From Terrabacter sp. Ter38 (GTDB taxonomy: Bacteria; Actinomycetota; Actinomycetes; Actinomycetales; Dermatophilaceae), in assembly GCF_024519435.1 (NCBI RefSeq), contig NZ_JALJRZ010000011.1, positions 62,001 through 126,000 of the forward strand: 64,000 nt of DNA, given 5' to 3'. Positions within the stretch are counted from its first letter, which is position 1. Each line of letters starts with the position of its first letter. Shown piece by piece: positions 1 to 64,000 of the stretch. The notes under the pieces were generated by a model. It did not search any database. It saw nothing but the letters and a program-made list of their open reading frames with translations, and was not told where the DNA came from. Made by a program: the position numbers and the translations under genes.

Positions 1-98
1 TGATCCCCCACAGGCGCAAGGCGATTCAGGCCATCGTCATCTTGGCGCACACGACCCGCCACCCTTCTGAGGGTGCCGCGCCGCGCCAGGAACGCAGG

Positions 99-464
99 TC
101 AGGAGTGCAGGGTTGCGACATGGTCACGCGCCCGCGTGAGCCAGACCCGGCGCTCCGCGGTGGACATCTGAGCCGGAAGGCTGCGATACGCCTTCATCCG
201 GCGCGCGCCCATCGTCAGGATCTCGGAGCCCGGCAGGGTCTCGAGCTCGGCCAGAGCATCCGGATCGAGCTTCACGCCGATGACGTCGTCGAGCGCGACG
301 GCGAAGACGTGCCCGTCGACGAGGGCGGCGAGCGTCCCGAACATCGGGCGCAGCTCGACCCCGGGGGCGTCGTCGAGGAGCGCGCGCAGCTCGGAGCGAG
401 TGGCCGACTCGGCGTCGCCGGCGTCGCCGGCGTCGCTCGAGTGGCTGGCGTCGCTGGGGACCAC
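99..464 (-). CDS. TfoX/Sxy N-terminal domain protein (copy 1)
   Basis: A 121-residue protein whose core (about residues 30-115) matches the TfoX_N fold: the APGVELRPMFG block, a VFAVALDD strand and the terminal RARDHVATL helix. The first 20 residues are a low-complexity Ser-Asp-Ala-Gly stretch made by a GTCGCCGGC repeat, so the true start could be further in. It lies 5 bp downstream of a clear paralogue (470-820) and is probably co-transcribed with it. TfoX_N alone, without the C-terminal domain of the competence regulator Sxy, is common in actinobacteria and has no firm function. I infer a tandem duplication. Confidence 0.8.
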   Translation of the reverse strand: MVPSDASHSSDAGDAGDAESATRSELRALLDDAPGVELRPMFGTLAALVDGHVFAVALDDVIGVKLDPDALAELETLPGSEILTMGARRMKAYRSLPAQMSTAERRVWLTRARDHVATLHS

Positions 465-469
465 GACGG

Positions 470-820
470 CTACTTCTTCGGCTTCTTGACCTTGGGAGGG
501 AGCGTCGCGACGTGGTCGCGGGCCCGGTCGACCCAGGCAGTCAGGGCAGCGTCGTCGAGGTCAGACGGCAGCGAGAGGTAACCACCCATGGGACGCCCGG
601 CCGGACCGAACGGTCCGCTGCCCGGCAGCGCCCCCAGCTCCTCGAGCCCGGCCGGATCGAGCTTGACGCCGACATCCTCGCCGAACAGGCCGGCGAACAT
701 GTTGCCGTTGACGAAGGCCCCGAGGCTGCCGAACATCGGCTTGACCTCGACACCCGGCGCGTCGGACACGAGACCCCGGAACCGCGCCTTGGACTCATCA
801 CTGTGCTTCGGCATGTCCAT
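470..820 (-). CDS. TfoX/Sxy N-terminal domain protein (copy 2)
   Basis: A 116-residue protein with a TfoX_N core (residues 15-105: DAPGVEVKPMFGSLGAF, then VGVKLDPAGLEELGALPG) and a lysine-rich tail KVKKPKK. It shares the PMFG, VKLDP and RARDHVATL motifs with the downstream gene, so the two look like a duplicated pair. It is the first gene of the pair; the second begins 5 bp after its stop. The start could be either of two near-adjacent methionines. The basic tail could bind nucleic acid, but that is only a guess. The biochemical role of stand-alone TfoX_N proteins is not established. Confidence 0.82.
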   Translation of the reverse strand: MDMPKHSDESKARFRGLVSDAPGVEVKPMFGSLGAFVNGNMFAGLFGEDVGVKLDPAGLEELGALPGSGPFGPAGRPMGGYLSLPSDLDDAALTAWVDRARDHVATLPPKVKKPKK

Positions 821-1006
821 GCCTCCATGACACCACCACGCAGGTCGCCGTGGCCTCGCTTCGGGTGCGATCCGGGCACCGGCGCCGGGCGTAGAGTTCA
901 GGGGTGGTCGCGCAGCAGCCTGACCACATCCCCTCAGAGGAGCGCCTCACCGTGCGTGACACGCCAGGGCACGCCACGGAGTCCGGCGCGGCAAGGTCGG
1001 TCTCCG

Positions 1007-1738
1007 ATGACGGATGACTACGTCGGCCCTGACCCGCACCACCGGGCGGCCATGCTCGCGGCCCTGACACGCGGCATCGCGCGCGACGTCGACCGGCTCC
1101 CTCTCCCCGCCCGCCTGTGCAACGCCTTCGTCGACGTCTTCGGTGGCGCCGGAGCGGCCATCACGCTGGGCTACCACCAGCCCGACCGGCTGACCCTCTG
1201 CGCGACCGACCCGACCGTCGCCCGCCTCGACGGTCTCCAGGAGGTGCTCGGCGAGGGGCCCGGCTGGGACGCCTTCACCTCGCGACGCGTCGTGACCGCC
1301 GACCTGCGAGAGCCCACACCCTGGGAGCACTTCTCGTCGACGGCGCGTCAGGAGCTCGGAGAGCTCTGGGTCTGCGCCGCACCGATGCGGCCCGACGACC
1401 GCGCCCTCGGCGTCGTCATGGTCTACGACGAGTCGGCCGAGGCCGTGGCGGGGGACCCTGTCGTCGCCCAGTTCCTCGCCGACGCCCTAGGTGCCGCCCT
1501 GCTCGGCCACAACGCACTTCTCACCGACGACGTCGGACCGTGGGTCGTGCGCCAGCAGGTGCACCAGGCCGTCGGGATGGTCGTCGCGCAGCTGGGGATC
1601 CAACCGGTGGACGCCATGGCGGTCATCCGGGCCCACGCCTACACGCAGGGCACGACCGTAGAGGCGATCGCAGCGCTCGTGCTCGACCGTACTCTCGACT
1701 TCACCGACACGGGCCCGACGACGAAGGACCCCGCATGA
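1007..1738 (+). CDS. GAF and ANTAR domain protein, first of pair
   Basis: A 243-residue protein with a GAF-type sensor domain (about 15-165) followed by a C-terminal ANTAR domain (about 175-240; QQVHQAVGMVVAQLG, then AYTQGTTVEAIA). ANTAR domains bind paired hexaloops in nascent RNA and act as antiterminators. No histidine kinase or receiver is present, so the signal would be sensed directly by GAF. I chose the ATG at 1007; the frame stays open upstream but has no protein-like sequence there. The stop overlaps the next start as ATGA, so it is translationally coupled to a second GAF-ANTAR protein. The ligand and RNA targets are unknown. Confidence 0.85.
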   Translation: MTDDYVGPDPHHRAAMLAALTRGIARDVDRLPLPARLCNAFVDVFGGAGAAITLGYHQPDRLTLCATDPTVARLDGLQEVLGEGPGWDAFTSRRVVTADLREPTPWEHFSSTARQELGELWVCAAPMRPDDRALGVVMVYDESAEAVAGDPVVAQFLADALGAALLGHNALLTDDVGPWVVRQQVHQAVGMVVAQLGIQPVDAMAVIRAHAYTQGTTVEAIAALVLDRTLDFTDTGPTTKDPA

Positions 1739-2445
1739 ACCCGAAATCGACCAGCCAGGTCCTCGCCGAGGCCACGGCCGCCATGGTCGACAGCCACGAC
1801 GTCACCGACCTGCTGACCCGCCTGCTGCGCGACGGCTCGTCCTCGCTCGGCGTCGACGCCATAGGTCTCATCGTCCAGGCGCCGGACGACTCCCTCGAGC
1901 TGCTCGTGTCGACGTCGCACGGCGTGGCCGAGCTCGAGGCCCTGCAGGTGGGTCAGGACGAGGGCCCGTGCGTCGAGTGCCATCGGTCCGCCGCCCCGGT
2001 CGTCGCCCTCGGTGCGAGCGTCATCCAGCTGCGCTGGCCGATCGCCGGTGAGGCGATCGTGCGGGCCGGCTTCGCCGCGGTGCACGCCTTCCCCCTCGTG
2101 TGGCACGGCCGCGCCCTCGGCGCCCTCAACGTCTTCACCCGCAGCGATGCCGCGCTCGACGACGCACAGCGCGAGATGGCCCAGGCGTTCACCGACATGT
2201 CGACGATCGTCATCCTGCAGAGCCAGTCGGTCGACCAGCGCCGGATCACCGAATCCCTGCGCGAGGCCCTCCTCGGGCGCGTCGTCATCGAGCAGGCCAA
2301 GGGGGCCCTCGCACACCTGGAGGGGATCGACATGGCGACGGCCTATGAGCTGCTCATCACCGAGGCGGAGCAGCGTGGCGCGCCCGTCACCCAGGTGGCC
2401 GGCGACGTGCTCAGCCGGGCACAGCGACAGCGGACCGGTCGCTGA
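1735..2445 (+). CDS. GAF and ANTAR domain protein, second of pair
   Basis: A 236-residue protein, GAF domain about 20-160 and ANTAR about 165-230 (VVIEQAKGALAHL, then a long helix ending VAGDVLSRAQRQ). The ANTAR part fits the consensus better than in its upstream partner. It starts at the ATG inside the ATGA that ends the previous gene, so the two are made together and may form a heterodimer; that is inference. Its last 35 bases overlap the 3-prime end of the convergent MFS gene. GAF-ANTAR proteins in actinobacteria act as RNA-binding antiterminators, sometimes with cyclic nucleotide or redox inputs; no ligand can be read from the sequence here. Confidence 0.86.
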   Translation: MNPKSTSQVLAEATAAMVDSHDVTDLLTRLLRDGSSSLGVDAIGLIVQAPDDSLELLVSTSHGVAELEALQVGQDEGPCVECHRSAAPVVALGASVIQLRWPIAGEAIVRAGFAAVHAFPLVWHGRALGALNVFTRSDAALDDAQREMAQAFTDMSTIVILQSQSVDQRRITESLREALLGRVVIEQAKGALAHLEGIDMATAYELLITEAEQRGAPVTQVAGDVLSRAQRQRTGR

Positions 2446-3865
2446 CCGGTCGCACGACCGCGAGGAAGACGGCGGCGACGAGGGCCGTGACCCCGCAGAT
2501 CGTCCATACCGCGAGGTAGCCCGAGAGGGACGCGTGAGCCGTCGCCTCCGCGTCCACCGTGCCCGTCGAGGCGAGCGCGATGGCGAAGACGCTCGAGGCG
2601 AACGCGCCTCCGATGGTCTTCGTCGTGTTCGTCATTCCCGTCGACAGGCCCGTGTGGGTCGGCGGCGCCTGCGCGGCGGCCGCTGTCGGCAGGCCCGCGA
2701 CGAGAGCCCCGGACCCGAGGCCGGCGATGACCATGTTCGTCATCGTCTGGGCGAGGGTGTCGTGGAAGGGCAGGAAGAGCAGGTAGCCGACGGCGACGAG
2801 GACCGCCGCCACGACCATGGCCACCCGCGTCCCCGTCCGGTGCGCGAGCAGGTGGAGCAGCAGGGCCCCGACCGCGAGCGACAGGACGTAGCCGCCGATG
2901 ATGATCGACACCGTGCCCGCCGAGGCCCCGAGACCGTAGCCGGTGACGGCCGGGTCGGTGCGGGCGAAGGTCGACAGCGGGATCTGGGCGCCCAGCACCG
3001 AGACGCCGAAGAGGAACGCCGTCGCCTGGACGGGCCACTGGCCACGCGCCCCGAGGATGCGCAGGTCGACCAGCGGCTCCGGATGGGCGAGCTCGACCCG
3101 CGCGAACGGCACGAAGGCGGCAACGCCGAGCAGGACGAGCACCCACGGCCACGGGCTTCCCGTCCCGAGGACGCGCAACATCACGAGGCCACCCATGACG
3201 AGGCCGAGCGCAAGGGTGATGAGCCAGAAGCCACGCCAGTCGACGGTGCCGTGGGCGAGCACGGGAGACTCCTCGACACCGAACCAGATCGCGACGAGCG
3301 CCAGGGTCACGATGACGGCCGGCAGCGCGAGCAGGGCGGTCATGCCGAGGGACTCGGCGAGCGCACCGCTCGTCAGGGCGCCGGCGATGACCCCGAGCTC
3401 GAGCCCGGCCACGAGCAGTCCCGCAGCGCCGCGCACGCGCCGCTCGGAGCCGCCGGTGCGGCGGTGGATGATCGCGACCTCCATCGGGAGCCACACGACG
3501 TAGAACCCCTGGATCGCCCACGCCACGAGAAAGAGCCCGAAGGTCGGCGCGAAGGCGACGCCCCACGAGGCCACCGCCGTGACGACCGTCGAGAGCAGCA
3601 ATACCTTGCGGTGCCCGATGAGGTCTCCGAGCCGCGCGAGGAGCGGCACGACGAGCGCCGACACGATGAGCTGGGCGGCCTCGAACCAGTTGACGTCGGC
3701 GTCCTTGATCGACAGGTGCCGCGCGATGTCGGTGAAGATCGGGGTGTAGTAGCCCTGCAGCACGCCGCTCGCGAGCTCGACGCATATGAGGAAACCGACG
3801 ACCTTGGTGATCGGGCTGCGGGCCACGGCCCGGGCGGCGTCGGAGACGGCCGTGCTGTCTGACAT
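2411..3865 (-). CDS. MFS transporter, about 14 membrane segments
   Basis: A 484-residue major facilitator protein with many hydrophobic segments and the MFS A-loop signature (LARLGDLIGHRKVLL, residues about 79-93). Size and segment count fit the 14-helix DHA2 drug-exporter type rather than the 12-helix sugar type. It is probably downstream in an operon with the M20 peptidase (31 bp gap). No strong Shine-Dalgarno sequence precedes the start. The C-terminus overlaps the convergent GAF-ANTAR gene by 35 bp. The substrate cannot be deduced; a peptide or amino acid product of the peptidase is one possibility. Confidence 0.85.
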   Translation of the reverse strand: MSDSTAVSDAARAVARSPITKVVGFLICVELASGVLQGYYTPIFTDIARHLSIKDADVNWFEAAQLIVSALVVPLLARLGDLIGHRKVLLLSTVVTAVASWGVAFAPTFGLFLVAWAIQGFYVVWLPMEVAIIHRRTGGSERRVRGAAGLLVAGLELGVIAGALTSGALAESLGMTALLALPAVIVTLALVAIWFGVEESPVLAHGTVDWRGFWLITLALGLVMGGLVMLRVLGTGSPWPWVLVLLGVAAFVPFARVELAHPEPLVDLRILGARGQWPVQATAFLFGVSVLGAQIPLSTFARTDPAVTGYGLGASAGTVSIIIGGYVLSLAVGALLLHLLAHRTGTRVAMVVAAVLVAVGYLLFLPFHDTLAQTMTNMVIAGLGSGALVAGLPTAAAAQAPPTHTGLSTGMTNTTKTIGGAFASSVFAIALASTGTVDAEATAHASLSGYLAVWTICGVTALVAAVFLAVVRPVSDRSAVAVPG

Positions 3866-3896
3866 GCGGATCTCGTTCTCTCTCAGGCTGACTCGA

Positions 3897-5222
3897 CTAG
3901 AGCTGTTCGATCAGGCGGCGGTACCACGCGACGCCGTCAAGAAGGTCAGCGACGCCGATGCGCTCGTCGACGCCGTGGATCGAGGAGCGCTGCGCCTCGG
4001 TCATCCGGAACGGCGTGAAGCGGTAGACCCGCGGCCAGACGCGGTGGAAGTGACGTGAGTCCGTGGCCGCGAGCATGACGTACGGCACCACGACCGTCCC
4101 GGGGAACACCTCCCCCACCGTCGACTCGAGGAGGGCGTATGCCGTGTCGTCCGTCGGCGACACCGGGCTGGGCTCGTCACCGCTGACCAGCGTCACCTCG
4201 ACGTGGGGGTCCTTGACCGTGCGGCGGATCCGCTCGATGGCGCCGTCGACCGTCTCTCCCACCATGACCCGCATGTTGACGTGGGCGCGCGCGGTCGCGG
4301 CGATGACGTTGGCGCCCGGCGACCCGGAGAGCTGGGTCACGGCGACGGTCGTCCGGGTCAGCGCCGCGGTCTCGTGCCCCAGCCGCGGGAGGACCCGGGA
4401 GAGCACGGGCCGCAGCAGGCGCGCACGACCGAAGACCGCGGCATACGGCATACGCGCATGGGCGCCCGCGCGCTCGAGCATGTCGACGGTGGCGTCGGGA
4501 AGGTGGCTCGGGAAGGGCTTCCGCTCGAGTCGCAGGATCGCGCGGGCGAGCCGGCTCGTCGCGCCCATCCGGCGCGGCGCGGAGGCATGGCCGCCGTCGC
4601 CCCGCGCGGTGAGGTCGACGTCGACCGTGCCCTTCTCGGAGACGCCGATGACGGCCATGGGTGCGTCGACCCCCGGGAGGGCGCCCTGCACGACGGCGCC
4701 GCCCTCGTCGATGACGAACCACGGCTCGACACCTCGCTCGCGCAGGATCGCGACGGCGTCCTTGGCGGCGCGCCCCGACACCTCCTCGTTGCAGCCGAAC
4801 GAGAGCCACACGTCCCGGCCCGGCGTGACACCCTCGGCGATCAGGTCCTCGACCGCCTGGCACGTCGCGACGAGCGACCCCTTGCAGTCGAGCGCCCCAC
4901 GCCCCCAGACGTGCCCGTCGGCAAGCTCCGCCGCGAACGGCGGGTGCGTCCATACCGACGCGTCGTCGACGGGGACGACGTCGAGGTGCGCCATGAGCAC
5001 GACGGGCGGCTCCCGCGTACGGCCCGGCCAGCGCACGAGCAGAGCGTCGCCGCAGATCCGGTCGACCTCGCACTCGGCGTGCAGCCGCGGGAAGCGCTCG
5101 CGCAGCTCGGCGAGGAGCGCCTCGAACACGGCTCGGTCCTCGCGCGCCGGGTCCCAGTCGGAGACCGTCGGGATGCGGATCAGCGCCTGCAGCGCCTCGA
5201 CGGCGGCGTCGTCCCCGTTCAT
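3897..5222 (-). CDS. M20 family metallopeptidase/deacylase
   Basis: A 441-residue zinc hydrolase of the M20/M25/M40 family (ArgE, DapE, carboxypeptidase G2-like). Metal and catalytic motifs are in order: MAHLDVVP (His, Asp), WGRGALDCKG (bridging Asp), GCNEEVSG (general base Glu plus metal Glu), and a C-terminal His in DSRHFH. Family members cleave N-acyl amino acids or dipeptides in the cytoplasm. I start at the ATG at 5222, seven bases after a TACGCT -10-like box on the minus strand, consistent with a leaderless message. The MFS gene follows 31 bp downstream. Confidence 0.88.
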   Translation of the reverse strand: MNGDDAAVEALQALIRIPTVSDWDPAREDRAVFEALLAELRERFPRLHAECEVDRICGDALLVRWPGRTREPPVVLMAHLDVVPVDDASVWTHPPFAAELADGHVWGRGALDCKGSLVATCQAVEDLIAEGVTPGRDVWLSFGCNEEVSGRAAKDAVAILRERGVEPWFVIDEGGAVVQGALPGVDAPMAVIGVSEKGTVDVDLTARGDGGHASAPRRMGATSRLARAILRLERKPFPSHLPDATVDMLERAGAHARMPYAAVFGRARLLRPVLSRVLPRLGHETAALTRTTVAVTQLSGSPGANVIAATARAHVNMRVMVGETVDGAIERIRRTVKDPHVEVTLVSGDEPSPVSPTDDTAYALLESTVGEVFPGTVVVPYVMLAATDSRHFHRVWPRVYRFTPFRMTEAQRSSIHGVDERIGVADLLDGVAWYRRLIEQL

Positions 5223-5250
5223 GGCCCGGAGCGTATGCCACCCTGACCGC

Positions 5251-6840
5251 ATGGACTACCTGCACGACCTCCAGTTCGGGGTGTTCGCGAGCCCTGAGGC
5301 GTCCCGGGTGCACGAGACGCTCGAGCTGGCGCAGCTCGCCGACGTCGTGGGCCTCGACGTCTTCATGGTGCAGGACCACCCCTACAACGCCAAGCACCTC
5401 GACACGTCCACCCTGCTCACGGCCGTCGCAGCGCGCACGAGCTCGATCCGGGTCGCGGCCAACGTCGCCAACCTGCCGCTCCGGCCTCCGGTCGGGCTCG
5501 CCAAGCACATCGCGACCCTCGACCTCATCAGCGGCGGCCGTGCCGAGCTCGGTCTCGGCACCGGTGCCTTCTGGGACGCGATCGTCGCGGCCGGCGGCGA
5601 GCGCCGCACACCCGGGGAGGCCGTCGACGCTCTCGTCGAGGCGATCCGGATCATCCGCCGCGTCTGGGGCCAGGACCCCGACCAGCCGGGCGCGCGGTCG
5701 GTCACCGTTCCTGGCGAGCACTACTCGGTGACGGGGATGCACGCCGGCCCCTTCCCGGTGCACCCCGTCGAGATCTGGCTCGGCGCCTACAAGCCGCGCA
5801 TGCTGCGGGTCACGGCCCGCCTCGCCGACGGATGGCTGCCGAGCCTGGGCCACGCCGACCCCGAGGCCCTCCCGGGGATGAACGCCGTCATCGACGAGGC
5901 CGCCGACCGGGCCGGTCGCGGCCCGCAGGCGATCCGCCGGATGTACAACGTCTTCGGCTCGTTCGGCACGGGCGGAGGCTTCCTCCGGGGCACGGCCGAC
6001 GACTGGGCCGAGCAGCTGGCCACGGTCGCCCTGACCGACGGGATGAGCACGTTCGTCCTCGGCACCGACGACCCGGACGTCGTGAGGAGGTATGCCGCAG
6101 AGGTCGCCCCAGCCGTGCGTGACCTCGTCGACGCTGAACGCGCCCGCCGCGCCCGCGGGGCCGATGACGTCGGTGCGGCGCCCCCAGCCAGCCTGCCGAC
6201 CTCGGCGGCCCCGGCCGACGGCGCCCCACTCGCCGTCCGTGCGACACCGGACGACGGGGTCCGACTCAGCCCGACACTCCCCTGGCAGGAGGACGACCGT
6301 CCCGTGACCGCCCAGCCCGAGCACGCGGCCTACTCCGCCGCCGAGCAGGCCGTCCCGCAGCACCTCGTCGACGTGCACGACCACCTGCGCGGCGAGCTGG
6401 CCCAGCTGCGCGACATCGTCGGCCAGGTGCGCCGCGGCGCGATGTCTACCGGGGCCGCGCGGTCGATCATCAACACGATGGCGATGCGGCAGAACAACTG
6501 GACGCTCGGCGCCTACTGCGAGACGTACTGCCGCCTCGTCACCGGGCACCACACCCTCGAGGACCGCAGCATCTTCGTGCACCTGCGCAGGGCAGAGCCC
6601 GACCTGGGCCCGGTCATCGACCGCCTCGAGGAGGAGCACCACGTCATCGCCGACGTCCTCGAGCAGGTCGACGACGCCCTCGTCGGGCTCGTCGGGACCG
6701 AGTCCTACGGCCGGGCCGGCCAGGACGCGCTGGACGAGATCCAGCGCGCCCTCGACCTGCTCACCGACACGCTCCTGTCACACCTCGCCTACGAGGAACG
6801 CGAGCTGCTCCACCCGCTGGCCCGGCACGGGTTCGGCTGA
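5251..6840 (+). CDS. luciferase-like oxidoreductase fused to hemerythrin domain
   Basis: A 529-residue fusion. Residues 1 to about 300 are a luciferase-like (LLM) TIM barrel, usually FMN- or F420-dependent: MVQDHPY near the start, LISGGRAELGLGTG, and GAYKPRMLRVTARLADGWLPS. After an Ala/Pro-rich linker (about 295-355) comes a hemerythrin/HHE bundle with iron-ligand candidates in VDVHDHL, GHHTLEDRS, EEEHHVI and LSHLAYEERE. Start ATG at 5251, 28 bp from the divergent M20 start. The pairing suggests an oxygen- or redox-linked oxidoreductase; substrate unknown. There is one open frame with no frameshift, so it is a true fusion as read. Confidence 0.88.
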   Translation: MDYLHDLQFGVFASPEASRVHETLELAQLADVVGLDVFMVQDHPYNAKHLDTSTLLTAVAARTSSIRVAANVANLPLRPPVGLAKHIATLDLISGGRAELGLGTGAFWDAIVAAGGERRTPGEAVDALVEAIRIIRRVWGQDPDQPGARSVTVPGEHYSVTGMHAGPFPVHPVEIWLGAYKPRMLRVTARLADGWLPSLGHADPEALPGMNAVIDEAADRAGRGPQAIRRMYNVFGSFGTGGGFLRGTADDWAEQLATVALTDGMSTFVLGTDDPDVVRRYAAEVAPAVRDLVDAERARRARGADDVGAAPPASLPTSAAPADGAPLAVRATPDDGVRLSPTLPWQEDDRPVTAQPEHAAYSAAEQAVPQHLVDVHDHLRGELAQLRDIVGQVRRGAMSTGAARSIINTMAMRQNNWTLGAYCETYCRLVTGHHTLEDRSIFVHLRRAEPDLGPVIDRLEEEHHVIADVLEQVDDALVGLVGTESYGRAGQDALDEIQRALDLLTDTLLSHLAYEERELLHPLARHGFG

Positions 6841-6844
6841 GGCC

Positions 6845-7405
6845 TCACGCGGAGGGTGCCGCCGTGGCGGCTGCCGAGCCGTGCTCGAGCGCCTCGACGA
6901 CGGCGCCACAGAAGTCGGGAAGGTCATCGGGGTTGCGGCTCGTGATGAGGTTGCCGTCGACGACGAGCGACTCGTCCGTCCACTCTCCCCCTGCGTTGCG
7001 GATGTCGGTCTGCAGGCTCGGCCACGACGTGAGGCGGCGGCCCTTGACGACGTCGGCCTCGATGAGGGTCCACGGAGCGTGGCAGATCGCGGCCACGGGC
7101 CGGCCGGACGCGACGAAGTCACGCACGAGCGCCACGGCGTCGGCGTGCGTGCGCAGGTTGTCCGGGTTGGCGACGCCACCGGGCAGCACGAGAGCGTCGA
7201 AGTCCTCGGCCGTGGCGTCGGCGACCGTGACGTCGACGGGCTTGGTGTCCCCCTTGTCGAGGTGGTTGAACATCTGCACCTCGCCGGCCTCGGGGCTGAC
7301 GACGACCGCCTCGTGCCCGGCGTCGGTGACCGCCTTCCACGGCTCGGTCAGCTCGACCTGCTCGATGCCCTCGCCCGCGACGAGGAATGCGACTCGCTTG
7401 GCCAT
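6845..7405 (-). CDS. DJ-1/PfpI family protein
   Basis: A 186-residue DJ-1/PfpI-fold protein: an early Glu (GEGIEQVELTEPW), the central LVLPGG strand and the nucleophile elbow AAICHAPW (reactive Cys followed by His). This spacing is that of the YhbO/PfpI subgroup, for which protease, deglycase and glyoxalase activities have been proposed. The start at 7405 has a good ribosome site, AGGAGG, eight bases upstream. It is divergent from the MBL-fold gene at 7531. A role in carbonyl stress is likely by family only. Confidence 0.9.
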   Translation of the reverse strand: MAKRVAFLVAGEGIEQVELTEPWKAVTDAGHEAVVVSPEAGEVQMFNHLDKGDTKPVDVTVADATAEDFDALVLPGGVANPDNLRTHADAVALVRDFVASGRPVAAICHAPWTLIEADVVKGRRLTSWPSLQTDIRNAGGEWTDESLVVDGNLITSRNPDDLPDFCGAVVEALEHGSAAATAAPSA

Positions 7406-7518
7406 CTGGCCCTCCTTTTGCTCTGGGTGGCGTCGACCGCCACCCTCGGCTCCTACCCGCCTGACCGTCACGTCTCACCGGACCTTCGACAGCGCGAGCG
7501 CCGGGCACCCGTCGCGGT

Positions 7519-7524
7519 TAGGGT
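7519..7524 (+). promoter_or_regulatory. -10 box TAGGGT for a leaderless MBL-fold gene
   Basis: TAGGGT lies six bases before the ATG at 7531 and no Shine-Dalgarno sequence is present, the arrangement seen in actinobacterial leaderless transcripts. This is inferred from position only. Confidence 0.5.
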
Positions 7525-7530
7525 CGGCAC

Positions 7531-8250
7531 ATGTCCAAGGAGCTCGTGGTTCCGCTCGCGCCGAACGTCTGGCGCATCCCGCTCGTGCGCGACTTCGTCA
7601 ACGGTTTCATCCTGCGCGACGACGACGGCCAGGTGACCCTCGTCGACATGGGTCTGTCGAGCTCGGGGCCCAAGGTCATGGCAGCCCTGGGCGCGATCGG
7701 CGCGGCCCCGGCCGACGTGACCCGGCTGCTGCTGACGCACGCCCACCCCGACCACGCGGGCGGGGCGGCGCACGTGGCACGCGAGACGGGACGCGGCTTC
7801 ACGATCCACCACGACGACGCGGCCTACGCCGTCGAAGGGTCCTCGCCGCCGCGCGACCGCCGCTTCCTGCTCGGCCGCCTCTTCGACCGTTTCTCGCGGC
7901 CCGGCCGAGACTTCGAGCCGCTCACCGTCGAGCGCGAGATGACCGACGGTGAGGTGCTCCCCATCGCCGGCGGCCTCCGGGTCGTGCACACACCCGGTCA
8001 CTCCCCCGGACACGTCTCGCTCCTCCACGAGGAGTCGCGCACCCTCATCACGGGCGACGCGATCTTCAACGTCATGGGCCTGCGCTGGCCCGTCAAGGCC
8101 TTCTGCACCGACTTCCGCATGACCCAGCAGACCGCGCACCTGCTCGGCGAGCTCGACTACGACGTCGCTGCGTTCACGCACGGCACCGAGCTGCGCGACC
8201 GGCCGCGCGAGGCGATCCGCACCTTCCTCGGGAAGCACCGCCCGTCCTGA
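7531..8250 (+). CDS. MBL-fold metallo-hydrolase
   Basis: A 239-residue metallo-beta-lactamase-fold enzyme with the dinuclear metal motif LTHAHPDHAGG (residues about 69-79), the third-ligand region TPGHSPGHVSLL and the bridging-Asp strand ITGDAIFNV. The architecture fits the broad glyoxalase II/hydrolase group. It begins six bases after a TAGGGT box, so it is probably leaderless. It is divergent from the PfpI gene; both families are often tied to aldehyde or thiol detoxification, but no specific substrate can be assigned. Confidence 0.88.
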   Translation: MSKELVVPLAPNVWRIPLVRDFVNGFILRDDDGQVTLVDMGLSSSGPKVMAALGAIGAAPADVTRLLLTHAHPDHAGGAAHVARETGRGFTIHHDDAAYAVEGSSPPRDRRFLLGRLFDRFSRPGRDFEPLTVEREMTDGEVLPIAGGLRVVHTPGHSPGHVSLLHEESRTLITGDAIFNVMGLRWPVKAFCTDFRMTQQTAHLLGELDYDVAAFTHGTELRDRPREAIRTFLGKHRPS

Positions 8251-8275
8251 CGGGACCGCCACGATCCACAGCCTC

Positions 8276-8291
8276 GTCCACAACTGTGGAC
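8276..8291. repeat. inverted repeat with DnaA-box-like halves
   Basis: Perfect arms GTCCACA and TGTGGAC separated by AC, 45 bp upstream of the GTG at 8336. Each half with flanks (TCGTCCACA, and CTGTCCACA on the other strand) is one base from the actinobacterial DnaA box TTGTCCACA. Could be a DnaA site or an unrelated operator for the oxidoreductase gene. Confidence 0.45.
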
Positions 8292-8335
8292 AGACCCTGT
8301 ACAGGCAGTTCCCGAGAAATGGGTAGGTCTTCGGC

Positions 8336-9322
8336 GTGACGAACTTCGGATACACCCTGATGACCGAGCAGAGCGGCCCCAAGGACCTCGTCCGCTGGGC
8401 CGTGCGCGCCGAGGAGGTCGGCTTCGACCTCGCCGTCTCGAGCGACCACTACTCCCCGTGGCTCACGGAGCAGGGGCACGCTCCGTACGCGTGGTCGGTG
8501 CTCGGCGCCGTGGCGCAGGCCACCGAGCGACTCGAGCTCATGACCTACGTGACGTGTCCGACGATGCGCTACCACCCCGCCGTCGTCGCCCAGAAGTCGG
8601 CGACGATGCAGCTGCTCTCCGACGGCCGCTTCACCCTGGGCCTCGGCAGCGGCGAGAGCCTCAACGAGCACGTCGTCGGCGAGGGCTGGCCCGGCGTCGT
8701 GACCCGACAGGAGATGCTCGTCGAGGCCATCGAGATCATCCGCGAGCTGCACTCGGGCGAGCTCGTGACCCACCACGGCGAGTACTTCGACGTCGACTCG
8801 GCGCGCATCTGGGACCTGCCGGACATCCTGGTCCCCGTGGCCGTGGCCGTCAGCGGCGACGCGTCGATCGAGCGGCTCGCTCCGCTCGCCGACCACATGA
8901 TCGCGGTGCAGCCGGAGGCCGAGCTCGTCGCGTCGTGGAACCGCACCGACGGCGCCGAGCGCATCGGCTCCGGCGCCCGCGCCATCGGCCAGATCCCGAT
9001 CAGCTGGGACCCCGACCGCGACGCGGCGGTGGCCCGGGCCTACGACCAGTTCCGCTGGTTCGGCGGCGGCTGGTCGGTCAACGCCGACCTGCCCACCCCC
9101 GCCGGCTTCGCCGGGGCCACGCAGTTCGTGCGCCCTGAGGACGTCGCCGACTCGATCCCGTGCGGTCCCGACCTGGACGCGATCGTCGAGGCCGTGCGCC
9201 CCTACTGGGAGGCGGGCTTCACCGACATCGCGCTGGTCCAGATCGGTGGGGACGCGCAGGCGCGCTTCCTCGACGAGGCTGCCGGGCCGCTGCTCGACAG
9301 GCTCCGGGCCGCCGCCGGCTGA
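8336..9322 (+). CDS. F420-dependent-type oxidoreductase, TIGR03557-like
   Basis: A 328-residue luciferase-like barrel that begins GYTLMTEQ and continues with a SDHYSPWLTEQGHAPYAWSVLG block, which I recognise as the family annotated F420-dependent oxidoreductase, G6PDH family (TIGR03557). A later LGLGSGESLNEHVVG block is also typical. It is distinct from true F420-glucose-6-phosphate dehydrogenase and its substrate is unproven. GTG start at 8336 with no clear ribosome site; TAGGTC six bases upstream suggests a leaderless message. It ends 3 bp from the convergent DUF4395 gene. Confidence 0.85.
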   Translation: MTNFGYTLMTEQSGPKDLVRWAVRAEEVGFDLAVSSDHYSPWLTEQGHAPYAWSVLGAVAQATERLELMTYVTCPTMRYHPAVVAQKSATMQLLSDGRFTLGLGSGESLNEHVVGEGWPGVVTRQEMLVEAIEIIRELHSGELVTHHGEYFDVDSARIWDLPDILVPVAVAVSGDASIERLAPLADHMIAVQPEAELVASWNRTDGAERIGSGARAIGQIPISWDPDRDAAVARAYDQFRWFGGGWSVNADLPTPAGFAGATQFVRPEDVADSIPCGPDLDAIVEAVRPYWEAGFTDIALVQIGGDAQARFLDEAAGPLLDRLRAAAG

Positions 9323-9325
9323 CGG

Positions 9326-9862
9326 TCAGGCCGTCGGCTGGCCTGCACGCTCGGCGACGAGGCGCGCGCGACGCTTCGTGATGTCGGCGCACTCGAGGCA
9401 GACCTCCTCGGGGATGACGCCGAGGCGCATGAGGCCCGAGAAGAGGATGCAGCCGACGCAGATGCCGAGGATCGACTCGAGCGCCGGGAAGAGCACCATG
9501 ACGGCGCCGATGACGACGACGGCGACGATGACGCCGGTGGACCCGGTGACGAGAGAGATGATCCAGAGCGCGGTCGCGGCGACCGTCATGACCGCGCCGA
9601 TGGCCGCCGCGAACCGCTTCGGCGGCCCTGCTGTCGGTCGCTTCGCCGCTGGGACGGCGGGTCGGATCCACCGCTGCACGAGCCGGGCGATCGGACTGAC
9701 CCGGGGTCCGAGCGCGGCCCGCAGGCTGAAGTCCACAGCGAGGACGGCATAGAGCCACCACTGCTGGGTCGCGAGGGCGACGACGCCGATCACGAGCACG
9801 ACGGCGGCGATGAGCCGGACCGTGATCTCGTCGACGACGGCGGGGAAGCGCGAGGAACTCAT
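9326..9862 (-). CDS. DUF4395 integral membrane protein
   Basis: A 178-residue membrane protein with about four hydrophobic segments in two pairs, and a Cys-containing C-terminus (ILGICVGCILF, then EEVCLECADITKRRA). This matches DUF4395, often found beside thioredoxin-fold or sulfurtransferase genes, though neither is adjacent here. I choose the ATG at 9862 because a CATAAT -10 box ends six bases upstream on the minus strand; a GTG at 9877 is the alternative. CxxC-like motifs suggest thiol or metal chemistry, but function is unknown. Confidence 0.75.
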   Translation of the reverse strand: MSSSRFPAVVDEITVRLIAAVVLVIGVVALATQQWWLYAVLAVDFSLRAALGPRVSPIARLVQRWIRPAVPAAKRPTAGPPKRFAAAIGAVMTVAATALWIISLVTGSTGVIVAVVVIGAVMVLFPALESILGICVGCILFSGLMRLGVIPEEVCLECADITKRRARLVAERAGQPTA

Positions 9863-9868
9863 CCAAGC

Positions 9869-9884
9869 ATTATGCACGACATAA
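9869..9884 (-). promoter_or_regulatory. promoter and small palindrome upstream of the DUF4395 gene
   Basis: On the minus strand CATAAT (9874-9869) ends six bases before the ATG at 9862, with TTGCAT about 19 bp upstream as a weak -35. The same spot holds TTATG-N5-CATAA (9870-9884), a perfect inverted repeat overlapping the -10, which could be an operator. A third TTATG lies at 9892-9896. Confidence 0.5.
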
Positions 9885-9906
9885 GGCGAGGTTATGCAAC
9901 GGGCTG

Positions 9907-11430
9907 TCAGCGCGAGCGCAGCACCCGCAGGGCGATGACCGCGCAGGCCACGAAGAGTGCGGCGCCCACGCAGGCCACGACGGCGAGGCTGGACGTGAAG
10001 GCGTCCTGGGCCGCGGTGACGAGCTCGTGCGCGGCATCGGCCGGCAGGGTCGTCGCGGTCCGGACCGCGCCGGCGAGGGAGTCGAGCGCGGTGGTGGTGG
10101 CGCTGCCGACGTGCGTGGCGGCATACGGCGCCAGCTGGTCGCGGTAGACGAACGTCGCGAGCGATCCCAGCCCGGCGATGCCGACGGCGATCCCGAACTC
10201 ACCCGACGTCTCGGACATCGAGGCGACCGACCCGGCCCGCTCCGGCGGGGCTGACTGCATCATGACGCCCATCGTCAGGGTGGACGGGAGCATGATCCCG
10301 AAGGAGGTCAGGCACATCCCGAGGACGAGCAGGCCGAGGCCCTGGGCCGGCCCGACCTGGGTGTAGAGCGCGAGTCCGGCGGCGCAGACGAGCAGGCCGG
10401 TGGCCATGGTGCGCGCCGTGCCGAGCCGCTGGGCGATCCGCGCCGACGAGGACGCACCGACGAGCAGGGCGATGTTGGCCGGGAGCATCCACACGCCCGC
10501 GCCCATAGGGTCGAGGCCCGCGACGAGCTGCAGCCACTGCGAGCAGAGGAACGACACACCCGCCATGACCACACCGCCCACGAGCATCACCGCGAGCGCT
10601 GCCGAGAAGCCACGGCTGCGGAAGAGCGTGAGGTCGACGAGCGGGTTGGCGATGCGCCGCTGACGGCGGACGAAGACGAGGCCGAGAGCGGCGCCGGCCG
10701 ACATCGTCAGGAGGGCCGTCGTCGTGTCACCGCCGCGGGCCATCTCCTTGAAGCCGTAGATGACCGGCAGGATCGCGGCCAGCGACAGGACCGAGGAGGC
10801 CACGTCGACCGGGGCACCGGCGTGCCGGTCGGACTCCGGCAGCACGCGGCGGCCGACGACGACGAGCAGCACCATGAACGGGACGCCGAGCAGGAACGCC
10901 GAGCCCCACCAGAAGTGCTGGAGCAGGACGCCGCCGACGAGCGGGCCGACGGCCATGCCACCCATGAAGCACGAGTACCAGACACCGATCGCCGTCATCA
11001 TCGCCTTCTCGTCGGTGAAGATCGTCCGGATCAGGCCCATCGTCGACGGCATGAGCGTGGCGCCCGCGATGCCGAGCAGCGCGCGCCAGAAGATCAGCTG
11101 ACCGGGACTCGAGGCAAAGGCGGCGGCCGCGCTCGCGACGCCGAAGGCCACCGCGCCGATGAGCAGGAGGCGCTTGCGGCCGATGCGGTCACCGACCGCG
11201 CCCATCGTCACGAGGAAGCCGGCGAGGACGAAGGAGTAGATGTCGAGGATCCACAGCTGCTCGGTCGTGCTGGCGCCGAGGTCGGCGGACAGCTCGGGCA
11301 GCGCGAGGTAGAGGACGCTGACGTCGAGCGAGAGGAGCAGGGCCGTCAGGGCCAGGACGCCGAGGGCGACCCACTGCCGGCGGGTCGGCCGCGAGGTGGA
11401 CAGGGTCTGGGGCTGCGAAGTCGTCGTCAT
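9907..11430 (-). CDS. DHA2-family MFS drug exporter (QacA/SmvA-like)
   Basis: A 507-residue transporter with about 14 membrane segments. The N-terminus carries the DHA2 motif C region SLDVSVLYLALPEL and then TTEQLWILDIYSF, followed by the A-loop GDRIGRKRLL, typical of the QacA/SmvA/LfrA group that exports cationic dyes and antiseptics. I use the internal ATG at 11430 because the 14 residues before it are non-conserved and basic. It is divergent from endonuclease IV across 80 bp. No TetR repressor is adjacent. Actual substrates are unknown. Confidence 0.86.
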   Translation of the reverse strand: MTTTSQPQTLSTSRPTRRQWVALGVLALTALLLSLDVSVLYLALPELSADLGASTTEQLWILDIYSFVLAGFLVTMGAVGDRIGRKRLLLIGAVAFGVASAAAAFASSPGQLIFWRALLGIAGATLMPSTMGLIRTIFTDEKAMMTAIGVWYSCFMGGMAVGPLVGGVLLQHFWWGSAFLLGVPFMVLLVVVGRRVLPESDRHAGAPVDVASSVLSLAAILPVIYGFKEMARGGDTTTALLTMSAGAALGLVFVRRQRRIANPLVDLTLFRSRGFSAALAVMLVGGVVMAGVSFLCSQWLQLVAGLDPMGAGVWMLPANIALLVGASSSARIAQRLGTARTMATGLLVCAAGLALYTQVGPAQGLGLLVLGMCLTSFGIMLPSTLTMGVMMQSAPPERAGSVASMSETSGEFGIAVGIAGLGSLATFVYRDQLAPYAATHVGSATTTALDSLAGAVRTATTLPADAAHELVTAAQDAFTSSLAVVACVGAALFVACAVIALRVLRSR

Positions 11431-11498
11431 GCCCTCACGTCGAACGGGCCCACGCCGTCTCGACACCGCCACGGGACATCGGTGTCGGCCGGGCGGCC

Positions 11499-11504
11499 TA
11501 CGCT
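11499..11504 (+). promoter_or_regulatory. -10 box TACGCT for nfo
   Basis: TACGCT ends six bases before the ATG at 11511 and there is no Shine-Dalgarno sequence, which supports a leaderless nfo message. Confidence 0.5.
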
Positions 11505-11510
11505 GGCGAC

Positions 11511-12308
11511 ATGGCCCTACACATCGGTGCGCACGTCGACCAGGAGGACCCCATCGCGGAGGCGAAGGCGCGCGGGGCGTCGCTCTCGCAGCTCTTCCTC
11601 GGCGACCCGCAGAGCTACAAGGGCCCCGTGATCCGGTATGCGGGTGGCGCGGCAGCGCTCAAGGCCGACGCCGAGGACGCGGGCATCGACCTCTACGTCC
11701 ATGCGCCGTACCCGATCAACGTCGCGAGCCTCAACAACCGCATCCGCATCCCCGGCCGCAAGCTGCTCCAGCAGCACCTGACCGCCGCGGCCGAGATCGG
11801 CGCCAAGGGCGTCATCGTGCACGGTGGCCATCTCGGCGCCGACGAGGACACCGCCACCGGCTTCGACAACTGGCGCAAGTGCGTCGACGTCCTCGACCTG
11901 CCGGTGCCGCTGCTCATCGAGAACACCGCGGGCGGCGACAACGCCATGGCCCGCCGGCTCGAGGCCATCGCCCGCCTCTGGGACGCCATCGGCTCGGCGT
12001 CCGGGAGCGACCAGGTCGGCTTCTGCCTCGACACGTGCCACGCCCATGCCGGCGGCAACGACCTCGGCACCGTCGTCGACGAGGTGCGCGCCATCACCGG
12101 ACGCATCGACCTCGTCCACGCCAACGACTCGCGCGACGAGTTCGACTCGGGCGCCGACCGGCACACGAACTTCGGCTCCGGGCACATCGCGGGCGAGGCT
12201 CTCGCGGGCGTCATCCGCGCGGCAGGGGCGCCCGTCGTGTGCGAAACACCCGGCGGACTCGAGGGTCAGACGGCCGATATCGCCTGGCTGAGGTCTCAGG
12301 TCGACTGA
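11511..12308 (+). CDS. nfo: endonuclease IV (AP endonuclease)
   Basis: A 265-residue AP endonuclease of the Nfo/Apn1 family, which cuts 5-prime to abasic sites in base excision repair using three zinc ions. Ligand motifs are in order: HAPYPINVAS, HGGHLG, IENTAGGDNAM, GFCLDTCHAHAGG, LVHANDSRDEFDSGADRHTNFG, HIA and VCETPGG. The length is slightly short of the E. coli enzyme but complete. It starts with ATG at 11511 after a TACGCT box and is probably transcribed alone. The convergent neighbour is a DUF4118 protein. Confidence 0.95.
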   Translation: MALHIGAHVDQEDPIAEAKARGASLSQLFLGDPQSYKGPVIRYAGGAAALKADAEDAGIDLYVHAPYPINVASLNNRIRIPGRKLLQQHLTAAAEIGAKGVIVHGGHLGADEDTATGFDNWRKCVDVLDLPVPLLIENTAGGDNAMARRLEAIARLWDAIGSASGSDQVGFCLDTCHAHAGGNDLGTVVDEVRAITGRIDLVHANDSRDEFDSGADRHTNFGSGHIAGEALAGVIRAAGAPVVCETPGGLEGQTADIAWLRSQVD

Positions 12309-12382
12309 TTCCGTCGTTCCCAGCCGCGTCTCAGGATTTCCTGACCATTCCTTTACCCCACGGGCGCGCGCGGGCCCCTAGG

Positions 12383-13213
12383 TTACTCAGGGGTTGCGAA
12401 GGGGTCGCCGACGATGCCGGCTCCTCGCGCCCGCACGCCTGCGCCGTGTCCCGCCATCCCCTCCTCGGTGGCGGGCCGCGGCGCTCGTGCGTTCGCCATC
12501 CGGTCCGCGAGGAGCACGGCCACCCTCAGCTGCTCCGAGGTGGGCCGCACGACGTGGGTCGACGCGGTCACGCGGAAGTGACCGACGACGTCGGTGCCGC
12601 GACGGACGACGACCGCCGTGTAGCCGTCGGTGGGCAGCCCGGCGCGCTCGACAGGGAGCCGTCGTCCTCCCGTCGTCACCTGGCCGTCAGCCCCGATGAC
12701 GGCGTCGTTCCAGCGCGGGCGGCCGGCGTCCCACGTGCACCGGTCGGCGCCGAGCACCGTGGTGATCGCGGTCGCGATGGCCGTCGACCGGGCCTGCTCC
12801 GTCGTGTCGGGCGGCAGGTCGAGCAGCTGGGTCAGGCCGGAGATGTAGCCGTCCCGGCGCTGGGCGGCGGCCTGCTGGCGACGGCCCCAGAGCGCGATCT
12901 CGGTGACGGCGAGACCCACGACGACGAGCGCCAGCGCGAGCTCGAGGTCGTCCCGGTGGTGGATCGAGAGCGAGTAGAACGGCTCGGTGAGGAAGAAGTC
13001 GAAGGCACCGGCGGCCGCGAGCGCCGCGGCGACACCGGCAACCCGGTCCCCCGTGGCGGCGGCCGCGACGACCGTGAGGACGAGCACCATGGCGGCGGTG
13101 CTCTGGTTCATCCCGTCGCGGAGCAGGCCGAGGGCGGCACCCACGACGATCGGCAGGAGCAGGGCGCCCCATCGCGTCGAGGAGCGGTGCTCGGCGAGCC
13201 AGTCAGTGGTCAT
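12383..13213 (-). CDS. DUF4118 (KdpD-like) membrane protein, orphan
   Basis: A 276-residue protein: residues about 15-115 hold three to four membrane helices with the DUF4118 pattern of the KdpD sensor (FDFFLTEPFYSLSIHHRDD). After that comes a GAF-like soluble region to about 240 and an unstructured tail. The histidine kinase and USP parts of KdpD are missing and no response regulator is adjacent, so it is a sensor-like orphan. Start ATG at 13213. Its promoter region contains three TCYTGACG repeats exactly 11 bp apart (13263-13292), of the kind bound by OmpR-type regulators. Confidence 0.82.
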   Translation of the reverse strand: MTTDWLAEHRSSTRWGALLLPIVVGAALGLLRDGMNQSTAAMVLVLTVVAAAATGDRVAGVAAALAAAGAFDFFLTEPFYSLSIHHRDDLELALALVVVGLAVTEIALWGRRQQAAAQRRDGYISGLTQLLDLPPDTTEQARSTAIATAITTVLGADRCTWDAGRPRWNDAVIGADGQVTTGGRRLPVERAGLPTDGYTAVVVRRGTDVVGHFRVTASTHVVRPTSEQLRVAVLLADRMANARAPRPATEEGMAGHGAGVRARGAGIVGDPFATPE

Positions 13214-13262
13214 GACTCCACGCAACACCCGCCGGCAGGGACACCTCGCCATTTCGCCTGCA

Positions 13263-13292
13263 TCCTGACGCGATCTTGACGCCGTCCTGACG
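13263..13292. promoter_or_regulatory. triple 11-bp-phased direct repeat TCYTGACG
   Basis: TCCTGACG at 13263, TCTTGACG at 13274 and TCCTGACG at 13285, exactly one helical turn apart, in the divergent region between the DUF4118 gene and the gene at 13343. Tandem half-sites with 11-bp spacing are how OmpR/PhoB-type response regulators bind. The regulator is not in the window. Confidence 0.5.
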
Positions 13293-13342
13293 ATGCGGGA
13301 GTAGAAAGGTGGGGCGGCGACGTCGAGAGCCAGGAGGACACC

Positions 13343-13747
13343 GTGAGCGGGACCGGAAGCACCGACGACCCCTGGGTCCTGCGCACCCCGCCGGGCACCT
13401 CCGAGTACACGATGCACCGCGACGACGCGGCCGAGCCGCCGCAGCTCGTCTGCCAGGTGGGCTCGACGCGGCTGACCTACGACGCCCGGGTCGTCGACGA
13501 CCTCCACGCCTGGCTCCGGAAGCAGGGTGGCTGGGTCCCGCTCGGGGCGGCCGACGAGCAGAAGCCGACCCAGGAGGGGACCGTGGAGGCGTGGGGCCGG
13601 TCGGAGGACAACCCGGTCGGTGGCTGGTACGGCCTGCGCAAGGGCTACCGCGGGCGCGTCGGGATGTACCTGCCGCCCCTGCTCGAGGAGCTCGGTCTCG
13701 CCGAGGTGGAGCACCTGCCGCGCAACAACCGGATGCGCGCGCTCTGA
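13343..13747 (+). CDS. conserved hypothetical protein, 134 aa
   Basis: A soluble 134-residue protein with a GTG start and a strong AGGAGG ribosome site five bases upstream. It is rich in Trp and Gly, with blocks such as PPGTSEYTMHRDD, VVDDLHAWLRKQGGWVPLG and WYGLRKGYRGRVGMYLPPLLE. No cysteines pair up as a metal site and no membrane segment is visible. I do not recognise a named family with confidence. It lies downstream of the phased repeats at 13263 and could be controlled by them. Codon use is like its neighbours. Confidence 0.7.
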   Translation: MSGTGSTDDPWVLRTPPGTSEYTMHRDDAAEPPQLVCQVGSTRLTYDARVVDDLHAWLRKQGGWVPLGAADEQKPTQEGTVEAWGRSEDNPVGGWYGLRKGYRGRVGMYLPPLLEELGLAEVEHLPRNNRMRAL

Positions 13748-13787
13748 CACGTCGGAAACGTTCTAGCCCCAAGGGCATTCGGGTCGC

Positions 13788-13793
13788 TAGCGT
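13788..13793 (+). promoter_or_regulatory. -10 box TAGCGT for the DUF3224 gene
   Basis: TAGCGT ends seven bases before the ATG at 13801, without a ribosome site, so a leaderless transcript is likely. Confidence 0.45.
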
Positions 13794-13800
13794 CTTGCTC

Positions 13801-14202
13801 ATGCTGAGCACCTCCACCTTCACGACGTCCGACGTCGGCGTCACCGACTACGTCCCGGACGTGACGACGGCCCTGCCCACCGGGCACCTGCGGATGCGCA
13901 AGACGTACGCCGGTGACGTCGAGGGCCGCAGCGTCACGCAGTTCACGTCGGCCTTCGACCAGACCTCCGGCGTCGGCACCTACGTCGCCCTGGAGTCCTT
14001 CGAAGGCAGCGTGGCGGGGCGCCGCGGTGCCTTCAACTTCGTCCACGCCGCCTCGACGAGCGGCACCGACCGTGCCCACGAGTACGGCCTCATCGTCCCC
14101 GGGAGCGGGACCGAGGAGCTCGTCGGCATCGAGGGCTCGGTGCGCCTCACGGTGGACGCCGACGGCACCCACCGGATGGACTTCGACCACAACCTCGAAT
14201 GA
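13801..14202 (+). CDS. DUF3224 domain protein
   Basis: A 133-residue protein matching the DUF3224 beta-barrel family: MRKTYAGDVEGRSVTQFTSAF near the start, then YVALESFEGSVAGRRGAFNFVHA and the terminal GTHRMDFDHNLE strand. The fold resembles allene oxide cyclase-like barrels; no activity has been shown for bacterial members. Its start is preceded by TAGCGT at seven bases. A strong hairpin follows the stop and separates it from the convergent mannosidase gene. Confidence 0.85.
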   Translation: MLSTSTFTTSDVGVTDYVPDVTTALPTGHLRMRKTYAGDVEGRSVTQFTSAFDQTSGVGTYVALESFEGSVAGRRGAFNFVHAASTSGTDRAHEYGLIVPGSGTEELVGIEGSVRLTVDADGTHRMDFDHNLE

Positions 14203-14207
14203 GGACG

Positions 14208-14252
14208 CAGCAGAGCGGCGCGGGGAGGCGTGTTCCCCGCGCCGCTCTGCTG
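14208..14252. terminator. strong bidirectional hairpin
   Basis: Eighteen-base perfect arms (14208-14225 and 14235-14252) enclose a 9-base loop between the DUF3224 gene and the convergent GH92 gene. It is GC-rich with no U-tract, as is usual in high-GC actinobacteria, and can serve both strands. Confidence 0.8.
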
Positions 14253-14270
14253 TGCGGTGCGCCCCTCGGG

Positions 14271-17200
14271 CTAGCCGACCGTGACCCTGAGCGAGCTCAG
14301 GACGTCGGAGCGGGAGTCAGAGACGAGGACCCGCACCGTGTAGGTGCCGGCGGCGGCCCACGTGTGGCCGCCCGTGACGGTGGCCGTGCCGTCGGCCGCC
14401 GTCGTCACCGTCGCGTCCTCGGTCACGGTGCCGTCGCCCCACTGGACGCGAGCCGTGTAGCCGGTGTCCGCGGGGACACCGCCCGACGCGGTGCCGAGCG
14501 TGACGTCGGTGCCGGCGCCGGTCGCCGCCGTGGCGTCGGCGGCGGCAGCGACGGTGAGGGCCGAGCCGTTGTCGGCGACGGCGAAGACGTGGATCCGCCC
14601 GGCCGTCGTCGGGTCACCGGTCTGCGTCGGCAGCGTCACCGACGCGACCGTCTTGCCGGCGGGCACCGCGAGCGGAGCCGTGGCGAACAGCTTGGCGCGG
14701 CAGCCGTCCGTTCCCGTCCCGTTGAGCCGGTAGGCCATCTCGAGCGCGACCGTGTTGCCGAACTGGGCCGAGCCGCACCAGTCGCCGTACTGCACCGGGT
14801 AGCTCGTCGTCGAGCCGTCCGTGAAGCGCACCGTGGCGGTCGTGTCCTGGTTGCGCTGCGTGCCCGTGCCGATGAGCGACAGCTTCGTCGCCCCCGGGGC
14901 CAGCGTCACGGGCAGGGTCTGACCAGCACCCGTCGCGTTGTCCTTCTCGCCGACCGGGATCCCCGGCATCGAGTAGCGCAGGTCGGTCCCGGGCACGGTG
15001 AGCAGCTTGCCGGGCACACCGCCCGCGGCAGCCAGGGCCTCACGGGACAGGCCCGCGTCCTTGCCGTCGCAGTGGACGACGTCACCGACGTTGCCGAAGC
15101 ACACGGAGTCGAAGCCGGCGGCATACGCCGGCGTGGACGCCTGGTGCACGGTGACGGCGCCGAGCGCGGAGCCGCTGTCGTGCGCCGTCGTGACGGTGAC
15201 CGTGGGCTGGTACGGACCGGGCTTGGCCCACGTGTGGGTGCCGCGGACGGTGTACGAGCCGAGGTCACCGGGCTCGATGGTGCCCGCCGAGCTCGTGCCG
15301 TCACCCCATGCGATCGTCGCCGTGGCCGTGGCGGAGGGGTCGGTGCCCTGGCCGACCCCACCCGAGAAGGTGGCGACGGTGCCCGACCAGACGGTGTCCT
15401 CCGCGACCTCGAACGGCTCGGCCGCCGCGACCTTGAGCCCGGTGTTCTGGGCCTTGGAGCCGTCGGTGAGCAGCTCGAGCTCGGACAGGTTCGCGGCATC
15501 CCCACCCACCGTCGCCGTGACGACGAGCCGGTAGGTCGTGAACGTGCCGGCGTGCGCGATCTCGAACGGACGCGTCTGCACCCGCCACGGGAAGACCTGC
15601 CCCGTGCGCGTGTCGAGCGTCTGCCACGTCTTGCCGTCGTCCTTGCTCCCCTCGAGACGCCAGGCCGACGGGTCGCCGGCCTTCGGTCCGGAGGTGAGGG
15701 TGTACCACGTGGCCCGCTGGCCGACGCCCGAGAGGGCGAAGGTCACCGACGGCGTGCCCGAGGTGAAGGACACCCCGGTGCGCGACGTGTTGTCGAAGAG
15801 GGCCTTGGCGTCGGCGCCCGACGCGAGGTCGGTCGCCGTCGCGGCGCCACGACCGGGACCGGTCGCGTCCTTGAGCGGCGTCGGCGCCTCGGTGCCCTGC
15901 GTCAGCGACGGCGGGGCGTCCTGGGCGCGCGCGCCGAAGTCGGACGGCTTGGCGCCCATCGCGAAGTCGACCGTGGTCGGGCCGGTGAGCTCGTCCTGGC
16001 TGATCGAGACGCTCTTGTGCTTCTTGCCGTCGACGGTGACGCCCTGCACGTAGATGTTGTGCTCGGAGTTGCCGGGCGCGTTGACGACGAGGTCGCCCTG
16101 CGTGCGCTTGACCGTCACCTGGTCGAACTTCGGCGAGCCGATGGCCCAGTTGGCCGAGCCGACCTGCAGCGGGTAGATGCCGAGTGAGGACAGGACGTAC
16201 CACGCCGACATCTCGCCGTTGTCCTCGTCGCCGGGGTAACCCTGGCCGATCTCGCCGCCGACGTAGAGGCGACGCATGATCTCTCGGACCTTCTCGGCCG
16301 TCTTCCACTGCTGACCGGTCCAGTCGTACATGTAGGCGATGTGGTGGCTCACCTGGTTGCTCTGGCCGAGCTGGCCCATGCGGACGTCTCGGGCCTCGAG
16401 CATCTCGTGGATGACGCCGCCGTAGCCGCCGGGCTCCGTCGCCGTCTCGGGCGTCGAGAAGAAGGTGTCGAGCTTCTTCGCGAGCGCGTCCCGGCCGCCG
16501 TAGAGGTTGGCGAGGCCGTTGCCGTCGAACGGAGCGTGGAAGGCGAAGTTCCAGGCGTTCGTCTCGGTGTAGTCGCCGCCCCAGTCCTCCGGGTCGAAGT
16601 TCGTCGGGAAGGTGCCGTCGGAGGCACGACCCTGGAAGAAGCCGACCTTCGGGTTGAAGAGGTTGCCGTAGTGCGTCGCCCGCTCGAGGAAGTACGTGGA
16701 CTCCTCGGCGAGCTGCGCGCGGCGCGACGTCGGCGTGGCCGGGTCCTTGGCGAGCTTGGCCGCCATGGTGCCGATGCCGAAGTCGTTGACGAGGCCCTCG
16801 AGACCCCACGAGACGCTCTCGCCCGTGTCGGTGCTCGTGTAACCGAGGAAGGTGGACGTGTCGAGACCCTTGCGACCGACCGCGCTCGACGTCGGCAGGA
16901 CCGTCGCGTTCTTGAGGGCGGCGTCGTACGCCGCGAGCGGGTCGGGCAGCTTGACCCCCTTGGCGTACGCGTCGGCGAAGGCCACGTCCGAGCTCGTGCC
17001 GGTCATGAGGTCGGCGTAGCCCGGCGAGCTCCACCGTGCGACCCAGCCGCCGTCGCGGTACTGCTGCACGAAGCCGTCGGCGATCTCGGCCGCCACCTCC
17101 GGGTAGAGCAGGCTGTACGCCGGCCACACGGTGCGGTAGGTGTCCCAGAAGCCGTTGTTGACGTAGACCTTGCCGTCCTTGACGGCGGCGTTCGTCGTTG

Positions 17201-19391
17201 TCGCCGTGGCCGAACCACTCTTGGCCGCAACGGGGCTCGCGTACTGGTAGCGCGGGGCCGCAGCCGTGCCGGTGTTCTCGAACTGGCTGTTGGGGTAGAG
17301 GTTGAGCCGGTAGAGGTTCGAGTAGAGCGTCGTCCGCTCGGTGTCGTTGGCGCCCTTGACGTTGACGACGCCGAGGCGGGCGTTCCAGGCCGTCTTGGCC
17401 GCGGCACGCACCGCGTCGAAGTCGCGGGCCGCGAGCTCGAGGGCGTGGTTCTTCTTCGCCTGGGCGAGCGAGATGAAGGACGTCGAGAGCTTGAGGACGA
17501 CCTGCTTGTTCGTGCTCGTGTCGAAGGAGGCGTAGCGGGTGCCCGCGTGACCACCCGGGGACGTGCCCACCGCGGAGGCGGGACGGTCGAAGGTGCCGTA
17601 GACGAACATCCGGCTGCGACCGGCGGACAGGCCGCTGCCGTTGTCGACCCAGCCCGTCATGGTGCCGTCGGCCGCGTCGACGGTGAAGGTGCCGTTGTCG
17701 TCGATGGTGTCGACGACGAGGCTGCCCTTGCTCGCCGAGGCGGGGAAGGTGAACCGGTAGACGCCGCCGTGGTCGGCCGGGGCCGTCTCGGCGGTCAGGC
17801 CGCCGGCGAGGGCCACCTTGTAGTAGTCCGGGTGGGCGACCTCGGTCGCGTGGTCGAAGGCGAGACCGCGGCCGGACGCACTGCCCGTCGGGGTGCCTGC
17901 CGCGATGGAGGGCATGACCGACATCTGGTTGCGGTCACCCATCCACGGGCTCGGTTCGTGCGAGACCGCAAGGCCTTGCAGGACAGGGAGGTTCGCCGCG
18001 TTGTTCTGCGACTGGTAGTAGTACTCCCACGACTGCGAGTTGGCGCTCGTCACCGGGGTGAAGAACGTGAAGCCGTTGGGCACCGCGCTGATCGGCAGGT
18101 TGTTGCCACGCGAGAAGCCGCCCGAGGCGTTGGTGCCGCGTCGCACGTCGACGTAGTTCGTCAGGTCCGAGCCGTCGATGACCGCCGGGTCGGCCTGGAC
18201 CGCGACGTCGTCGATCCAGCCACCGAACCGCGTGTCCTTCGTCGCGCCTCCGACGTTGTCGTAACCGACGAGGACGCGGTCGATCGTCTTGCCCGCGGCG
18301 ACCGCGCCGACGTCGAGCGAGACGGCGTTCCACTGGTTGGCGTAGAGGATCTTGCCCTGGCCCTGGCCGCTCGGGCTGCCCGCGACGCCGTGCTGGTCAT
18401 CGGTGCGGAGGTCGGACAGGTAGGTGCCGTCCGTGAAGCGGACGTCGAGGGCGGCATAGGTGGACGGGTACTCGAGATCGCCCGCGATCATGTCGGGGAA
18501 GATCTTGTAGCTCAGCTGGGTCCGGGACGTGACCGGCAGGTCGACGTCGAAGAGCCGGTTCCACGCGTATCCGCGGCCGTCGGCGGTGTGTCCACCGGAG
18601 TAGCGCAGCGCCTTGACGCCGGTCCAGCCGACGAGCGGCTTGATGTTGAAGCCCGAGATGGGACCCGAGCCGACGACCGTCTTCATCGGCGTCGCCGGGC
18701 CGGAGCCAGTGCTGCCGTCGGAGAGGTCCCAGTCGGCGAGCTGGACCGTGCCGCCGGAGTGGACCGCCGTGACGTTGAGCCGGTAGTACGCGTACGTCCC
18801 CGCCGTCGTGACGTCGAACGTGCGCGTGACGAAGCGTCCCGAGAAGTCGATGCCCGTGCGGCGGTCGAGGTCGGTCCACGTCGTGCCGTCCGCCGACCCC
18901 TGGAGCGTGAAGTCCTTGGGGTCCCGCTCCGGGGAGTCGTTGGCCGACGTCAGCGAGTAGCGCACGGCCTTGGCCGGGGTCCCGAGCTGGTAGCGCACCC
19001 AGCCGCTCGATGCGAAGGCGAGCCACTTGCTGTCCGGGTTCGCGTCGGCGAGGTTCGCCGCGACCTCCCCCGGGGCGTTCTCCGCGCTCGCGGTGACCCC
19101 GACGACCGAGCCGAGGAGGCTGCCGTTCGCGCTCGCCGTGCCGGAGACGTTCTGTTGGCGCGGGCCGCCGGTGCCGACCTCGACGGTCGAGAGCTCCGGC
19201 TGCGGCTGACCGGCCTCGAACGACGTCGAGAAGTCACCCGCGCCTGCGACGGCGGTGGGTGCTGACAGCGGCGCCGCGGCAGGGCTGCCGGCTGCGTTCG
19301 CTGAAGCGGGTCCGGCGACCGCACCCGCGGTCGACGTGGCCAGGACTGCCAGGGCGATGACGCCTCTGTGGATCCCGGATCTCGTGGGCAT
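14271..19391 (-). CDS. secreted multidomain GH92 alpha-mannosidase
   Basis: A 1706-residue exoenzyme. Signal peptide about 1-33 (Ala-rich, ANAAG end). A first F5/8 type C/CBM32-like domain is at about 95-235, then a beta-sandwich (about 240-400), the GH92 N-domain (from TNYVDVRRGTNASGGFSRG) and the catalytic barrel to about 1090. A second F5/8C-like domain (about 1150-1290), PKD-type domains and another beta module follow. GH92 signatures are clear: TETNAWNF and YPGDEDNGEMSAWYVL hold the acid/base region of these calcium-dependent, inverting alpha-mannosidases. It would trim mannans or N-glycans outside the cell. Good GGAGG site before 19391. No sortase motif is seen. Confidence 0.93.
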   Translation of the reverse strand: MPTRSGIHRGVIALAVLATSTAGAVAGPASANAAGSPAAAPLSAPTAVAGAGDFSTSFEAGQPQPELSTVEVGTGGPRQQNVSGTASANGSLLGSVVGVTASAENAPGEVAANLADANPDSKWLAFASSGWVRYQLGTPAKAVRYSLTSANDSPERDPKDFTLQGSADGTTWTDLDRRTGIDFSGRFVTRTFDVTTAGTYAYYRLNVTAVHSGGTVQLADWDLSDGSTGSGPATPMKTVVGSGPISGFNIKPLVGWTGVKALRYSGGHTADGRGYAWNRLFDVDLPVTSRTQLSYKIFPDMIAGDLEYPSTYAALDVRFTDGTYLSDLRTDDQHGVAGSPSGQGQGKILYANQWNAVSLDVGAVAAGKTIDRVLVGYDNVGGATKDTRFGGWIDDVAVQADPAVIDGSDLTNYVDVRRGTNASGGFSRGNNLPISAVPNGFTFFTPVTSANSQSWEYYYQSQNNAANLPVLQGLAVSHEPSPWMGDRNQMSVMPSIAAGTPTGSASGRGLAFDHATEVAHPDYYKVALAGGLTAETAPADHGGVYRFTFPASASKGSLVVDTIDDNGTFTVDAADGTMTGWVDNGSGLSAGRSRMFVYGTFDRPASAVGTSPGGHAGTRYASFDTSTNKQVVLKLSTSFISLAQAKKNHALELAARDFDAVRAAAKTAWNARLGVVNVKGANDTERTTLYSNLYRLNLYPNSQFENTGTAAAPRYQYASPVAAKSGSATATTTNAAVKDGKVYVNNGFWDTYRTVWPAYSLLYPEVAAEIADGFVQQYRDGGWVARWSSPGYADLMTGTSSDVAFADAYAKGVKLPDPLAAYDAALKNATVLPTSSAVGRKGLDTSTFLGYTSTDTGESVSWGLEGLVNDFGIGTMAAKLAKDPATPTSRRAQLAEESTYFLERATHYGNLFNPKVGFFQGRASDGTFPTNFDPEDWGGDYTETNAWNFAFHAPFDGNGLANLYGGRDALAKKLDTFFSTPETATEPGGYGGVIHEMLEARDVRMGQLGQSNQVSHHIAYMYDWTGQQWKTAEKVREIMRRLYVGGEIGQGYPGDEDNGEMSAWYVLSSLGIYPLQVGSANWAIGSPKFDQVTVKRTQGDLVVNAPGNSEHNIYVQGVTVDGKKHKSVSISQDELTGPTTVDFAMGAKPSDFGARAQDAPPSLTQGTEAPTPLKDATGPGRGAATATDLASGADAKALFDNTSRTGVSFTSGTPSVTFALSGVGQRATWYTLTSGPKAGDPSAWRLEGSKDDGKTWQTLDTRTGQVFPWRVQTRPFEIAHAGTFTTYRLVVTATVGGDAANLSELELLTDGSKAQNTGLKVAAAEPFEVAEDTVWSGTVATFSGGVGQGTDPSATATATIAWGDGTSSAGTIEPGDLGSYTVRGTHTWAKPGPYQPTVTVTTAHDSGSALGAVTVHQASTPAYAAGFDSVCFGNVGDVVHCDGKDAGLSREALAAAGGVPGKLLTVPGTDLRYSMPGIPVGEKDNATGAGQTLPVTLAPGATKLSLIGTGTQRNQDTTATVRFTDGSTTSYPVQYGDWCGSAQFGNTVALEMAYRLNGTGTDGCRAKLFATAPLAVPAGKTVASVTLPTQTGDPTTAGRIHVFAVADNGSALTVAAAADATAATGAGTDVTLGTASGGVPADTGYTARVQWGDGTVTEDATVTTAADGTATVTGGHTWAAAGTYTVRVLVSDSRSDVLSSLRVTVG

Positions 19392-19517
19392 GGGTTCCTC
19401 CGTGCTCGTCGTTGAGCCGTGCTGAATGTGAGGTCGGCGCCGGCGACCCCGAGCGGCCTCCGACCCGGCCGAGACTCGCCGCACCCGACAAAGGGCGTCA
19501 ACAGCCCGAACCGATCT

Positions 19518-19545
19518 TGTCCGGTCAGGACATCGGATCGGACAG
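19518..19545. promoter_or_regulatory. TGTCC/GGACA operator candidate between mannosidase and LacI genes
   Basis: TGTCC-GGTCA-GGACA (19518-19532) is a perfect inverted repeat and a third GGACA lies at 19540-19544. On the minus strand a TTGACG -35 candidate (19502-19497) for the GH92 gene lies just downstream. I infer an operator for the divergent LacI-family protein. Confidence 0.5.
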
Positions 19546-19616
19546 AACGTCACCGGCATGGCGCTCGACGAGGCCATGGCGTTGCCATCGGAGCGCTCGG
19601 TGACGAGACTGCGGGC

Positions 19617-20648
19617 ATGACAGCGTTGTCTGACCACCGGACAGCCGCCCGCCCGACCATGGCCGACGTCGCCGCCGAGGCGCACGTCTCGGTCAAGACC
19701 GTCTCGCGCGTGGTCAACCACGAGCCGGGCGTGCGTCCTGACACGGCCGAGCGGGTGCGGGCCGTCATCGAGCGACTCGGCTTCCGGCGCCACGACGGCG
19801 CCCGTCTCATGCGGCAGGGCCGCACCTTCACGATCGCCCTCGTCGTCGAGGACCTCGCCAACCCCTTCTACTCGCAGGTCGGCGCGGCCGTCGAGCGCGA
19901 GGCGCGCATCCGGCAACACCAGCTCATCACCGCGTCGGCGGAGGGCTCCCCCTCGCGTGAGCGCGCCGTCATCGAGGCGCTCGTGAACCGCCGCGTCGAC
20001 GGCATCGTCGTCGTCCCGGCCGACGAGAGCGCGTCCTCGGACGCCGTGCTCGAGGCGAGCCACACCCCGATCGTCTACATGGATCGTCCCGTCCGGGGCA
20101 CCCCGCGCGACACGATCCTCAGTGACAACCACGGCGGCATCCGCAGCGCTGTCGAGCACCTCGTCGCGCACGGCCACCGCAACATCGCCTTCTACGGCGA
20201 CGACCCGGCGTTCTGGACGGCGCGGCAGCGCCGCGACGCCTTCGTCGCGACGCAGCAGAGCCTCGGACTGCCCACGACCCCACGCGTCTCGATGGGTCCA
20301 CACAGTCCGGCGTCCGTGCACGAGTCGCTGAGCCAGTGGACGACCGGACCGGAGCCGATCACCGCGGTCATCACCGGCAACAACCGCATCACCCTCGCCG
20401 CCCTGCTCGCCCTGCGCGAGCTGCGGCTGCCCTTGTCGCTCGTCGGCTACGACGACTTCGAGCTCGCCGCCCTCATCGACCCCCCGGTCACCGTCGTGCA
20501 CCAGGACCCGGCGGCCATGGGACAGAAGGCCGCCCAGCAGCTCTTCGCCCGTCTGCTCGGCGACGAGTCGCAGGCCCAGACCGTCGTCATGCCGACGCGG
20601 CTCATCGTCCGCGCCTCGGGCGTCCGCCGCGGGACCCCGAACCGATGA
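19617..20648 (+). CDS. LacI-family transcriptional regulator
   Basis: A 343-residue LacI/GalR repressor. The N-terminal helix-turn-helix and hinge are intact (MADVAAEAHVSVKTVSRVVNHEPGV, here residues about 15-39, then a FRRHDGARLMRQG hinge), followed by a periplasmic-binding-protein-like sensor (residues about 70-335, including YMDRPVRG and LVGYDDFELAALIDPP). Divergent from the GH92 mannosidase and coupled by ATGA overlap to mannose-6-phosphate isomerase, so it most likely senses mannose or a mannoside. ATG at 19617 follows GAGACT by six bases; it may be leaderless. Confidence 0.93.
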   Translation: MTALSDHRTAARPTMADVAAEAHVSVKTVSRVVNHEPGVRPDTAERVRAVIERLGFRRHDGARLMRQGRTFTIALVVEDLANPFYSQVGAAVEREARIRQHQLITASAEGSPSRERAVIEALVNRRVDGIVVVPADESASSDAVLEASHTPIVYMDRPVRGTPRDTILSDNHGGIRSAVEHLVAHGHRNIAFYGDDPAFWTARQRRDAFVATQQSLGLPTTPRVSMGPHSPASVHESLSQWTTGPEPITAVITGNNRITLAALLALRELRLPLSLVGYDDFELAALIDPPVTVVHQDPAAMGQKAAQQLFARLLGDESQAQTVVMPTRLIVRASGVRRGTPNR

Positions 20649-21709
20649 CCGAACCGAGGAGCACCAGCACCGTGTCCCAGACCGCCGTGTCCGACCCGAC
20701 GCGCCTGCCGACCAACACGCCCCACCGGTTCTACCGGGGCGGCGAGCGCATCCTCGCCTTCCGAGGCCTCGAGGTGCCGGGCGCCTTCGACGGCCACCGT
20801 CCCGAGGACTGGCTCGCGTCGACGACGCGCCTCTTCGCCGAGGGCGGAGACGGGGTCACGGTGCTCGCCGACGGGACGCCCCTGCCCGACGCCCTCGCCG
20901 CCGACCCCGACCACTGGCTGGGTAACGAGCACGTCACCCGCCACGGCATCGAGCCGGGGCTGCTGACGAAGCTGCTCGACGCCGGAGAGCGCCTGCCCGT
21001 CCACTCCCACCCCGACCGTGCCTTCGCCGCGGCCCACCTCGACTGCGACCACGGCAAGACGGAGGCCTGGATCGTCCTCGACGCAGAGCCGGGCGCGTGC
21101 GTCTGGCTGGGCTTCCGCGAGGAGCTGACTCCTGACGAGCTGGCCGAGCTCGTGGACGCCCAGGACGATCGTCTCCTCGCCGCGCTCAACCGGATCGAGG
21201 TGTCGCCGGGCGATGCCCTGCTCGTGCCCGGAGGCCAGCCCCATGCGATCGGTGAGGGCGTGTTCGTCCTCGAGCTGCAGGAGCCGACCGACCTCTCGGT
21301 CATGCTCGAGCACCGGCGCTTCGGGCTGGAGGAGGCGCACGCCTTCCTGGGCCTCACGGTCCCGCGCGCCCTCGAGAGCGTCGACCGTGGGCCCCTGACC
21401 GCCGAGGGCCTCGCCTCACTGCGGCGGCGCTGGGTCGACGTCAGGGGTGCGGGCCACGCGCTGCCGGATCAGGCGGCGGAGTTCTTCCGGGCCGAGGTGC
21501 TGAAGGCGACGCCGGACGCCCCGGCCGACGGCGACGCGGCGTTCGCCGTCGTCGTGGTGGTCGACGGCCGTGGCCGCCTGACGACGGGAACGGACGCGCC
21601 CCGCACCACCGAGGTGGAGCGGGGCGACGTGCTGCTCCTGCCGTACGGAGCCGGGGACGTGCGCCTCGAGGGCGACGTCACCGTCATCCGCTGCATGCCC
21701 GCCGGCTGA
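20645..21709 (+). CDS. manA: class I mannose-6-phosphate isomerase
   Basis: A 354-residue cupin enzyme that interconverts mannose-6-phosphate and fructose-6-phosphate. The zinc motif LPVHSHPDRAFAA (His-x-His), then HGKTEAWIVL (Lys-Thr-Glu) and the C-terminal PGGQPHAIGEG metal His are as in class I enzymes. It starts inside the ATGA that ends the lacI gene, so it is in the same transcript, giving a local route from mannan through mannose to glycolysis. No mannose transporter or kinase is adjacent, so uptake genes must be elsewhere. Confidence 0.9.
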   Translation: MTEPRSTSTVSQTAVSDPTRLPTNTPHRFYRGGERILAFRGLEVPGAFDGHRPEDWLASTTRLFAEGGDGVTVLADGTPLPDALAADPDHWLGNEHVTRHGIEPGLLTKLLDAGERLPVHSHPDRAFAAAHLDCDHGKTEAWIVLDAEPGACVWLGFREELTPDELAELVDAQDDRLLAALNRIEVSPGDALLVPGGQPHAIGEGVFVLELQEPTDLSVMLEHRRFGLEEAHAFLGLTVPRALESVDRGPLTAEGLASLRRRWVDVRGAGHALPDQAAEFFRAEVLKATPDAPADGDAAFAVVVVVDGRGRLTTGTDAPRTTEVERGDVLLLPYGAGDVRLEGDVTVIRCMPAG

Positions 21710-21745
21710 GCTGACGGCGGTACTGGCGGTAGGCCGCTCCTGCCC

Positions 21746-22600
21746 TCAGTCGGTCGTGCGGCGGATGAAGGCGCGCACCGCGAGCGGGGCGACGACGGCG
21801 GTGATCGCGACCGACCAGATCACCGTCGTCAGGACCGGATGGTGCAGCGGCGGGGCGGCGTCGGGCAGCGCCTCGGGCCCGTTGCCCCAGAGCTCACGCA
21901 TCGCCTGGACCAGGGAGCTGATCGGGTTCCATTCCGCGATGGTCCGCAACCACCCGGCCATGCCCACCGTCGGGGCGAAGGTGTTGGCCAGGAACGTGAT
22001 CGGGAAGATCGTCGTGAACATCAGGCCGTTGACGGCCTCGGGCGAGCGCATCGACGAGCCGACGAGGATGCCGACCCAGATCATGGCGAAACCGAAGAGC
22101 AGCAGCAGCGCGAAGGCGAGCAGGGCCTGGCCGACCCCGTTGTGGATGCGCCAGCCGATCGCGAGACCCGTGAGCGACATGACGAAGATGCCGATGCTCG
22201 AGTGGATGATGCTGTAGATGCTGCGTCCGACGAGGACCGAGCCCCTCGAGATGGGGAGCGAGCGGAACCGGTCGATGATGCCCTTGCCGAGGTCCATGTT
22301 GAGGCCGATCGCCACGATGAACGCCGAGAAGGCCATGGTCTGGGCCATGATCCCGGGCATCAGCCACTCCCGGTAGTTGAAGCCGGGAATGACGATCGAG
22401 CCTCCGAAGACGAAGGCGAAGAGCAGCACGAACATGACCGGCTGGATCGTGACGTCGGTGAGCATCTCGGGCTGACGCTTGATGTGCTTCAGGCTGCGCC
22501 ACACCATCGTCGTGACCTGGCGGACGAAGCCCGGCGGCTGGAAGTCGTGGGGCTCGACGTGGTCCACCCGCGTGGCGTCCTTGACGGCGGAGTCGGTCAT
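21746..22600 (-). CDS. ABC-2 type exporter permease (DrrB-like)
   Basis: A 284-residue membrane protein with six helices, matching ABC-2/DrrB permeases (KHIKRQPEMLTDVTIQPVMFVLLFAFVFGG at the start, and NTFAPTVGMAGWLRTIAEWNPIS before the last helices). The start ATG lies inside the ATGA ending the ATPase gene, so subunits are made in step. DrrAB systems export hydrophobic drugs or lipids; substrate is unknown here. It is convergent with manA. Confidence 0.9.
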   Translation of the reverse strand: MTDSAVKDATRVDHVEPHDFQPPGFVRQVTTMVWRSLKHIKRQPEMLTDVTIQPVMFVLLFAFVFGGSIVIPGFNYREWLMPGIMAQTMAFSAFIVAIGLNMDLGKGIIDRFRSLPISRGSVLVGRSIYSIIHSSIGIFVMSLTGLAIGWRIHNGVGQALLAFALLLLFGFAMIWVGILVGSSMRSPEAVNGLMFTTIFPITFLANTFAPTVGMAGWLRTIAEWNPISSLVQAMRELWGNGPEALPDAAPPLHHPVLTTVIWSVAITAVVAPLAVRAFIRRTTD

Positions 22601-23637
22601 CGCTGCTCCTCGATCTGCGTGCTGGTCTCGGTGGACGACTGTGTGCCGTCGCCGGAGGGCGGCTCGGCACGGTGGCCGGTGAGGCTGAGGAAGACGTCGT
22701 CGAGGCTGGGCCGTTGCAGGCCCAGGTCGTCGAGGACGATCTCGCTGCGTTCGAACACCGTCGCGACGCGCGTCATGTCGGACAGCCCGTCTGCCGGGGC
22801 GGTCAGCTGACGGGCCGCCACGTCGACGTGGACCTCGGGGACGTGGGCGGCGAGCAGAGCGCGGGCCGGCTCGAGCTGGTCGGCGTGCGACACGGTCAGG
22901 ACGATGGCGGCCTTGCCCGACTGGTCCTTGAGCTCGAGCGGCGTGCCCTGGGCGATGATGCGGCCGTGGTCGATCACGACGATGCGGTCGGCCAGCTGGT
23001 CGGCCTCCTCGAGGTACTGCGTCGTGAGGAGCAGCGTCGTGCCGTCGCGCACCAGGCCACGCAGCACGTCCCACAGCTCGACGCGGCTGCGCGGGTCGAG
23101 ACCCGTGGTCGGCTCGTCGAGGAAGAGGACGGGCGGCGTGGCGATGAGGCTGACTGCGAGGTCGAGCCGGCGCCGCATGCCTCCGCTGTAGTCCTTGACC
23201 ACCTTGTTGCCGGCGTCGGTGAGCGAGAAGCGCTCGAGCAGCTCGGAGGACAGACTGCGCACCTCACCCCCCGGCAGTCCGTAGAGCGAGCCCATCATCC
23301 GGAGGTTCTCGCGACCGGTGAGCAGCTCGTCGACCGTGGCGGCCTGGCCGGTGAGACCCATGCTGCGGCGGACCAGCTCGGGTTCGCGGGCAACGTCGTG
23401 GCCGGCGACGCGGGCCGAGCCGCTCGTCGGGCGGCTCAGGGTCGTCATCATGCGGACGGTGGTGGTCTTGCCGGCACCGTTGGGGCCGAGCAGACCGAGG
23501 ACCGTGCCCTGGGGCACGGAGAAGCTGACGTCGTCGACGGCGGTCATGTCGCCGAAGCGTTTGACGAGGTGCTCGGCCTCGATGGCCGGACCTGTGGACC
23601 GGTCGCGCACGGCGCGCGCGTCGGTGGTGATGGTCAT
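22597..23637 (-). CDS. ABC exporter ATPase (DrrA-like)
   Basis: A 346-residue ATP-binding subunit: Walker A GPNGAGKTT, Q-loop GLTGQ, signature YSGGMRRRLDLA, Walker B VLFLDEPTTGLDP and the switch His at TTQYLEEADQLADR. The C-terminal extension after residue 230 is typical of the daunorubicin-resistance DrrA family. Its stop overlaps the permease start by 4 bp. A TTGACG box on the minus strand near 23748-23743 could be its -35. The ribosome site GGGGAG is well placed. Confidence 0.93.
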   Translation of the reverse strand: MTITTDARAVRDRSTGPAIEAEHLVKRFGDMTAVDDVSFSVPQGTVLGLLGPNGAGKTTTVRMMTTLSRPTSGSARVAGHDVAREPELVRRSMGLTGQAATVDELLTGRENLRMMGSLYGLPGGEVRSLSSELLERFSLTDAGNKVVKDYSGGMRRRLDLAVSLIATPPVLFLDEPTTGLDPRSRVELWDVLRGLVRDGTTLLLTTQYLEEADQLADRIVVIDHGRIIAQGTPLELKDQSGKAAIVLTVSHADQLEPARALLAAHVPEVHVDVAARQLTAPADGLSDMTRVATVFERSEIVLDDLGLQRPSLDDVFLSLTGHRAEPPSGDGTQSSTETSTQIEEQR

Positions 23638-23759
23638 GTGCGGGCTCCCCGGGTGAGTCGTGCCTGTGGGACGAGGTGTGAGTTGCGGCGTGCGACGACT
23701 TTAGGCGTCACCACCGACAAGACTCATCGACGAAGTAAACGCCGTCAACATGTTTGGGG

Positions 23760-23785
23760 AGTTCGCCCACGGCGTACGCCGTGGG
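23760..23785. promoter_or_regulatory. ClgR-type operator with 20-bp palindrome
   Basis: CGCCCACGGCG (23764-23774), with flanking AGTT and TAC, fits the consensus WNNWCGCYNANRGCGWWS that I recall for Corynebacterium ClgR at every defined position. It overlaps a perfect 20-bp palindrome (23766-23785, CCCACGGC-GTAC-GCCGTGGG). It lies about 70 bp upstream of the ClgR-like gene, as expected for autoregulation. Confidence 0.65.
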
Positions 23786-23855
23786 TCTGCGCAGTCAGCA
23801 CGATCCGGGCGCCCGCGTGCGACGCTGGACGGACGTACCGAGATCGGAGACCGTC

Positions 23856-24233
23856 ATGACCCAGCTCGCCCCGCGCCCCCAGACCACCCTCCGGACGCCG
23901 CTGCTGCGCGAGGTCTACGGGCGCCTCCTGCGCGGCCTGCGCAGCCGCCAAGGACGCACCCTCGCCGAGGTCGCCGCGCGCGCCGGCATCTCGGTCGCCT
24001 ACCTCTCCGAGGTGGAGCGGGGGCTCAAGGAGCCGTCGTCCGAGGTGCTCGAGGCGGTCTGCGTCGCCCTGGGCTCCAGCATCACCGGTCTCGTGGGCGC
24101 CGCCCACCGCGAGCTGCGCGACCTCACCTCCGAGGGCACCGGTGGTCGCGTCCTCGACCTCACCTCGCGCGTCGGCTCGAGCATCGCGACCCCCTCGGAC
24201 GCAGCGACGGGCCCGGTGCTGCTCGTCGCGTGA
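23856..24233 (+). CDS. clgR: ClgR/PopR-like XRE regulator of Clp protease genes
   Basis: A 125-residue XRE-type regulator. The helix-turn-helix at about 28-70 ([35 protein letters not shown], written here in parts: [35 protein letters not shown]) is the hallmark ClgR sequence. The C-terminus ends VLLVA; ClgR and PopR proteins end in small hydrophobic residues that make them Clp substrates, giving feedback control. A ClgR-type box lies upstream, and similar boxes precede the clpP pair 5.5 kb away. Whether it is the genome ClgR or a PopR-like paralogue cannot be settled from this window. Confidence 0.8.
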
Positions 24234-24266
24234 GCGGCACCGGGCCTGTCGGCGACGGGAGCCGGA

Positions 24267-25220
24267 TCAGTCGATGAGGCTGCCCCACGTGTTGGTGCCG
24301 ACGACCCCGTCGACGACCAGACCGGTCCTGGTCTGGTAGGCACGCACCGCCGAGGACGTCGCCGGGCCGAACGACCCGTCCACGGTCAACGCGTAGCCGG
24401 CGTCGACGAGCTCGCGCTGCAGACCCTTGACGGCCTCGCCGCTCGCACCCTGGCGCAGCACGGGCAGCAGCGAGTACCACGTGGTGTTGCCGACGACGCC
24501 GTCGACGGACAGCCCGTGGGCAGACTGGTAGCTGCGCACGGCGGAATCCGTTGCGGGGCCGAAGGACCCGTCGGCGGAGACGCTGCGGCCCGACGCCCTG
24601 AGCAGGTACTGCAGCGTGCGCACGGCCGCCCCGCTGCTGCCGCTGCGCAACACCGGCAGTTTCGTCTCCGTCGTGCTGCCGCCCGTACCACCGCTGCCGT
24701 ACTTCGACAGCACGTCGTTGGCGTACGCGATGCGCTGGGTCGTCGCGCACGTGCCGCACCGCTCGAACTTCCGCATGAAGACGGTCGTCGCCGTGCTCAC
24801 CGACGTCGACGACCTGAGGTCTGCGAGACCGTAGGAGGAGAACGTCGACAGCTCGTACCACGTGAAGTCGAGCTGGGCCGCGAGCGCGTAGCGGTAGCGC
24901 CCGCTGAGGCCGGCGTACCAGACCACGTTGTCGCGGGAGTCGGTGTCCCAGCGCCCACCCTCGCTCCACTGGGCGATGCCCATGCCGGGGCCACCCGGCT
25001 GGTCGGCGTAGGGGTTGACCGGGCTTCCCGACTCCTGGACGAGGTTGCCGACGACGCCGGCGGACTGGCGTTCGGTCAGGCCCTTTGCCACGAAGTAGTC
25101 GAAGGCGATCTCGTCGTTCGAGGCGGCCAGGGCGCTCGGCGCCGCGACGACGCCGAGCACGGCGACCGCTGCAGCGGCGAGCAGTGACGCGAGCCCCCTG
25201 CGAGCGGTGCTCACCGTCAC
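24267..25220 (-). CDS. secreted phage-tail-lysozyme-type hydrolase with two PG-binding domains
   Basis: A 317-residue exported protein. Signal peptide about 1-35. Residues about 36-160 match the phage tail tip lysozyme domain (FVAKGLTERQSAGVVGNLVQESG with the catalytic-type Glu, then GMGIAQWSEGGRW). Two PG_binding_1 repeats follow (about 185-250 and 252-316), each ending SVDGVVGNTTW or VVDGVVGTNTW. GTG start at 25220 overlaps the stop of the upstream peptidase gene as GTGA. It would cleave glycan strands in the wall or in competitors. Similar domains occur in phages, but no other phage gene is nearby. Confidence 0.85.
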   Translation of the reverse strand: MTVSTARRGLASLLAAAAVAVLGVVAAPSALAASNDEIAFDYFVAKGLTERQSAGVVGNLVQESGSPVNPYADQPGGPGMGIAQWSEGGRWDTDSRDNVVWYAGLSGRYRYALAAQLDFTWYELSTFSSYGLADLRSSTSVSTATTVFMRKFERCGTCATTQRIAYANDVLSKYGSGGTGGSTTETKLPVLRSGSSGAAVRTLQYLLRASGRSVSADGSFGPATDSAVRSYQSAHGLSVDGVVGNTTWYSLLPVLRQGASGEAVKGLQRELVDAGYALTVDGSFGPATSSAVRAYQTRTGLVVDGVVGTNTWGSLID

Positions 25221-25966
25221 CAGCCCGCGCACGCGTCGGCGTCCCAGGCGATGCTCGTCCGGATGTCGACGTGGGCGTGGTCCTCGTGCGCCGGGTAGCC
25301 GGGTCCGAAGATGCCGCCGAAGCCGGCGTAGCGGGCCTGCTTGGCGATGCTGCAGATCGAGGTCGCGCTGTCGCCCGGGACGAGGTCGAGGGCGCCGCCA
25401 CTCAGGTGCACGCTGTTGCTCGCCCCACCGACGGACGCGTTGCACGTCGAGTCGCGGTAGCCCGACGTGACCTTGAGCGGGTGGTCACCGAGCTGGTGGC
25501 GCAGCGCCTCGGCCCGCCACAGGGCCCGCTTCATGTTCTCCTTGGTGGCCGCCGTGCCCGTGAAGCCCCGGCCGCAGTTGTAGCTGGCCTCGGCGTAGGT
25601 GAAGTGGAGCGGCGAGCAGTCCGGGTCCTGGAGTGCGTAGATCTTCGAGAAGGTCGCCGGGCCGGCGATGCCGTCGGCGGTGAGACCGTATGCCTTCTGG
25701 AAGTTGGCCACCGCGGTCTTGGTCTGTGCCCCGAAGGAGCCGTCGATGCCCATGACCTGGCCGCGCGGCACCCAGCCGGCGACGCGGATCTGCAGCTGAG
25801 TGACGTCGCTGCCGGAGGTTCCGGAGCTGAGGGCGCGGGGCCACGAGTAGCACTCGTCGGCACGGGCGGTCGGTGCCGAGGCGGTGACGGTCGCGGTGGC
25901 GACGCCGAGCCCACCGAGTACGAGTGCTGCGGCGGCGATGACATGGGTCAGTCGGTTCCTGCGCAT
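25217..25966 (-). CDS. secreted M15-type D-Ala-D-Ala carboxypeptidase with PG-binding domain
   Basis: A 249-residue exported protein: signal peptide about 1-37, PG_binding_1 domain about 50-105 (VMGIDGSFGAQTKTAV), then a peptidase M15_3 domain with zinc ligands in SNSVHLSGGALDLV (His, Asp) and EDHAHVDI (His). This is the layout of the Streptomyces albus G zinc peptidase, which cuts the stem peptide. Cys pairs suggest extracellular disulfides. It is coupled by GTGA overlap to the lysozyme-type gene, so glycan and peptide cleavage would be produced together. Confidence 0.87.
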   Translation of the reverse strand: MRRNRLTHVIAAAALVLGGLGVATATVTASAPTARADECYSWPRALSSGTSGSDVTQLQIRVAGWVPRGQVMGIDGSFGAQTKTAVANFQKAYGLTADGIAGPATFSKIYALQDPDCSPLHFTYAEASYNCGRGFTGTAATKENMKRALWRAEALRHQLGDHPLKVTSGYRDSTCNASVGGASNSVHLSGGALDLVPGDSATSICSIAKQARYAGFGGIFGPGYPAHEDHAHVDIRTSIAWDADACAGW

Positions 25967-26103
25967 GCGATGTCCCTTTCGTGAGTTGCCTGTTCCTGCA
26001 TCTCGAGACTGGACGAGGCGCGCTGCCGGCGCGCGCCGACTGCATGGGGAGCACTCCCCACCGCAGGCCACTACCGCCGCCGTCGACGTTGCCCGGACAT
26101 GGA

Positions 26104-26138
26104 GGTGGCGGCGACGCCTTCCCGGCGCCGCCGCCACC
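26104..26138 (-). terminator. hairpin downstream of the secreted 700-aa protein gene
   Basis: Ten-base perfect arms GGTGGCGGCG (26104-26113) and CGCCGCCACC (26129-26138), located 17 bp past the stop at 26155 on the minus strand. No U-tract. The stretch 25967-26154 holds no gene. Confidence 0.6.
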
Positions 26139-26154
26139 CTTCCCCCTCATGCCA

Positions 26155-28257
26155 CTACGGCGTGACCTGGCTGACCCTCGTCGACCAGTTGCCCAGCGAG
26201 GTCCGCGACCCTGCCGCCCCCGGCGAGGGTGCACACGTGCCGAGCTTGTTGTCACCGGTGGTGGCCCCGAAGAAGCGCCCACCCCACGTGGTGTAGTCGC
26301 AGGCGCTCGCGACGTACTCGCTGGCGATCCACACCGAGCCACCGTCGACGGCTGCTGCGCTGTAGTCGCCCCAACGGGTGCGTGGCGGGTTGCCCACCTG
26401 CGCCTTGTAGCTGGTGAAGCCGTCGTCAGTCGCCTTGCCCTGCGCGGCGATCGAGATCGGTCCGGTGCCCGCGAGGGCGTCGATCCCGGCATAGGCAGCG
26501 CTGGGGAACGTCGTGGAGTCGGTGTAGCTGAACGCCATGACGCCACGACCGCTCGGCGTCACGCCGATGGCCGGGTAGGTCAGGTCCGCCCCGGCCCTGC
26601 CGAGGTAGCCCTGCAGCGCCAGCTTGGCCGACACGCCGCGGCTGGAGACAGACGGCTTGGCCACGAACCACGCGATGCCGGCCTGCTGGGCGCCACCACC
26701 GGGGTTGAGCGCGGTGTCGAGAGCGCCCCAGAGCTTGCCGTTGGCGTACGACACCTGTTGCATGCGGGTGTCGTTGGAGTCCGGCCGCGAGATGACCTCG
26801 TCGTGTGCCGGCTCGGCGCCTAGGAGGAGCCGCCAGCAGCCCACACCGGCGACGGTGGGGGTCGACGTGTCGTTGATGCAGTGGCCTTGCGGCGTAGCGG
26901 TCGTCGGGGTCGTCCCGGCGCCCGGCTGCTTCGCCTTGGGCGGTAGCGCGTACGTCTCCGTGGGCACCACCTGGTTGCTGAGCAACACGGCCGGACTCGC
27001 TGAGTTGAGCGACGCCGTGTTCGTCAGCGCCCACACCACGACGGTGCTCGACACGTAGTTGCCGCCCGTGCCGGCGACCGGGTGGGTCGCCTCGTCGGCG
27101 GCGGTGGAGCTCATGAAGTACTCCGTGCCGTTGGCCGCGGTCTCGAACGAGCCCGTACCGGGCGACTGGGCCGGCCAGACGGTGAAGCCGGGCTGCGTGT
27201 TGCCGGCGTCGCTCGGCAGGTTGACGGTGCCCGACGTGTCGAGGTGCACGACGTTCACGTCTGCGGTCCCCGCGGCGAGCTGCGCCTTGGGCAGGGCGTA
27301 GATCTGGGCCCCGGCGAAGCCGTTGTGGTTCCACGGGTAGGCGTTGGTCGTCAGGTAGAGCCCGTTGGCGTCCGCCCCGATGTGCGGATAGTCGCCGAGG
27401 AACGGCCCGGCGTTCACGCCACCGGTGTTGGTGCCGTCGTTGGTGACGTCGATCTTGTAGATGTTCCACGACCCGGTCGGGTTGGCCGTCTGGCTGACGG
27501 CGATGTCGAGGTGGTTCACCTGCGTCAGTACGCCGTTCGGCTGGCTCTCGAGGGTCAGCACAGCGACGAAGAAGCGCTGCGTCGTGGCGTCGAAGAGGCA
27601 CACCGGGTCGGTGATGCTCTGGGCGCGCACGCCGGTCGCCCGGTTGATCGCCGGGCCGTAGCCGTAGAAGGAGTTGAGGTCGACGGCGTGGCCGACGTCG
27701 GTCGGGAAGCCGGACACGACGTTGGTGGCGGTGTTGTCCGGCAGGGCCGAGGCGCCCTTCTTGTCGTAGACGTTGAGCACGTCGTTGACGGCCTCGAGGA
27801 CGTAGCCGTTGCCGACGCAGAGGGCCTGGTCGGGGGGCTCGACGGTGAACTGGTTGCCGCCGCGGGCGTACCTCTGCTGGAAGAGGTTCAGGCCCTCGAA
27901 GGATGAACCCAGCTGCGGGTTCGACTTCGCCTTGGGACCGTTCCCCGTCGAGATCTTGGCACCGCCGCCGTGCCCGCTCGACAGGGTGCGGTCGGTGATC
28001 TGGCCGTGGAAGGCCGGGGGACCGCTCGCGTCGGCGTCGTCGGGCTCGCCCACGAACTCCTCGTCGGTCACGTCGTTGCCGCCCGACGGCGTGAACGCGC
28101 CGGTGGATGCGGTGGACGTGCCGACGAGGTGGGCGCTGGAGCGCGTGTCGGACTGGGCCTCGGCCTGGGTCGCCGGCAGCCCGAAGGCGGCGAGGGCGAG
28201 GACCGGGACGGAGACGGAACTGATGCGGAGAAGGCGCGATTTTCGTGAACCAGCCAT
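26155..28257 (-). CDS. secreted protein of unknown function, 700 aa
   Basis: An exported protein with a signal peptide (about 1-35: SRKSRLLRISSVSVPVLALA, ending TQAEA) and a long soluble beta-rich body. Repeating Asn-, Gly- and Asp-rich strands such as YPHIGADANGLYLTTNAYPW, LTYPAIGVTPSGRGVMAFSY and TRWGDYSAAAVDGGSVWIASE recall beta-propeller blades, so a sialidase- or NHL-like propeller is possible. There are few Cys. I cannot name the family. The start has a GGGGAG ribosome site. It is followed by a hairpin terminator and then the M15/lysozyme pair in the same direction. Confidence 0.75.
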   Translation of the reverse strand: MAGSRKSRLLRISSVSVPVLALAAFGLPATQAEAQSDTRSSAHLVGTSTASTGAFTPSGGNDVTDEEFVGEPDDADASGPPAFHGQITDRTLSSGHGGGAKISTGNGPKAKSNPQLGSSFEGLNLFQQRYARGGNQFTVEPPDQALCVGNGYVLEAVNDVLNVYDKKGASALPDNTATNVVSGFPTDVGHAVDLNSFYGYGPAINRATGVRAQSITDPVCLFDATTQRFFVAVLTLESQPNGVLTQVNHLDIAVSQTANPTGSWNIYKIDVTNDGTNTGGVNAGPFLGDYPHIGADANGLYLTTNAYPWNHNGFAGAQIYALPKAQLAAGTADVNVVHLDTSGTVNLPSDAGNTQPGFTVWPAQSPGTGSFETAANGTEYFMSSTAADEATHPVAGTGGNYVSSTVVVWALTNTASLNSASPAVLLSNQVVPTETYALPPKAKQPGAGTTPTTATPQGHCINDTSTPTVAGVGCWRLLLGAEPAHDEVISRPDSNDTRMQQVSYANGKLWGALDTALNPGGGAQQAGIAWFVAKPSVSSRGVSAKLALQGYLGRAGADLTYPAIGVTPSGRGVMAFSYTDSTTFPSAAYAGIDALAGTGPISIAAQGKATDDGFTSYKAQVGNPPRTRWGDYSAAAVDGGSVWIASEYVASACDYTTWGGRFFGATTGDNKLGTCAPSPGAAGSRTSLGNWSTRVSQVTP

Positions 28258-28310
28258 GAGCTCCCCTTCGAGGAAGTGGAGCCCGTCCGGGGCATGACCC
28301 TTCTGTGAGC

Positions 28311-28339
28311 GGGTCGGGTCGGGTCGGGCCGGGGGCGGG
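28311..28339 (+). repeat. GGGTC short tandem repeat with G-quadruplex pattern
   Basis: Three GGGTC units, then GGGCC, GGGGGC and GGG, in the 189-bp stretch (28258-28446) upstream of the secreted 700-aa gene. Four or more G-runs spaced by two bases fit an intramolecular G-quadruplex. No gene is seen in this stretch. Confidence 0.5.
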
Positions 28340-28446
28340 CGAGATGGATGCATCTGCTGAGGGCCCTCGGCGCCGGGTCGCTCGACCGTGCACCTCGCAC
28401 TCTTGCACTAGGTCGGTGGCCTGTCCATGGAATCGCCCGGTTCACC

Positions 28447-29058
28447 TCACCCCACGACGGGCACCACCTCGGTGGCTCGCTCGATGACGTGGTCGACGAT
28501 GCCGAACTCCACGGCCTGCTGTGCCGTCAGCACCTTGTCCCGGTCGGTGTCGAGGCGGAGCTGGTCGACCGACCGGCCGGTGTGGTGGCTCAGCACCTCC
28601 TCGACCTGCGCGCGCACCCGGAGGAGCTCGTCGGCCTGCAGGGCGAGGTCGCTCACCGTCCCCTGACCGCCCGCAGACGGCTGGTGCAGCAGGACCCTCG
28701 AGTGACGCAGGGCGAAGCGGCGCCCCGGCTCCCCCGCCGCGAGGAGCACCGCGGCGGCGGAGGCTGCCTGTCCGAGGCAGTACGTGGCGACCGGGGACTG
28801 CACGAGCTGCATCGTGTCGTAGACGGCCATGAGTGCCGTGAACGAGCCGCCCGGGCTGTTGACGTAGAGCGACACCTCCCTGTCGGGAGCGACGTAGGAG
28901 AGGTGGAGCAGCTGGGCCATGACGACGTTGGCGACACCGTCGTCGATCTCGGTGCCCACGAAGATGATCCGCTCCTGGAGCAGCCGGCTGTAGATGTCGA
29001 AGCTGCGCTCCCCCGCCGGCGTGCTCTCGACGACGTACGGGATCGTGTAGCTGCTCAT
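28447..29058 (-). CDS. clpP: ATP-dependent Clp protease proteolytic subunit (ClpP2/P4-like)
   Basis: A 203-residue ClpP with catalytic Ser in [14 protein letters not shown], His in [12 protein letters not shown] and Asp in DTDRDK. The AASAA elbow is that of actinobacterial ClpP2-type subunits. It starts in the ATGA that ends the upstream clpP, so the two subunits of a hetero-tetradecamer are translationally coupled. No clpX or tig gene flanks the pair, unlike the usual clpP1P2-clpX locus, so this may be a second, ClpP3/P4-like pair. Confidence 0.92.
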
Positions 29059-29663
29059 CGGAGTCCCACCTTCCGCTCGGTGCCGCCGGGGCGGACGTCC
29101 GCGAGGGAGCTGACGACGTGGTCGACGATGCCGTACGCCGCCGCCTCCTCGGCGCTGAACCAGCGGTCGCGCTCGCTGTCGCGGGTGATCTGCTCGACGG
29201 TCTGGCCCGTGTGCTCGGCCTGCAGCTCGTTGACCCGGCGCTTGACGGCCAGCAGGTTCGCGGCCTGGACCTCGACGTCGGCGGCCGTCCCCTGGATGCC
29301 GGCGGACGGCTGGTGCATCATGATCCGCGAGTTGGGCAGTGCGAAGCGCTTGCCGGGTGTGCCCGCGCCGAGGATGAACTGGCCCATCGAGGCCGCGAAT
29401 CCGACTGCGAGAGTGGAGACGTCGTTGGGGATGAGCCGCATCGTGTCGTAGATGGCCAGCCCCGCGGTGACGGACCCGCCGGGGCTGTTGACGTAGAGGC
29501 TGATGTCGGCGCGCGGGTCCCGCGCCGAGAGCAGGAGCAGCTGGGCCGCGATCCGGTTGGCGATCGGGTCGTCGACCTCGGCCCCGAGGACGATGATCCG
29601 CTGGTGGAGCAGCTGCATCGACAGCTGGTCGTCCAGCGGCGAGGGCGTGAGTGGTTCGGTCAT
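29055..29663 (-). CDS. clpP: ATP-dependent Clp protease proteolytic subunit (ClpP1/P3-like)
   Basis: A 202-residue ClpP with the full triad: Ser in [15 protein letters not shown], His in [12 protein letters not shown], Asp in DSERDRWF. The AASMG elbow is ClpP1-like. First gene of the pair, with a GGGAG ribosome site. Its upstream region carries a PopR-like palindrome (29705-29719) and a ClgR-like core (29722-29732), so expression is likely induced when Clp capacity is short. Absence of a neighbouring clpX suggests it is not the housekeeping copy. Confidence 0.92.
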
Positions 29664-29704
29664 GCTCCCAGCGTGGCCCGCCCGCCCTCTTGTCGGAGTC
29701 CCGC

Positions 29705-29719
29705 TCTGCCGCGGGCAGA
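29705..29719. promoter_or_regulatory. PopR-like palindrome upstream of clpP pair
   Basis: TCTGCC-GCG-GGCAGA, a perfect inverted repeat that matches the Streptomyces PopR box TTCTGCC-N3-GGCAGAA except for the outermost base on each side. It lies 42-56 bp upstream of the clpP start. Confidence 0.6.
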
Positions 29720-29721
29720 TT

Positions 29722-29732
29722 CGCCGACAGCG
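29722..29732. promoter_or_regulatory. ClgR-like core upstream of clpP pair
   Basis: CGCCGACAGCG fits the ClgR core CGCYNANRGCG exactly and is preceded by ATT as in GTTCGC-type boxes. It sits immediately beside the PopR-like palindrome, about 60 bp upstream of the clpP start. Confidence 0.6.
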
Positions 29733-29782
29733 TATGCCGCCCTCCCGATATCGGTTGGCGCGCGCCGTCCGTGGGCACCACG

Positions 29783-30340
29783 ATGGGCGGCATGGCCGGA
29801 CAGACGTATCCCGACATGTGGGTCGACCCCGAGGACGACCCGAGGACGCAGGAGGCCCTCCTCGGGGACGAGCGCACGACCCTGCTCGACTACCTCGCGA
29901 ACTACCGCCTCACGCTGGAGCTGAAGTGCTCCGGCCTGACGGCCGAGCAGCTCGCGAGACGCTCGGTGCCGCCGTCGACGATGTCGCTGCTCGGACTCGT
30001 GCGCCACCTCGCCCAGGTCGAGCAGACGTGGTGGCGGCGCGTCATGGCCGGGGAGGACACGCCCCACCTCTATCGCCGGGCCGACGACCGCGACGCCGAC
30101 TTCACCGGTGCCGTCGGCGAGGACGCCGTCGTCGCGGAGGCCTGGGCTCGGTGGCGCGAGGAGACGTCCAACGGTGACGACTTCGTGGCCGCGGCGGAGT
30201 CGCTCGACCTCGTCAGCCTCGACCCGACGAACCCGATCAACCTGCGCGAGGTCCTCGTCCACCTCGTCGAGGAGTACGCCCGCCACTGCGGTCACGCGGA
30301 CCTGCTCCGTGAGTGCATCGACGGCGCCACCGGCCAGTGA
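29783..30340 (+). CDS. DinB/DUF664 family protein
   Basis: A roughly 185-residue four-helix-bundle protein of the DUF664/DinB superfamily ([32 protein letters not shown] is split here: [32 protein letters not shown]). The metal triad is visible in [12 protein letters not shown] (His) and [16 protein letters not shown] (two His). Such proteins are often mycothiol-dependent transferases or hydrolases. A second member sits at 54727. Start is ATG at 29783 or 29792. Divergent from the clpP pair, so it shares the boxes at 29705-29732. Confidence 0.85.
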
Positions 30341-30352
30341 CGCGGGTGATGA

Positions 30353-30358
30353 CATGAT
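30353..30358 (+). promoter_or_regulatory. -10 box CATGAT for the FAD dehydrogenase
   Basis: CATGAT ends seven bases before the ATG at 30366 and no ribosome site is present, suggesting a leaderless message. Confidence 0.5.
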
Positions 30359-30365
30359 CTGACCC

Positions 30366-32012
30366 ATGGATGCCGACGTCGTCGTCGTGGGAGCCGGCCT
30401 GGCCGGGCTCGTCGCCACCGCCGAGCTCGCGGAGCGCGGCAAGCGGGTCGTGCTCGTCGACCAGGAGGGCGAGCAGTCGCTCGGCGGCCAGGCCTTCTGG
30501 AGCTTCGGCGGGCTCTTCCTCGTCGACAGCCCGGAGCAGCGGCGGATGGGGATCAAGGACAGCCTCGAGCTCGCGACCCAGGACTGGATGGGCTCGGCCC
30601 AGTTCGACCGTGACGAGGACTTCTGGCCGCGCAAGTGGGCCGAGGCGTACCTCCACTTCGCGGCCGGCGAGAAGCGCTCGTGGCTCCACGAGCAGGGCCA
30701 CCGACTCTTCCCCGTCGTCGGCTGGGCCGAGCGCGGTGACGGCCGGGCCGACGGCCACGGCAACTCGGTGCCGCGCTTCCACATCACGTGGGGCACCGGC
30801 CCGGGTCTCGTCGAGCCCTTCGAGCGACGGGTCCGGGCGGCGGTCGCGAGCGGCCGGGTCACCTTCGCCTTCCGGCACCGCGTCGACGAGCTCGTCGAGA
30901 CCGCGGGCACGGTCACCGGTGTACGCGGTCGCCTCCTCGCGCCCGCCGGGGTCGACCGGGGGCGGCCGAGCAGCCGGGAGGAGGTCGGCGACTTCGAGAT
31001 CACGGCGCAGGCGGTCATCGTGACGAGCGGCGGCATCGGCGGCGACCACGACCTCGTGCGCCGCGCCTGGCCCGAGCGGCTCGGCTCGCCGCCGGCCCGG
31101 ATGGTGGCGGGCGTCCCCGCGCACGTCGACGGCCGGATGCTCGGCATCACGCAGACGGCCGGCGGCCACGTCATCAACCCCGATCGGATGTGGCACTACA
31201 CCGAGGGCCTGCGCAACTGGGACCCCGTGTGGGACAACCACGGCATCCGCATCCTGCCCGGGCCCTCGTCCCTCTGGCTCGACGCGCGCGGACGACGCTT
31301 CCCGGCCCCCTACTTCCCCGGCTTCGACACCCTCGGGACCCTGGGCCACATCATGCGCAGCGGGCACGACTACTCATGGTTCGTGCTGACCCAGCGCATC
31401 ATCGAGAAGGAGTTCGCCCTCTCCGGATCGGAGCAGAACCCCGATCTCACGGGCAAGGACGTCAAGCAGGTCCTGGGGCGAGCCCGCAAGGGTGCGGCCG
31501 CCCCCGTCGAGGCGTTCAAGCGGCACGGCGAGGACTTCGTCGTGGCCGACACCCTCGACGAGCTCGTCCGCGGCATGAACGCCCTCACCGGCGACGACCT
31601 CATCGACGTCGAGTCACTCCGGCGCACGATCGTCGCGCGTGACAACGAGATGGACAACGACTTCACCAAGGACGCCCAGGTCACCGCGATCCGCGGGGCG
31701 CGGAACTACCGCGGGGACAAGCTCATCCGCGTCGCGACTCCGCACAAGCTGCTCGACCCGAAGGCGGGTCCGCTCATCGCGGTGCGCCTCAACATCCTGA
31801 CCCGCAAGACGCTCGGCGGCCTCGAGACCGACCTCGCGGGCCGGGTCCTCCGCGCCGGAGGAGAGCCGCTGGCAGGGGTGTATGCCGCGGGCGAGGTGAG
31901 CGGCTTCGGCGGCGGGGGCATGCACGGCTACAACTCCCTCGAGGGCACCTTCCTCGGCGGCTGCCTCTTCAGCGGCCGTACCGCCGGCCGGTCGGTGGCC
32001 GCAGCGCTCTGA
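30366..32012 (+). CDS. FAD-binding dehydrogenase (KstD-like family)
   Basis: A 548-residue flavoprotein of the FAD_binding_2 family. The dinucleotide motif VVVGAGLAGLVATAELAERG is at residues 5-24, the acidic residue after strand 2 is in VLVDQE, and the C-terminal FAD motif is AGVYAAGEVSGFGGGGMHGYNSLEG. Proteins of this layout are annotated FAD-binding dehydrogenase and are related to 3-ketosteroid dehydrogenases and fumarate reductase subunits. No steroid or other pathway gene is adjacent, so substrate is unknown. Confidence 0.88.
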   Translation: MDADVVVVGAGLAGLVATAELAERGKRVVLVDQEGEQSLGGQAFWSFGGLFLVDSPEQRRMGIKDSLELATQDWMGSAQFDRDEDFWPRKWAEAYLHFAAGEKRSWLHEQGHRLFPVVGWAERGDGRADGHGNSVPRFHITWGTGPGLVEPFERRVRAAVASGRVTFAFRHRVDELVETAGTVTGVRGRLLAPAGVDRGRPSSREEVGDFEITAQAVIVTSGGIGGDHDLVRRAWPERLGSPPARMVAGVPAHVDGRMLGITQTAGGHVINPDRMWHYTEGLRNWDPVWDNHGIRILPGPSSLWLDARGRRFPAPYFPGFDTLGTLGHIMRSGHDYSWFVLTQRIIEKEFALSGSEQNPDLTGKDVKQVLGRARKGAAAPVEAFKRHGEDFVVADTLDELVRGMNALTGDDLIDVESLRRTIVARDNEMDNDFTKDAQVTAIRGARNYRGDKLIRVATPHKLLDPKAGPLIAVRLNILTRKTLGGLETDLAGRVLRAGGEPLAGVYAAGEVSGFGGGGMHGYNSLEGTFLGGCLFSGRTAGRSVAAAL

Positions 32013-32095
32013 CCCAGAGAGCCGAGAGGCCGCTCCCCCACGCACGCCGCGGTGCTCGAGGAATCGCTCCGCATCGCCGGGCGGTGCCCGAGCAC

Positions 32096-32896
32096 TCAGT
32101 CCTCGTCGGGGTCCTGCACGGCGGGACGATCCGACCCGCCGGTCGATTCGACGCCAGCATCGGCCGGGTCGCCGGCGGCATACCTCGGGACGTAGGACTG
32201 GCCGAGGACGCGACGCCACCCCGACGGCCCCGACCCGACCGATCGCACGAGAAGACGGTGCGCCACCGGCGCCAGGGCCCAGGTGCCGAACCACACGACG
32301 AGCACCCCGACCGCGAGGCCGGCGACGACGTCGTGCCAGTAGTGGGCGCCGGTGAGCACGCGCGAGGCCCCGACCGCCAGGGCGAGCAGGACGACGAACC
32401 TCCACCACACCGGGGCGAGGACCACCACGGCGGTGGCGAGGGCGCCGGCGATCGTCGCGTGGTTGCTCGGCCACGACCAGTCGCCGGCCGCTGGGCAGGA
32501 CGCGACAGTCCGCACCGAGAGCGCACGGCACGGCCGCTCCTCGCGCACGAACCCCTTGACGACCTCGCTCAGGACGTAGGCCGCCACCGTCGACACCGCG
32601 GCCACCACCGCGACCGCGAGGTGCTCCAGCCCTCGTGAGCGGGCCCGCCACGTCAGCGCCACGGCGACGCCGGCGAGGACGACGAGCCCGAGCTCGCCGA
32701 CCACCTCGAAGACGCCACCCACGACCGACGGCAGGGCCACCGCACCGGAGGCCGTCGCACGGTAGGCGGCGTCACGCACGACGAAGAGCAGTGCGACGAC
32801 GACCACGACGACCGCGACCGTCGACAGGACTCCGGTGGCCGGCTCGCCGCCGAACCGCCGCCGGACGTCCACCGCGCGGTCATCTCGAGAAGGCAT
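32096..32896 (-). CDS. PAP2-family membrane phosphatase
   Basis: A 266-residue membrane protein with five to six helices and all three PAP2 motifs: KGFVREERPC (Lys, Arg), WSWPSNHAT (catalytic His region) and SRVLTGAHYWHDV (Arg, nucleophile His, Asp). It would dephosphorylate a lipid phosphate such as undecaprenyl pyrophosphate or phosphatidic acid at the outer face of the membrane. The C-terminal 50 residues are disordered and acidic. TACGGT on the minus strand (32909-32904) ends seven bases before the start, consistent with leaderless transcription. Confidence 0.9.
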   Translation of the reverse strand: MPSRDDRAVDVRRRFGGEPATGVLSTVAVVVVVVALLFVVRDAAYRATASGAVALPSVVGGVFEVVGELGLVVLAGVAVALTWRARSRGLEHLAVAVVAAVSTVAAYVLSEVVKGFVREERPCRALSVRTVASCPAAGDWSWPSNHATIAGALATAVVVLAPVWWRFVVLLALAVGASRVLTGAHYWHDVVAGLAVGVLVVWFGTWALAPVAHRLLVRSVGSGPSGWRRVLGQSYVPRYAAGDPADAGVESTGGSDRPAVQDPDED

Positions 32897-32934
32897 GCGG
32901 ACGACCGTAGGCGACGAAGATGAGAGCGACCGAC

Positions 32935-34017
32935 TCAGAGCCGACCGCGCACCGGCGTGCGCTCGACCGGGTCGCCGCCCTCGGGCATCACCATCTCGGC
33001 CCGGACCCCGAGCAGCCGCACCTCGCGGTCGGGGTCGAGCGTCCCGGCGAGGGCGACGGCCGCGTCGACGACGTCGGCGCGCTCGCTCGTCGGGGCGGCC
33101 AGCTTGCGCGCTCTCGTCTGGGTGAAGAAGGGGGCGTAGCGCACCTTGAGGGTGACCCGGAAGACCGGGCGCCCCTCCCTGACGGTGTCGTCGAAGACCT
33201 GGGAGGCGAGCTCACCCACGGCGTCGCGCACCTCGTCAGGGGTCGTGAGGTTGCGCTGGTAGGTGGTCTCACGACTGTGACCGCGGGCGATCCACGGGGA
33301 GTCGTCGACGACAGCCGACCCGATGCCGCGGCCGAGCTGGGAGTACCAGACGCCCATCCGCGGACCGAACTCGCCGACGAGAACGGCCTCGTCGGCGTCG
33401 GCGAGCTCGCGCACCGTGTGGATGTCGTGGCCGGCGAGGCGCTTGGACACCTTGGACCCGACACCCCAGAGGTCGATGGTCGGCCGGTCGCCCATGACCT
33501 CGAACCACGTGTCGCGGGTGAGGCGGAAGACGCCGCGCGGCTTGCCGAAGCCCGTGGCGATCTTGGCCCGCACCTTGTTGTCGCCGATCCCGACCGAGCA
33601 GTGCAGCTGCGTCGCGTCGAGCACCGCGGCGCGCACCCGCTCGGCGAGGGCCTCGGGGTCGTCCGTGTCGACGCCGATGAAGGCCTCGTCCCAGCCGAGC
33701 ACCTCGACGACCGCTCCGAGGCCACGCAGGGTGTCCATGACGTGCTCGGACGCCTCGGTGTAGGCCGGGGCGTCGACGGGCAGGATCACCGCATCGGGCA
33801 CCTTGCGTGCGGCGAGGCGCAGCGGCATGCCGGACCCGACACCGAACTCACGGGCCTCGTAGCTCGCCGTGGACACGACGGCCCGCTCGGTGGGGTCGCC
33901 GCGACCCCCGACGATGACCGGCCGCCCGGCGAGCTCGGGGCGGCGCAACACCTCGACCGCTGCGATGAACTGGTCGAGGTCGACGTGCAGCACCCAGTGG
34001 GTGGGGCCTGCGCTCAT
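32935..34017 (-). CDS. dinB: Y-family DNA polymerase IV
   Basis: A 360-residue translesion polymerase. Motif I VLHVDLDQFIAAVE carries the first metal Asp, and LGWDEAFIGVD the catalytic Asp-Glu pair. The HhH-type region (WGVGSKVSKRLAGHDIHTVREL) and little finger domain follow. The usual steric-gate and DMDAFFASVE residues are changed to DLDQFIAAVE, a variant seen in actinobacteria. It lacks a clear beta-clamp peptide at the C-terminus, but this may be divergent. It is not in an imuAB cassette. No LexA box was found upstream. Confidence 0.9.
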   Translation of the reverse strand: MSAGPTHWVLHVDLDQFIAAVEVLRRPELAGRPVIVGGRGDPTERAVVSTASYEAREFGVGSGMPLRLAARKVPDAVILPVDAPAYTEASEHVMDTLRGLGAVVEVLGWDEAFIGVDTDDPEALAERVRAAVLDATQLHCSVGIGDNKVRAKIATGFGKPRGVFRLTRDTWFEVMGDRPTIDLWGVGSKVSKRLAGHDIHTVRELADADEAVLVGEFGPRMGVWYSQLGRGIGSAVVDDSPWIARGHSRETTYQRNLTTPDEVRDAVGELASQVFDDTVREGRPVFRVTLKVRYAPFFTQTRARKLAAPTSERADVVDAAVALAGTLDPDREVRLLGVRAEMVMPEGGDPVERTPVRGRL

Positions 34018-34051
34018 CACGCCATTGTGCCCGGAGGGGGTGACGGCGCGG

Positions 34052-34456
34052 TCAGCTGCGCGGCGAGCGGTCGCGCCGCTCCGGACGGTGGGAGCGGTCG
34101 CCCACCGGCTTGCCACCGCGGAAGGTGTAGACCGCCGGCCCGTCGGACGACGCCTGGTCCGGGTCGAGGGCGTCGGGCACGGCGCCGGCCGACCCGCCGT
34201 GCGTGCTCGCGAGCTCGTCCTGCGGCTCGTCCACGAAGCGGGGCGCGGGTCCGGCAGCGGCGTCCTGCTCACGCGCGGCGAGCATGACGCCATGGAAGAG
34301 CATGACGGCCGCGAGGGCGGTCAGGGCGAAGGCCGACACGGCGAGTGGCAGTCCGGTGTGCGCGCCACCGATCGAGGAACGGAGCAGGTGCAGGCCGCCG
34401 GCGATCGCCCCCACGACCGCGGCGCCGACGAACCAGATGATCGTGGCCCGGGTCAT
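34052..34456 (-). CDS. small membrane protein of unknown function
   Basis: A 134-residue protein with two membrane helices (about 5-30 and 38-60) and a hydrophilic, acidic then basic tail (ending DRSHRPERRDRSPRS). I start at the ATG at 34456 because the upstream extension is not protein-like. No family recognised. The tail is probably cytoplasmic and disordered. It lies upstream of dinB with a 34-bp gap and may share its transcript. Confidence 0.65.
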   Translation of the reverse strand: MTRATIIWFVGAAVVGAIAGGLHLLRSSIGGAHTGLPLAVSAFALTALAAVMLFHGVMLAAREQDAAAGPAPRFVDEPQDELASTHGGSAGAVPDALDPDQASSDGPAVYTFRGGKPVGDRSHRPERRDRSPRS

Positions 34457-34573
34457 TGAGTTCCCCACGAGGTCACTGTCGCACACGTCCGGGGCGCTCG
34501 AGAGCACCTGGATCGGGTCCAGGGACCGTGGCGCAACGGCATACCCCCTGGGGCACGCCCCCACGACGACGGG

Positions 34574-36070
34574 TCAGCGGACCGGAAGGGCCGCGGCGCC
34601 CCGGGGGGAGACCGCGCCGGCACGCGCCGCGGGGATCGTGGAGAAGCCGGTGACCGACGTCGCCCCTGCCCCCGACCCGCCGATGCCGGCCTGGGAGAGC
34701 TTGGGCCGCGAGCCGGCCTTCGTCGTGCCGCTCTGGTCCTTGCGGTTCTTGTCCGTGCCGCCGTTGCTCTTCGTGCCGTTGCTCTTCGTGCCGTTGCTCT
34801 TGGAGCCGCTGCTCTTGGAGCCGTTGCTCTTGGAGCCGTTGCTCTTGGAGCCGTTGCTCTTGGAGCCGTTGTTCTTCGCGCCCGCGTTCTTCGCGGCCTT
34901 CGCCGTCGCGTCCTTGGGCGCCTTCGACGTCTTGAGATCCTTCGAGCCCTTCGGGGCCTTGCCGCCCTTGCCGCCCTTGCCGCCCTTGCCGCCCTTGCTG
35001 CCCTTGCTGCCCTTGTCGCCGTTGCTGCCCTTGTCGCCCTTGCTGCCCTTGCCGCCCTTGTCGTCCGTGGCGCCCTTCGGGCCCGGGCCACCGACGGGCG
35101 CGACCGCCGACGGGCTCAGCGCGTCGGGCTTGAGGGTCAGGGCCTGACCACCGGTCGTCGAGCCCGACGCCGGCGCCGAGGCGTCGGCCCGCGGCGTAGC
35201 GGCGGGGGTGACGTCGGCGACCGGGACGACCGGCTCGTCCGACTCGGCCGCCTCGGTGGGCAGGGCAGGCGCGGTAGGCGTCGGGCGGGCCGCCGCAGCG
35301 GCGGCCTCGGTCGAGCGGATGGCTCGCGGGGTCGGCGTCGTGGTCGCGACCGACGTCGCTGACGGTGCCGGGGGGGCGGCGGCATACGCCGTGTGGGTGT
35401 CGGTGACGCGGTCGGAGCTGACCGGCACGGGCGCGCTGGGCAGGACCTCGAGACCGGGACGACGGTCGTGCGTCGCGACCGAGCCGAGGATGAGGGCGGT
35501 GACGGCCGCCCCGAGGAGCAGCCCTGCGCCGCGCTGTCCACCGACCCGCGACAGCGACAGGTGCCCCCGCACGAGGGCAGCGCTCGCCGCGAGCAGGGTC
35601 GAGACGCCGATGACGATGAGGCCGCCGGTCAGGCCGCCGACGAGGCAGCTGAAGAGGACGAGGGCACCGAGGACCGCGAAGCCCGCGACCGTGCCCTCGG
35701 GGACCCGTCGCTCCGGACGGTCGGCGAGCAGGTCGACGCGCTGGTGGTCGACGCGGGCGCTCGGGCGGGCCGGCAGCGTGAACGAGGCGTCCTCGAGCAC
35801 GGCCACAGAGGGCATTTCGGACTTCACGTCGACAGTCTCGTCGATCAAGGGCCTCGAGTGGGAGTCAGACCCGTCCCCGATCGGGCCGGAGTCGACATTT
35901 CCTGCTCGTCCCGGACGGGCGGTCGAGCCGGCGGCGGCCCACAGCTGCCACCCTCGCGGCGGCACGGGCCAGGACGGGTCGGGCAGCCAGCGCTCGTGGT
36001 CACCGTCGGAGAGCGGCCGCGAGCCGTGGCGCAACGGATCCCCGTGCGTGGGCGTCATGCTCGTCGTCAC
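34574..36070 (-). CDS. membrane protein with collagen-like GxK and NGSKS repeats
   Basis: A 498-residue protein. The N-terminal 60 residues include a WPVPPRGWQLWA block like short actinobacterial DUF2510-type motifs. Two to three membrane helices sit at about 125-210. After that comes a Pro/Ala/Thr linker, then collagen-like triplets (GGK, GSK, GDK, GSN) near residues 335-375, and about seven NGSKS pentapeptides encoded by 15-bp tandem repeats. I start at GTG 36070, 11 bases after AGGAG; GTG 36079 is only two bases from it. A surface or matrix role is plausible. The lysine-rich repeats would carry high positive charge. Confidence 0.78.
   Translation of the reverse strand: MTTSMTPTHGDPLRHGSRPLSDGDHERWLPDPSWPVPPRGWQLWAAAGSTARPGRAGNVDSGPIGDGSDSHSRPLIDETVDVKSEMPSVAVLEDASFTLPARPSARVDHQRVDLLADRPERRVPEGTVAGFAVLGALVLFSCLVGGLTGGLIVIGVSTLLAASAALVRGHLSLSRVGGQRGAGLLLGAAVTALILGSVATHDRRPGLEVLPSAPVPVSSDRVTDTHTAYAAAPPAPSATSVATTTPTPRAIRSTEAAAAAARPTPTAPALPTEAAESDEPVVPVADVTPAATPRADASAPASGSTTGGQALTLKPDALSPSAVAPVGGPGPKGATDDKGGKGSKGDKGSNGDKGSKGSKGGKGGKGGKGGKAPKGSKDLKTSKAPKDATAKAAKNAGAKNNGSKSNGSKSNGSKSNGSKSSGSKSNGTKSNGTKSNGGTDKNRKDQSGTTKAGSRPKLSQAGIGGSGAGATSVTGFSTIPAARAGAVSPRGAAALPVR
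34761..34880 (-). repeat. 15-bp tandem repeat, eight units, in frame
   Basis: Eight 15-bp units based on CCGTTGCTCTTGGAG run from 34761 to 34880 with few substitutions, inside the collagen-like gene; they encode Asn-Gly-Ser-Lys-Ser units. Recent expansion by slippage is likely because the last four are nearly identical. Confidence 0.9.
34957..35065 (-). repeat. 9-bp GxK codon repeat
   Basis: A run of 9-bp units based on CCCTTGCCG / CCCTTGCTG / CCCTTGTCG encodes Gly-x-Lys triplets, giving the collagen-like segment of the same protein. Confidence 0.85.
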
Positions 36071-36143
36071 CAGACTCACTACTCCTGCAGTGTGCGGGGC
36101 CCGTTCGGGGCGCTACGCGAGAACAGTACGTCGTAAAGTCACG

Positions 36144-36158
36144 ATTTGTACCGCAAAT
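36144..36158. promoter_or_regulatory. ATTTG-N5-CAAAT inverted repeat in an AT-rich island
   Basis: A perfect 5-5-5 inverted repeat lies in an unusually AT-rich stretch (about 36126-36182) between the penicillin acylase-like gene (ends 36184) and the collagen-like gene. It is probably the promoter and operator of the collagen-like gene. Confidence 0.5.
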
Positions 36159-36183
36159 AGTAAAAGACGGGCAAAGTTCTCCT

Positions 36184-38352
36184 TTACCCAGTTCCCGTCG
36201 TCGGACGAACCGGGTGCAGCCCGCCGGCCAGCCACGCCGGCGTCTGGTCGGCGAAGTGCGGGTCGCGGGGGTCTCCACTCGCCCCGAAGGGCACGACCCA
36301 GCGGCTCGCGTCACGGTCGGCGAGGTCCCAGACGTAGCGCGCCACCGGCCCGCCGTAGCAGCGGTCCGTCACCCCGGGCGCGCTCGCCGCCGCGAGGACG
36401 CAGCCCTTGTCGCCCCCGACGGGGTCGCGCGGGACGTGGGGCGCACGCCCGGTCGCGTCGAGCGCGTGGACCGGGTCGAGCCAGTGCCGCTCGCCCCACG
36501 TCGTCAGCGAGTCACGGTGCGCCGCGACGTGTTCGAGCGCCACGCGTACACCCTCGCCCACGTCGATGCCATGAGCCGGACCGAGGTGTGCCATCGAGTG
36601 CCAACCCACCCCGATCTGCGTCACGATGTCGGTCCACGCCGCGAAGATGCGGGAGTGGCCGCTCGGCTCGTGCAGGGCCGAGAGGGCCGGGTGCTCGGAG
36701 AACCACCGCACGAGCGCCGTGCGCCAGGCGGCGAAGAGCGCGGCACCGCGGCTGCCGGTGTCGCTGCGGCCGTCCCAGGCGAGCAGCTCGGCCCGCACGT
36801 CGCCGGCGGCCCCCGAGACCTGGGCGGCCCTGACGAGCTCGCGCATGACATCGGCCTGTCCGTTGCGCGTGTCGACGTGGATCACCGCGCAGTCGTCCAC
36901 GGTCAACCGCTCCCTCGACTCGACGAGCTCGCGGATCCGGCCGGCCCGGAAGGGGGTGGCGTACTCCACCCCGAGCCCGCCGCCACTGGCCCGGTCGTTG
37001 GCGCTGACCATGACGTCGGGGACGTCGCTGCCCCTCCCGCGCCGGTAGCCGTGCCACACGTGCCGGGGGTCCCACGCCGGGACGGGCAGCACCGCCCCGA
37101 TCTCGTCGCGCTCGGGCACGCGACCCACGACGAGGTGACGGACTCGACCCGTGTCGTCGGCGACGAGCGCGCTGTTGACCGGCTCGACCCAGCGCGACAG
37201 GGCCTCCTCGACGTCGGCGACCGTCCGCGCCCGGAGCAGGGGCAGAAGGGCGCCGAAGCCGAGGTCCTCCTCGACGTGGGCCGGCGTGCGCAGGCTGTGC
37301 GCAGCCGGGTGGGCGCGGCGCGGCTGGACGCTCTCGTCGGTCCACTGCGGCGGTGCCTCGGGCTCGCCGACGAGCCGCTCGATCTCCGCCTCGAGGCCGG
37401 TGACGATCGGCCCGCGCGACGTGACGACGACCGGGACCTCCACGGCGGCCTCGCCGCGCACCCTCAGCGTCTCGCTCGAGGCGCGCACCGGCTCCCACCC
37501 GTCGATGCCGCGCGCCTTGAGCAGCGGCGAGCCGTCGGGGCCGTGACCGACGTGACCGAGTGACTCGAGCGTCAGGTCCTGGTAGTCGGCCATCGCGTTC
37601 GTGATGCCCCACGCGACGGTGCCCGTGTGGGCGAAGTGCTGCACGCCGGGCACCCCCGGGAAGGTGAAGCCGACGACGTCGAACTCGGGACAAGCGAGGC
37701 CGACCTGCTGGTAGCAGCCGGGCAGCTCGATCGTGCGGTGCGGGTCACCGGCGACGAGGGGCAGTCCGCTCGCCGTTCGCGCTCCGCCGATCACCCACGC
37801 GTTGCTCCCCGAGGCCTCGGCCCGCTCGACCCCCTCGGCATTGAACAGCGCGAGGGCCTCGGCGCCGAGCCGGTCGGCGACGTGCGCGTTGAAGAGCTTG
37901 GCCGGGAAGGTCCCGAAGAGCAGGTGGATGCCCCAGAAGATGCCGAGCGGCGTCCACGCCTCCCACGGGCGCGGCGCGGCGGCATACGACTGGAGCCCGA
38001 GGAGCGCGACCTCGGGCGTGCCCGCGAGTCCCTCGGCCAGGGTCTCGTTGACGCCGTCCACGTATGCCGTCAGCCACGTCCGCGTCTCGCGGTCGAGCCG
38101 CTCGAAGCAGCGGCGCACCGTCGGTTCGAGCAGCACCTGCCGGGAGAACCGGTCCCAGGCGAGACCGTGGGCGCCGACGTACTCGGCCGTCCGTCCTTCC
38201 ATCCGCCAGCGGTGGTGCTCGATCTGCCACGCGCGGTCGAGGCCGGTGATGCGTCCCTGGAGGCGGGCCAGCTCCATCACGTCGCCGGCGCGCAGGTGCG
38301 GGACACCCATGGCATCACGTCGCACCTCGGCGGACATCGGAGCGCGGGGCAC
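36184..38352 (-). CDS. penicillin acylase-family Ntn hydrolase
   Basis: A 722-residue precursor of the penicillin amidase family. The autocatalytic nucleophile is Ser in ASGSNAWVIGG (about residue 190), preceded by the alpha chain and followed by the beta chain, with FTFPGVPGVQHFAHTGTVAWGIT and the Asn-Arg region NGQADVM later. There is no obvious signal peptide, unlike classical PGA, so it may be cytosolic. It could cleave N-acyl amides, including acyl-homoserine lactones. The GTG start at 38352 has AAGGAGA six bases upstream; an upstream in-frame ATG at 38379 is less likely. Confidence 0.88.
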   Translation of the reverse strand: MPRAPMSAEVRRDAMGVPHLRAGDVMELARLQGRITGLDRAWQIEHHRWRMEGRTAEYVGAHGLAWDRFSRQVLLEPTVRRCFERLDRETRTWLTAYVDGVNETLAEGLAGTPEVALLGLQSYAAAPRPWEAWTPLGIFWGIHLLFGTFPAKLFNAHVADRLGAEALALFNAEGVERAEASGSNAWVIGGARTASGLPLVAGDPHRTIELPGCYQQVGLACPEFDVVGFTFPGVPGVQHFAHTGTVAWGITNAMADYQDLTLESLGHVGHGPDGSPLLKARGIDGWEPVRASSETLRVRGEAAVEVPVVVTSRGPIVTGLEAEIERLVGEPEAPPQWTDESVQPRRAHPAAHSLRTPAHVEEDLGFGALLPLLRARTVADVEEALSRWVEPVNSALVADDTGRVRHLVVGRVPERDEIGAVLPVPAWDPRHVWHGYRRGRGSDVPDVMVSANDRASGGGLGVEYATPFRAGRIRELVESRERLTVDDCAVIHVDTRNGQADVMRELVRAAQVSGAAGDVRAELLAWDGRSDTGSRGAALFAAWRTALVRWFSEHPALSALHEPSGHSRIFAAWTDIVTQIGVGWHSMAHLGPAHGIDVGEGVRVALEHVAAHRDSLTTWGERHWLDPVHALDATGRAPHVPRDPVGGDKGCVLAAASAPGVTDRCYGGPVARYVWDLADRDASRWVVPFGASGDPRDPHFADQTPAWLAGGLHPVRPTTGTG

Positions 38353-38406
38353 GGCGGATCTCCTTCGATCTGCGGGCATGTCGGACGGGCGGGCGGTGGG
38401 TCCCGG

Positions 38407-38853
38407 TCAGTCGTCGCGCGAGAACTTGTTCTCGATCTCACGGAGGAAGGCGTCGGAGATCCGGCGGTACTTCTGGAGAGTCAGCGTGATGGGGGCACCG
38501 ACCTGCAGGCCGAGGACGCTGCGCGCCGGGTCGAGCCGGATCTGCGGGTCGGCCATCAGGGTGCCGCCGTTCTCCATGAGCGAGCGCACGAGCACCCGCA
38601 CCTCGTTGAGCGCGTTGCCGTCCTCGCCCTCGACGCCGCGCAGGCGGTGGACGAAGTAGCCGTCGAGGACGATGAGCATGTTGTTGAAGTACTCGTACTC
38701 GAGCGACTCGAGCGCGCCCTCGAGGTGGGAGACGTCGGCGTCACCGTGGTCGCGCGCGGCCTGCGCCACCTCGTGGAACATCACGACCTGGGTCTCGACC
38801 CGCGACCGGCAGGCGTCGATGTAGTCCTGCTCGTAGTCCTTCACTCCCAGCAT
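38407..38853 (-). CDS. conserved hypothetical protein, 148 aa
   Basis: A soluble, mostly helical 148-residue protein (KDYEQDYIDACRSRVETQV, then FHEVAQAARDH and LESLEYEYFNNMLIVLDGYFVHRLRG). The middle ends in an NEVRVLVRSLMENGG helix and the C-terminus has TLTLQKYRRISDAFLREIENKFSRDD. It has charged coiled-coil character and no metal or catalytic motif that I can name. It lies upstream of the penicillin acylase-like gene with a 54-bp gap. Conservation in actinobacteria is my impression only. Confidence 0.68.
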   Translation of the reverse strand: MLGVKDYEQDYIDACRSRVETQVVMFHEVAQAARDHGDADVSHLEGALESLEYEYFNNMLIVLDGYFVHRLRGVEGEDGNALNEVRVLVRSLMENGGTLMADPQIRLDPARSVLGLQVGAPITLTLQKYRRISDAFLREIENKFSRDD

Positions 38854-38881
38854 GGGGCCAGCCTAGCGAGCAGGGCGCCAC

Positions 38882-38887
38882 TAGGTT
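38882..38887 (+). promoter_or_regulatory. -10 box TAGGTT for the DUF2237 gene
   Basis: TAGGTT ends six bases before the ATG at 38894, with no ribosome site; a leaderless start is likely. Confidence 0.5.
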
Positions 38888-38893
38888 TGGGTC

Positions 38894-39289
38894 ATGGCAG
38901 CGCGGGAACGGAACGTGCTCGGTGGCGAGCTCGAGGCGTGCGGCACCGACCCGGTGACCGGCTTCTACCGCGACGGCTACTGCACGACGGGCCCCGAGGA
39001 CCGGGGCAGCCACACCGTCTGCGTCGTCGTCACGACCGAGTTCCTCGAGCACCAGCGCAGCGTCGGCAACGACCTCGTGACGCCTCGTCCGGAGTGGCGC
39101 TTCCCGGGCCTGACGCCGGGCGACCGGTGGTGCGTCGTCGCGAGCCGCTGGCTCGAGGCCCACCAGGACGGAGCCGCGGCGCCGGTCTTCCTCGCCGCCA
39201 CGCACGAGCGCGCGCTCGAGATCGTGCCGCTCCAGCTGCTCCAGTCGTATGCCGCCGACATCCCGGACGACCCCAGCTCGCTGCTCTGA
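38894..39289 (+). CDS. DUF2237 family protein
   Basis: A 131-residue protein matching DUF2237 along its length: NVLGGELEACGTDPVTGFYRDGYC, then HTVCVVVTTEFLEHQRSVGNDL, FPGLTPGDRWCVVASRW and a C-terminal ATHERALEIVPL helix. Family members are widespread small proteins without a known activity; conserved Cys and Asp residues hint at metal or thiol chemistry. It is preceded by a TAGGTT -10 box and is divergent from the hypothetical gene at 38407. Confidence 0.9.
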   Translation: MAARERNVLGGELEACGTDPVTGFYRDGYCTTGPEDRGSHTVCVVVTTEFLEHQRSVGNDLVTPRPEWRFPGLTPGDRWCVVASRWLEAHQDGAAAPVFLAATHERALEIVPLQLLQSYAADIPDDPSSLL

Positions 39290-39353
39290 CGGCGCGTCCC
39301 ACCGGTCCGCGACCGTCCTCCCCCTCGACGGTGACGGGGTGCCCGAGGCCCGT

Positions 39354-39359
39354 GATACT
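39354..39359 (+). promoter_or_regulatory. -10 box GATACT for the small ORF and pentapeptide gene
   Basis: GATACT ends six bases before the ATG at 39366; no ribosome site. It would drive the short ORF and the coupled gene at 39521. Confidence 0.45.
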
Positions 39360-39365
39360 GGCGGG

Positions 39366-39524
39366 ATGAGCGATCTGCACGTGCTCGCACCGGGCTTCGC
39401 ACCGACGCCGTTCACCGCCGACGAGATCCAGCATTGGCGCACGACGTGGCTCCAGTTCCAGGGGCACGCCTCCTTTCCCGTGTCCGCGGTGACGGTCACG
39501 CTCGACACGGTGGAGCTGCCGTGA
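39366..39524 (+). CDS. short ORF, probably an internally deleted remnant
   Basis: A 52-residue reading frame starting MSDLHVLAPGFAPTPFTADEI. I recall longer actinobacterial proteins that begin with a TPFTADEIR block and later contain a W..LQ.HASFP block; here WLQFQGHASFPVSAVTV follows after only a few residues. That suggests an in-frame internal deletion, though the recollection is not verified. Its stop overlaps the next start as GTGA, so it may now serve as a coupling leader for the pentapeptide gene. Confidence 0.5.
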   Translation: MSDLHVLAPGFAPTPFTADEIQHWRTTWLQFQGHASFPVSAVTVTLDTVELP

Positions 39525-40309
39525 GCACCCCCTCCCCGGGGACGCCGGCGCTCGAGGCCGACTGCTCGCGGTGCTTCGGCCTGTGCTGCGTCGCCCTCCC
39601 CTTCGCGCGGTCGGCCGACTTCCCCGTCGACAAGGCCGCCGGCGAGCCCTGCCGCAACCTCCTCGCCGATCACCGGTGCGGCATCCACGACCGGCTCCTC
39701 GAGGGCGGGTGGCGCGGCTGCGTGACCTTCGACTGCTTCGGCGCCGGCCAGCAGGTCTCGCAGGTCACCTTCGGCGGCGTCTCGTGGCGCGAGGCCCCGG
39801 AGACCGCCGCGACGATGTATGCCGTCCTGCCCGTCATGCGCCAGCTGCACGAGATGCTCGCCCACCTGCGTGACGCCCTCGCGCTCGAGCCGGACGAGAC
39901 GACGCGGACCGGACTCGTCGCGTCCGCCGAGGAGGTCAGGACGTCGACGGCCGGATCTCCGGACCGGCTGCTCGCCGTTGACCTCGTCGCCGTGCGCTCC
40001 CGGGTCGGGGGCCTGCTACGTGCCGCCAGCGCGACGGCACGCGCGCGGCGGAGGCGGCGTGACGGCATACGCACTCCTCCCCGGCGGCTGCGGGCCGGGG
40101 CCGACCTCGTCGCCGCCGACCTCCGCGGCCGTGACCTGCGCACGGCCGACCTCCGGGGCGCGCTGCTCATCGCGGCCGACCTGCGCGACGCCGACCTGCG
40201 GTGGGCCGACCTGCTCGGTGCCGACCTGCGCGACGCCGACCTGCGCGGGGCCCGGCTCGACGGCGCGCTCTTCCTCACCCGCCCGCAGCTCGCGGCGGCG
40301 CGCACCTGA
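39521..40309 (+). CDS. Cys-cluster and pentapeptide-repeat protein
   Basis: A 262-residue two-part protein. The N-terminal 75 residues carry a Cys cluster (ADCSRCFGLCCVAL, then GEPCRNL, RCGIHD, GCVTFDCFG), which looks like a zinc or Fe-S site of the YkgJ type. After a helical, basic middle, residues about 195-255 are pentapeptide repeats (ADLRG, ADLRT, ADLRD, ADLRW) that form a right-handed quadrilateral helix. Some pentapeptide proteins mimic DNA and bind gyrase, but a link to gyrase here is only a possibility. GTG start by overlap. Confidence 0.85.
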   Translation: MSTPSPGTPALEADCSRCFGLCCVALPFARSADFPVDKAAGEPCRNLLADHRCGIHDRLLEGGWRGCVTFDCFGAGQQVSQVTFGGVSWREAPETAATMYAVLPVMRQLHEMLAHLRDALALEPDETTRTGLVASAEEVRTSTAGSPDRLLAVDLVAVRSRVGGLLRAASATARARRRRRDGIRTPPRRLRAGADLVAADLRGRDLRTADLRGALLIAADLRDADLRWADLLGADLRDADLRGARLDGALFLTRPQLAAART

Positions 40310-40394
40310 CCGGACGATTCGCGCATTCGGTCCCACGGCGGCGGCCCAGCGAAGACAATCGACCCACGGTCCACGTCGAGCACGGGAGGCGAGG

Positions 40395-41033
40395 GTGCGC
40401 CGAGGCACGGTCGCCGCAACGCTGGCGCTGTCGGCTGCGCTCGTGCTCGCAGGCTGCTCGTCCGGCAAGCCCGAGATCGACCTCAGCCAGGTGGCCGGCT
40501 CCACGGGCACGCCGGTGCCGACCGAGACGGTGACGGTGACGGAGATCGACACGAGGACCGTCACCGCGACGACGACGGTCGTGACGACGGCGACGGTCGT
40601 GGCCACGCCGACGGTCACCGTCACGGCGCTCCCGCGACCGAGCCTGACGACGAGCACCGTCTTCAACCGGCCCGCTGCGCTGGCTGACTACTCGAACCTC
40701 GTCGTCGACGTGCGGCTGCTCGACCGGATGCCGTTGTCCGGCAACGCCGCGGCGCTCCAGCTCGACCTCATGGCCCAGCACCTCGAACGGCTCGGTGCGA
40801 ACGGACCGCCGCCGGGGCTGGACGCGCCCAGCTACTACGGCCGGCTGGCGTCGCTCGGACTCTTCGCCCGCGCCGCCTCCGGCGAGGCGACGGCAGGCTC
40901 GCCGGTGGCCCAGAGCAGATATGCGGTCATCCGTCAGGAGACCGGCATCCTGCTCTCGCTCGTCAACGGCGCGCTGACGACGACGTTCACGCTGCCGACG
41001 GCCGCGCCGCGACCGACGACAACGACTCCGTGA
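40395..41033 (+). CDS. lipoprotein with Thr/Val-rich linker
   Basis: A 212-residue lipoprotein: a signal peptide with lipobox LVLAGC (Cys at about residue 21) and a striking Thr-Val repeat (residues about 45-85, VTATTTVVTTATVVATPTVT) that is probably an extended, perhaps glycosylated, spacer. A helical domain (residues about 95-195: LDRMPLSGNAAALQLDLMAQHL) follows. GTG start with GGGAGG upstream. No family recognised. Its last 47 bp overlap the convergent phosphotransferase gene. Confidence 0.78.
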   Translation: MRRGTVAATLALSAALVLAGCSSGKPEIDLSQVAGSTGTPVPTETVTVTEIDTRTVTATTTVVTTATVVATPTVTVTALPRPSLTTSTVFNRPAALADYSNLVVDVRLLDRMPLSGNAAALQLDLMAQHLERLGANGPPPGLDAPSYYGRLASLGLFARAASGEATAGSPVAQSRYAVIRQETGILLSLVNGALTTTFTLPTAAPRPTTTTP

Positions 41034-41985
41034 AGCCGAGCCAGGCGATCTCGCCGTCGGCGTCGTCCGGATGGGGTCGAGCGAACCAGGCGGCATAGAG
41101 CGCGACCTCGGTGAGGTCCCACCGCAGCGCCTGAGCGCGGAGATGGTCGGTCGTGAGGGCTCGACCGGTCAGCGCGGCGTAGTCGGTGAGCACCTCGTCG
41201 GCGAGGACACCCTCGGCGCCCGCGACGTGCCAGAGGTCGCGGGCCGCGGGCGCGAGCAGGGCGGTGTCCCAGTCGACGACGTGGAGACCGTCGGCGTCGG
41301 ACAGGACGTTGCGCCAGTGCGGCTCTCCGTGGGTGATGACCCAGGAGTCGCGCTCGGCGTGGTCCCGGACGGCCCGCTCGTCCCAGTCGAGGAGGGCGTG
41401 CCGCACTGCCTCCGCGTGCTCGGCCAGGGCGTCCCGGGCGGGGGCTCCGTAGGGGCCGGCGCCGGGCGGCAGGTCGGCCGTCAGGGCCTGGTCGAGGAGC
41501 GCCCGCTCGGGCAGCGCCAGGTCGTCGGTACCGGCGACGCCGACGGCACGCGGGGTGGCCGCGTGCAGCCGCGCGAGCACCTCGGTCACGGCGAGCCGGT
41601 CGGCCGACGTCTGCTCGGAGGGCGACGGCAGGCGCGGCGCGTCGAGCCACGGGGTCATCGACACCCAGCGGTGCCGGCTCAGCTCGAAGGGGACCGCCCC
41701 GTCGCGCGCCGGGACGGGAGCGACGACGAAGTCCAGCCCGGAGTCGGCGAGGGCCCGGGCGGTGCGGAACGCCGAGGTGAGGGCGGCGCCGCGCTCGAGG
41801 TCGGCTCCGGCGCCGGCGTAGTCGTCGAGCGTGACGAACCAGCGGCTGTTGTCGAGCGCGTCGACCCTCCAGTGGTGGCTGCCGAAACCGACTGGCGCAT
41901 AGGTGATCTCACGGACATCCAGGGCCCACATCTCGCGCAGGGCCGCGGCGATCAGGTCGGTGGAGAAGTCCGCGGGCGGCGTCAT
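40987..41985 (-). CDS. aminoglycoside-phosphotransferase-fold kinase
   Basis: A 332-residue kinase-like protein of the APH/ChoK fold: catalytic loop WVITHGEPHWRNVL (HGDxxxxN pattern with Glu in place of Asp) and the DFG-equivalent VVDWDTALL. The Asp-to-Glu change in the catalytic loop is unusual. The substrate could be a small sugar, amine or antibiotic. ATG at 41985, with a GTG one codon upstream as an alternative. The 3-prime end overlaps the convergent lipoprotein gene. Confidence 0.8.
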   Translation of the reverse strand: MTPPADFSTDLIAAALREMWALDVREITYAPVGFGSHHWRVDALDNSRWFVTLDDYAGAGADLERGAALTSAFRTARALADSGLDFVVAPVPARDGAVPFELSRHRWVSMTPWLDAPRLPSPSEQTSADRLAVTEVLARLHAATPRAVGVAGTDDLALPERALLDQALTADLPPGAGPYGAPARDALAEHAEAVRHALLDWDERAVRDHAERDSWVITHGEPHWRNVLSDADGLHVVDWDTALLAPAARDLWHVAGAEGVLADEVLTDYAALTGRALTTDHLRAQALRWDLTEVALYAAWFARPHPDDADGEIAWLGFTESLSSVAARPSAA

Positions 41986-42009
41986 CACGGCGTCATCACG
42001 GGCTCGACG

Positions 42010-42990
42010 CTAGCGGGGCGGTGGGGGCTCCGCATGGATCCGGCGGCTCAGCCTCGAGTGCGACCGCGGTGCCGGCACCCGTGACCACACGGCGTCCTGG
42101 AGCGCGAGGGTGAGCCAGCCGGCGAGCGCCATGCCGACGATGTTGACGACGAGCTGGAGGCCGCTGCCGCGCACCTCGTCCCACGCCCCGAAGGCCAGCC
42201 CGAGCGCGACGTTGCCGGCCGCCGGGATTGTCGTCACCGAGATGAACACGCCACTGAGACCGCCGAGCTTGGCCGACGTCAGGGACAGCACGCCGGCGGC
42301 AGCGGCGAGGACGGCGACGATGAACGACCACTTGTCGGGCGAGTAGATGAAGTCGGTGGCCGGCCGGTCGCCGGAGATGTCGTCGAGGGTGATCCAGCCG
42401 AGGGCCCGACCGGCGAGACCGGCGAGGCACGTGACGGCGATGGCCACGACGAAGCCGACGACGAGCGCGCGGGCGGCGACCGCGAGCAGGAGCGGCCGTC
42501 GTCGCACGAGCGCTACGCCGAGGGCGGCGATCGCCCCGAACTCGGGACCGAGCACCATCGCCCCGATGACGAGGATCTGCGAGTCGAGGACGATCGCGAT
42601 GCCGGCGATGAGGGTGGCGAGCGACATGAAGGACAGGAAGGTCCAGTTCAGCTCGCTGTCGTCGTAGGAACGCTGGGCGACCTGGGCCCAGACGACGGCG
42701 TCGGCGCTGCTCCCGGGCGTCTCCTCGTCGGCCTCGAAGCCGGCGCGCGAGACCCATGTCGTGACCGGCTCGATCTGGAGGGTCCCACCCTGGTGGACCC
42801 CGAGATCCCGAAGCCGGTCGACGATGACGTTGGCCCCCTCCCGGGCGACGTCGGCGTGCACGACGTCGCCCGCCGGGCGTACGGCCGCGCCGCGCAGGAC
42901 GGACAGCGTGCTCACGGCGCTCGAGTCGGCAAGCACCGCGGTGACCTGCTCGGTCAGCTCGCTCGGGACGGTGACCGTCAGTCTCAGCAT
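42010..42990 (-). CDS. DUF389/TIGR00341-type membrane protein
   Basis: A 326-residue membrane protein with about seven to eight helices and a soluble N-terminal ferredoxin-like domain (residues 1-85). The [22 protein letters not shown] block and the later [23 protein letters not shown] block are typical of DUF389 proteins. Their activity is unknown; transport or sensing is suspected. On the minus strand CAGACT ends about seven bases before the start, a possible leaderless promoter. It is divergent from the arsR-type gene by 86 bp. Confidence 0.85.
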
Positions 42991-43043
42991 GTCGGACAGT
43001 CTGCCGCCAGGTTGACGGCGGAGGGCACGTGCCACGACAGTGA

Positions 43044-43065
43044 CATCTGATCATCCGAACAGATG
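43044..43065. promoter_or_regulatory. ArsR operator candidate CATCTG-N10-CAGATG
   Basis: Perfect six-base inverted arms (43044-43049 and 43060-43065), 11 bp before the ATG at 43077. The size and place fit an ArsR/SmtB dyad that would block transcription until metal binds. Confidence 0.6.
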
Positions 43066-43076
43066 AGAGGGACGAC

Positions 43077-43460
43077 ATGAGCACCGTCACCGGCCTCGAC
43101 GGCTGCGCCGCACCGTGCGTGCACCCCGAGAAGGTCGCCCTGGCCACCGACAACGCGCCGGGCGTCGAGGAGCTCACGCGCGTCACGAGCGTCTTCAAGC
43201 TGCTCGGCGACCCGACCAGGGCCCGGCTGCTCTACGCACTCCTCGAGGCCGGCGAGCTCTGCGTCTGCGACCTCGCGGCCGCGACCGGCACCGCCGAGAC
43301 CACGGTCTCGCAGGCCCTGAGGCTGCTGCGCGCCTCGGCGGTCGTCACGGGTCGGCGCGAGGGCCGCAACATCTACTACCGGCTCTCCGACGCCCACGTC
43401 CGCCTGCTCCTCGACGTCACGCGTGAGCACGCCCTGCACGACGGCGAGCGCCACCGGTGA
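43077..43460 (+). CDS. ArsR/SmtB-family metal sensor
   Basis: A 127-residue winged-helix repressor. ELCVCDLAAATG is the Cys-x-Cys metal motif on helix alpha-3 as in ArsR/CadC/CmtR proteins, and TAETTVSQALRLLRAS is the recognition helix. N-terminal Cys (GLDGCAAPCVHPEK) could complete a Cd/Pb site as in CadC. It starts a GTGA-coupled operon with two cation exporters, which strongly suggests Cd, Zn or Pb as inducer. GAGAGGG before the ATG is the ribosome site. Confidence 0.93.
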   Translation: MSTVTGLDGCAAPCVHPEKVALATDNAPGVEELTRVTSVFKLLGDPTRARLLYALLEAGELCVCDLAAATGTAETTVSQALRLLRASAVVTGRREGRNIYYRLSDAHVRLLLDVTREHALHDGERHR

Positions 43461-44380
43461 GCCACGGGCACGGACACGGGCCGCCGCAGGGCGCCGCTGC
43501 GGTCCACGCCGGTGGACGCCACCGGTGGCGGCTCGCCGTCGCCTTCGGCCTCGTCGCGGCCTTCTTCTGCGTCGAGCTCGCGGCCGGCCTCGCGTCCGGC
43601 TCCCTCGCCCTCCTCTCTGACGCGGGCCACATGGCCGCCGACGTCGTGACCCTGGGCGCCGCACTCGTCGCCACGCGCATCGCGACGCGCACCGACACGA
43701 CCGGGCGACGCACGTTCGGCTCCTACCGTGCCGAGGTGTTCGCGTCCGGCCTCGCCGTGCTGCTCATGCTCGGCGTCTCCGTCTACATCGCCGTCGAGGC
43801 GCTCAGGCGCATCGGCTCGAGCCCCGAGATCGCCTCGGGCACCATGCTCGTCGTCGGTGCGATCGGTCTCCTCGTCAACGTCGTCGCCCTCCTCCTGCTG
43901 CGCGGTGGCGCCGGGGAGAGCCTCAACGTCCGAGGCGCCTACCTCGAGGTCGTCGCCGACACCGTCGGCTCGGTGGGCGTCATCGCGGCCGCGATCCTCG
44001 TCGGGGCGACCGGGAGCGCGTGGTGGGACACCGTCGTCGCGCTCGCCATCGCCGTCTTCGTCGCCGTGCGCGCCGTCGGCCTCGGGCGCGAGGTCGTGGC
44101 GGTCCTCGGCCAGCACGCCCCCACGGGGCTCGAGCCCACCGACCTGCTGTCGGCCCTCGGCGAGGTGCCGGGAGTCACCGAGGTGCACGACCTCCACGTC
44201 TGGACGCTGACGTCCGGCATGGACGTCGCGACCGCGCACCTCGTGACGACCCGTGCCGACGCGGCGCCGGAGGTGCTCGAGGCCGCGAGCGCCATGCTGC
44301 GCGACCGCTTCCACGTCGCGCACGCGACCCTCCAGGTCGAGACGACCGACCGGTCCGAGTGCCGTGGGGCCGACTGGTGA
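43457..44380 (+). CDS. CDF (cation diffusion facilitator) metal exporter
   Basis: A 307-residue CzcD/ZitB-like transporter: His-rich N-terminus (SHGHGHGPP), six membrane helices with metal ligands in LLSDAGHMAADV (helix 2, HxxxD) and LEVVADTVGSV (helix 5, DxxxD-like), and a cytoplasmic ferredoxin-fold tail (LHVWTLTSGMDVATAHLV). It exchanges Zn2+ or Cd2+ for protons. Coupled by GTGA overlaps to the sensor upstream and the second exporter downstream. Confidence 0.93.
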   Translation: MSHGHGHGPPQGAAAVHAGGRHRWRLAVAFGLVAAFFCVELAAGLASGSLALLSDAGHMAADVVTLGAALVATRIATRTDTTGRRTFGSYRAEVFASGLAVLLMLGVSVYIAVEALRRIGSSPEIASGTMLVVGAIGLLVNVVALLLLRGGAGESLNVRGAYLEVVADTVGSVGVIAAAILVGATGSAWWDTVVALAIAVFVAVRAVGLGREVVAVLGQHAPTGLEPTDLLSALGEVPGVTEVHDLHVWTLTSGMDVATAHLVTTRADAAPEVLEAASAMLRDRFHVAHATLQVETTDRSECRGADW

Positions 44381-45009
44381 GCACATCACCCCTTCCCGTC
44401 TTCTCACTCCTTCCGCCCTCGCGGCGGGCGGCGCTCGTGCGCCGGGCCCGGCTGCTGGCCGGCGCGTCGGTCGCGTACAACGTCGTCGAGGCCGTCGTCG
44501 CGATCGGCTCCGGTCGCATCGCCGGCTCCGCCGCGCTCGTCGGCTTCGGGCTCGACTCCACGGTCGAGGTGATGAGCGGGCTCGTCATCCTCTGGCAGTT
44601 CGGCCACCCCGTGCCGGAGGAGCGCGAGCACCTGGCCCGTCGCCTCATCGCCGTCTCCTTCTTCGCCCTGGCGGCCTACGTCACCGTCGAGTCGGTGCGC
44701 GCCGTCGTGACCCGCGAGCAGCCCGACACCTCGGTCGTCGGCATCGCGCTCGCCGCCCTGTCTCTCGTCGTCATGCCCCTGCTCTCGCGGTGGCAGCGAC
44801 GCACCGGCCGCGAGCTCGGGTCGGGGGCGGTCGTCGCCGACGGCACCCAGACGCTGCTCTGCACCTACCTCTCGGCCGTGCTCCTCGTCGGCCTGCTCGC
44901 CGATGCTCTCCTCGGCTGGTGGTGGCTCGATGCCGTCGCCGCGCTCGTCATCGCCGCTGTCGCGGTGCGCGAGGGACGCTCGAACTGGCGCGGCGACGCC
45001 TGCTGCTGA
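44377..45009 (+). CDS. second cation-efflux-type membrane protein
   Basis: A 210-residue protein with about six helices related to the CDF group but without the long cytoplasmic tail. SAALVGFGLDSTVEVMSG holds a DxxxE motif where CDF proteins have metal ligands, and GAVVADGTQTLLCTYLS a second site. Such short members resemble TMEM163-like transporters. It ends with Cys-Cys. GTG start overlaps the CDF stop, so it probably works with, or under the same signal as, the larger exporter. Confidence 0.85.
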   Translation: MSTSPLPVFSLLPPSRRAALVRRARLLAGASVAYNVVEAVVAIGSGRIAGSAALVGFGLDSTVEVMSGLVILWQFGHPVPEEREHLARRLIAVSFFALAAYVTVESVRAVVTREQPDTSVVGIALAALSLVVMPLLSRWQRRTGRELGSGAVVADGTQTLLCTYLSAVLLVGLLADALLGWWWLDAVAALVIAAVAVREGRSNWRGDACC

Positions 45010-45032
45010 CGCGCGGAACCACGGCATGCGTC

Positions 45033-45061
45033 TTGACGGCGGGTCCGGCGACCGACAGTGT
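45033..45061 (+). promoter_or_regulatory. promoter for the MFS gene at 45070
   Basis: TTGACG (45033-45038), a 17-bp spacer and CAGTGT (45056-45061), then eight bases to the GTG start. A good sigma-70-type promoter with a leaderless start. Confidence 0.6.
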
Positions 45062-45069
45062 GACCCACC

Positions 45070-46260
45070 GTGACACTTCGGGCCGAGTCCTCCCCCCTGC
45101 TGCGGGCACGCCTCGCCGCCGGCACCGCCTTCTTCGTCCAGGGCCTGCTCTTCATCTCGCTGACGACCCGCCTGCCGCAGGTGCAGGAGAAGTGGTCGCT
45201 CGACGAGCTCGCCGTCAGCGGCCTCCTCCTCATGGTCGTGCTGCTCGCGGGCGTCGGCTCGGTCATCGCCGAGGTCGTCTCGGCCCGCTCGTCGAGCGCC
45301 ATGGTCGTTCGCGTGGGGCTCGTCGTCGCGACGGTCGGCTTCGCGGTGCTGCTCGTCGCGCCGGCCTTCGGGGTCTTCGTCGCGGGCCTCGCGGCCTACG
45401 GGCTCGCCCTCGGGCTCGTCGACGCGTCGTCGAACATGCAGGCCGTCACCGTCGAGCACCTCTACCGCCGCCCCATCCTGCCCTCCTTCCACGCCTTCTG
45501 GACCGCCGGCGGCATCCTCGGGACCCTCGTCACCCTGGCGACGTCGGGCGTCGACCTCGGCCCGGCCCTGCTGCCGCTGCTCGTCCTCCCCGTCGCAGCC
45601 CTGGCCGCGCCCTACGTCCGTCGCGACCGCCCCGCCGAGACCGACGCGACCCTCGACGTGCCGTGGCGGCGGATCGCCCTCCTCGGGGTCGCGATGGTGC
45701 TCTTCTACATGGTCGACACCGCCGCCACGACGTGGGGACCGGTCTACCTCGACGGCACGCTCGACGCGCCGACGGGGCTCACCGCGCTCGCCACGCTCCC
45801 CTACCTCGTCGCGACGCTCCTCGCCCGCACTGTCGGGGACGGCCTCGTCGACCGCCATGGAGCGGTCTGGCTGCTCCGCATCAGCGGCGTCGTCGCCTCC
45901 CTGTCGCTCGCGGTCATCGTCTTCGCGCCGACCTGGGTCGTGGCCGTCGTCGGCTTCACGGTCCTCGGTGGCGCCGTCGCGACCATCGCGCCGCTCAGCT
46001 TCTCCGCCGCCGGCGCCATCGCAGGGGGCGATGCCGACACTGCCGGCGAACGCATCGACAAGACCGACCAGGTCGTCGCCCGCTTCAACCAGTTCAACTA
46101 CGTCGGCGCCCTGCTCGGCGCCGTGCTGACCGGCGCCGTCGGGTCGGACAACCTGCGCCTCGGCTTCGCCGTGCCGATGGTGCTGATCCTCGGGATCATC
46201 CCGCTCGCGACGCAGTTCGCGATCATCCGCCGTCGGGGCGTCCCGGCCGGCTCGAGCTGA
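45070..46260 (+). CDS. MFS transporter, 12 membrane segments
   Basis: A 396-residue MFS protein of the FucP/YbjJ-like group, with LYRRPILPSFHAFWTAGGILGTL in the middle and a WGPVYLDG block in helix 7, both typical of that group. Substrate unknown; sugar or drug transport is possible. GTG start with TTGACG-N17-CAGTGT just upstream. The last 38 bp overlap the 3-prime end of the convergent mocR-type gene. Confidence 0.83.
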   Translation: MTLRAESSPLLRARLAAGTAFFVQGLLFISLTTRLPQVQEKWSLDELAVSGLLLMVVLLAGVGSVIAEVVSARSSSAMVVRVGLVVATVGFAVLLVAPAFGVFVAGLAAYGLALGLVDASSNMQAVTVEHLYRRPILPSFHAFWTAGGILGTLVTLATSGVDLGPALLPLLVLPVAALAAPYVRRDRPAETDATLDVPWRRIALLGVAMVLFYMVDTAATTWGPVYLDGTLDAPTGLTALATLPYLVATLLARTVGDGLVDRHGAVWLLRISGVVASLSLAVIVFAPTWVVAVVGFTVLGGAVATIAPLSFSAAGAIAGGDADTAGERIDKTDQVVARFNQFNYVGALLGAVLTGAVGSDNLRLGFAVPMVLILGIIPLATQFAIIRRRGVPAGSS

Positions 46261-47689
46261 GGACGCCCCGCAGCACGGTGAGTGCCGGGCCGATGCCCGT
46301 CAGGGGTATGCCGCCGACGCCGAAGGCGAGCCCGTGGCGCGCCCGCTGCTCCAGGTGTCGCACCGACAGGGGTTCGACGAAGACGCCTGCGGCCAGCGCC
46401 TGCTCGGCGATCGCGACGTCGTCGAGGTCCGGGTCGCGCAGCAGGGCACACACGTGCAGGCCCGCCGCCGACGGGATGACCTCGAGCCACTCGCCGAGGC
46501 CCTCGGTGCTGTCGAGCGCCTCGAGCAGCGCATCCCGTCGCGCGCGGTAGACCTTCGTCGCGCGTTTGACGTGGGCCGCGTGGTGCCCCTCGGAGAGGAA
46601 GTCGGCGAGCGCGCCGTGGGTCACGGCGTCGCCGTCCCAGACGGTGACGCGCTTGGCCTCGCGCAGGGCCGGCGTGAGCGTGGCGGGGGCGATGGCGTAG
46701 CCGACCCGGAGACCCGGCAGCAGCGACTTGGAGAACGACCCGACGTAGACCACGCGCCCGTCGCGGTCGAGGCTCTGGAGCGGCTCGAGCGGACGGTCGG
46801 CGAACCGGAACTCGCTGTCGTAGTCGTCCTCCACGATGACCGCCTCGTGCCGGACCGCCCACTCCAGCAGGGCGACCCGGCGCGCCCGGGACATGGCCAC
46901 GCCGGTTGGGTGCTGGTGCGACGGGGTCACGTAGACGAGGCGGGCCGCGTCGGGCAGGGCGTCCACGACGATCCCCTCGCCGTCGACGGGCACCCCGCGG
47001 ACGACGGCACGGTGCGTCGCGAAGAGGTGTGCCGCGGCGGTGTAGCCGGGGTCCTCGACGGCGACGGTGTCACCGGGCTCGACGAGCACCCGCGCGACGA
47101 GGTCGAGCGCCTGCTGCGCGCCGGCCGTGGTCACCACGTCGGCGCCGGAGGCCACGACGGACCGGGACACCCCGGCATACCTCGCGATCTCGCCCTCGAG
47201 ACGGCTCCCACCGCGGTTCGCGCCCGGGTCGTCGTAGGTGCCGGCGGCCAGGCGGCCCCGGCGCAGTGTGCCGCTGACGAGCCGGCGCCACGTCGCGAGG
47301 GGGAAGAGCGAGTCGTCGGGCACCCCGACCGAGAAGTCGTGGACCGCCCCACCCGGGCCCGGCGCCGCCTCCGCGATGGTCGCCCACAGGGCCGTCGGCA
47401 CGACGGCCCCGGCGCGAGCGCGACGCCCGGCCTCGCCCCCGGGAGGCACGCACCCGCTCGCGACGAAGGTCCCGGCACCGCGACGGGTCTCGAGCAGCTC
47501 CTCGGCGAGGAGCCGGTCGTAGGCCGCCGTGACCGTGCCTCGCGAGACGCTGAGGCTCGTCGCGAGGTCGCGGGAGGCGGGCACGCGGTCACCCCCGGCC
47601 AGGCGGCCGTCGAGCACGGCGGCGCGCAGCTGGGCGTAGATCTGGGCGGTGAGGTCGCCCGAGCCGGCGAGGGAGACGTGCAGGTCCAT
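46223..47689 (-). CDS. MocR/PdxR-type GntR regulator
   Basis: A 488-residue fusion of a GntR helix-turn-helix (residues about 12-80: RVPASRDLATSLSVSRGTVTAAYDRL) with a fold-type-I aminotransferase-like domain (about 115-475). The PLP lysine is in GSFSKSLLPGLRVGY and the Asp in VIVEDDYDSEFRF. MocR proteins sense PLP or an amino compound and usually control a divergent gene, here an amino acid permease. The divergent region is full of ACTTC half-sites. The long C-terminus is complete. It overlaps the convergent MFS gene. Confidence 0.92.
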   Translation of the reverse strand: MDLHVSLAGSGDLTAQIYAQLRAAVLDGRLAGGDRVPASRDLATSLSVSRGTVTAAYDRLLAEELLETRRGAGTFVASGCVPPGGEAGRRARAGAVVPTALWATIAEAAPGPGGAVHDFSVGVPDDSLFPLATWRRLVSGTLRRGRLAAGTYDDPGANRGGSRLEGEIARYAGVSRSVVASGADVVTTAGAQQALDLVARVLVEPGDTVAVEDPGYTAAAHLFATHRAVVRGVPVDGEGIVVDALPDAARLVYVTPSHQHPTGVAMSRARRVALLEWAVRHEAVIVEDDYDSEFRFADRPLEPLQSLDRDGRVVYVGSFSKSLLPGLRVGYAIAPATLTPALREAKRVTVWDGDAVTHGALADFLSEGHHAAHVKRATKVYRARRDALLEALDSTEGLGEWLEVIPSAAGLHVCALLRDPDLDDVAIAEQALAAGVFVEPLSVRHLEQRARHGLAFGVGGIPLTGIGPALTVLRGVLSSSRPGRPDGG

Positions 47690-47723
47690 CTCGACAGTGT
47701 GGATTGGCTCAAACCATCTGGCA

Positions 47724-47761
47724 AGAAGTGGCACTTCTGACCGGTCCACTTCGGCGGAAGT
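47724..47761. promoter_or_regulatory. MocR operator array of four ACTTC half-sites
   Basis: AGAAGT-GGC-ACTTCT (47724-47738) and ACTTC-GGCG-GAAGT (47748-47761, ending at 47761) are two perfect inverted repeats; the forward ACTTC copies are 15 bp apart and so also form a direct repeat. They lie 35-72 bp before the regulator start and just before the permease start at 47770. Confidence 0.65.
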
Positions 47762-47769
47762 CTGGAGCC

Positions 47770-49122
47770 ATGGCGACGACCGCACGCATGACCCGGGCCA
47801 CCCCGACCACGACCGGGAGCACGCTCACCGTCGCGCAGGGCGCGGCCCTCTCGGTGGGCGCCGTGCTCGGCACGGGCGTCATCACCCTGCCCGCCCTCGC
47901 CGCCGAGGTGGCCGGTCCGGCGTCGCTGCTCGCGTGGGCGGCACTCGTGCTCCTGTCGGTGCCGCTCGCGAGCACGTTCGCCGCGCTGGGCGCCCGGCAC
48001 CCGGACGGCGGTGGCGTGTCGACGTACGTCCGTCGCGCTTTCGGGGATCGCGCGGCGGGCGCGGTCGGGTGGTGCTTCTACTTCGCCGTCCCCGTCGGGG
48101 CCCCGCCCGCCTCGATGATGGCCGGCGGCTACGTCGCAGACGTCGTGGGCGGGGGACGCACGACGACCGTCGTCGTGGCCGCCGCCCTGATCCTCGGCAC
48201 CGGCCTGATGAACCTCGCCGGGCTGCGCTTCTCCGGCCGCGTGCAGCTCGGCCTCGCGACCGTGCTCGCCCTGCTCATGACCGCGACGATGGCCGTCGCC
48301 CTGCCGCACGCGAGCACGGCGTCCCTGACGCCCTTCGCGCCGAACGGGTGGGCCGCCACCGGCACGGCGGCAGCCGTGCTCGTCTGGGGCTTCGCCGGGT
48401 GGGAGGCCGTCGCCTCGCTGGCCGGTGACTACCGCGACCCGCGCCGCGACGTGCCGCGTGCCACGGGGATCGCCGTCGCGGTCGTCGGGGTGCTGTACCT
48501 CGGGCTCGCGACGACGAGCGTCCTCGTGCTGGGCCCTGCGACGGGCCACAGCCTGGCGCCGCTCTCGGACCTCATGGCGATCGCCCTCGGCGAGCAGGCC
48601 CGCGTCGTGACCGCCGTCGTGGCGGTGCTGCTCACGGTCGGGGCGATGAACGCCTACTACGCCGGCGCCTCGCGGCTGGGCGCGGCGCTGGCCCGCGAGG
48701 GTGCGCTGCCGCGATGGCTGGCGCAGGGCGGCGAGACCGGGGAGGTTCCACGCCGCAGCATCGCCCTCGTCACGGCCGGCTCGATGCTCTCGCTCGTCCT
48801 CGCCGTCCTGCTCGACCTCGGCCTCACCCCGCTCATGCTGCTCACGACGGGCTGCTTCACGCTCGTCTACGTGCTCGGCACGGCCTCCGCCCTGCGCCTG
48901 CTGCCCCGCGGCACCCGGGGCTGGTGGACCGCGCTCGTCGCCCACGCGTCCGTCGTCGTGCTGCTCGTCGTCAACGGCGTCCACGCGCTTTGGGCGCTCG
49001 GGCTCGTCGTCCTCTCGCTCGCCTACCAGTCCCGGTCGCGTCGGTCCCGGTCGCGTCGGGCGCGTCGGTCCCGGTCGCACCGGTCGCACCGGTCGCCTCG
49101 GTCGCCTCGGTCGCCTCGGTAG
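47770..49122 (+). CDS. APC-type amino acid permease with Arg-Ser repeat tail
   Basis: A 450-residue permease with about 12 helices. [22 protein letters not shown] is the APC helix 1 signature, and [25 protein letters not shown] that of helix 6-7. It probably imports or exports an amino acid or amine under control of the divergent MocR regulator. The last 30 residues are an Arg/Ser repeat ([10 protein letters not shown], then [14 protein letters not shown]) encoded by a 9-bp DNA repeat (about 49028-49119); this tail is unlikely to be ancestral. Start ATG at 47770. Confidence 0.87.
49028..49119 (+). repeat. short tandem repeat encoding the Arg-Ser tail
   Basis: Repeats based on CGGTCGCCT / CGGTCGCAC / CGGTCCCGGTCGCGT fill the last 90 bases of the permease gene. 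They look like a recently expanded microsatellite. Confidence 0.75.
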
Positions 49123-49143
49123 GGCGCTCCCAGCGCCGACCCC

Positions 49144-49149
49144 TAGACT
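49144..49149 (+). promoter_or_regulatory. -10 box TAGACT for the second permease
   Basis: TAGACT ends eight bases before the GTG at 49158, with no ribosome site, which supports that GTG and a leaderless message. Confidence 0.5.
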
Positions 49150-49157
49150 TCGCCGCC

Positions 49158-51110
49158 GTGATCACACAGCGCGCGGAGCGCACACCCCTCATGCGGTGGT
49201 TCCTCGACGCCGAGGAGGCCGACCCGGGCGGCTACTACGAACGCGAGAACGAGGCCACGGCCCAGCACCACGTGCAGCCGTGGTGGCGCGTCATGTGCCT
49301 GACGGGTGTCGACTACTTCTCGACGCTGGGCTACCAGCCGGGCATCGCAGCCCTTGCCGCGGGCGCGCTGTCTCCCGTGGCGACGCTCGTCCTCGTGCTC
49401 ATCACGCTCTTCGGAGCCCTCCCGATGTACCGCCGTGTCGCGGCGGAGAGCCCGCACGGCGACGGGAGCCTCTCGATGCTCGAGCGCCTCCTGTCCTACT
49501 GGCCGAGCAAGATCCTCGTGCTCGCTCTCCTCGGCTTCGTCGCGACCGGATTCATCATCACGATCACCCTCTCCGCCGCCGACGCGAGCGCGCACCTCAT
49601 CGAGAACCCGTACCTCAAGTCGACCCTGACCGGCCGCCAGGTCGGGGTGACGCTGACGCTGCTCGTGTTCCTCGCCGGCATCTTCCTCAAGGGCTTCAAG
49701 GAGGCCATCGGGATCGCCGTCGTCCTCGTCGTGGCCTACCTCGGCCTGAGCTTCGTCGTCCTCGTGCGCGGCGCCGTCGAGATCGGCGACCACCCGACGG
49801 CGTTCAGCGACTGGATCACGGCGATGACCTCGGCCCACTCCGCGCCATTCGGGATCATCGGCGCATCCCTGCTCGTCTTCCCGGCCCTGGCGCTCGGGCT
49901 CTCCGGCTTCGAGACGGGGGTCGTCGTCATGCCGCTCGTCAAGGGCGACCCGACGGACACGCCGGAGAAGCCCGAGGGCCGCATCCGCAACGCCCGCAAG
50001 CTGCTGACGACCGCCGCCCTCATCATGAGCGTCCTGCTCATCGGCTCCTCGCTCGTCACCACCCTCCTCATCCCGGCCGACGCGTTCCAGCCGGGAGGGG
50101 GCGCCAACGGTCGCGCCCTGGCCTACCTCGCCCACGACCTGCTCGGAGAGGGCTTCGGCACGATCTACGACATCTCGACGATCGGCATCCTGTGGTTCGC
50201 CGGCGCCTCCGCCATGGCGGGTCTGCTCAACATCGTCCCGCGCTACCTGCCCCGCTACGGCATGGCGCCGGACTGGGCCCGGTCGACGCGGCCGCTCGTG
50301 CTCGTCCTGTCGTTCATCGCCGCCGTCGTGACGCTCGCCTTCGGCGCCAACGTCGACGAGCAGGCGGGGGCGTATGCCACCGGCGTGCTCGCGCTCATGA
50401 CGTCCGCCGCGATCGCCGTCTTCCTCACCGAGCTGCGGCGCGGCCACCGCGCCGCGGCCGCCTTCTTCGCCGTCGTCAGCGCGATCTTCGTCTACACGAT
50501 CACGATCACGATCGCGGAGCGCCCCGAGGGCCTCGTCATCGCCCTGATCTTCATCGCCCTCATCGTCGTCATCAGCGTCTGGTCGCGCATCGTGCGCTCG
50601 ACCGAGCTGCGCGTGCAGCGAGTCGTCTACGACGACAGCGCGCGGGCGATCCTCGACGACGCCGCGCTCGGTCCACAGCCGTTGCGGTTCATCGCCAACA
50701 AGATCAACGCCGGCGATCGCGACGAGTACCGCGCGAAGTCCCTCGACGTGCGCATGCACAACCACCTCAACGCCCGGCAGGGCGCGATCTTCCTCGAGGT
50801 GGCGATCAGCGACGCGAGCGACTTCGCGACGACCGTGCACGTGGGGTCGGCCGTCGTCGGCGGCCACTACATCCTGCGCGCGACGGGCCCCTCGGTGCCC
50901 AACGTCCTCGCTGCGGTCCTGCTCGACGTCCGCGACCGCGTCAGCAAGCCGCCGCACATCTACTTCGAGTGGAGCGAGAAGGCGCCGGGGCAGAACGTGC
51001 TGCGCTTCCTGCTCGCCGGCGAGGGCGACATCCCGCCGCTGACGCACGAGATCATCCGCCGCGCCGAGCCCGACGCCGACCGTCGCCCGCAGGTGCACGT
51101 CGGCGGCTGA
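49158..51110 (+). CDS. APC-superfamily permease, 650 aa
   Basis: A 650-residue APC-type membrane protein with about 12 helices ([19 protein letters not shown] in helix 1, [21 protein letters not shown] in helix 6) and a soluble C-terminal domain of about 140 residues ([15 protein letters not shown], then [21 protein letters not shown]). Actinobacterial proteins of this layout are annotated APC family permease; substrate unknown, potassium or amino acid. GTG 49158 is chosen because TAGACT lies eight bases upstream; an ATG at 49191 is the alternative. Follows the first permease by 35 bp. Confidence 0.82.
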
Positions 51111-51127
51111 ACGGGCCCACGGCATAC

Positions 51128-51661
51128 CTAGGCGCGGTTGGCCCAGCGCTCCGGGGTGGTCCGGTAGACGCGCGACTCCCCCGCGTACCACTTCTCCATG
51201 ACCCCGAGGTCGTCGAGCCCGAGGCGGCGGCACACGGCCTGCGACGGTTCGTTCGTCGTGTGGGTCAGGGCGTAGACCTCGGGCAGCCCGCCGTCCAACC
51301 CGTGCTGGATCACCGCGGTCGCAGCCTCCGTCGCATAGCCGTGACCCCACGAGTCGGGGTGCAGGTGCCAGCCCACCTCGACCTCTCCGTCGTCGGCGTT
51401 CGGCAGGGTCAGCAGGATGACGGAGCCGGCGACGACCCCGGTCTCGCGGACCTCGACGGCCCAGAAGCCGAGCGGTGTCGTCTCGCTGCGCTCGAGGTAG
51501 CGGTCGATGCGGGCGCGCGCCTCGTCGAGATCCTTCATGAGGACCGGCTCGCCGTCTCCGAGCCACTTCACGACCTCGATGCGGCTCTGGATGTCGAGCA
51601 GGCGCTCGGCCTCGTCGTGCGACCAGGGACGGATGGTGAGGCGGGCGGTCTCGAGGCGCAT
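51128..51661 (-). CDS. GNAT-family N-acetyltransferase
   Basis: A 177-residue GNAT of the RimJ/RimL type: MRLETARLTIRPWSHDEAERL at the start, the acetyl-CoA loop GWHLHPDSWGHGYATEAATAVI (RxxGxG/A-like) and NEPSQAVCRRLGLDDLG. It acetylates an amine, perhaps a protein N-terminus or a small molecule. Start ATG at 51661, chosen over an upstream extension. The 231-bp divergent region to the RelA/SpoT-like gene holds the interleaved inverted repeats. Confidence 0.85.
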   Translation of the reverse strand: MRLETARLTIRPWSHDEAERLLDIQSRIEVVKWLGDGEPVLMKDLDEARARIDRYLERSETTPLGFWAVEVRETGVVAGSVILLTLPNADDGEVEVGWHLHPDSWGHGYATEAATAVIQHGLDGGLPEVYALTHTTNEPSQAVCRRLGLDDLGVMEKWYAGESRVYRTTPERWANRA

Positions 51662-51725
51662 GGCGACACGCTCGCACCTGCCTGCCCCGTCCGTCCACGC
51701 CATTCCCTGTGCACCGGGTCATCAC

Positions 51726-51778
51726 GTGACTCAGAGGACCGCACTGTGCGTTGAGTCACCGGGCAACCCGACGCACAG
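51726..51778. other. interleaved inverted repeats with H-type pseudoknot topology
   Basis: Stem 1 arms GTGACTCA (51726-51733) and TGAGTCAC (51752-51759); stem 2 arms CTGTGCGT (51744-51751) and ACGCACAG (51771-51778). All 16 base pairs are Watson-Crick. The arms interleave (S1-S2-S1-S2) with loops of 10, 0 and 11 nt, and the last loop itself can pair as CGGG-CAA-CCCG. It lies 115 bp before the RelA/SpoT-like start and 65 bp before the GNAT start. It could be a structured RNA, a pair of mutually exclusive hairpins, or overlapping operators. Confidence 0.7.
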
Positions 51779-51892
51779 CGTCCGTGCCGGCACTGCGGCC
51801 CGGTGGGTTGGGGCGCCTCGGATCGCGAGGACCTCTGGTGGTTCCGTGACCACCGGTCGCCGCCCGTCCTGCGATCACGGCAGGATGGCGGC

Positions 51893-52930
51893 ATGTTCGA
51901 CAGCGATGGAGCAGCCGCGACCGACGAGGGGGGCGCCCCGCCCACCGAGACCAGCGAGGTGGCACAGGCGTACGCGGCGGTGCGCCCCGAGGTCGAGACC
52001 GCGACGGCGCTGTTCGTCGAGATGGTCACCGGCCTGCTCGACGAGGCCGGCATCAACTACCTCAGCGTGAGTGGCCGCACCAAGTCCGTGGCGTCCTTCG
52101 CCGCCAAGGCCGAGCGACGCCGCGACGGCCGGCTGCTCTACCCCGACCCGCTCGCCGACATCACCGACCAGATCGGCGTCCGCGTCATCACCTACGTCCA
52201 CGACGACGTCGCCGCCGTCGCCGAGCTGCTGGCCGAGGAGCTCGCCGTCCTCGACGACCGCGACATGGGCCTCGAGACCGCACGATCGGGCCGCTTCGGC
52301 TACGCGAGCCGCCACCTGCTCGTCGCGGTCGACGCGAGCCGCACCGTCCCGCCCGCCTACGAGGCACTCCGCCGCCGCAGCGCGTCGGTGCAGATCCGCA
52401 CGGTGCTCCAGCACGCGTGGGCCGAGTTCGAGCACGACATCCGCTACAAGGGCACCGTCCCCGAGGAGCACGCGCACGACCTGGACCGCCGCTTCACCCT
52501 CGCTGCCGGTCTCATCGAGCTCGCCGACCGCGAGTTCTCGGCCATCCGCGACCGGCTCCAGATGGCCCTCCCGGCCAGCCCGCCCGACGCCGTGGAGCAG
52601 GACTCCCGCATCAGCACGCAGGACCTCGCGAAGTTCCTCGCCTCGAAGTACGCCGACGCCGGCTGGTCGCGCACCGACCACTACACGTGGGTGTCCGGCC
52701 TGCTGCTCGAGCTCGGCATCACGTCGGTCGACGCGCTCGCCGAGGTCATCGCGCCCGTGGACGCGGCCGGCCTCATCGAGAGGATGGGCTACAAGTACCC
52801 GCCCGGCGCGGTGCGCCGGCTCGACGACGCGCTGCTCGCCACCTTCGGCACGCGCTACCTCGACCTCGAGGGCAACGCCCACCGCCGGGCCTCGCTCGAG
52901 GGTCGCCTCGAGCGCCTCGGGGGGAGCTGA
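51893..52930 (+). CDS. RelA/SpoT-domain protein with changed catalytic motif
   Basis: A 345-residue stand-alone synthetase-type protein. RelA_SpoT domain about 30-185: SVSGRTKSVASFAAKAERR (ATP-binding loop), DITDQIGVRVITYVHDD, RFGYASRHLLV and VQIRTVLQHAWAEFEHDIRYKG. The Glu of the usual EIQIR or EVQIR motif, a metal-binding residue in Rel synthetases, is Ser165 here. The C-terminal 110 residues add a helical domain I do not recognise. It may make (p)ppGpp poorly, use another metal geometry, or modify another substrate such as tRNA. A strong hairpin follows the stop. Confidence 0.82.
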   Translation: MFDSDGAAATDEGGAPPTETSEVAQAYAAVRPEVETATALFVEMVTGLLDEAGINYLSVSGRTKSVASFAAKAERRRDGRLLYPDPLADITDQIGVRVITYVHDDVAAVAELLAEELAVLDDRDMGLETARSGRFGYASRHLLVAVDASRTVPPAYEALRRRSASVQIRTVLQHAWAEFEHDIRYKGTVPEEHAHDLDRRFTLAAGLIELADREFSAIRDRLQMALPASPPDAVEQDSRISTQDLAKFLASKYADAGWSRTDHYTWVSGLLLELGITSVDALAEVIAPVDAAGLIERMGYKYPPGAVRRLDDALLATFGTRYLDLEGNAHRRASLEGRLERLGGS

Positions 52931-52938
52931 CCGAGCCT

Positions 52939-52955
52939 CCCCGAGATTCTCGGGG
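52939..52955 (+). terminator. hairpin after the RelA/SpoT-like gene
   Basis: CCCCGAG-ATT-CTCGGGG, a perfect seven-base stem with a three-base loop, 9 bp past the stop codon. Confidence 0.7.
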
Positions 52956-53057
52956 CCGCGTGTCGATTCCCATCCGGCGAGTTCGTCAGGATGATGTGGC
53001 GAGAGTCGCCACCCGCGCAGATCTCACGCTGCGCGCCTGTTCGAGAAGGAGCCGGCC

Positions 53058-53486
53058 ATGGCCGACACGTACGTCTACCTGATCCACGAAGGCGACTGGG
53101 ACTCAGACGCCTACCTCGGTGGCGACCCCACGACCGACGGCGGCCCCGCCGGCAAGGACCCCAGCGCCGCTGCGGCCTCCGACATGGACGCGTCGTTCCC
53201 CGAGCACCAGGCCTTCCAGCAGGCCGTCGCCGACCTCGGGGCCCGCATCATGGGTGGCGCCGCCCTGCAGAACTCCCGCTACGGCGGCACCGTGACTCCC
53301 GGCAGCGGAGACCGCGCCGTCGAGGACGCGGTCTACACCGACGGGCCCTTCACCGACACCTCAGAGGTCATCACGGGCTTCTACCTCGTCGAGACCGATG
53401 ACGAGGACACGGCCCGCCGGATCGCCGCCCTCGTGCCGACCACCAGTCGGATCGAGTGGCGCAAGGTCTTCCCGACGGGGATGTGA
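53058..53486 (+). CDS. DGPF/YCII-domain protein
   Basis: A 142-residue YCII-related protein with the DGPF motif (YTDGPFTDTSEVITGFYLVE, residues about 92-111). DGPF proteins are the genomic partners of ECF42-type sigma factors. Ribosome site AAGGAG before the ATG. The sigma factor starts at the base after its stop, so the two are an operon. Its insertions (GDWDSDAYLGGDPTTDGG) are longer than in the minimal family. Function is unproven. Confidence 0.9.
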   Translation: MADTYVYLIHEGDWDSDAYLGGDPTTDGGPAGKDPSAAAASDMDASFPEHQAFQQAVADLGARIMGGAALQNSRYGGTVTPGSGDRAVEDAVYTDGPFTDTSEVITGFYLVETDDEDTARRIAALVPTTSRIEWRKVFPTGM

Positions 53487-54740
53487 GTGCCGCTCGGGAC
53501 GGGTGAGTTCGAGGAGGCGTGGCCGCGCATCGTGCGCGCCCTCGCCTCCTTCACCGGGAGCCTCGACGACGCCGAGGAGTACGCCGCCGAGGCCGTCGCG
53601 CGAGCCGCCGCCCACGAGCGCGCCGGCCGGGCGCCCATCGAGTCGTATGCCGCGTGGTGCACCTCCGTGGCCAAGCGCGCGTGGCTCGACGACGCACGAC
53701 GGCGGACGACGCTGCGTCGGCTCTCCCCCGAGCTCGCCCGTCCCGAGGCGGACCGCACCGCCATGGATGCCGACGACCTGTCCCTGCACGGACACGACGG
53801 CCTCGACGACCGCCTCGCCCTGCTCTTCGTCGCGTGCGACGAGGCCATCTCGCCCGCGTCCCGGATGGTCCTGGCCCTCCGCGTCGTGTGCGGCCTGACG
53901 ATCCCGGAGATCGCGGGCCACCTCGGCGTGCAGGACACCGCGGCCGCAGCGCGTCTCACGCGCGCCAAGCGGGCCCTCGCCGAAGCCCGGGGCTCCTTCC
54001 GCGTGCCGGACGGCACCGAGCGTGCCCGCCGCCTACCGGTCGTCCTCGCCTGCGTGTCAGGCATGTTCACGGTCGCGCACCGGACGGTTCTCGACCCTGC
54101 CGATGCTCTCGCCGACACCGGGCGTCAAGCGCTCTCCATCGCCGACGCCCTCGTCGCGGCCTACCCCGACGACACCGAGGTACGCGGCCTGCGAGCCGTC
54201 ATCCGGCTCGGCCTGGCCCGTCGCCCCGGCCGCGTCGACGAGACCGGGACGGGGCTCGCGCTCGACGAGGTCGACCGCGGCCGGTGGGACGGCGCCCTGC
54301 TCCGGGCCGGGCTCGCCGACGCGACGGTCGCCGCGGCAGGAGACGGTCGCTTCGCCATCGAGGCGGCGATCGCCGGGGTGCACTCGAGCGCGCTGTCGTT
54401 CGAGCGCACCGACTGGACGCGCATCGTCCAGCTCTACGGTGCGCTCGAGCATCGGTGGCCCTCCCCTTCCGTCCGGGTCGCACGGCTCGTCGCCACGGCC
54501 CAGGGCATCCTCGCCGCCGACCCCGGTGGGTCCGTCGCCGAGGTGGAGGCCGAGCTGGCCGCGATCGAGGCCGGCGCACCGGCCTACGCGAGCCGCGACG
54601 CGAGCCTGGCCCTCGCCGACCTCGAGTGGCGCACGGGGCGACGCGAGCACGCGGCGCAGCGCTACCGCGACCTCGCCGAGGTCATGCCTGCCGAGCCGCT
54701 CCGTCGTTTCTGCCTCCGGCGAGCCGTCACTCCCCCGTGA
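53487..54740 (+). CDS. ECF42-type RNA polymerase sigma factor
   Basis: A 417-residue sigma factor of the ECF42 group: short sigma-2 (residues about 8-75), sigma-4 helix-turn-helix (about 125-170: LRVVCGLTIPEIAGHLGVQDTAAAARLTRAKRAL) shown in parts LRVVCGLTIPEIAG and HLGVQDTAAAARLTRAK, then the long TPR-like C-terminal domain. This group carries its own regulatory extension instead of an anti-sigma factor. GTG start directly after the DGPF gene. Overlaps the convergent DUF664 gene by 14 bp. A second member is at 63206. Confidence 0.9.
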   Translation: MPLGTGEFEEAWPRIVRALASFTGSLDDAEEYAAEAVARAAAHERAGRAPIESYAAWCTSVAKRAWLDDARRRTTLRRLSPELARPEADRTAMDADDLSLHGHDGLDDRLALLFVACDEAISPASRMVLALRVVCGLTIPEIAGHLGVQDTAAAARLTRAKRALAEARGSFRVPDGTERARRLPVVLACVSGMFTVAHRTVLDPADALADTGRQALSIADALVAAYPDDTEVRGLRAVIRLGLARRPGRVDETGTGLALDEVDRGRWDGALLRAGLADATVAAAGDGRFAIEAAIAGVHSSALSFERTDWTRIVQLYGALEHRWPSPSVRVARLVATAQGILAADPGGSVAEVEAELAAIEAGAPAYASRDASLALADLEWRTGRREHAAQRYRDLAEVMPAEPLRRFCLRRAVTPP

Positions 54741-55269
54741 CGCCGTCGACCGCCTCGCGGAGGAAGTCCGCGTGGCCGTTGTGGCGGGCGTACTCCTCGA
54801 TCATGTGCAGCAGGATCCAGCGCAGGCTGAACGTCTGGTTCTCCTTGCGCGACAGCGTCGCCGAGCGGAACTCGAGGCCGCCCTCGGCGAGCGCCGCATC
54901 GATGTCGCGCCGGGCCTGCTCGACCGACTCGTCCATGACCCGGCGCAGCTCCTCGGGGCTGTCGTCCCGCGCCGAGGTCATCTCCCAGTCGCGATCGGCC
55001 TCCCAGTCGGCACTGGCCCAGGGCTCGGGCATCGGTCGACCGTGCAGCACCTCGCCGAACCAGCTCGCCTCGTTGAGCGCGACGTGCTTGAGCAGGGCAC
55101 CGAGCGTCAGGGTCGACGGCGCGAGGGGCTGGGCGAGCTGCTCGGCGGTCAGGCCCTCGGTCTTCCGCCGGAGGGTGTCACGGTGGTAGTCGAGGAAGGC
55201 CACGAGGGTGGTCGCCTCGTCGGCGGCGAGGGGCGGGTCGGTGCGCTCGGTCCGAGCAGGTGTCGTCAT
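54727..55269 (-). CDS. DinB/DUF664 family protein (second copy)
   Basis: A 180-residue DUF664/DinB protein: [28 protein letters not shown], then LLKHVALNEASWFGEVL (His) and LLHMIEEYARHNGHADFLREAVDG (two His). Homologous to the protein at 29783. The family includes mycothiol-dependent enzymes. Start ATG at 55269, after a 21-residue non-conserved extension. Its 3-prime end overlaps the sigma factor gene. Confidence 0.88.
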   Translation of the reverse strand: MTTPARTERTDPPLAADEATTLVAFLDYHRDTLRRKTEGLTAEQLAQPLAPSTLTLGALLKHVALNEASWFGEVLHGRPMPEPWASADWEADRDWEMTSARDDSPEELRRVMDESVEQARRDIDAALAEGGLEFRSATLSRKENQTFSLRWILLHMIEEYARHNGHADFLREAVDGVTGE

Positions 55270-55341
55270 GGCACCCGACGCTAGTGTCCGAGCCTCGAAA
55301 ACCGCCTGCCCTTTGTGGGCCGCCGGGAGCACACTGGTCCG

Positions 55342-55968
55342 GTGCCGTCATCGAGCCAGTGGGTCGCGTTCCTCGTCGCGTCGATCCTCTTCATCCAGGT
55401 CCCGGGCCCCAGCCTGCTCTTCACCATCGGTCGTGCCCTGACCGTCGGGCGGCGCGAGGCACTGCTCTCGGTCGTCGGCAACGCCGTCGGCGTCACGGCA
55501 CAGGCCGTCTTCGTGTCCGTGGGCCTCGGCGCGGTCGTCGCCGCGAGCATCACCGCGTACACCGTCATCAAGGTCGCGGGCGCCGCCTACGTCATCCATC
55601 TCGGGGTCCAGGCCATCCGCCACCGCCACGACGCCCGAGAGGCCATGGAGGCGCACGTGTCGGCGAAGCGCGGACACGCCCTGCGCATCGGTGCGATCGT
55701 CGGCCTCACCAACCCGAAGACGATCCTCTTCTTCGTCGCCTTCCTCCCGCAGTTCGTCAACACCGGCGCGGGCCACGTGGGCGTCCAGATGGCCGTGCTC
55801 GGTGGGGTCTTCGGTCTCATGGCCATCTGCAGCGACAGCATGTGGGCCCTGCTCGCGGCGCGGGCCCGGGAGTGGTTCGCCCGCAAGCCCGCCCGGCTCG
55901 ACACGCTCGGCGCCACCGGCGGCGTCATGATGGTCGGTCTCGGCGCGGCGATGCTCGCTCGCGAGTAG
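55342..55968 (+). CDS. LysE/RhtB-family amino acid exporter
   Basis: A 208-residue protein with six helices and the LysE/RhtB signatures: VPGPSLLFTIGRALTVGRREALLS near the start and GLTNPKTILFFVAFLPQFV in the middle. It exports an amino acid or homoserine lactone. GTG start with CACACT five bases upstream; probably leaderless. It is divergent from the DUF664 gene. No LysG-type regulator is adjacent. Confidence 0.88.
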   Translation: MPSSSQWVAFLVASILFIQVPGPSLLFTIGRALTVGRREALLSVVGNAVGVTAQAVFVSVGLGAVVAASITAYTVIKVAGAAYVIHLGVQAIRHRHDAREAMEAHVSAKRGHALRIGAIVGLTNPKTILFFVAFLPQFVNTGAGHVGVQMAVLGGVFGLMAICSDSMWALLAARAREWFARKPARLDTLGATGGVMMVGLGAAMLARE

Positions 55969-56011
55969 TCGCACATGCCGAGCGCACCCGATCCGGATCT
56001 GTTTGACTGAG

Positions 56012-57466
56012 ATGGTGGCAACCCCTCAGGTCACGTCTCCTGCGGATCGGCACGATCCCCTCCAGCGGGTCCGCGAGCACGAGCGTGCACTCGAACAGGT
56101 ACGGAGGGCGTATGCCGCCCTGCCGCCCGACCGGCCGGTCCGGCTCGCGAAGCGCACGTCCAACCTCTTCCGCAACCGCAGCGCCACCGACTCTCCCGGC
56201 CTCGACCTCTCGGCCATGACCGGCGTCATCGACGTCCGCCCCGGCGTCGACGGTGGTCCGGCGACCGCGCTCGTCGGGGGTCTGACGACGTACGAGCAGC
56301 TCGTCCACGAGCTGCTGCCGCACGGCTTCGTGCCGCTCGTCGTGCCGCAGCTGCGCACCATCACGATCGGCGGGGCCGTCACGGGTCTCGGCATCGAGGC
56401 GGCGTCGTTCCGCAACGGCCTGCCGCACGAGTCGGTGCACGCGATGCGGATCCTCACCGGCGACGGTGAGGTCGTGACGGCGACGCCCGACGGCGACCAC
56501 GCCGAGCTCTTCCGCACCTTCCCCAACTCCTACGGGTCGCTGGGCTACGCGCTCGACCTCGTCATCGAGCTCGAGCCCGCACGCCCGTACGTCGCCCTCC
56601 GGCACGTGCGGTTCGACTCGGTGCGGGCCCTCACCGACGCGGTCGAGATCGTGCTGTCGTCCCAGACGTGGGACGGCGACCGGGTCGACTTCGTCGACGG
56701 CGTCGTCTTCGGCGCCACCGAGGCCTACCTCTGCCTCGGACGCTGGACCGACCACCTCGAGGGCCAGGCGCGGCCGAGCCACTACACGCGTGAGCACGTC
56801 TTCTACCGCTCGATCCAGCAGCGGCGCACCGACGTGCTGACCGCCCACGACTACCTCTGGCGATGGGACACCGACTGGTTCTGGTGCAGCCGGGCCTTCG
56901 GTGCCCAGGTCCCGGCGATCCGTCGGCTCTGGCCGCGTCACCTGCTGCGTAGCGACGTCTACTGGCGCATCGTCGCCTTCGAGAACCGGCACCGCGTCAT
57001 GGGCCGCCTCGACCGGCTGCGCGGCCTGCCCGATCGCGAGCGCGTCGTGCAGGACGTCGAGATCCCGCTCGCGCGCACGGCCGAGTTCGTCGACTGGTTC
57101 CTGCGCGAGGTGCCGATCGAGCCGGTCTGGCTGTGCCCGATCCAGCTGCGGCCGGCTCCCGGCGCGGCTCCCGACGAGACGCCGTGGCCGCTCTACCCGA
57201 TGCGCCGGGACGAGCGCTACGTCAACGTCGGCTTCTGGTCGACGGTCGCCATCGAGGCCGGCGCGGCCGACGGCGACGTCAACCGCCGCATCGAGGCCGA
57301 GGTGACCCGGCTCGGCGGCCACAAGTCGCTCTACTCCGACGCGTACTACGACGAGGCAACCTTCGCCGCCCTCTACGGCGGCACGGCATACACCCCCGTC
57401 AAGCGCAGGTACGACCCGGGGGGACGGTTCCCGACGCTCTACGAGAAGGCGGTGCAGGCTCGATGA
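56012..57466 (+). CDS. tmsA: FAD-binding oxidoreductase for 10-methyl fatty acids (TmsA-like)
   Basis: A 484-residue FAD-linked oxidase-type protein (PCMH fold: VVPQLRTITIGGAVTGLGIEAASFRNGLPHE and a DNSYGSLGYAL-like FPNSYGSLGYALDLV block). Its stop overlaps the start of a cyclopropane-synthase-like methyltransferase. This pair is the tmsA-tmsB arrangement in which TmsB makes 10-methylene stearate from oleoyl lipid and TmsA reduces it to 10-methylstearate (tuberculostearate). Start ATG at 56012; a TTG at 56003 is possible. tmsC is not seen. Confidence 0.85.
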   Translation: MVATPQVTSPADRHDPLQRVREHERALEQVRRAYAALPPDRPVRLAKRTSNLFRNRSATDSPGLDLSAMTGVIDVRPGVDGGPATALVGGLTTYEQLVHELLPHGFVPLVVPQLRTITIGGAVTGLGIEAASFRNGLPHESVHAMRILTGDGEVVTATPDGDHAELFRTFPNSYGSLGYALDLVIELEPARPYVALRHVRFDSVRALTDAVEIVLSSQTWDGDRVDFVDGVVFGATEAYLCLGRWTDHLEGQARPSHYTREHVFYRSIQQRRTDVLTAHDYLWRWDTDWFWCSRAFGAQVPAIRRLWPRHLLRSDVYWRIVAFENRHRVMGRLDRLRGLPDRERVVQDVEIPLARTAEFVDWFLREVPIEPVWLCPIQLRPAPGAAPDETPWPLYPMRRDERYVNVGFWSTVAIEAGAADGDVNRRIEAEVTRLGGHKSLYSDAYYDEATFAALYGGTAYTPVKRRYDPGGRFPTLYEKAVQAR

Positions 57467-58743
57467 CCTTGACAGTGGGACAGGCATTCGACCAGGTGTT
57501 CGGCCCCGAGGCCCCGGTGCGGGTCATCGCGTGGGACGGCTCGGAGGGCGGCAGCCCGGACGGGCTCGTGCTGCGCCTGACCAACCCCGACGCGCTCAAC
57601 CACATCCTGACCGCGCCCGGCGACCTCGGCCTCGCCCGTGCGTACCTGCTCGGTGACCTCGTCATCGAGGGGATCGACGAGGCCGACCCCTACGACGTGC
57701 TGCGCGTCCTCGGTGACGGGCTCACCCCGCGCCGGCCATCACGGCACGAGGCGACGGAGCTGGCGCGCTTCCTCGCCCACCACCGGCCGCACACCCCAAC
57801 CCTGCCGCCGGAGGAGACCCCGGGGCAGCTGCGTCGCCTCGCGCACGGGCTGCGGCACGGGCGGAAGCGCGACGCCGAGGCCATCAGCCACCACTACGAC
57901 GTGTCGAACGCCTTCTACGAAAAGGTCCTCGGCCCCTCGATGACCTACACGTGCGCCTGCTTCCCCACCGACGAGGCTTCGCTCGAGGACGCCCAGGCCT
58001 ACAAGTACGACCTCGTCGCCAGGAAGCTCGGCCTGCGTCCGGGCATGCGCCTGCTCGACGTCGGGTGCGGCTGGGGCGGCATGGTCCGGCACGCCGTGAA
58101 GCACTACGGGGTCACCGCCCTCGGCGTGACGCTGTCGCGCGAGCAGGCGACGTGGTCCCAGGCCGCCATCGAGGCCGATGGGATCGCGGACCGGGCCGAG
58201 GTCCGGCACGGCGACTACCGGGACATCACCGAGCGCGGGTTCGACGCGATCAGCTCGATCGGGCTGACCGAGCACATCGGGGTCGGCAACTACCCCGCCT
58301 ACTTCCGCTTCCTGCGCGATCGGCTGCGCGACGAGGGCCGCCTGCTCAACCACTGCATCACGCGGCCCGACAACCAGCACCCGGGACTGCCACCCCGCGG
58401 CTTCATCAACCGCTACGTCTTCCCCGACGGCGAGCTGACCGGCAGCGGCGACATCGTGCGGGTCATGGAGGACGAGGGCCTGGAGGTGCGCCACCACGAG
58501 AACCTCCGCGAGCACTACGCCCGCACCTGCGCCGCCTGGAACGCCAACCTCGCCAAGAACTGGGAGGACTGCGTCGAGCTCGCCGGTCTCGGCACGGCCC
58601 GGGTGTGGGGCCTCTACCTCGCCGGGTCGCGCCTCGGCTTCGAGCGGGGCGGCATCCAGCTGCACCAGGTGCTCGCCTCGCGCACGAGCAGCGAGGGGGT
58701 GTCCGGCTTCCCGCTACGGCCGCGGTTCGAGCCCCAGCCCTAG
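57463..58743 (+). CDS. tmsB: SAM-dependent fatty acid methyltransferase (TmsB-like)
   Basis: A 426-residue class I methyltransferase of the cyclopropane fatty acid synthase family. HHYDVSNAFYEKVLGPSMTYTCACF is the family hallmark, followed by the SAM motif LLDVGCGWGGMVRHAV and later SSIGLTEHIGVGNY. With the upstream flavoprotein it would make 10-methyl branched fatty acids of membrane lipids. The extra N-terminal domain (residues 1-150) is usual for the family. The stop overlaps the convergent hemerythrin-like gene. Confidence 0.88.
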   Translation: MTLTVGQAFDQVFGPEAPVRVIAWDGSEGGSPDGLVLRLTNPDALNHILTAPGDLGLARAYLLGDLVIEGIDEADPYDVLRVLGDGLTPRRPSRHEATELARFLAHHRPHTPTLPPEETPGQLRRLAHGLRHGRKRDAEAISHHYDVSNAFYEKVLGPSMTYTCACFPTDEASLEDAQAYKYDLVARKLGLRPGMRLLDVGCGWGGMVRHAVKHYGVTALGVTLSREQATWSQAAIEADGIADRAEVRHGDYRDITERGFDAISSIGLTEHIGVGNYPAYFRFLRDRLRDEGRLLNHCITRPDNQHPGLPPRGFINRYVFPDGELTGSGDIVRVMEDEGLEVRHHENLREHYARTCAAWNANLAKNWEDCVELAGLGTARVWGLYLAGSRLGFERGGIQLHQVLASRTSSEGVSGFPLRPRFEPQP

Positions 58744-59279
58744 CCCGACCCGCCGAGGTCGACGTCGTAGGCCTCGTAGACGAGGTCGCCGCCCTTCTGG
58801 CGGTGGCGCACGAGCCGGCCGACGAGCACCGTCAGCTCCTCGCGGAAGACGGGCAGGTCGGCCATCGTGCCGCCGTGCTCGAGCACCGCGAGGTAGCCGT
58901 GCAGGGCCTCCCGGAGGTCGCGGTGCTCCTCGAGGAGCCGCTCGACGCGGCCCGAGAGCCGCGGCGCGCTGACCCGGGCCCGGTCGTAGATGCCTCCCGG
59001 GCTCTCCGTCAGCGCGACGTGGTCGTCGAAGTCGTGGGCCAGCTCGGCGAGCGCGGCCCGCACCCGCTCGCGCCACATCCCGCCGCGGGCGATCGGCGCC
59101 TCGAGCGCGAGGTCGACGGCGGCCACCGAGTCACGCAGCTCGGACCGGTGTCGCCGCACCCGTTCGAGGTGGACGGCGAGGTCGGCGGCGGTCTCGACCC
59201 GGCCACGATCGAAACCCTGCGCATCGAGCTGACCCGCCGGGGCGAGGGGCGGGATGGCGGCATTCGACTGGGCGTTCAT
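58740..59279 (-). CDS. hemerythrin-like helical protein
   Basis: A 179-residue all-helical protein with a His/Glu/Asp pattern like hemerythrin: FDDHVALTE, LLEEHRDLREAL, and a terminal LVRHRQKGGDLVYEAYDVD. Two iron sites could be built from these. The match is weaker than in the fusion protein at 5251. Ribosome site GGAGG six bases before the ATG. It overlaps the tmsB stop by 4 bp. A role in oxygen or iron sensing is possible but unproven. Confidence 0.6.
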   Translation of the reverse strand: MNAQSNAAIPPLAPAGQLDAQGFDRGRVETAADLAVHLERVRRHRSELRDSVAAVDLALEAPIARGGMWRERVRAALAELAHDFDDHVALTESPGGIYDRARVSAPRLSGRVERLLEEHRDLREALHGYLAVLEHGGTMADLPVFREELTVLVGRLVRHRQKGGDLVYEAYDVDLGGSG

Positions 59280-59356
59280 GGCGCGACCTCCGTGCCCTCC
59301 ATGGTCGCGCTGCAGTGCCCGGTTCGTCCAGAGTCCAGCAGCCCTCGATTCGACGC

Positions 59357-59458
59357 CCCGTCATCGAGCGCAGCGGTCACGTGTCCTTCGCCAACGGCGG
59401 CCTGCCGTACCACGTCGGCGGCGTCATCGAGGACCCCGCATCCCTGCTGCTCCAGACC
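59357..59458 (+). pseudogene. vestige of CoA-disulfide reductase
   Basis: A fragment of about 33 codons reads VIERSGHVSFANGGLPYHVG, then GVIEDPASLLLQT, before similarity stops. This is the FAD-domain segment of the CoA-disulfide/persulfide reductase family, where VSFANCGLPY carries the redox Cys; here that Cys is Gly. No start or remaining frame exists, so it is a decay remnant. It lies in the 236-bp stretch 59280-59515, which holds no intact gene, next to the CstR-like regulator. Confidence 0.6.
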
Positions 59459-59515
59459 CGGCGACACCGGGCTCGCCGGAACCGGCCTCCGCGAGCCGGC
59501 GCGCGCCCCCTGACC

Positions 59516-60593
<1,078 letters not shown>

Positions 60594-60647
60594 GCGGCCA
60601 TCCTGCTCGGCGCGAGACGGTCGGGCCACTCCGGTGCCGACCGGCCC

Positions 60648-60671
60648 GGTCGTCAACCGTGGTTGACGACC
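60648..60671. promoter_or_regulatory. palindrome over the -35 box of the small HTH gene
   Basis: Eleven-base perfect arms GGTCGTCAACC (60648-60658) and GGTTGACGACC (60661-60671) around GT. The right arm contains the -35 TTGACG. Confidence 0.75.
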
Positions 60672-60691
60672 TCGAAGAAGCGACCTACCCT
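60663..60691 (+). promoter_or_regulatory. promoter TTGACG-N17-TACCCT
   Basis: TTGACG (60663-60668), 17-bp spacer and TACCCT (60686-60691). A near-consensus promoter squeezed between two palindromes. It drives the 73-residue HTH gene at 60729. Confidence 0.7.
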
Positions 60692-60708
60692 GTCAACAGA
60701 GGTTGACA
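60691..60708. promoter_or_regulatory. second palindrome at the transcription start
   Basis: TGTCAAC-AGAG-GTTGACA: perfect seven-base arms at 60691-60697 and 60702-60708 overlap the expected +1. It shares the GTCAAC/GTTGAC half-site with the upstream palindrome. Confidence 0.75.
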
Positions 60709-60728
60709 CGGCACGGGAGGTGACCGCG

Positions 60729-60950
60729 ATGACGAAGGAGGTCGACGACATGCTCCAGCTGGCCAGGGCCACGGGTGACGACGACCCGCGCGCTGCCCTC
60801 GCCGCGGCGCGCGAGCTGCGACGCACCGCCGACCGCACCGAGGCCGCCGTGGTCCGGCGCGCCCGCAACCAGGGCCTCGCCTGGGCCGAGATCGCCGAGC
60901 AGCTCGGCGTCAGTCGCCAGGCCGTCCACAAGAGGTACGGCAGACGCTAG
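60729..60950 (+). CDS. small HTH protein, 73 aa
   Basis: A 73-residue DNA-binding protein, helix 1 ARELRRTADRTEAAVVRRARNQG and recognition helix LAWAEIAEQLGVSRQAVHKRYGRR. Two copies of a GTCAAC dyad frame its promoter, so it is probably an autorepressor acting as a dimer. In some actinobacteria similar small HTH genes sit beside Clp-N-domain genes; none is here. The ATG at 60729 follows GGGAGG by nine bases. Confidence 0.82.
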   Translation: MTKEVDDMLQLARATGDDDPRAALAAARELRRTADRTEAAVVRRARNQGLAWAEIAEQLGVSRQAVHKRYGRR

Positions 60951-60960
60951 GCCGCCGCGC

Positions 60961-61581
60961 TCAGCCCTCGCGGTGCAGCACGACGACGGTGTCGAGCGCG
61001 ACGCGCTCACCGTCGTCGGTCGGGACCGGACGCTCGCGAATGCCGGACTGCAGGGGCGCGACGGGGAGCCCCTCGGCGCCGTCGAGCACCTCCTCGGGGT
61101 CGTAGAGCACGGCCCGGTCGCTCGGACCACCCCAGCCCTCGGCGAGGTTGCGACCGGCGTGCCCGATGACGACGACCAGACCGCCAGGGCGCACCGCCTC
61201 GACGGCCGAGCGAAGCGCCTGCCGCCACTGCTCGGCCGGCAGCTGGAGGTAGCAGAGCACTGCGAGATCGTAGGCGGCTGGACCGCCGGGCGTCGACTGC
61301 GTCGCGTCGGCCACGACCGCGGTCAGCCGGCCGAGGCCGTCGCCGAGACGGTCGGCCGCGAGCGACCGCATCCGCTCCACGGCCACCGGCGAGTAGTCCG
61401 ACGCCGTGACGACCCAGCCCTGCTCGACCATCCAGATCGCGTTGCGCCCCTCGCCCGCGGCGAGGTCGACCGCGTGACCCGGTGTCAGCGGGCCGATGAT
61501 CTCGGCGACGAAGCGGTTCGGCTCGGCCGACCACACGAGATCGTGGGCGGCATACCGATCGTCCCAGTCCTTGGCGTCCAC
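60961..61581 (-). CDS. class I SAM-dependent methyltransferase (TehB-like)
   Basis: A 206-residue methyltransferase: SAM motif I AVDLAAGEGRNAIWMVEQGW, acidic residue in TASDYSP and motif for substrate in LCYLQLP. The sequence fits TehB-type small-molecule methyltransferases. GTG start at 61581, with GAGGAG seven bases upstream. It is convergent with the small HTH gene by 10 bp. Confidence 0.87.
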   Translation of the reverse strand: MDAKDWDDRYAAHDLVWSAEPNRFVAEIIGPLTPGHAVDLAAGEGRNAIWMVEQGWVVTASDYSPVAVERMRSLAADRLGDGLGRLTAVVADATQSTPGGPAAYDLAVLCYLQLPAEQWRQALRSAVEAVRPGGLVVVIGHAGRNLAEGWGGPSDRAVLYDPEEVLDGAEGLPVAPLQSGIRERPVPTDDGERVALDTVVVLHREG

Positions 61582-61713
61582 GGTGACTCTCCTCGTCGTC
61601 GGCTGGCGACCTGTTGGAGGTCGCGAATCCCATTGTGTCGCGGCACGTCTCGTGCGTCACGATTCGGATGCGCCCACCCGCTCCGCGCGTAGCGTGGATG
61701 GCGGAAGGGATCC

Positions 61714-62238
61714 ATGATGAACGTCCTCATCGTCCACGAGTCCATGTTCGGCAACACCCGTGAGATCGCCTCGGCCATCGCCGACGGGCTGCGCCGTGGC
61801 AGACCGGCCGAGGCCGGCGACGTCCGCCTCGTCCACGTCGACGACGCCCCGACCGTCATCCCCGACGACGTCGACCTGCTGCTCCTCGGCGGACCGACGC
61901 ACGCCCTCGGGATGAGCCGCCCGAAGACGCGCGAGGACGCGACGGCGAAGGGCGGCGCCGCCGCGCACGAGGGCGTCCGCGAGTGGATCGAGTCCGTGAC
62001 AGCCTCGCCCGAGCTCCCCGTCGTCACCTTCGACACGCGCGTTCACGTCAGGATGCTGCCGGGCTCGGCCGCGAGGGCCGCGGCGACGTCCCTGCGGCAC
62101 CACGGATTCCGTCGCGTCGAGCGCGGCGAGACCTTCTGGGTCCAGGGCACGCCCGGACCCGTCGAGGCGGGCGAGCTCGACCGCGCCCGCGAGTGGGGCG
62201 CCGAGCTGGCCTCACGCGTCACCCACGTCGTCGCGTGA
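61714..62238 (+). CDS. flavodoxin-family protein
   Basis: A 174-residue flavodoxin: phosphate loop HESMFGNTREIASAIADGL (residues about 8-26), the 50s loop LLLLGGPTHALGMSRPKTRED and a third loop near VVTFDTRV. FMN binding is likely. It may act as an electron carrier or, with its long loops, as a quinone reductase-like protein. ATG at 61714 with GGAAGG site. It is divergent from the methyltransferase. Confidence 0.87.
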   Translation: MMNVLIVHESMFGNTREIASAIADGLRRGRPAEAGDVRLVHVDDAPTVIPDDVDLLLLGGPTHALGMSRPKTREDATAKGGAAAHEGVREWIESVTASPELPVVTFDTRVHVRMLPGSAARAAATSLRHHGFRRVERGETFWVQGTPGPVEAGELDRAREWGAELASRVTHVVA

Positions 62239-62254
62239 CGCCGTCGGGCCGAGC

Positions 62255-63196
62255 TCAGCCGAGGGAGTCGAGCCAGGGCTCGAGGTGCTCGAGCACGTCG
62301 TCGGGGGCCTCGAGCTGAGGCGTGTGCCCCATCCCGTCGAGCCACGCCGTACGCCAGGCCGGGTTGAGGCGCGCCGCGCGGCGGGCGGCCGAGACGGGCA
62401 CGAGACGGTCGCGGGTGCCGTGGATGAGCAGCACGGGCCGATCGAGGTCGCGCATGATGCGGTCGTACTCACGCCGACCACGGAGCACCCGCAGCAGGGA
62501 ACGCGCCGCGCCGAGGAACTCGCCCTCGGGGTCCGGGAGAGACCGGCGCCAGGCGGCGAGCTCCACGCCCGCCTCGACGACGTCGATGTCGGCGCGTGAC
62601 GGGTCGGCGAAGCACAGGGCCACGGTGCCGAGCACGCGTTGCCGGTCCGAGACGCTCTTGTTGTAGCGGGTCAGCACGAGCTCGCCGACGCGCGGCACGG
62701 CATACATGGCGAAGGTCGCAGCGACCTGGGGGTCGGGGCGCGCACCGGGGTTCGGCAGCGCGGGGTCGACGAGCGCGAGGCCCACGACCTGCTCGGGGCG
62801 GCGGTCGGCGAGCAGCAGGCTCACCATCCCGCCCATCGAGTTGCCGACGAGGACGACGGGGCGGCCGAGCACCTCGTGGACGAAGCGGCTGAGCAGGGCC
62901 GCGTTGTGGTTGACGCTCGTCGCACGACCGTGGGCCGGGCTCAGCCCGAAGCCCGGCAGGTCGATCGCGACGACCCGGCGACGTGCGGCGAGGGCCGGTG
63001 CGATGCCGACCCAGTTGAGGTGCGAACCTCCCAGTCCGTGGACCAGGACGACCGGCGGCGCCTCGGGCGTCCCCGGATCCGTGTCCGGGCCGCCGAAGTC
63101 GACCCAGTGGACGGGGCCGTCGAGGTCGATGGTGCGGCCGACGCCTCCCCACGGGGACGCGATGTCGGTCGGTGCGCTGGACGGCGGGATCGTCAT
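62255..63196 (-). CDS. alpha/beta-hydrolase
   Basis: A 313-residue alpha/beta-hydrolase: oxyanion HGLGGSHLNWVG, nucleophile Ser in VGNSMGGMVSLL, acid Asp in IHGTRDRLVPV and His in DGMGHTPQLE. The order Ser-Asp-His is intact. Esterase, lipase or haloalkane dehalogenase-like roles are possible. TAACCT on the minus strand (63208-63203) ends six bases before the start, overlapping the stop of the sigma gene, so it may have its own leaderless promoter. Confidence 0.9.
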   Translation of the reverse strand: MTIPPSSAPTDIASPWGGVGRTIDLDGPVHWVDFGGPDTDPGTPEAPPVVLVHGLGGSHLNWVGIAPALAARRRVVAIDLPGFGLSPAHGRATSVNHNAALLSRFVHEVLGRPVVLVGNSMGGMVSLLLADRRPEQVVGLALVDPALPNPGARPDPQVAATFAMYAVPRVGELVLTRYNKSVSDRQRVLGTVALCFADPSRADIDVVEAGVELAAWRRSLPDPEGEFLGAARSLLRVLRGRREYDRIMRDLDRPVLLIHGTRDRLVPVSAARRAARLNPAWRTAWLDGMGHTPQLEAPDDVLEHLEPWLDSLG

Positions 63197-63205
63197 GACC
63201 GCAGG

Positions 63206-64000
63206 TTACCGCCGGTCATCTGTCCGCGCGGCAGCTCCGCGGGCGCGAGCGAGCAGGTGGCGCGACTCGGGACCGTTGTCGCTGAGCCCGGCGGCCCGGT
63301 CCCACTCGGTGGCCGACTCGCGCCACCGCGAGAGACGACCCAGCAGCTCGGCCCGCACGACGTGGTAGGCGACGTAGCCGTCGAGGTCCAGACGGTCGAT
63401 GAGCGCGATCGCGGCCTGCGGACCGTCGAGCTCGGCGACGGCGACGGCCCGGTTGAGCCGCACGACGTCGGTCGGCGCGAGGCGCAGCAGGTGGTCGTAG
63501 AGCACGACGACCTGGGACCAGTCGGTCTCCGCCGCGGTCGGGGCATCGGTGTGCACGGCGTTGATCGCGGCCTGCAGCTGGTACGGACCGGGGGCGCCGC
63601 GCCGCAGGCACCGGCGGACCAGCGCCTGGCCCTCGTCGACGAGCGCGCGATCCCAGAGGGAGCGGTCCTGCTCCGCGAGGACGACGAGCTCGCCGGCGGC
63701 GTCCGTGCGCGCGGCGCGGCGGGCCTCGGTCAGCAACATGAGGGCCAGCAGGCCGGTGGCCTCCGGCTCGTCGGGCATCAGCTCGACGAGCACCCGCGCC
63801 AGCCGGATCGCCTCGGCGGCGAGGTCCGATCGGCCGAGGTCGGCCCCGGCGGTGGCGGTGTGACCCTCCGTGAAGACGAGGTAGAGCACGGACAGGACCG
63901 AGGCGAGCCGGGCGGGCAGGTCCTCGTCGCGCGGCACCCGGTAGGGAATGCCGGCCGAGCGGATCTTGCTCTTGGCTCGGACGATCCGCTGGGCCATCGT
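63206..64000 (-). CDS. ECF42-type sigma factor, C-terminal part (truncated by window end)
   Basis: The visible 264 residues begin in sigma-4 ([13 protein letters not shown]) and continue into the TPR-like ECF42 extension ([19 protein letters not shown], then [25 protein letters not shown]). Motifs match the ECF42 C-terminal domain closely, better than the protein at 53487. The sigma-2 part lies beyond base 64000. Its DGPF partner, if any, is outside the window. The stop is 10 bp before the alpha/beta-hydrolase start. Confidence 0.88.

Follow-up and report, generated by a model that had tools for sequence, protein, structure and literature searches.

Interleaved dyads beside a Terrabacter RelA/SpoT-domain gene are probably two partly decayed palindromic DNA units, favored as relic sites of an XRE-associated repeat family

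Two interleaved inverted repeats in Terrabacter sp. Ter38 (genome G000) had been described, from a 64,000-nucleotide stretch of its DNA (the window), as having the topology of an H-type RNA pseudoknot. We find that the feature almost certainly belongs to a family of palindromic sites, and that the whole element, at positions 51707-51778, is probably a pair of adjacent, partly decayed palindromic DNA units whose arms merely read as such a pseudoknot. The explanation that we favor, with somewhat better than even confidence, is that these units belong to a REP-like repeat family of low copy number and are relics of sites bound by an XRE protein. The protein concerned, here named XRE-FPAH, is a member of the XRE family and carries a conserved stretch, "GRxFPAH...WW", in its C-terminal part. 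The features of the locus are as follows.

51128-51661, minus strand: GNAT acetyltransferase gene (PF13302, E 2.3e-30), divergent, with its start set at an inner ATG
51707-51733, minus strand: unit 1, CTGTGC, CGGGTC-N7-GACTCA when read on the plus strand
51744-51778, plus strand: unit 2, CTGTGC-GT-TGAGTC-N7-AACCCG-AC-GCACAG, with an outer box on both sides
51726-51759, no strand: dyad 1, the facing inner half-sites GACTCA of unit 1 and TGAGTC of unit 2
51744-51778, no strand: dyad 2, both outer boxes of unit 2
51803-51892, plus strand: 3' remnant of an XRE-FPAH coding region, sharing the reading frame of the RelA_SpoT gene
51893-52930, plus strand: RelA_SpoT-domain gene (PF04607, E 2.6e-15), 345 amino acids from its ATG

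Sites of the family share the core TGRGTC-N7-GAYYCA, accompanied on one or both sides by a lineage-specific outer box. This box is CTGTGC in most Terrabacter units, which span 27-28 bases and read CTGTGC, two bases, TGRGTC, seven bases, GACTCA. A held-out profile of 22 units, from which the window's own were excluded, matched unit 1 at 51707-51734 (E 3.8e-7) and unit 2 at 51752-51778 on the plus strand (E 9.2e-6) and at 51744-51763 on the minus strand (E 2e-4); the next best place in the window reached only E 0.16. The half-site AACCCG of unit 2 deviates from the GACCCA of the family. Across units (hand-picked sets of 24 for base constancy and 22 for the profile), the outer box and the half-sites hold the most constant bases, a pattern that appears as in a protein-binding site.

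The geometry originally described is accurate. Dyad 1 joins GTGACTCA at 51726-51733 to TGAGTCAC at 51752-51759, and dyad 2 joins CTGTGCGT at 51744-51751 to ACGCACAG at 51771-51778, both as perfect 8-base complements that interleave with loop lengths of 10, 0, and 11; the CGGG-CAA-CCCG string of the 11-base loop lies at 51760-51770. It had been overlooked that the right-hand arms are also part of a longer inverted arrangement with a copy starting at 51707, and the dyads interleave because two palindromes stand side by side. The further claim that two such dyads are not expected by chance fails, given that roughly one such pair arises per 64 kb of window composition (G+C content, 72%). Counting interleaved, perfect 8-bp dyads with a span of ≤60 in 30 Markov shuffles of the window per order, we obtained 0.87, 1.07, and 1.17 clusters per 64 kb for orders 1, 2, and 3, with at least one cluster in 60, 63, and 67% of the shuffles, respectively; with the span held to ≤53, clusters occurred in 59 of 150 order-3 shuffles. 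The real window contains exactly one. The interleaved topology alone is thus no evidence of a feature, which is what would be said for a chance arrangement with no feature behind it. We give that account almost no credence, as the held-out profile matches (E 3.8e-7 and 9.2e-6) fall at a syntenic place; by this measure chance is refuted for the two units, though not for the perfect match of the third arm.

It is very improbable that the element acts as RNA, be it a pseudoknot, a structured leader, or a switch between two hairpins, even with its geometry confirmed. Dyad 2 is complementary at 8 of 8 positions in the window, whereas the aligned place scores 1, 4, and 3 of 8 in the relatives G003, G007, and G008 (6, 4, and 3 of 8 for the best match anywhere in the spacer). 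Dyad 2 was found only in the window's genome among these four, and the third arm (51744-51751) was missing at the same place in all three relatives. The search for compensatory changes in relatives that the original prediction had proposed, run for dyad 2, found none in these three genomes and spoke against it, leaving both the pseudoknot, whose stem 2 is lost in 3/3 relatives compared, and the two-hairpin switch without support. Dyad 1 is kept at 8, 6, 8, and 8 of 8 positions in G000, G003, G007, and G008, because its arms are the inner half-sites of two adjoining units. Furthermore, the arms did not covary in 11 paired elements from five genomes: 235 of 297 pairs were complementary, with a permutation p of 0.56 against arms taken from different elements (this set omits the G000 locus-B element, which has a deletion in one arm, an overlapping pair at L108, and single units). 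Predicted RNA folding of 51715-51790 was close to that of shuffles (z -0.93 on the plus and -0.94 on the minus strand), and no Rfam family reached its gathering score anywhere in the 64-kb window. Within 51600-51950, a promoter scan was empty and a terminator scan, which covered G+C-rich hairpins followed by a T run, returned no site. A pair of DNA operators, also named as an option at the outset, comes near to what the sequence evidence favors.

The locus itself records what may have happened to the regulator. As first described, the GNAT gene is divergent from the RelA_SpoT gene; the space between them, however, includes at about 51803-51892 the leftover of a larger coding region. The RelA_SpoT open reading frame opens at a GTG at 51803, giving 375 amino acids, and the XRE-FPAH profile matches the 51803-51892 frame with 43.6 bits. 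In a tblastn search with the G008 protein, whose last part already is the RelA_SpoT gene, the window's DNA covered residues 123-195 only. We read the same locus in eight other genomes of the genus. G004, G005, and G006, covered by this query from residues 138, 120, and 137 on, likewise have only a C-terminal stub at the locus, whereas in G007, G008, and G002 the RelA_SpoT frame extends upstream through an XRE helix-turn-helix (HTH) and the conserved FPAH ... WW stretch (502 amino acids from the chosen ATG in G008). Pfam places HTH_31, HTH_3, and RelA_SpoT in one frame of 501-506 amino acids in G008 and G002, the two of these three that were scanned, and in a genome of another genus:

L011, 1048-2553: single frame with XRE HTH and RelA_SpoT domains, G008
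L015, 111-1613: single frame with XRE HTH and RelA_SpoT domains, G002
L215, 4563-6080: single frame with XRE HTH and RelA_SpoT domains, G087

In G003, which has the HTH, the frame departs downstream of it, and in G001 inside it. Upstream of the HTH coding region stand 2, 5, and 3 units in G003, G007, and G008, the first of them inverted. A CRISPR array was considered for G007 and rejected, as the stretches between its repeats resemble each other by eye. Six of the nine genus genomes have sites at E ≤1e-3 (G000, G001, G002, G003, G007, and G008), and they include all five with at least part of an HTH at the locus. At this threshold the family scan found none in G004, G005, or G006, with one match at 0.03 in G005. 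Alone among the nine, the window's genome has sites at that threshold but lacks an HTH at the locus, and it appears to have kept its sites while losing HTH-coding DNA there; loss, not gain, is indicated because leftover coding DNA remains.

Within the RelA_SpoT domain itself, window positions 52020-52470 include the string SASVQIRT. Synthetases carry a glutamate before VQIRT, and the activity of this domain may differ. A weak PADLOC match to PDC-S33 covers the RelA_SpoT part at 51803-52927 (E 1.9e-8, 32 bits), and the NCBIfam model GTPPhKinYjbM scored only 56 bits against a cut-off of 320.

Beyond the genus, a scan of 186 genomes of the family with a 24-unit profile that included the window's units, and whose filters lose some weak matches, reached E 1e-3 in eight (the six genus genomes plus G087 and G088), with weaker matches, up to 0.05, in at least 16 more. 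A strict pair pattern, which misses the window itself and other genera, was found in five stretches of an 84,980-species collection and in 3/186 family genomes; a fully palindromic core was found in 2/396 genomes of the order. In G087 and G088 the array carries a different outer box, CCTCTG, and precedes a homologous XRE-RelA_SpoT frame, part of the HTH being missing in G088. In G143, G145, and G146 the core precedes an XRE-FPAH gene that lacks RelA_SpoT, and in G313, from another family, it is found 3' of an XRE-FPAH gene. The start of the nearest site is 147-255 bases ahead of the assumed ATG in G003, G007, G008, G087, G088, G145, and G146.

To quantify this association, we took 12 three-kb loci with an exact core outside the genus and 28 control loci (7 from the window's genome and 21 RelA_SpoT loci) and scored them with an XRE-FPAH profile trained on G002, G007, G008, and G087. 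An XRE-FPAH gene (E ≤1e-3) was present in 5/12 core loci and 0/28 controls (Fisher p 0.0012; best control E 0.0032), and in 4/10 core loci once training genome G087 was removed (p 0.0028). For the other seven of the 12, no XRE-FPAH gene lies within about 1.5 kb, and G148, G015, and G394 have no such neighbor in the stretches examined. G129 (L143) has a related arrangement, also inverted, that combines CTGTGC outer boxes with a TGGTTC/GAACCA core, and there the 12-kb stretches L227 and L228 gave no XRE-FPAH profile match. Structure prediction for XRE-FPAH was poor overall (mean pLDDT 52), with blocks of 74-85 in the HTH part. A phage or plasmid origin was considered and rejected: the G146 XRE protein had no tblastn match in plasmids or phages, and the XRE alignment found no confirmed relative in viral contigs.

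Copies away from XRE genes behave differently from promoter operators, and a pure promoter-operator reading was widened for this reason. Of 17 such scored sites, 10 lie between convergent, 6 between tandem, and 1 between divergent genes, compared with 18 convergent among 107 neighboring gene pairs in the examined loci (P 1.1e-4; with weaker cases dropped, 7/14, P 0.0043). The count uses one locus per site group, with genes called by a codon-position rule, and excludes the window's locus, sites beside XRE genes, and sites lacking called neighbors within 250 bases on both sides (left out for their neighbors: L108, L110, L220, L221, L228, L234, L235, L236, L237, and L243). Six of the 10 convergent cases are backed by Pfam matches in both neighbors (L216, L217, L218, L135 = L238, L156 = L246, and L225); L109 was judged on open reading frames only, L222 was taken as the L217 orthologue by gene sizes, and for L154/L244, where the rule gave differing right-hand neighbors, the Pfam-supported one was used. 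Near the 3' ends of 174-, 174-, and 173-amino-acid genes in G087, G088, and G003 (L217, L222, and L103) there is also a site, and the G087 gene has ACT domains by Pfam.

This placement is the main argument for regarding the sites as REP-like or terminator-like hairpins transcribed at gene 3' ends, with the XRE neighbor incidental, a possibility to which we assign a real but minor share. REPs are placed likewise, at gene ends and between convergent genes (PMC3733652). Outside the genus, several sites show outer stems that pair perfectly over 9-20 bp, and the flanking arms in G313 and G394 vary between sites yet remain largely complementary, which in these two genomes would point to a hairpin or a symmetric site and away from one read purely by its sequence. 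On the other hand, the empty terminator scan, the Terrabacter arms that lack covariation whereas their half-site sequence is conserved, and the position of the window's own site between divergent genes all count against transcribed hairpins, which would also leave the neighboring XRE genes unexplained.

That the inverted units jump as a nonautonomous mobile element of the REPIN or MITE type seems unlikely, although inverted pairs do occur with spacers varying from 18 to 40 bases and one element has a second copy. A 134-bp stretch of the locus-B element recurs, 89% identical, on C7 of G003:

G003:C7:40591-40723 (L205/L226): second locus-B copy, flanked on both sides by a 12-base direct repeat, by eye

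This repeat is weak evidence for target duplication because a string within it is found at other places in these genomes too. Copy number is low, at no more than nine matches listed per genome at E ≤0.05 in a scan that loses some weak matches, and a Y1 (RAYT-type) transposase (PF01797), the only type searched, was found in 0/9 genus genomes, while the control matched in 5 of 14 named genomes.

The proposed relic sites can be compared with several known systems. Autoregulation through palindromes located upstream of the regulator gene is frequent among XRE proteins (PMC12565409, whose main text contains neither GAGTC nor GACTC). Similarly, in several genera an XRE gene is preceded by the palindromic core; a palindrome upstream of the regulator's own gene is thus found in relatives, with the HTH part missing in the window. 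Unlike such operators, the site family forms arrays of 2-5 units with lineage-specific outer boxes, has further copies between convergent genes, and is associated with an XRE domain that in some genomes is fused in frame to RelA_SpoT, the window being without the HTH. REP and REPIN sequences with RAYTs are also short extragenic palindromes, often inverted pairs, at gene ends, as found here, and REPIN clusters adjoin RAYT genes (PMC3116915), much as the cluster here adjoins one associated gene. In contrast, this family has few copies per genome, where REPs are high-copy, its unit ends show no GTAG or CGTC tag by eye, and its associated gene encodes an XRE protein in place of the Y1 transposase missing from all nine genomes. 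As in small alarmone synthetases and toxSAS toxin-antitoxin systems, RelA_SpoT is joined with another domain at the locus; the partner here is an XRE HTH with an FPAH stretch. At the level of titles, which does not prove absence from print, the literature yielded none on an HTH-RelA/SpoT fusion or on Terrabacter palindromes.

From its association with the sites, XRE-FPAH seems rather more apt to bind them than not. We infer that dimers most likely bind the palindromes, that the cluster upstream of the XRE-FPAH coding region would control its own expression, and that dispersed copies near gene ends may serve as REP-like 3' elements or as roadblocks of bound protein. XRE-FPAH forms, in some related genomes, the N-terminal part of a frame that continues into the RelA_SpoT domain; the pair in the window's genome, where the HTH-coding DNA is gone at the locus, is probably a relic. 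It is unlikely still to function there because the HTH is gone and one half-site of unit 2 is changed. Against relic XRE-binding sites stand the retention of sites without an HTH at this locus, the seven of 12 core loci without a nearby XRE-FPAH gene, the dispersed copies mainly between convergent genes and not at promoters, the G313 site 3' and not 5' of its XRE gene, the partial loss of the G088 HTH, and the complementary arm changes of G313 and G394, which would favor a hairpin there.

More tentatively, we can imagine a REP-like system in which an XRE-FPAH partner replaces the transposase, binding both the cluster at its own promoter and palindromes at gene ends, with outer boxes that change together with the protein between genera; the RelA_SpoT fusion in Terrabacter and one further genus would then tether an alarmone-synthetase-type enzyme to DNA sites. 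What appeared to be an RNA pseudoknot becomes the traceable relic of a regulator and its sites, part of a small family of repeats associated with a DNA-binding protein that in one branch is joined to a RelA_SpoT domain. If the binding is true, it would tie palindromic repeats to a regulator in place of a transposase and direct an alarmone-type enzyme to DNA.
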